DNA of 13,479 nucleotides, taken from the NCBI GenBank assembly GCA_020061125.1, contig JAGUYV010000326.1, forward strand, positions 1 through 13,479. The letters run 5' to 3'. How positions within the stretch are numbered: the stretch's first letter is position 1; each line of letters opens with the position of its first letter. The stretch comes from a bacterium. Its GTDB lineage: Bacteria > UBP15 > UBA6099 > DSWB01. The notes under the pieces are model-generated. The model had not been told where the DNA came from, did no database searches, and worked only from the letters and a program-made list of their open reading frames with translations. Below are positions 1 through 13,479 of the stretch, in pieces. A program made the translations under genes and the position numbers.

Positions 1-21
1 ACGGCCCGAGCGGCGCACAAC

Positions 22-61
22 GCCGGGGGACCGCGTGCGGGCGCGCGCCCCGGCTTTTTTT
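22..61 (+). terminator. Rho-independent terminator of an upstream gene
   Basis: GCCGGGG (22-28) pairs perfectly with CCCCGGC (48-54) across a GC-rich loop, and a run of seven T follows (55-61). The T-run lies only on the + strand side, so the terminator serves a rightward gene ending at or before the left edge. It separates the leftward neighbour from the dyad array and the first element gene. Confidence 0.75.
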
Positions 62-70
62 GCATGGGAC

Positions 71-91
71 CGGGCGGGTTGCCGCCCGTTT
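71..91 (+). terminator. Second strong hairpin, possible backup terminator
   Basis: CGGGCGG (71-77), loop GTTG, and CCGCCCG (82-88) form a perfect 7-bp GC stem with a tetraloop. Only three T follow (89-91), so it is a weak intrinsic terminator by itself. It lies 10 bp after the better terminator and may act with it to insulate the region to its right. Confidence 0.4.
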
Positions 92-100
92 GCGATAGCA

Positions 101-227
101 GTGCATCACGAATGCACGCCAGTGTAACTGATTACACTGGCCGTGATCAGTCCAACGGGCGTGGACTCCAGTGCACGCGATTGCAGTGAAAACACGATAA
201 CAACAAACCAGTCCAACCGATTGGACT
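101..227. promoter_or_regulatory. Array of five short inverted repeats (operator or transposase sites)
   Basis: Five dyads follow one another upstream of the first gene: GTGCAT/ATGCAC (101-117), CCAGTGTA/TACACTGG (119-140), AGTCCA/TGGACT (149-167), an imperfect CCAGTGCA/TGCAGTG (168-188) and AGTCCAA/TTGGACT (210-227). Arms are 6-8 bp and spacers 4-7 bp. Most sites begin (C)CAGT and, where perfect, end ACT(G), so they look like variants of one binding site rather than unrelated hairpins. The likely ligand is the HTH-repeat protein, the transposase or a phage repressor encoded outside the window. No convincing -35/-10 pair could be placed in the array. Confidence 0.6.
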
Positions 228-248
228 ACAAAACATGATAACAACAAA
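168..248 (+). repeat. Tandem 40/41-bp unit: dyad plus A/C-rich tail
   Basis: The segment 168-207 is repeated at 208-248. Each unit starts with a CCAGT dyad and ends in the same 19-bp tail, AAAACAYGATAACAACAAA, at 189-207 and 230-248 (18 of 19 identical, C/T at the Y). The dyad halves differ (GTGCA against GTCCAA arms), while the tail is almost unchanged. The second tail ends just before the AGGAG ribosome-binding site of the gene starting at 263. Confidence 0.75.
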
Positions 249-262
249 AAAGGAGCGGGGAA

Positions 263-1156
263 ATGGAAAACAAAAAAAACGGCGAAAACAAAGGGCTTGT
301 TAAATTCGATCCAGATTTTAAGGGGCTGGAATCGGCGGTGAAATACAGCATTGACTCATATTATGACGCCGGAATTCCGAAACATATCCTTGAAACCGGG
401 GATGAAAAAGCCATTTTTGATTATGTCGCCCCAACTGTGATGGGCCTGCTCGGCCAGTACGAAAACACCCGGCTTACGATGGCCATGTTCCAGACCGCGA
501 TCCGGATCAAGCTGGGCGCAATATTCACTGATGTGAATGAAAAACTCGGCACGCACAGAATGCTCGAATTCGGCGAACAATTGCGTATCAGCAAACGCGC
601 AATCTACAACTACATTTCGATATTCAAGCACAGGCATGAGAACTTCATCGCCACGCTGCCGCCGACCAAGGCGCTGCACTGCATCGAGCTACTGCAAAAT
701 GATGAAGTGCAGCTTAAGGGCGACAAGCTGGTTATCAACATGGATGGGGAAAACATCGAGATCGGAGCGGAAAGCAGCGGGGAAACGGATTTCCGGTATT
801 ACAAGGCGCTGGTGAAAAAACACCAGGCCATGAAAAAGGAACTCGAAACGGAACAGAAAAATAATAAAAAGCTCGAAGACTTTTACGAAAAACAGTTGAA
901 AAAAAACCAGGAGGAAATCGCCGCACTGAATAAACGGGTTGCCGCTCTCTCGCCCGCTGACATGGAAACGGAACTGGACAGCGCCATCGTGTTCATTCGC
1001 GAAAAATTTGATTCCGCGGCGCAGCTTATCGTGAAAATGAACAACATGGAACTGACGCCCTATCTGCGCGCGAAGCTGCACAACTCCATTGACTACATGC
1101 ATACCATTTTGAGCAACCTGTTTGCAGATTCAGGGTATGAGGAAGCGCATGACTGA
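263..1156 (+). CDS. Coiled-coil HTH-like protein, first gene of the element
   Basis: The protein has 297 aa and no confidently recognised family. ATG 263 is preceded by AGGAG (251-255) at 7 nt. Residues about 98-121 (RMLEFGEQLRISKRAIYNYI) look like a helix-turn-helix, and the region around it loosely recalls DUF3102-type phage/plasmid proteins. Residues about 180-230 are rich in Lys, Glu and Gln and predict a coiled coil, suggesting a dimer. A helical tail follows at 236-288. There are no membrane segments or signal peptide. The 5' end is unusually A-rich (KKNGENK) against the GC-rich genes after it. It overlaps the next gene by 8 nt (ATGACTGA), so the two are probably translationally coupled. 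Lying beside the dyad array and ahead of the transposase, it may be an early DNA-binding regulator; this is inference. Confidence 0.7.
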   Translation: MENKKNGENKGLVKFDPDFKGLESAVKYSIDSYYDAGIPKHILETGDEKAIFDYVAPTVMGLLGQYENTRLTMAMFQTAIRIKLGAIFTDVNEKLGTHRMLEFGEQLRISKRAIYNYISIFKHRHENFIATLPPTKALHCIELLQNDEVQLKGDKLVINMDGENIEIGAESSGETDFRYYKALVKKHQAMKKELETEQKNNKKLEDFYEKQLKKNQEEIAALNKRVAALSPADMETELDSAIVFIREKFDSAAQLIVKMNNMELTPYLRAKLHNSIDYMHTILSNLFADSGYEEAHD

Positions 1157-1565
1157 TTCACGCGAGAAAATGTGGGCTGCGAGCCAAAGACACATGATCG
1201 AAGAAAGGATGATCATCAAGGCATACGCGGAATGCGCGTGCGCCCCGCACGGTGAAAAATGGCGCGCGAAATATGTATGGGCGGAAACATTCGGCGTAAG
1301 CGTCAGCACACTCGGCAGATGGTTCAAAAAGCTCATAGCACCGGACCGCGAAACCAACACAGGAACACGGCTCATGTTAAAAGAAGCATTGATTGCCCTG
1401 GCATACAACGAATGCGAGCGCGCCCCGCATGGTGGGAAAAGCCGCGTGAATGCCGAGTGGGCGAAAGTCTTTGGCATCAGACCAGGAACACTCAAAAAGT
1501 GGTTCGCAAACCGCAGGCTTTCGGAAAAGGGAACCGTCGCAAACAGGGGAAGGATGAAAAGCTGA
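1149..1565 (+). CDS. Small protein with two tandem transposase-like HTH repeats
   Basis: The protein has 138 aa. ATG 1149 was chosen because GAGG/AGGAAG lies 6 nt upstream and the start overlaps the previous stop; TTG 1122 and ATG 1137 are alternatives. It is essentially two copies of a 42-residue unit at residues 21-62 and 81-122, aligning without gaps at 19 of 42 identities. Shared landmarks are AY-x-E, HG-x-K-x-R, WA-x-x-FG, and TL-x-x-WF in the position of a recognition helix. The same unit occurs once more at residues 9-50 of the transposase encoded next. The coding DNA of the two copies is also visibly similar, suggesting fairly recent duplication. By analogy it should bind DNA, perhaps the transposase sites, and could modulate transposition. 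No catalytic motif is present. The family is not known to me. Confidence 0.8.
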   Translation: MTDSREKMWAASQRHMIEERMIIKAYAECACAPHGEKWRAKYVWAETFGVSVSTLGRWFKKLIAPDRETNTGTRLMLKEALIALAYNECERAPHGGKSRVNAEWAKVFGIRPGTLKKWFANRRLSEKGTVANRGRMKS

Positions 1566-1577
1566 AGGTAATCCTGA

Positions 1578-3260
1578 ATGAACTGCCACGCGAAACAAGA
1601 AATGATGCAAGATGCTTACCGCGAAATCGCCGCATCCTGCCACGGCGCGAAGGGGCGCATGAAAGAGAAATGGGCTGGCATTTTTGGGGTTTCCGCAGTA
1701 ACGCTTGACCGATGGCTCAAAGAGTATTCATGCAGAGAATCAACAGGGCGCGCGCACGAAGCCATGAGCAACAAAGCAGCCTCGAAAGAATACGCCGAAA
1801 CAGTGTTTGCCATGAAGCAGAAAATGGGTTGTGAAAAACGCACCTTAACAACCACGGAGGCGATAGCCATGTGCGAGCAACAGGGGCTTATACCCGAGGG
1901 CGTGATCACCGTCGCAGAAGCGAACCGGATTGCGCGCGTTCATGGAATCACGCGCAAGACACGGACGCGGCGCATGGAGAGCCGGATCGTGAATGAAACG
2001 CAACTTACGGACGGCAGCGGATCGGAATATCTGTATGTGAAGAAGCCATTGCCTGACGGGGATTGGCTGCTCGGGATCCGGACCACGAAAAAGACCTCGG
2101 AAAAGAACCCGCGGCTTGGCGGCGAGGAACCAGGCGAAGATGAAGGGCGGCTGCTGGTTTATTACTACGGCTTAGTGGAAGCGTGCAGCCGTGTGCTGTA
2201 CGCCGAAGTTTCGGTTGCGCGCGGTGAAAGCGCGGTGGACCACATTGAATTCCTGGAGCGGGCCTGGCGCGTGAAGGGGGATCATCCGCTGGCGGGAATG
2301 CCGAAGCGCCTTATCACGGACAACGGGCCGCTCGGCAGGCCAGGATACGGTGACAGCTTGATGAGGGAACTCGGCGTGGAGTTGATCACGCACATGCCGT
2401 ATCAGAGCCAGGCCAAGGGGAAAATTGAACGGGTATGGCGCACCATGTGGCAACGGTTCGAGCTGCCGTTTCTGGCGAACAAGGGGCGCGAGATCAGGCT
2501 GTCGGAACTGCAAGCCATGCTGACAAACTTTTTGCGGGAATACAACACATTGCCGTGCCCGAACCTGTTGTACAAGCCCATGCGCCTGACGCGCATTGAA
2601 GCGCTGCGGCGGTTTGCGAATGAAGCAATCACTCTGCCGCCGAGCGACGCGCGGTTTCTGGACCTTGCGACAAAGGAAACAGAGCGCACCGTCAACGCCG
2701 CGTGCGCGGTCACGCTGGACAACATCGAATATGAAATCATCGGCACGCCCTGGCATCTTGTGTCGCAGAAAGTGGGCGTGCGGCGCAGCTTGAGCGGGCG
2801 CGTGCAAGTGAGAAATCCGCAAACAAAACAATGGCTTGACACGAAGCAATACCGCTATCTCGAAGACAGCGAATACAGGAATTTCAAGCGCGACATCAAC
2901 GATGAGCTGCGCGAAGCCGCGGCGGACATCTCGCCCGCGGAGCGGTTTTTATACGAGGGCGGGGAGCGAACGGGCGCGGCGTGCGGGGAAACCGTGGTGG
3001 ACCTTGCGGGGGCGCGGGAAGCGCAACTGGCGTCGGAACGGGAGAGCCGGGGATTCAACAGCCTGACGGAAGCGCTCGGGTTCGTGGCGGACATCATCGG
3101 GCGGCCCGTGTGGAAGCTGCGCGAAGAGTTTCCGAATGAAGAGGCATTGATTGGCCGCATCGAGCAATACATCACCGAGAACATCCATGACCGCGCCGCG
3201 ATACAGCGGTTCGCGGAACTGCTGTTTCAGAAACTGCCCGCGCGGAGCGTGGCGCAATGA
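1578..3260 (+). CDS. Mu/TnsB-type DDE transposase
   Basis: This 560-aa protein would catalyse strand cleavage and joining at the element ends. The start ATG 1578 has AAGG 9 nt upstream. Residues 9-50 form an HTH unit homologous to the two repeats of the preceding protein, and about 86-130 look like a second DNA-binding region. The RNase H-like core carries D145 (LTDGS), D248 (ITDNG) and E284 (GKIER), so the triad looks intact. The last two are 36 residues apart (DD35E spacing), as in TnsB, IS21 and Tn552. Residues about 371-428 resemble the Mu transposase C-terminal beta-barrel domain. The helical tail (about 490-556) would suit contact with the ATPase encoded next, as Mu A contacts Mu B. The stop overlaps a possible ATG of the next frame. 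The catalytic core supports the call strongly; the assignment of D145 is by motif only. Confidence 0.9.
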   Translation: MNCHAKQEMMQDAYREIAASCHGAKGRMKEKWAGIFGVSAVTLDRWLKEYSCRESTGRAHEAMSNKAASKEYAETVFAMKQKMGCEKRTLTTTEAIAMCEQQGLIPEGVITVAEANRIARVHGITRKTRTRRMESRIVNETQLTDGSGSEYLYVKKPLPDGDWLLGIRTTKKTSEKNPRLGGEEPGEDEGRLLVYYYGLVEACSRVLYAEVSVARGESAVDHIEFLERAWRVKGDHPLAGMPKRLITDNGPLGRPGYGDSLMRELGVELITHMPYQSQAKGKIERVWRTMWQRFELPFLANKGREIRLSELQAMLTNFLREYNTLPCPNLLYKPMRLTRIEALRRFANEAITLPPSDARFLDLATKETERTVNAACAVTLDNIEYEIIGTPWHLVSQKVGVRRSLSGRVQVRNPQTKQWLDTKQYRYLEDSEYRNFKRDINDELREAAADISPAERFLYEGGERTGAACGETVVDLAGAREAQLASERESRGFNSLTEALGFVADIIGRPVWKLREEFPNEEALIGRIEQYITENIHDRAAIQRFAELLFQKLPARSVAQ

Positions 3261-3262
3261 CC

Positions 3263-3270
3263 GGGAGGGG
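3263..3270 (+). promoter_or_regulatory. Ribosome-binding site fixing the ATPase start
   Basis: GGGAGGGG lies 7 nt before ATG 3278 and downstream of ATG 3257, so it can serve only the later start. Confidence 0.6.
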
Positions 3271-3277
3271 AAAACGC

Positions 3278-4306
3278 ATGATAGACATCTTGGATCAAAT
3301 GGCGCATTTCGGGCTGAAAAAGGACCCGTTCGGCAAAGCCGGGCACGGGGACCTGTTTCGCGGCAAGAAATATCAGTCGGCATTGAACCTGATGCACGAC
3401 TGGATGCGGCGCGGAGAAATGGGCGCGCTGATCGGCCCGCCAGGGAGCGGCAAGAGCACGATCATCAACGACCTTGCGGCGCGGTGCCAGGAGGCCGGGG
3501 ACGTGCGGCTGGTGCATGTCGGGCACCCGGGACGCATCACGGTTTCCGACGTGTCCATATACGGCGCGCTGCTGATGGAATTCGCAAAGGACGGCCTGAC
3601 ATTATCGTCCCGATCGCAGATCCGGTTCACGGAACTGCGGGCGTTTCTGGGCGACACAATGAAGGGCGTTCACGTGGGGATCATCTTGGACGAATGCCAC
3701 AGGTACCGGGGCGAATTTCTGCGGGTTGTCAAGGAATTCAGTGAAATGCACTGGGGGCTGCGCACGGATTTGCTCGGGGTGATCTTCTGCGGCTGGCCAT
3801 CGTTCAACACAAAGATTCGCACCGCGGCCCCGGACGTGTACGCGCGGCTGCGCGTGGGGAGGAAAGTCATCCAGGCGGCGGACATCATGTGCGCGGAGAT
3901 CGCGGAATATCTGCGGCACCGGGCGCGGGCCGCGGGCAACGCGCGGCTGTTCAGCGACGGCGCGTTGAACGCCCTGGGACTTACGGCGGGAACACCGCTG
4001 AAAGCGAACGCCGAAGCCTGGGACGCGATGGACGCGGCGTTCAAGCAGGGTTCCAAAACCGTGCAGGTGGAACACGTGATCGGACACATGGACACGGCCG
4101 CGAAAAAGCAACTGCTCGGGGAAGGCTGCACCGTGCGGCTGATCGCGGCCGGAACCGGGTTGAGCAAGACCCTTGCCGGGGACATCCTTTGCGGGGTAAA
4201 GGACCGGCCCGACGGGCTTGAGACCATAGACAATTTTCTGACAAATGCTATCGCCGCGGGGGGCGTGGAAAACATGAAGACGCCCCGGAAAGCGGCTGGC
4301 GCGTGA
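3278..4306 (+). CDS. AAA+ ATPase, MuB/ExeA/TniB type transposition partner
   Basis: This 342-aa ATPase probably selects or delivers target DNA to the transposase, the role of Mu B and TniB. I prefer ATG 3278 because GGGAGGGG (3263-3270) sits 7 nt before it; ATG 3257 would overlap the transposase stop but has no comparable site. The N-terminus (HFGLKKDPFGK) is the ExeA-like lead-in. Walker A is GPPGSGKST at 53-61 and Walker B is IILDECHR at 135-142, with a sensor-like strand near 164-173 and possible arginine fingers at R190/R192. Residues about 285-328 (tGLSKt, ILCGVKDRPDGLETI) resemble an XRE/cI-type HTH. Mu B carries its HTH at the N-terminus, so the order here looks reversed. Adjacent position after the transposase fits a two-gene transposition operon. 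Confidence 0.85.
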   Translation: MIDILDQMAHFGLKKDPFGKAGHGDLFRGKKYQSALNLMHDWMRRGEMGALIGPPGSGKSTIINDLAARCQEAGDVRLVHVGHPGRITVSDVSIYGALLMEFAKDGLTLSSRSQIRFTELRAFLGDTMKGVHVGIILDECHRYRGEFLRVVKEFSEMHWGLRTDLLGVIFCGWPSFNTKIRTAAPDVYARLRVGRKVIQAADIMCAEIAEYLRHRARAAGNARLFSDGALNALGLTAGTPLKANAEAWDAMDAAFKQGSKTVQVEHVIGHMDTAAKKQLLGEGCTVRLIAAGTGLSKTLAGDILCGVKDRPDGLETIDNFLTNAIAAGGVENMKTPRKAAGA

Positions 4307-4350
4307 CCGGAGAGAAACCGCCGCGGCGCGGCGTTGAACACAAGCCCAAA

Positions 4351-4357
4351 AAGGAGG
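4351..4357 (+). promoter_or_regulatory. Strong ribosome-binding site fixing the start at 4366
   Basis: AAGGAGG is a near-perfect Shine-Dalgarno sequence 8 nt before ATG 4366. It lies inside the longer reading frame that could start with GTG at 4303, so the shorter product is favoured. Confidence 0.65.
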
Positions 4358-4365
4358 CGAACAGA

Positions 4366-4905
4366 ATGTTTTACCCGAACGGAAAACCGCCACAAAACAT
4401 GTGGGGCGGGCAGGACAGGGTGCGCGCGGACCGCGAAGTGCGCGAAGAGTGCAGGGACGCGATGGAAGCGGATTTCGAGGCCGTGCGCGACGAATTCCGG
4501 GAATCGCTCCAGGACGAAGTGGACCGGATCATGGCAGAAGAATGGAGCGCGCGCAATGAAGAGCGCAAGGCCGCGCTGCTCATGCCGCTGTTGGACAAGA
4601 ACAAAGAGGAACTCGCGGGCCTGGCCAGGAGCGGAGCCAAGGGATACGCGCGCTACGAAAAGCGCATGAATGAACTCGAAGCCGAAGCCGAAGCGGCCGC
4701 GGCGCTGGCCGCGGAGCATGGCGAATTTCAGAAGGAGCGGCGGCCGCAAATTCTGAACCAGCTCATGGAAGAGCGCAAAGCGGAGCTGGAAGAAATGATG
4801 GCCCCGGTGCGCGAAGCCTGGGCCGACCGGATCCGCGTGGCCGCGGACGAACGCATGGCCGAACAGGCCGAGGCCGCAAGGAAGCAGGAACCCGCGAACG
4901 CATGA
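4366..4905 (+). CDS. Charged alpha-helical protein of unknown function
   Basis: The protein has 179 aa and no recognised family. The start is ATG 4366, with AAGGAGG 8 nt upstream; GTG 4303, overlapping the ATPase stop, would add 21 residues and has no good site. After a short Pro/Gly-containing N-terminus (FYPNGKPPQNMWGG) almost the whole chain is Glu, Arg, Ala and Lys-rich. Long predicted helices or coiled coil span roughly 20-75 and 95-175. No Cys, membrane segment or catalytic motif is seen. It is the last gene before a 159-nt non-coding gap and so ends the early block. A structural or scaffold-like role, or a partner of the transposition proteins, is possible, but nothing in the sequence decides between them. 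Confidence 0.7.
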   Translation: MFYPNGKPPQNMWGGQDRVRADREVREECRDAMEADFEAVRDEFRESLQDEVDRIMAEEWSARNEERKAALLMPLLDKNKEELAGLARSGAKGYARYEKRMNELEAEAEAAAALAAEHGEFQKERRPQILNQLMEERKAELEEMMAPVREAWADRIRVAADERMAEQAEAARKQEPANA

Positions 4906-4981
4906 GCGGCCCTGTGGCGCACGAAAAGCGCCGCAGGCAGGGCAAGACATGGAGAGGGCCGCGAAAGTCGTTTTTGGGCGA

Positions 4982-5061
4982 TTTTGCAAAGCAAAAAAGG
5001 CGGTTGCAGCCGCCAGAGAAACCCCGCTTTGAACGGCGGGATCAATGTTCCAGGGAGGAAC
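4982..5061 (+). promoter_or_regulatory. Structured intercistronic leader with competing hairpins
   Basis: The gap between 4905 and 5065 holds consecutive stems: TTTTGC/GCAAAA (4982-4996), GGCGG/CCGCC (4999-5014), CCCGC/GCGGG (5023-5040) and GTTCC/GGAAC (5047-5061). The last one contains the AGGGAGGAA ribosome-binding site of the gene at 5065. CCGCC at 5010-5014 could instead pair with GGCGG at 5035-5039, so two folds are mutually exclusive. No T-run follows any stem, so this looks more like control of translation or message stability than a terminator. Confidence 0.4.
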
Positions 5062-5064
5062 CCC

Positions 5065-5598
5065 ATGACCACACCGAACACATTGAGCCAAGAAGACATG
5101 AAAAATTTCCAGGATCTGGCGCTCGCGCCGCCCGCGGGATGCTGCGGGCGCGGCGCACAGCACGGCCAGGTGAAAGAGGCCGGGCAGAAGAAAGTCCACA
5201 AAGTGGATGTGCTCGAAGCAAAGCAAATTGTGATCCGCGATGACCAGGGGCGCAAGCGGATCAGCATGGGATACATAGGGGGCGGCTCTGAAATCACCAT
5301 ACACGCCATGAACGGGAACGCCGTGGCCATATTCGGAATGACTGACCTGGGCATGGAACATGGCCAGGACTGCTGCCTGCCGACGCCCACGTTTTATTTG
5401 AGCGCCCGAGACGAAGACGAAAACGAAGTGTTCTGCATCCAGACCGAAGTGCAGAACGGGCAGATCCTGCCCGCGCTGTACGTGACCCGGGGCAAGAACC
5501 CCGCGCTGCCGGGGCGCCAGGACATGGCGCGCTTTCCCGTGGAGCACCTTCATGCCGCCCTGGGGCCGGGTGAAACCATCTGGAAAGAAGAGGCGTGA
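5065..5598 (+). CDS. Hypothetical protein with beta-rich central domain
   Basis: The protein has 177 aa. ATG 5065 has GGGAGG 6 nt upstream; an upstream TTG (4984) would read through the hairpin region and is disfavoured. Residues about 45-92 contain a strand pattern (AKQIVIRDDQGRKRISMGYI, then EITIHAMNGNAVAIF). It resembles the IVLRDxxGRxRxxLG... repeats of uncharacterised beta-rich proteins. Five cysteines occur: C26-C27, C103-C104 and C124; the two CC pairs are unusual in this otherwise Cys-poor cluster and could bind metal or form disulfides. There is no signal peptide or membrane segment. It is followed at 7 nt by the next small gene, so the two are probably cotranscribed. No function is assigned. 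Confidence 0.7.
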   Translation: MTTPNTLSQEDMKNFQDLALAPPAGCCGRGAQHGQVKEAGQKKVHKVDVLEAKQIVIRDDQGRKRISMGYIGGGSEITIHAMNGNAVAIFGMTDLGMEHGQDCCLPTPTFYLSARDEDENEVFCIQTEVQNGQILPALYVTRGKNPALPGRQDMARFPVEHLHAALGPGETIWKEEA

Positions 5599-5605
5599 CG
5601 CGGCC

Positions 5606-5845
5606 ATGCTTGTGACCGGAAACAAAGTGCGCGTTTCATTCAAGGACAAAGAGAACAGGCCCGAATTCACGGGGAAGTTCTGGGGCATGACCTTTTTGAG
5701 CGGGGGCGAAATTTATCTCTGTTTCATTTCCGAAACCGCGGATGTGCATGTGTTCGTGTTCGACCCGCGCGACATAGAGAGCATCGAGACCATTTACGAA
5801 GACCCGAAAACCCAGGGGAGCGCGAAGCTGAACTGCTTCAACTGA
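5606..5845 (+). CDS. Small beta-barrel-like hypothetical protein
   Basis: The protein has 79 aa. I take ATG 5606, just after the stop of the previous gene. The only purine-rich site (AGAAGAGG) lies 12 nt away, so initiation probably depends on coupling; ATG 5552 inside the previous gene is an alternative. The sequence alternates hydrophobic strands and turns (NKVRVSFKD, FTGKFWGMTF, EIYLCFISE, VHVFVFDPRDIESIETIYED), as expected for a small SH3- or Sm-like barrel. No family is recognised. It is followed 4 nt later by the GemA-like gene. Confidence 0.6.
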   Translation: MLVTGNKVRVSFKDKENRPEFTGKFWGMTFLSGGEIYLCFISETADVHVFVFDPRDIESIETIYEDPKTQGSAKLNCFN

Positions 5846-5849
5846 CACG

Positions 5850-6347
5850 ATGAAACCGCCCAGAGAAAAAACGCCCGCGCAGAACCGGACGCTGAACTGG
5901 CTTTTGAACGAAGCCGGGCTGTTTGACGATCATGCGCGGGACTGTTTGCAAAGCGTGTGCGGCAAGCGGTACAGGCGGGACATGGATTTTTCCGACTATC
6001 AGCGGGCCATTGACGCGATATCCCGGATGTACGGGATCCGCATCAAGGGGAGCAAAGGCCGCATCATCGAGGGACGCCAGGGGCAGAGGCACGAACCGCT
6101 TCCCAAGCTGCGCAAGAGCGACCCCATGACCGGACTGCAAAGGGAAAAGATGTTCGAGCTGTACCACGAAATCGGCGCGGTGAACGTGCGCCAGCAGCGC
6201 GGCATATCGGAAAAGGCCGTGGGGAAACCCTGGCCGTTTACCGTGGGGGAAGCGCAGAAGGTGATCGAGGCTTTGAAAAACATGAAGGATCGCGGGTACC
6301 GCATGGATGACGCGCCCGCGCCCGGCCTGGAAGAGGAACGCACATGA
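5850..6347 (+). CDS. gemA: GemA / Mu gp16-like protein (DUF1018)
   Basis: The protein has 165 aa. Two segments match the GemA/gp16 pattern of Mu-like phages. Residues about 15-57 (LNWLLNEAGLFDDHARDCLQ, then DMDFSDYQRAIDAI) correspond to the N-terminal domain, which in relatives reads LGLDDDTYRxLLxxVTGK. Residues about 93-148 (MTGLQREKMFELYHEIGA, then PFTVGEAQKVIEALKNMKDR) correspond to the C-terminal domain. The usual basic N-terminal lead-in is missing. In Mu, GemA is an early or semi-early protein linked to modulation of host gene expression and supercoiling; its role here is inferred from family only. ATG 5850 lacks a clear ribosome-binding site. The stop overlaps the tape-measure start (ATGA), which is unusual because GemA belongs to the early region and tape measure to the late region. 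Confidence 0.7.
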   Translation: MKPPREKTPAQNRTLNWLLNEAGLFDDHARDCLQSVCGKRYRRDMDFSDYQRAIDAISRMYGIRIKGSKGRIIEGRQGQRHEPLPKLRKSDPMTGLQREKMFELYHEIGAVNVRQQRGISEKAVGKPWPFTVGEAQKVIEALKNMKDRGYRMDDAPAPGLEEERT

Positions 6348-9300
6348 GCGCATCATCGCACAACATCGTTGAAATCATCATCAAGGCGCGGGACCAGATG
6401 AGCGCGGAACTGCGCAAGGCCCGCGGCGCGCAGGACGAACTTTCAAAGTCCGTGAAATCCGGCCAGAACATCATGGCCAGCGCCACCAGAACCGTGGCCG
6501 GATACGCGGGCGCATACTTCGGATTTCAGCAGCTCAAAGACACGGTGAACGTGGCCGCGCAATTCGGCGAAAAGATGGCGTTTGCAAACACCATCGCGCG
6601 CAAGAGCGGGGCGGAGTTCGAGGCCATGACGCGCAAGGTGCGCGACATCAAAACCGAGTTCGGGCTGCTCGGCACATCAGCGCCCGACGCGCTGTACAAC
6701 ATCTATTCCGTGCTCGGGGAGACCGGAAAGAACCTCGATATCCTTGAGAAATCGGCGATGGCGTCCGTGGCCGGAATGGTGGACATCAACGAGGCCGCGA
6801 TATCCGCGACAAGCGCGATGAAGGCGATGGGCCTGGGCGCGGACCAGGCAAACCGCATCTTCGAAGTGCAGTTTAAAACCATAGAGCGCGGCAAACTGGT
6901 GTACCAGGACATCGCGCAATACACGGGCCAGTTCCTGGGGTCCGCGGCCGCTGCCGGGCAGGACTATGAAAAGGTCATGGGCCTGTACGCGACGCTGACA
7001 AAGAGCCTCGGCAACGCGGCCATGTCGGCCACATCATTGAACCAGGCGCTGGCCACCTTCACCAGCGCGGAGTTCGAGAAAAAGATGCGCGTCATGGGCA
7101 TCAGCGTCACGGATGCCGCGGGCAATTTCCGCGACTTTGACGCTGTGCTCAAAGACCTGTACACGCAACTCGGCAAGATGGATGAAGGCAAGCGAGCAAA
7201 GCTCATCGAAAAACTTTTCCCAGGGGAAGAATCGAAAAGAGCCATCCTCGCCATCGTGAACAATTTTGAAGAGGCGATGGACGACATCGCCGAGTTCGGA
7301 GAAATCACGGGCAAGAACTGGGAAAAGATTTTCGAGGAAATGAAAGACACATCGGCGTTTCAGATGCGCCAGGCCGCGGCCAATGTGGAGGAACTCAAGA
7401 TCGCGTTCGGAACCGAGCTGGCCCCGGTTGTCACGGAAGTGTTCGGGGACATCGTGGACTGGCTCAAGCGCATGCGCAGCGAAGGCAAGATAGACGAATG
7501 GAGCGCGGAGGTGCGCGACGCCGCGCGCCAGGTGTACGACAGCCTCACAGAAGTTTGGGCCATTGTGGTGCGGCTCTACACATTCATGAGCGACAACAAG
7601 TACGCCATGCAGACCGTGGCCATTTATGTGGGCATCGCCGTGGCCGTGAGCAAACTTACCACGGCTTACAAAACCGCGATGGCCTTCGTGGCCCTGTTCT
7701 CGCGCCAGAACGACCTCGCCGGAAAATCGGCGCAGCTTAACGCCAAGTACAACGACCAGCTCGCGGCCAGCACAACGCGCGTGGGCCGCGCGGCCATGAT
7801 TGCACGCACCGCGGTGCTCGGCCTGGTGGCCGTGCTGCCCGTGGCCCTGCAACTCTACACGGACTGGCTCGACCGCGATACGGACAGAAAACTGAAAAAG
7901 ATGTCCGAAAAAGACAAGGCGCACAAGACGGTCTCGAATCAGGCCAGGATCCGCAACGACTACCAGGAGGAATTCGAGCTGCTGCGCAAGCTGAACGCAG
8001 GGGAAATCAAGCTCGAAGACCTGCCGCAGGATCCCATGAAGTTGCAGCGCCTGTCCGTTGCGGCGCAGGCGCGCGCGCAGTACGCATCCGACCTGGGCGC
8101 GGCCATGCGCATGAATCCGGACGAAAAGCAGACGCGCGTGATTTCCCAGGAGCGCAACGCGCTCGGCGGGGTAAGCTCCAAAACCGAGACGGTCAATGTG
8201 GGCGGCGCGGATGCAATCGCCGCTCTTAACGCAAAGCTCAAGCCCACTGGCATATCCGGCCAGGACGCGGCAAAACTGGCCGCGCAGATCGAAAAGCACA
8301 TGGAAGCCAGGGGCATCATGGCCCCGTTCATGACCGGAGAAATGGGAAGCCGGAACTGGACGGTGATCGAGGCGCCCGACATGGGCGATGTGGAAAAGGC
8401 CATCAAAAAGGAATTCGAGGAGTCGCTCAAGGGCACGGCTTCGCCAGGCGCGGAGGCCCTGCTCGCGCAGGGCGGCGGCAAGGGCGCGGCCGCAAAGGAC
8501 AAACAGAAAAGCTACGACACTTCCGAAGGGCTGAAACTCAAGGGCGGGGCCGAGGCAAAGGGCAAGGCGCAGCCCGGCACATATTCGCTTGCGCACTATC
8601 TCCAGGACCAGCTTGGGATTACGAGATTCACGGCGTTCAAGGACGCGCTGCCCGAGCACCAGAAGGGCGCGCACGCGGCCGGGCTTGGCATGGATTTCAC
8701 GCTCAACAATCCGCGCGAGTCCCGAGATGTGGAGGCTTACATAGCACGCCTTGGCAAAGAGGCAGGCGTAAATCTCAACATTTGGAACGAGTACATCAAA
8801 ACATCCAAGGGCAAGACCGCCGACCACATGCATGTGGCGTTCGCTTCAAAGGACGATGCGGAAAAGTTCCGCAAGTGGTTTGCGGGCGTGCGCGGCGGCG
8901 TGCAGCAGGACGCGGTGAACCTCGGTGAGTTCGAGTGGGAACAGGAAATTGCGGACATGCAGCGCCAGCAGGTGGAGGCGATGGGCAACGCCATGCGCGG
9001 CATGCTCCAGGGCATGCAGGACGGCTACGAGCAGACGCGCCGCGACCTGGAACAGCGCATCGAGCGCGGCCGCGCACGCCGCGACATCGCCCTTGAAGCC
9101 AATGCTCCGGATGAATTTAATCTGCCGCTGCGCGAAGCGCAATTGAATGACTGGCGTAGCGCAACGGAAAAGGAGCTTGGCAAAAGCGAAAGCATTAACC
9201 GCCTGTATCTGCAAAAGCTGAACGCACTGCACGCGGAACATATCGAATGGAAAAAACAGCAGGACGGTTATTACGCGCAGTACACCTATGAGCAGCTCGA

Positions 9301-10129
9301 CCGCATGGTGCAGGATACGGCTACAAAAGAAGAGGAAAAGCTGCGCATCAGAGAGGAAATAAACCGCCGCATCGCCGAGGGCGAGATCGGACTGAACGAG
9401 GCTTACAAGCAGGGCGCGCGCGGGGCGTTCGAGGCGTTCGAGAGCTACCAGACCAAGATGCTGTGCCTCGGGCGCGAAACCGTGGACGGGCTGGAGAGCG
9501 CGTTCGGGGACTCGTTCGTGGCCGCGTTCCGCGGGGACATTGATTCCCTGGCCGATGTGTGGGACAACTTTTTGAACTCGATGGTGAACGCTTATGTGCG
9601 CAGCCTGGGCGAGATGGCCGCGCAGGAAATCATGGGCGGTATGTTCGGTGGTGGAGGCGGTTTTTTCGGTGGCGGAAAAACAGGCGGTGTAATTGCATTG
9701 CTCGCAAGCATGTTCGGTGGCCGCAAGAGTGGCGGCGCGCAGGCAAGCTCTGGCACCATGTTTGCGTTCGCCAATGGCGGCATCGCCCCGGGCCACTTGC
9801 AGCGCATCCGCGCGTTCGCGTCCGGAGGCGTGGTCAAAGAGCCGACCCTGGCGCTGGTGCGCGAGGCCGGGCAGAACGAGGCCATCGTGCCCCTGCCGGA
9901 CGGGCGTTCCATTCCGGTGATTTTACAGGACAGGGGCGGCTCTGGCGGCACTGAAATACATAACCATTACCAATTCAACATCAGCACGGACGATGCGCAG
10001 AGCTTCCTGGAAAAGAGGGGCGACATCATCGCCGCGATTTCCCAGGATGTGGCCGCGCGCGTGGCCCCGGCAGCGGTGCAGAAATCCATGAGCACGGGCG
10101 GGCCTGGCTCTGAATTTTTCGTGACATGA
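6344..10129 (+). CDS. Phage tail tape measure protein with M15-like peptidase domain
   Basis: The protein has 1261 aa; ATG 6344 overlaps the GemA stop and has AGAGGAA upstream. The N-terminal part, to about residue 325, has the TP901-type tape-measure pattern with helices rich in Ala, Gln and Lys. Hydrophobic segments at about 419-440 and 486-508 could cross the inner membrane during DNA entry. Residues about 746-850 carry a zinc-peptidase signature of family M15: H777-x2-G-x3-D784, then D827-x2-H830. H777, D784 and H830 would be metal ligands and D827 the catalytic acid. A coiled-coil region (about 860-1040) follows, then a Gly-rich stretch near 1096-1120. The ending is typical of lambda-type tape measures (FANGG, ASGGVVKEPTLALVREAG, AIVPL). 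The protein would set tail length and locally cleave peptidoglycan at ejection. The reading frame is intact, but no tail tube, chaperone or baseplate genes flank it. Confidence 0.85.
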   Translation: MSASSHNIVEIIIKARDQMSAELRKARGAQDELSKSVKSGQNIMASATRTVAGYAGAYFGFQQLKDTVNVAAQFGEKMAFANTIARKSGAEFEAMTRKVRDIKTEFGLLGTSAPDALYNIYSVLGETGKNLDILEKSAMASVAGMVDINEAAISATSAMKAMGLGADQANRIFEVQFKTIERGKLVYQDIAQYTGQFLGSAAAAGQDYEKVMGLYATLTKSLGNAAMSATSLNQALATFTSAEFEKKMRVMGISVTDAAGNFRDFDAVLKDLYTQLGKMDEGKRAKLIEKLFPGEESKRAILAIVNNFEEAMDDIAEFGEITGKNWEKIFEEMKDTSAFQMRQAAANVEELKIAFGTELAPVVTEVFGDIVDWLKRMRSEGKIDEWSAEVRDAARQVYDSLTEVWAIVVRLYTFMSDNKYAMQTVAIYVGIAVAVSKLTTAYKTAMAFVALFSRQNDLAGKSAQLNAKYNDQLAASTTRVGRAAMIARTAVLGLVAVLPVALQLYTDWLDRDTDRKLKKMSEKDKAHKTVSNQARIRNDYQEEFELLRKLNAGEIKLEDLPQDPMKLQRLSVAAQARAQYASDLGAAMRMNPDEKQTRVISQERNALGGVSSKTETVNVGGADAIAALNAKLKPTGISGQDAAKLAAQIEKHMEARGIMAPFMTGEMGSRNWTVIEAPDMGDVEKAIKKEFEESLKGTASPGAEALLAQGGGKGAAAKDKQKSYDTSEGLKLKGGAEAKGKAQPGTYSLAHYLQDQLGITRFTAFKDALPEHQKGAHAAGLGMDFTLNNPRESRDVEAYIARLGKEAGVNLNIWNEYIKTSKGKTADHMHVAFASKDDAEKFRKWFAGVRGGVQQDAVNLGEFEWEQEIADMQRQQVEAMGNAMRGMLQGMQDGYEQTRRDLEQRIERGRARRDIALEANAPDEFNLPLREAQLNDWRSATEKELGKSESINRLYLQKLNALHAEHIEWKKQQDGYYAQYTYEQLDRMVQDTATKEEEKLRIREEINRRIAEGEIGLNEAYKQGARGAFEAFESYQTKMLCLGRETVDGLESAFGDSFVAAFRGDIDSLADVWDNFLNSMVNAYVRSLGEMAAQEIMGGMFGGGGGFFGGGKTGGVIALLASMFGGRKSGGAQASSGTMFAFANGGIAPGHLQRIRAFASGGVVKEPTLALVREAGQNEAIVPLPDGRSIPVILQDRGGSGGTEIHNHYQFNISTDDAQSFLEKRGDIIAAISQDVAARVAPAAVQKSMSTGGPGSEFFVT
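8579..8893 (+). other. M15/LAS-type peptidase domain inside the tape measure protein
   Basis: The span encodes about residues 746-850. The spacing of seven residues between H777 and D784 is that of the VanX-type SxHxxGxAxD motif, with Ser and Ala both replaced by Gly. The second motif, DHMH (827-830), fits the E/D-x-x-H of M15 enzymes. Such domains usually cleave peptide cross-links of peptidoglycan. Low-complexity Lys/Gly/Ala linkers flank the domain, as expected for an inserted module. Confidence 0.65.
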
Positions 10130-10202
10130 TTCTAAATTGATTCAAGACCATAAAATGCCCTGTGGCAAGTGCGCCTGGGCGGTGGAATAACAAGAAATTA
10201 TG

Positions 10203-10210
10203 AAGGAGGG
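10203..10210 (+). promoter_or_regulatory. Ribosome-binding site favouring a TTG start at 10218
   Basis: AAGGAGGG lies 7 nt before TTG 10218. It directly follows ATG 10200, so it cannot serve that codon; the TTG is therefore the likelier start. Confidence 0.6.
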
Positions 10211-10217
10211 AAAACCC

Positions 10218-11330
10218 TTGAACCAGGAACAATTCAGGGAACACTGCATCAAAAATCTCGGGTTAACGGCGGCGCAGGCGGATGAACTGTGGAGCACAGT
10301 TGTTTCCCCGGCCGCGGCAGAGAAAAAGCAGCAGGATCTGGCGGTTGCCGAACAGGCCAACATTGCGTTGCAGGCCAAGGAAACGCACCGCAGAATGCTG
10401 GAGGCCGGGGCAGACCGCTTGATCGCTGATGGCACCCTGGCCAGAGAAAAGCGGGAAGAATTCATTCAGTTCATGGATTCAACCATCGGAAGCGGCGGGG
10501 CCGCCCAATTCAGCGCGGACAGCTTGAATGACGTTTTGGCAAAATTTCTGCTCGGGTTCTATTCGAACCACGGACCGGAAAAGATCGTGCATGTGCCGTC
10601 TTCATTCGCCGCTCCTGGCGTGGCCGGGGCCGAAGCCCGCAGGGCCGCGCTTTTCGATTCCAATCAGCAGTTGCGCGAGAACATGGCGTCTCACGGATTC
10701 GGGCGCGCCGACTACATCAAACATGGCCCGGATGTGCCGCTGAATACGCTGCGCAGTCTCGGGGGCGCGGCTTATGCTTCACAGTTCGCGGCACAGGATC
10801 CGGAGTTCGCGGCGCAGTTTGCGGCATCGGATCCGCTGCTCGCCGCGGCGAATGAGGCGAACCTTGAAGATCGGCGCATCAAGGGCATGTGCCATGTGCT
10901 CGGCATCAGCCGGGAAACATTCGACAAGAATCCTGTAATGTGGCGCAATCACGCGAAAAACAATGTCCCGCGCGAAGCCTATGCGCAGTTCGCGGCCGAG
11001 TCTTCGGGGGAGCCGTTTCTTGCGGCTGCGGATTCCGCGGACATGGAAGACCGCCGCATCAAAGGCTTGTGCCATAAGCTCGGCATCAGCCGGGAAACAT
11101 TCGACAAATCGCCCGGCACCTGGCGCGGTATGGCGGAAAAATTCGGGCATACAAAGCCCGCCGCAGGGGCACAGTTCGCGGCCGGAGATCCGCTGCTTGC
11201 GGCCGCGGATGAAGCGGACATGGAAGACACGCGCATCATGGGAATTTGCCACAAACTCGGCATCGGCCGGGAAACGTTCGACAAGAACCCCGAGTTCTGG
11301 CGCGGCCATGCGAACCGTGTAGGGGCGTGA
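10218..11330 (+). CDS. Protein with three C-terminal tandem repeats, possibly virion/scaffold-like
   Basis: The protein has 370 aa from TTG 10218 (ATG 10200 would add six residues). Residues 1-190 are helical, with Gln/Ala-rich parts and a YIKHGPDVPLNTLRSLGGAA segment. Then QFAAxDP-type motifs introduce three repeats starting near F201, F258 and F320. Each repeat reads DPLLAAADEADMEDRRIKGL-type, then CHKLGISRETFDKNP and a WR pair. The repeat core resembles the C-terminal motif of Mu gpI-type proteases/scaffolds (vC-x-x-LGlS-x-eeF); this is a weak likeness and no protease active site is visible. A duplicated motif suggests multivalent binding. It follows the tape measure gene after 88 nt and precedes a terminator-like hairpin, so it probably closes that transcript. 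Head scaffold, tail-associated protein and unrelated cargo are all possible. Confidence 0.75.
   Translation: MNQEQFREHCIKNLGLTAAQADELWSTVVSPAAAEKKQQDLAVAEQANIALQAKETHRRMLEAGADRLIADGTLAREKREEFIQFMDSTIGSGGAAQFSADSLNDVLAKFLLGFYSNHGPEKIVHVPSSFAAPGVAGAEARRAALFDSNQQLRENMASHGFGRADYIKHGPDVPLNTLRSLGGAAYASQFAAQDPEFAAQFAASDPLLAAANEANLEDRRIKGMCHVLGISRETFDKNPVMWRNHAKNNVPREAYAQFAAESSGEPFLAAADSADMEDRRIKGLCHKLGISRETFDKSPGTWRGMAEKFGHTKPAAGAQFAAGDPLLAAADEADMEDTRIMGICHKLGIGRETFDKNPEFWRGHANRVGA
10818..11327 (+). repeat. Three in-frame repeats of about 170-186 bp
   Basis: Repeat copies begin at 10818, 10989 and 11175 and encode the 57-62-residue protein repeats. A 30-nt stretch is identical between copies one and two (10898-10927 and 11078-11107, 180 nt apart). 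The third copy differs from it at two or three positions. DNA identity this high suggests recent duplication or ongoing homogenisation of the repeats. Confidence 0.8.
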
Positions 11331-11404
11331 CAGGCAATTCAAAAGTCTTAAAGGCGGTTGCTCTCGATGAACAAGCGCGCAACCCTGGGCGGCGATAATG
11401 GACG

Positions 11405-11437
11405 GCTCCCGGCTCATCACCGGGGGCTGTTCTGTTT
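11405..11437 (+). terminator. Probable terminator after the repeat-protein gene
   Basis: GCTCCCGG (11405-11412) pairs with CCGGGGGC (11420-11427), with one G-U pair and a 7-nt loop, and is followed by TGTTCTGTTT. The T-run is interrupted. It lies 75 nt after the stop at 11330 and before the Mor-family gene, so it would separate the two transcripts. Confidence 0.5.
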
Positions 11438-11460
11438 GCCGCTATAGCGCGGCGTTTGTT
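11438..11460 (+). terminator. Second hairpin with T-rich tail
   Basis: GCCGC (11438-11442) pairs with GCGGC (11449-11453), followed by GTTTGTT. It is directly downstream of the previous hairpin and may reinforce it. The stem is short, so the call is tentative. Confidence 0.3.
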
Positions 11461-11494
11461 TTAGGCACCCGCTGCGGCTTCGCAAAGGGATAAA

Positions 11495-11833
11495 ATGGAA
11501 GACATTGTTGCGCTGTTTAACTTAGAATCCGGCCATCTTCCCGAGCCATACAGTGGGCTTTTTGAAGCGTTCCTGGAACATGTGGATGAAGGCACGGCCA
11601 TGAAACTGATTGTTTCAACGGCAAGGCACCTGGGCGGGGATCAGCCGTACTTTGGAACCCTGAAAGGGCTTCTTTCAGAAGCCAGAACAAAAGCCATATT
11701 GTCTGATTTCAACGGTTACAACCATCGCGAAATGGCACGAAAATATGGGGTGACAGTAAAGACCATACAGAATATTTTGAAGAAACACCAAAACAAAAGA
11801 GGGAATGCGCAAGGGTCTTTACAGTCACTTTGA
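11495..11833 (+). CDS. mor: Mor-family transcription activator
   Basis: The protein has 112 aa, slightly shorter than Mu Mor. ATG 11495 follows AAAGGGA (11484-11490). The family signature is clear: residues 47-56 (GGDQPYFGTL) are the Gly-Gly plus beta-strand segment that forms the Mor/C dimer. Residues 68-96 (ILSDFNGYNHREMARKYGVT, then VKTIQNIL) are the C-terminal HTH with the (F)NG-x-N(H)xELA+KYG pattern. Mor binds upstream of middle promoters and activates RNA polymerase to move from early to later expression. Here it is the last gene of the element, after tape-measure and repeat-protein genes, whereas in Mu it lies between early and late blocks. Hairpins upstream suggest its own promoter, which I could not place. 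Confidence 0.85.
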   Translation: MEDIVALFNLESGHLPEPYSGLFEAFLEHVDEGTAMKLIVSTARHLGGDQPYFGTLKGLLSEARTKAILSDFNGYNHREMARKYGVTVKTIQNILKKHQNKRGNAQGSLQSL

Positions 11834-11881
11834 GTTCCGCGATCACGGGCAAGAAAATGACGCCCGACCAGAATACAATAA

Positions 11882-11969
11882 TCATGCCAACTCAATAAAT
11901 GCCCCGTGCAGGGCCACGAACCACGGCTTGCAACTCATATATTTCAAGCCTAAAATCAAGTTGGCATGA
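11882..11969. repeat. 11-bp inverted repeat, candidate element-end sites
   Basis: TCATGCCAACT (11882-11892) and its exact complement AGTTGGCATGA (11959-11969) are separated by 66 bp. A third partial copy, TTGCCAACT, lies at 12230-12238, next to the stop codon of the oxidoreductase gene. They could be transposase-binding sites at the right end, ends of a small non-autonomous element, or a weak long-range hairpin. The sequence does not match the dyads at 101-227. Confidence 0.5.
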
Positions 11970-12082
11970 CAAAAATGTCGGTTTCTATTTTCATCATTTT
12001 TGGGGTTCAAATTCATCATCGCTTTATAAAACTAGGGACAGGCCCCAGCTTAGCTTGTTGTCAACCAAATATGCTGGCGGTC

Positions 12083-12138
12083 GCAAAAGCAGGGACAGGC
12101 ACGCGGGAATGCGCCGCGTTCCCAGTCCCTGTTTTTGC
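12083..12138. terminator. Long REP-like hairpin, likely bidirectional terminator
   Basis: Positions 12083-12096 (GCAAAAGCAGGGAC) pair with 12125-12138 (GTCCCTGTTTTTGC), all 14 positions including one G-U pair. An inner GGGAA/TTCCC stem (12105-12109 with 12119-12123) extends the hairpin. The A-tract on one side and TTTTT on the other suit termination from both directions, as needed between convergent mor and oxidoreductase genes. AGGGACAGGC in its left arm recurs at 12034-12043, the pattern of REP/RAYT-type palindromes. Confidence 0.55.
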
Positions 12139-12239
12139 TGCTTCTACAGCAGGCAATTGTTGCGGAACAAGGCTTTTCAGGCAGATACGATATACTGCGG
12201 GCAATATCAAAAAGCGGTTAGATTGACGCTTGCCAACTA

Positions 12240-13094
12240 TTACCCCTTGAAATCTTTGAGCGCCTGATCCAGGTAGGACTGGTAGTCGAGGCGGGATTTG
12301 TCTTCGAAGAACAGGCCGGTGATGTAGCGCGGGTCCTGTGCCAGGCGCATGGCTTCGGTGAGGCTGGCGGTGTCGTGGTTGGGCGGCGGGTCGGCCAGGA
12401 GGCCGCGCATGCGCTTCCAGGTGATGTTCTCTTTGTCAAAGGTCACGCACGGGGACAGGCAGTGCACGAAGCTGAAGCCCTTGTGCTCGATGGCGGCTTT
12501 GAAGACGCCTTTCATGTGCGCGACATCGCCGGCGAAGCAGCGCGCGGCGAAGGTGGCGCCGTAGGTGAGGGCCAGGGCCATGGGGTTCAGGGGCGCGTCC
12601 GGATTGCCGTAGGGGTGGCTGCTGGTGGGCTGGCCCAGAGGCGTGGTGGGCGAGGACTGGCCCTTGGTGAGGCCGTAGATGTTGTTGTCGTACAGGAAAC
12701 AGGTGATGTCCACATTCTTGCGGGCCACATGGGCGAGGTGCCCGCCGCCGATGCCTAAACAGTCGCCGTCGCCGGTGATCACGAACACGGACAGGGCGCG
12801 GTTTCCGAGCTTGAGGCCCGAGGCCACGGGCAGGGCGCGGCCGTGGATGGTGTGGAATCCGTAGGCGTCGTAGAAGATGGGGGCGCGGCCCGCGCACCCG
12901 ATGCCGCTGACGATGCCCATGTCGTGGTGCGGGATGCCGAGTTCGTGCGCCACTTCAATCAGCGCCTGGGTCATGCCGAAGTATCCGCAGCCCGGACACC
13001 AGGTGGGCAGTTCGTGCGAGCGGTAGTCCAGGTAGCCGCGCGCGGCCACTTCCTTGAGTTTTTCGTCAAGATAAAAAGGTTTGGGTTCAGCCAT
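12240..13094 (-). CDS. 2-oxoacid:ferredoxin oxidoreductase, beta (TPP) subunit
   Basis: This 284-aa cytoplasmic subunit binds thiamine pyrophosphate and passes electrons from 2-oxoacid decarboxylation to ferredoxin, forming acyl-CoA with the alpha subunit. The TPP/Mg motif is GDGD at 108-111, leading to DNNIYGLTKGQ at 136-146. Cysteines C33 and C36 (WCPGCG), C67 (GIGC) and probably C216 would hold a [4Fe-4S] cluster. The first three have the 3- and 31-residue spacing of the Sulfolobus enzyme. ATG 13094 opens the conserved start (MAEPKPFYLDE); longer starts add non-conserved residues. The IYGLTKGQ signature fits pyruvate or 2-oxoglutarate enzymes, and the substrate cannot be chosen from sequence. 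The alpha-subunit gene lies upstream on the same strand across an unusually long gap of 192 nt. Confidence 0.92.
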   Translation of the reverse strand: MAEPKPFYLDEKLKEVAARGYLDYRSHELPTWCPGCGYFGMTQALIEVAHELGIPHHDMGIVSGIGCAGRAPIFYDAYGFHTIHGRALPVASGLKLGNRALSVFVITGDGDCLGIGGGHLAHVARKNVDITCFLYDNNIYGLTKGQSSPTTPLGQPTSSHPYGNPDAPLNPMALALTYGATFAARCFAGDVAHMKGVFKAAIEHKGFSFVHCLSPCVTFDKENITWKRMRGLLADPPPNHDTASLTEAMRLAQDPRYITGLFFEDKSRLDYQSYLDQALKDFKG

Positions 13095-13136
13095 GGTTGC
13101 CTGCCTGTGAATGGTGATGTGGAAAGACCATAAAAT

Positions 13137-13273
13137 ATTTGTCCACGAAGTGCACGAAGAAAAGCACAAATAAATGCGGGTTCGGGCGGAGGGAGCGCAT
13201 GGGGCTGTTGAAACGGCGCGGGGGGCGAAAAAACGCCGGGACGAATTTGTCCAAGAAGTGCATGAAGAAAGGC
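13137..13273. repeat. Pair of 29-bp direct repeats between alpha and beta subunit genes
   Basis: Positions 13137-13165 and 13245-13273 are 26 of 29 identical, 108 bp apart. On the - strand each reads as a doubled CTTCGTG-type motif (CTTCGTGCACTTCGTGG in the copy at 13137). This is reminiscent of the TTCGTG-rich intergenic repeats seen in many bacteria. They fill a gap that in most such operons is only a few bases. No coding sequence with a convincing start was found between them. Confidence 0.65.
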
Positions 13274-13286
13274 GTGAAGGATCGGA

Positions 13287-13479
13287 TCATGCTTTCACCT
13301 TCCTGCTCTTTGCGATGTCCATGATCTTGTCGAAGATGTCCTCCGCGGGGATGGGGGCGCAGGGGATTTCGCTCAAGCGGTGGAACTGACGGGTGACGGC
13401 GCCGTCAATGAGATTGGCGAACTGGCCGGTGAAGTTGCCTTCGGGCACCAGGACGCTGCGGCATGCGGCGGTGAACGCC
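13287..13479 (-). CDS. 2-oxoacid:ferredoxin oxidoreductase, alpha subunit (C-terminal part)
   Basis: Only the last 63 codons are present; the gene runs off the right edge. The readable end contains VLVPEGNFTGQFANLIDGA and ends with PAEDIFDKIMDIAKSRKVKA. This matches the C-terminal part of alpha subunits, where relatives read vlvvEqNytGQla and a final PxxPeeI helix. The alpha subunit contributes the pyrimidine-binding half of the TPP site and forms the catalytic dimer with the beta subunit encoded next at 12240-13094. The order alpha then beta on one strand is the usual operon order. The stop is TGA at 13289-13287. Confidence 0.85.
   Translation of the reverse strand, partial: AFTAACRSVLVPEGNFTGQFANLIDGAVTRQFHRLSEIPCAPIPAEDIFDKIMDIAKSRKVKA

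Follow-up and report, generated by a model that had tools for sequence, protein, structure and literature searches.

A gene directly before a Mu-like transposase is predicted to encode a tandem copy of the transposase's own end-binding HTH domain

Introduction

Why would a transposable phage carry, directly before its transposase gene, a small gene that consists mostly of two copies of the domain with which the transposase itself begins? The question is raised by a locus in the window, by which we mean the whole stretch of 13,479 nucleotides analysed here (positions 1 to 13,479 of contig JAGUYV010000326.1). Element-encoded proteins that share a DNA-binding domain with the transposase are of a known kind, and a form with two end-binding domains would be a new variant of it.

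Results

The gene in question (P0001; 1149-1565, plus strand) encodes a protein of 138 residues, assuming that the ATG at 1149 is its start, and the gene that follows encodes a transposase of 560 residues (1578-3260, plus strand). A preliminary description had reported three homologous 42-residue units with shared AYxE, HGxKxR, WAxxFG and TLxxW motifs, and these are indeed present. Unit 1 (1209-1334, MIIKAYAECACAPHGEKWRAKYVWAETFGVSVSTLGRWFKKL) and unit 2 (1389-1514, LIALAYNECERAPHGGKSRVNAEWAKVFGIRPGTLKKWFANR), both on the plus strand, make up most of the 138-aa protein, and unit 3 (1602-1727, plus strand, MMQDAYREIAASCHGAKGRMKEKWAGIFGVSAVTLDRWLKEY) forms the N-terminus of the transposase, as translation confirms. 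Aligned without gaps, units 1 and 2 are identical at 19 of 42 positions, units 1 and 3 at 21 and units 2 and 3 at 14, with BLOSUM62 scores of 99, 98 and 78, respectively; none of 20,000 shuffles matched the likeness of any pair. The top ungapped 42-residue match of the 138-aa protein with itself scores 107 (maximum of 32 in 300 shuffles) and that with the transposase scores 100 (maximum of 31 in 60 shuffles). A tblastn search of its own genome returned the 138-aa protein itself and the N-terminus of the transposase (E 3.9e-7), and nothing else. Position 37 of the unit, in the recognition helix, is Arg in nearly all aligned transposases; unit 1 keeps the Arg and unit 2 has Lys instead, which makes unit 1 the better candidate for binding shared sites, while unit 2 may have shifted. 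The recognition helix of unit 2 differs from that of unit 3, and as these are also the least similar pair, they might recognise different DNA.

The ATG of the 138-aa gene overlaps the stop codon of the preceding gene (ATGACTGA, 1149-1156) and has a ribosome-binding site, AGGA, 5 nt upstream; AAGG lies 9 nt before the transposase ATG at 1578. All three units lie in one reading frame, and between the two genes there are three in-frame stops (TGA AGG TAA TCC TGA; 1563-1577, plus strand), so the genes are neither a frameshifted fusion nor one interrupted by a single stop. With the transposase also full length when compared with its relatives, a split or frameshifted single transposase gene was ruled out.

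The transposase is a DDE enzyme of the MuA/TnsB kind (phrog_310, E 8e-29). Its catalytic triad, D145, D248 and E284, is invariant in an alignment of 17 sequences and sits in an RNase H-like core that matches those of MuA, TnsB and retroviral integrases. Foldseek with the transposase model retrieved TnsB of a V-K CAST (8rdu, E 1e-14) and MuA of the Mu transpososome (4fcy, E 6e-9), and alignment of the model to the TnsB structure gives a Z of 19 over 382 residues. A MuB-like AAA ATPase gene adjoins it (3257-4306, plus strand; phrog_296, DNA transposition protein, E 7e-13; AAA_22, E 2e-11). The enzyme is not MuA proper, which has the enhancer-binding domain Ialpha before Ibeta: the unit starts at transposase residue 8-9, the phrog_310 alignment starts at profile position 131, and a search of 17 members of the transposase family for Mu-type HTH families (Ialpha-like) gave no match at E 0.01.

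The unit is predicted to be a three-helix, homeobox-like HTH fold. The AlphaFold model of the 138-aa protein (mean pLDDT 81) has HTH-spaced helices at 2-31, 37-48 and 52-63 and again at 71-91, 97-108 and 112-126, and that of the transposase N-terminus has the same HTH-type helices (3-18, 22-36 and from 40), in keeping with the HTH that the preliminary description had proposed. The PHROG 310 transposase profile places the unit within the larger family, with unit 1 aligning to positions 127-168 (E 5e-5). MuA matches this profile end to end (residues 1-644 to positions 6-639), so the unit should correspond to MuA residues ~122-163, within subdomain Ibeta. Together with Igamma, Ibeta binds the Mu ends (PMC3362531); NTD1 of TnsB is a homeobox-superfamily domain that resembles MuA Ibeta, and both are domains that touch the DNA ends (PMC9527255). 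Structure realignment superposes residues 10-65 of the 138-aa model on V-K CAST TnsB 34-89, which is NTD1 (Z 6.0), and residues 3-69 on MuA 94-158 in 4fcy (Z 4.9). Such Z values are modest for single three-helix units, and these two scores sit amid a background of homeodomains, unrelated HTH proteins and homeodomains scoring alike, so the argument for kinship to end-binding domains rests on where the unit lies in the transposase and on the PHROG alignment. Foldseek with the 138-aa model alone gave no match under E 0.4, TnsB and MuA coming only from realignment, and comparing the unit with the MuA sequence by itself, by HMM and by profile, aligned only a few residues around VSASTL (140-145), without significance. 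We conclude that the unit probably corresponds to an end-binding domain of the Ibeta/DBD1 type, with DNA binding itself a prediction, which bears out the earlier suggestion of an end-binding-like HTH at the N-terminus of the transposase, here an enzyme of the Mu/TnsB-like DDE type. It shares the fold and the place in the transposase of TnsB NTD1 and MuA Ibeta (PMC9527255); there the domain is part of the transposase, whereas here it also occurs as a free-standing double copy.

To place the arrangement among its kin, we compared the locus with 15 transposase relatives (3 genome contigs, 10 IMG/VR records and 2 from another genome of the same order, the latter with transposases 38 and 36% identical to that of the window). 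In all 15 the transposase begins with exactly one N-terminal unit, and a sixteenth is present in a second contig of one relative; the unit is thus found in every relative that is complete at that end, as the preliminary description would have it, and at nine very distant transposase loci there was no unit at all. The same description had asked whether transposable phages generally pair a double-repeat gene with such a transposase, and here the answer is negative, with none of the 15 relatives having a double-unit gene. In every one of them the coiled-coil gene ends within ~40 bases of the transposase start or overlaps the transposase, and only the window has the 138-aa gene between the two. 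The window's own coiled-coil gene (263-1156, plus strand) matches the neighbour gene of relative L012 by BLASTP (E 4e-14) and those of other relatives by profile comparison (96%, E 7e-9). The unit HMM found no free-standing units in the flanks or whole records of the 15 relatives, and none elsewhere in the window's genome or in six other genomes of its phylum; with the 138-aa protein as query, no homologue was found in IMG/VR, phages or plasmids. Within the collections searched, only this phage has the double-unit gene, which is known from a single contig and a possibly defective prophage. In relatives L003-L027, the conserved coiled-coil gene before the transposase has an HTH-like part, and in deltaproteobacterial relatives an IclR-like winged-HTH gene precedes it.

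In a tree of 15 units, which rests on 42 columns and has modest support, the three window units group apart from the rest with an ultrafast bootstrap of 84, and the free pair apart from all others with 83. The simplest reading of this tree is that the transposase's own unit was duplicated within this lineage, so that the double-unit gene would have arisen inside it. Scored with an HMM built without the window units, units 1, 2 and 3 reach 25.2, 27.3 and 23.8 bits; the free copies score as high as the transposase copy, so they have kept the family core and show no more decay than the functional copy. Between unit 1 and the transposase unit, dN is 0.49 and dS 2.6, and none of 4000 neutral simulations retained an open frame with the protein identity of this pair. 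Units 1 and 2 differ at 14, 14 and 17 sites by codon position, with a dN/dS of 0.74, which gives no clear sign of selection between the free copies.

Before the early operon lie five AGTNNA palindromes (100-227), candidate binding sites, of which those at 121-138, 149-167 and 210-227 have perfect arms, three against 0.02 expected in shuffles. The arms covary between sites, and a 19-mer, AAAACAYGATAACAACAAA, is duplicated after the last two palindromes, within 100-248. As RNA, the region folds better than 200 of 200 shuffles (z -3.4). The array was not seen in the relatives, nor were matching sites found at the right side of the element. It may be an operator for the 138-aa protein, an operator for a repressor encoded outside the contig, or RNA structure in the form of hairpins. 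Between 1-262 and 11834-12260 no inverted TG...CA repeat stands above shuffles, and neither phage end was located.

Discussion

The 138-aa gene occupies the slot that ner has before A in Mu. Ner itself has a single domain and no kinship with the transposase. Both are small proteins encoded directly before the transposase gene, binding DNA (by prediction in the case of the 138-aa protein), but the window's protein consists of two transposase-type units. Nor is its HTH of the Cro/C1 (Ner) type: no Ner family match was found in it, and HTH_3 remained sub-threshold over 24 residues (17 bits, cut-off 23). The preliminary description had set the protein apart from the usual Ner and repressor proteins. 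That distinction should not be drawn too sharply, since the slot is that of ner and the Mu repressor also shares a transposase domain, albeit a different one.

The Mu repressor and MuA have a DNA-binding domain in common, and the repressor binds the Mu ends (PMC3820752); the repressor family phrog_7148 matches MuA 3-61. The repressor is thus a free, element-encoded regulator that carries a domain of the transposase and binds its sites (PMC3820752), as the 138-aa protein would be too, but Mu shares one copy of the enhancer/operator-binding Ialpha, which is absent from the window transposase, whereas here the shared domain is Ibeta-type and comes as two tandem copies. In insertion sequences, IS2 OrfA and an N-terminal fragment of IS30 repress, and IS911 OrfA stimulates insertion (PMC3299598). 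These resemble the 138-aa protein in being separate small DNA-binding proteins (putatively so for ours) that are encoded directly before the catalytic part; they repress or modulate (PMC3299598), as ours may. In the IS3 family, however, OrfA is the coding sequence of the transposase N-terminus, in an overlapping frame and joined to the remainder by a programmed frameshift, whereas the 138-aa gene is a separate paralogue in frame 0, cut off from the transposase by three stops, and the transposase retains a unit of its own.

The 138-aa protein is thus most likely an element-encoded regulator that has the transposase's DNA-binding domain and is built from two end-binding domains. Our proposal for how it works, which we put at a little short of an even chance, is that the gene is a lineage-duplicated tandem copy of the end-binding HTH whose product binds transposase-related sites and so restrains transposition or early transcription. 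The end-binding unit of the phage's own transposase would have been duplicated to give a tandem double copy in a separate gene, inserted in the early operon between the conserved coiled-coil gene and the transposase. The protein, which we infer to be translated, would most likely bind the recognition sites of the transposase at the phage ends, or related sites in the early control region; their occupation would restrain transposition, early transcription or both, an action like that of Mu repressor c and of OrfA in IS2 and IS30, which use other shared domains. The negative rather than positive direction of this effect is taken from analogy, and by the precedent of IS911 OrfA a protein of this kind can also stimulate. 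Counting against the proposal, too, are the failure to locate the phage ends or an end repeat, the diverged recognition helix of unit 2, the modest structural scores, the single instance and the incomplete look of the prophage. It is possible, though doubtful, that the protein is a dedicated trans-acting regulator of transposition that replaces Ner-type control, and so represents a third independent route to such a regulator beside Mu c/Ialpha and the IS OrfA proteins.

Alternatively, the protein might act purely on the early operon, as a transcription regulator at 100-227 that replaces Ner or a repressor and whose specificity has drifted, with no competition at the ends. The ner position of the gene, the excess of palindromes upstream of the operon and the diverged recognition helix of unit 2 are consistent with such a role, as is the lack, before the window's coiled-coil gene, of the Xre/IclR-type genes that relatives have there. 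However, position 1 of the window is also the first base of the contig, and a conventional repressor could be encoded shortly beyond it; nothing ties the 138-aa protein to the palindromes, whose covarying arms could equally reflect RNA hairpins; we consider this reading rather unlikely. The protein could also be a positive accessory factor, its linked domains bridging or bending the end sites to aid transpososome assembly in place of Ialpha. MuA has Ialpha before the unit, promoting assembly via the enhancer, where the window transposase has no domain, and IS911 OrfA is an example of a stimulating protein (PMC3299598), but all the relatives lack both Ialpha and the double gene, so the latter is not a general substitute, which leaves this role improbable.

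We give little probability, too, to the gene being a by-product of a decaying prophage in which the 5' end of the transposase gene was partly duplicated in tandem, the copy being expressed but having no selected function. The single instance, the frame shared with the transposase, the apparent absence of head genes from the prophage, and the near-even codon-position differences and dN/dS between units 1 and 2 would all fit such an origin. Against it, both copies keep the consensus core, the frame is open for 138 codons and has its own ribosome-binding site, and dN between unit 1 and the transposase copy is well below dS.

If the regulatory reading is true, this phage made a regulator from its transposase's own end-binding domain, and the 138-aa protein may be a phage-built brake on, or helper for, its own jumping. 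The locus would then offer a small, clean system in which to ask if free end-binding domains hinder transpososome assembly or assist it, and small HTH genes before Mu-like transposases would deserve comparison with the transposase N-terminus, beyond the Ner and repressor families.

The MuB-like ATPase, a GemA-like gene and a Mor-like gene mark the element as Mu-like. Within 5850-13169, a gene for a 1261-aa tape measure protein comes immediately after the GemA-like gene, and the Mor-like gene (11495-11833) comes later; it is followed, at 12240-13169 on the minus strand, by what we take by eye to be a host-like 2-oxoacid:ferredoxin oxidoreductase beta gene. The region suggests an incomplete or rearranged prophage, since it has no head or packaging genes, except perhaps at 10200-11330. 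That 376-aa ORF has weak matches to phrog_976 (head maturation protease) and phrog_8685, and its C-terminal half contains three HTH-like repeats of the type MEDRRIKGxCHxLGISRETFDKxPxxWRxxA. The same genome has a second transposase of this family, ~32-34% identical (L017, 3-1391; G000:C171), which is cut by the start of its contig and is likewise followed by a MuB-like gene.
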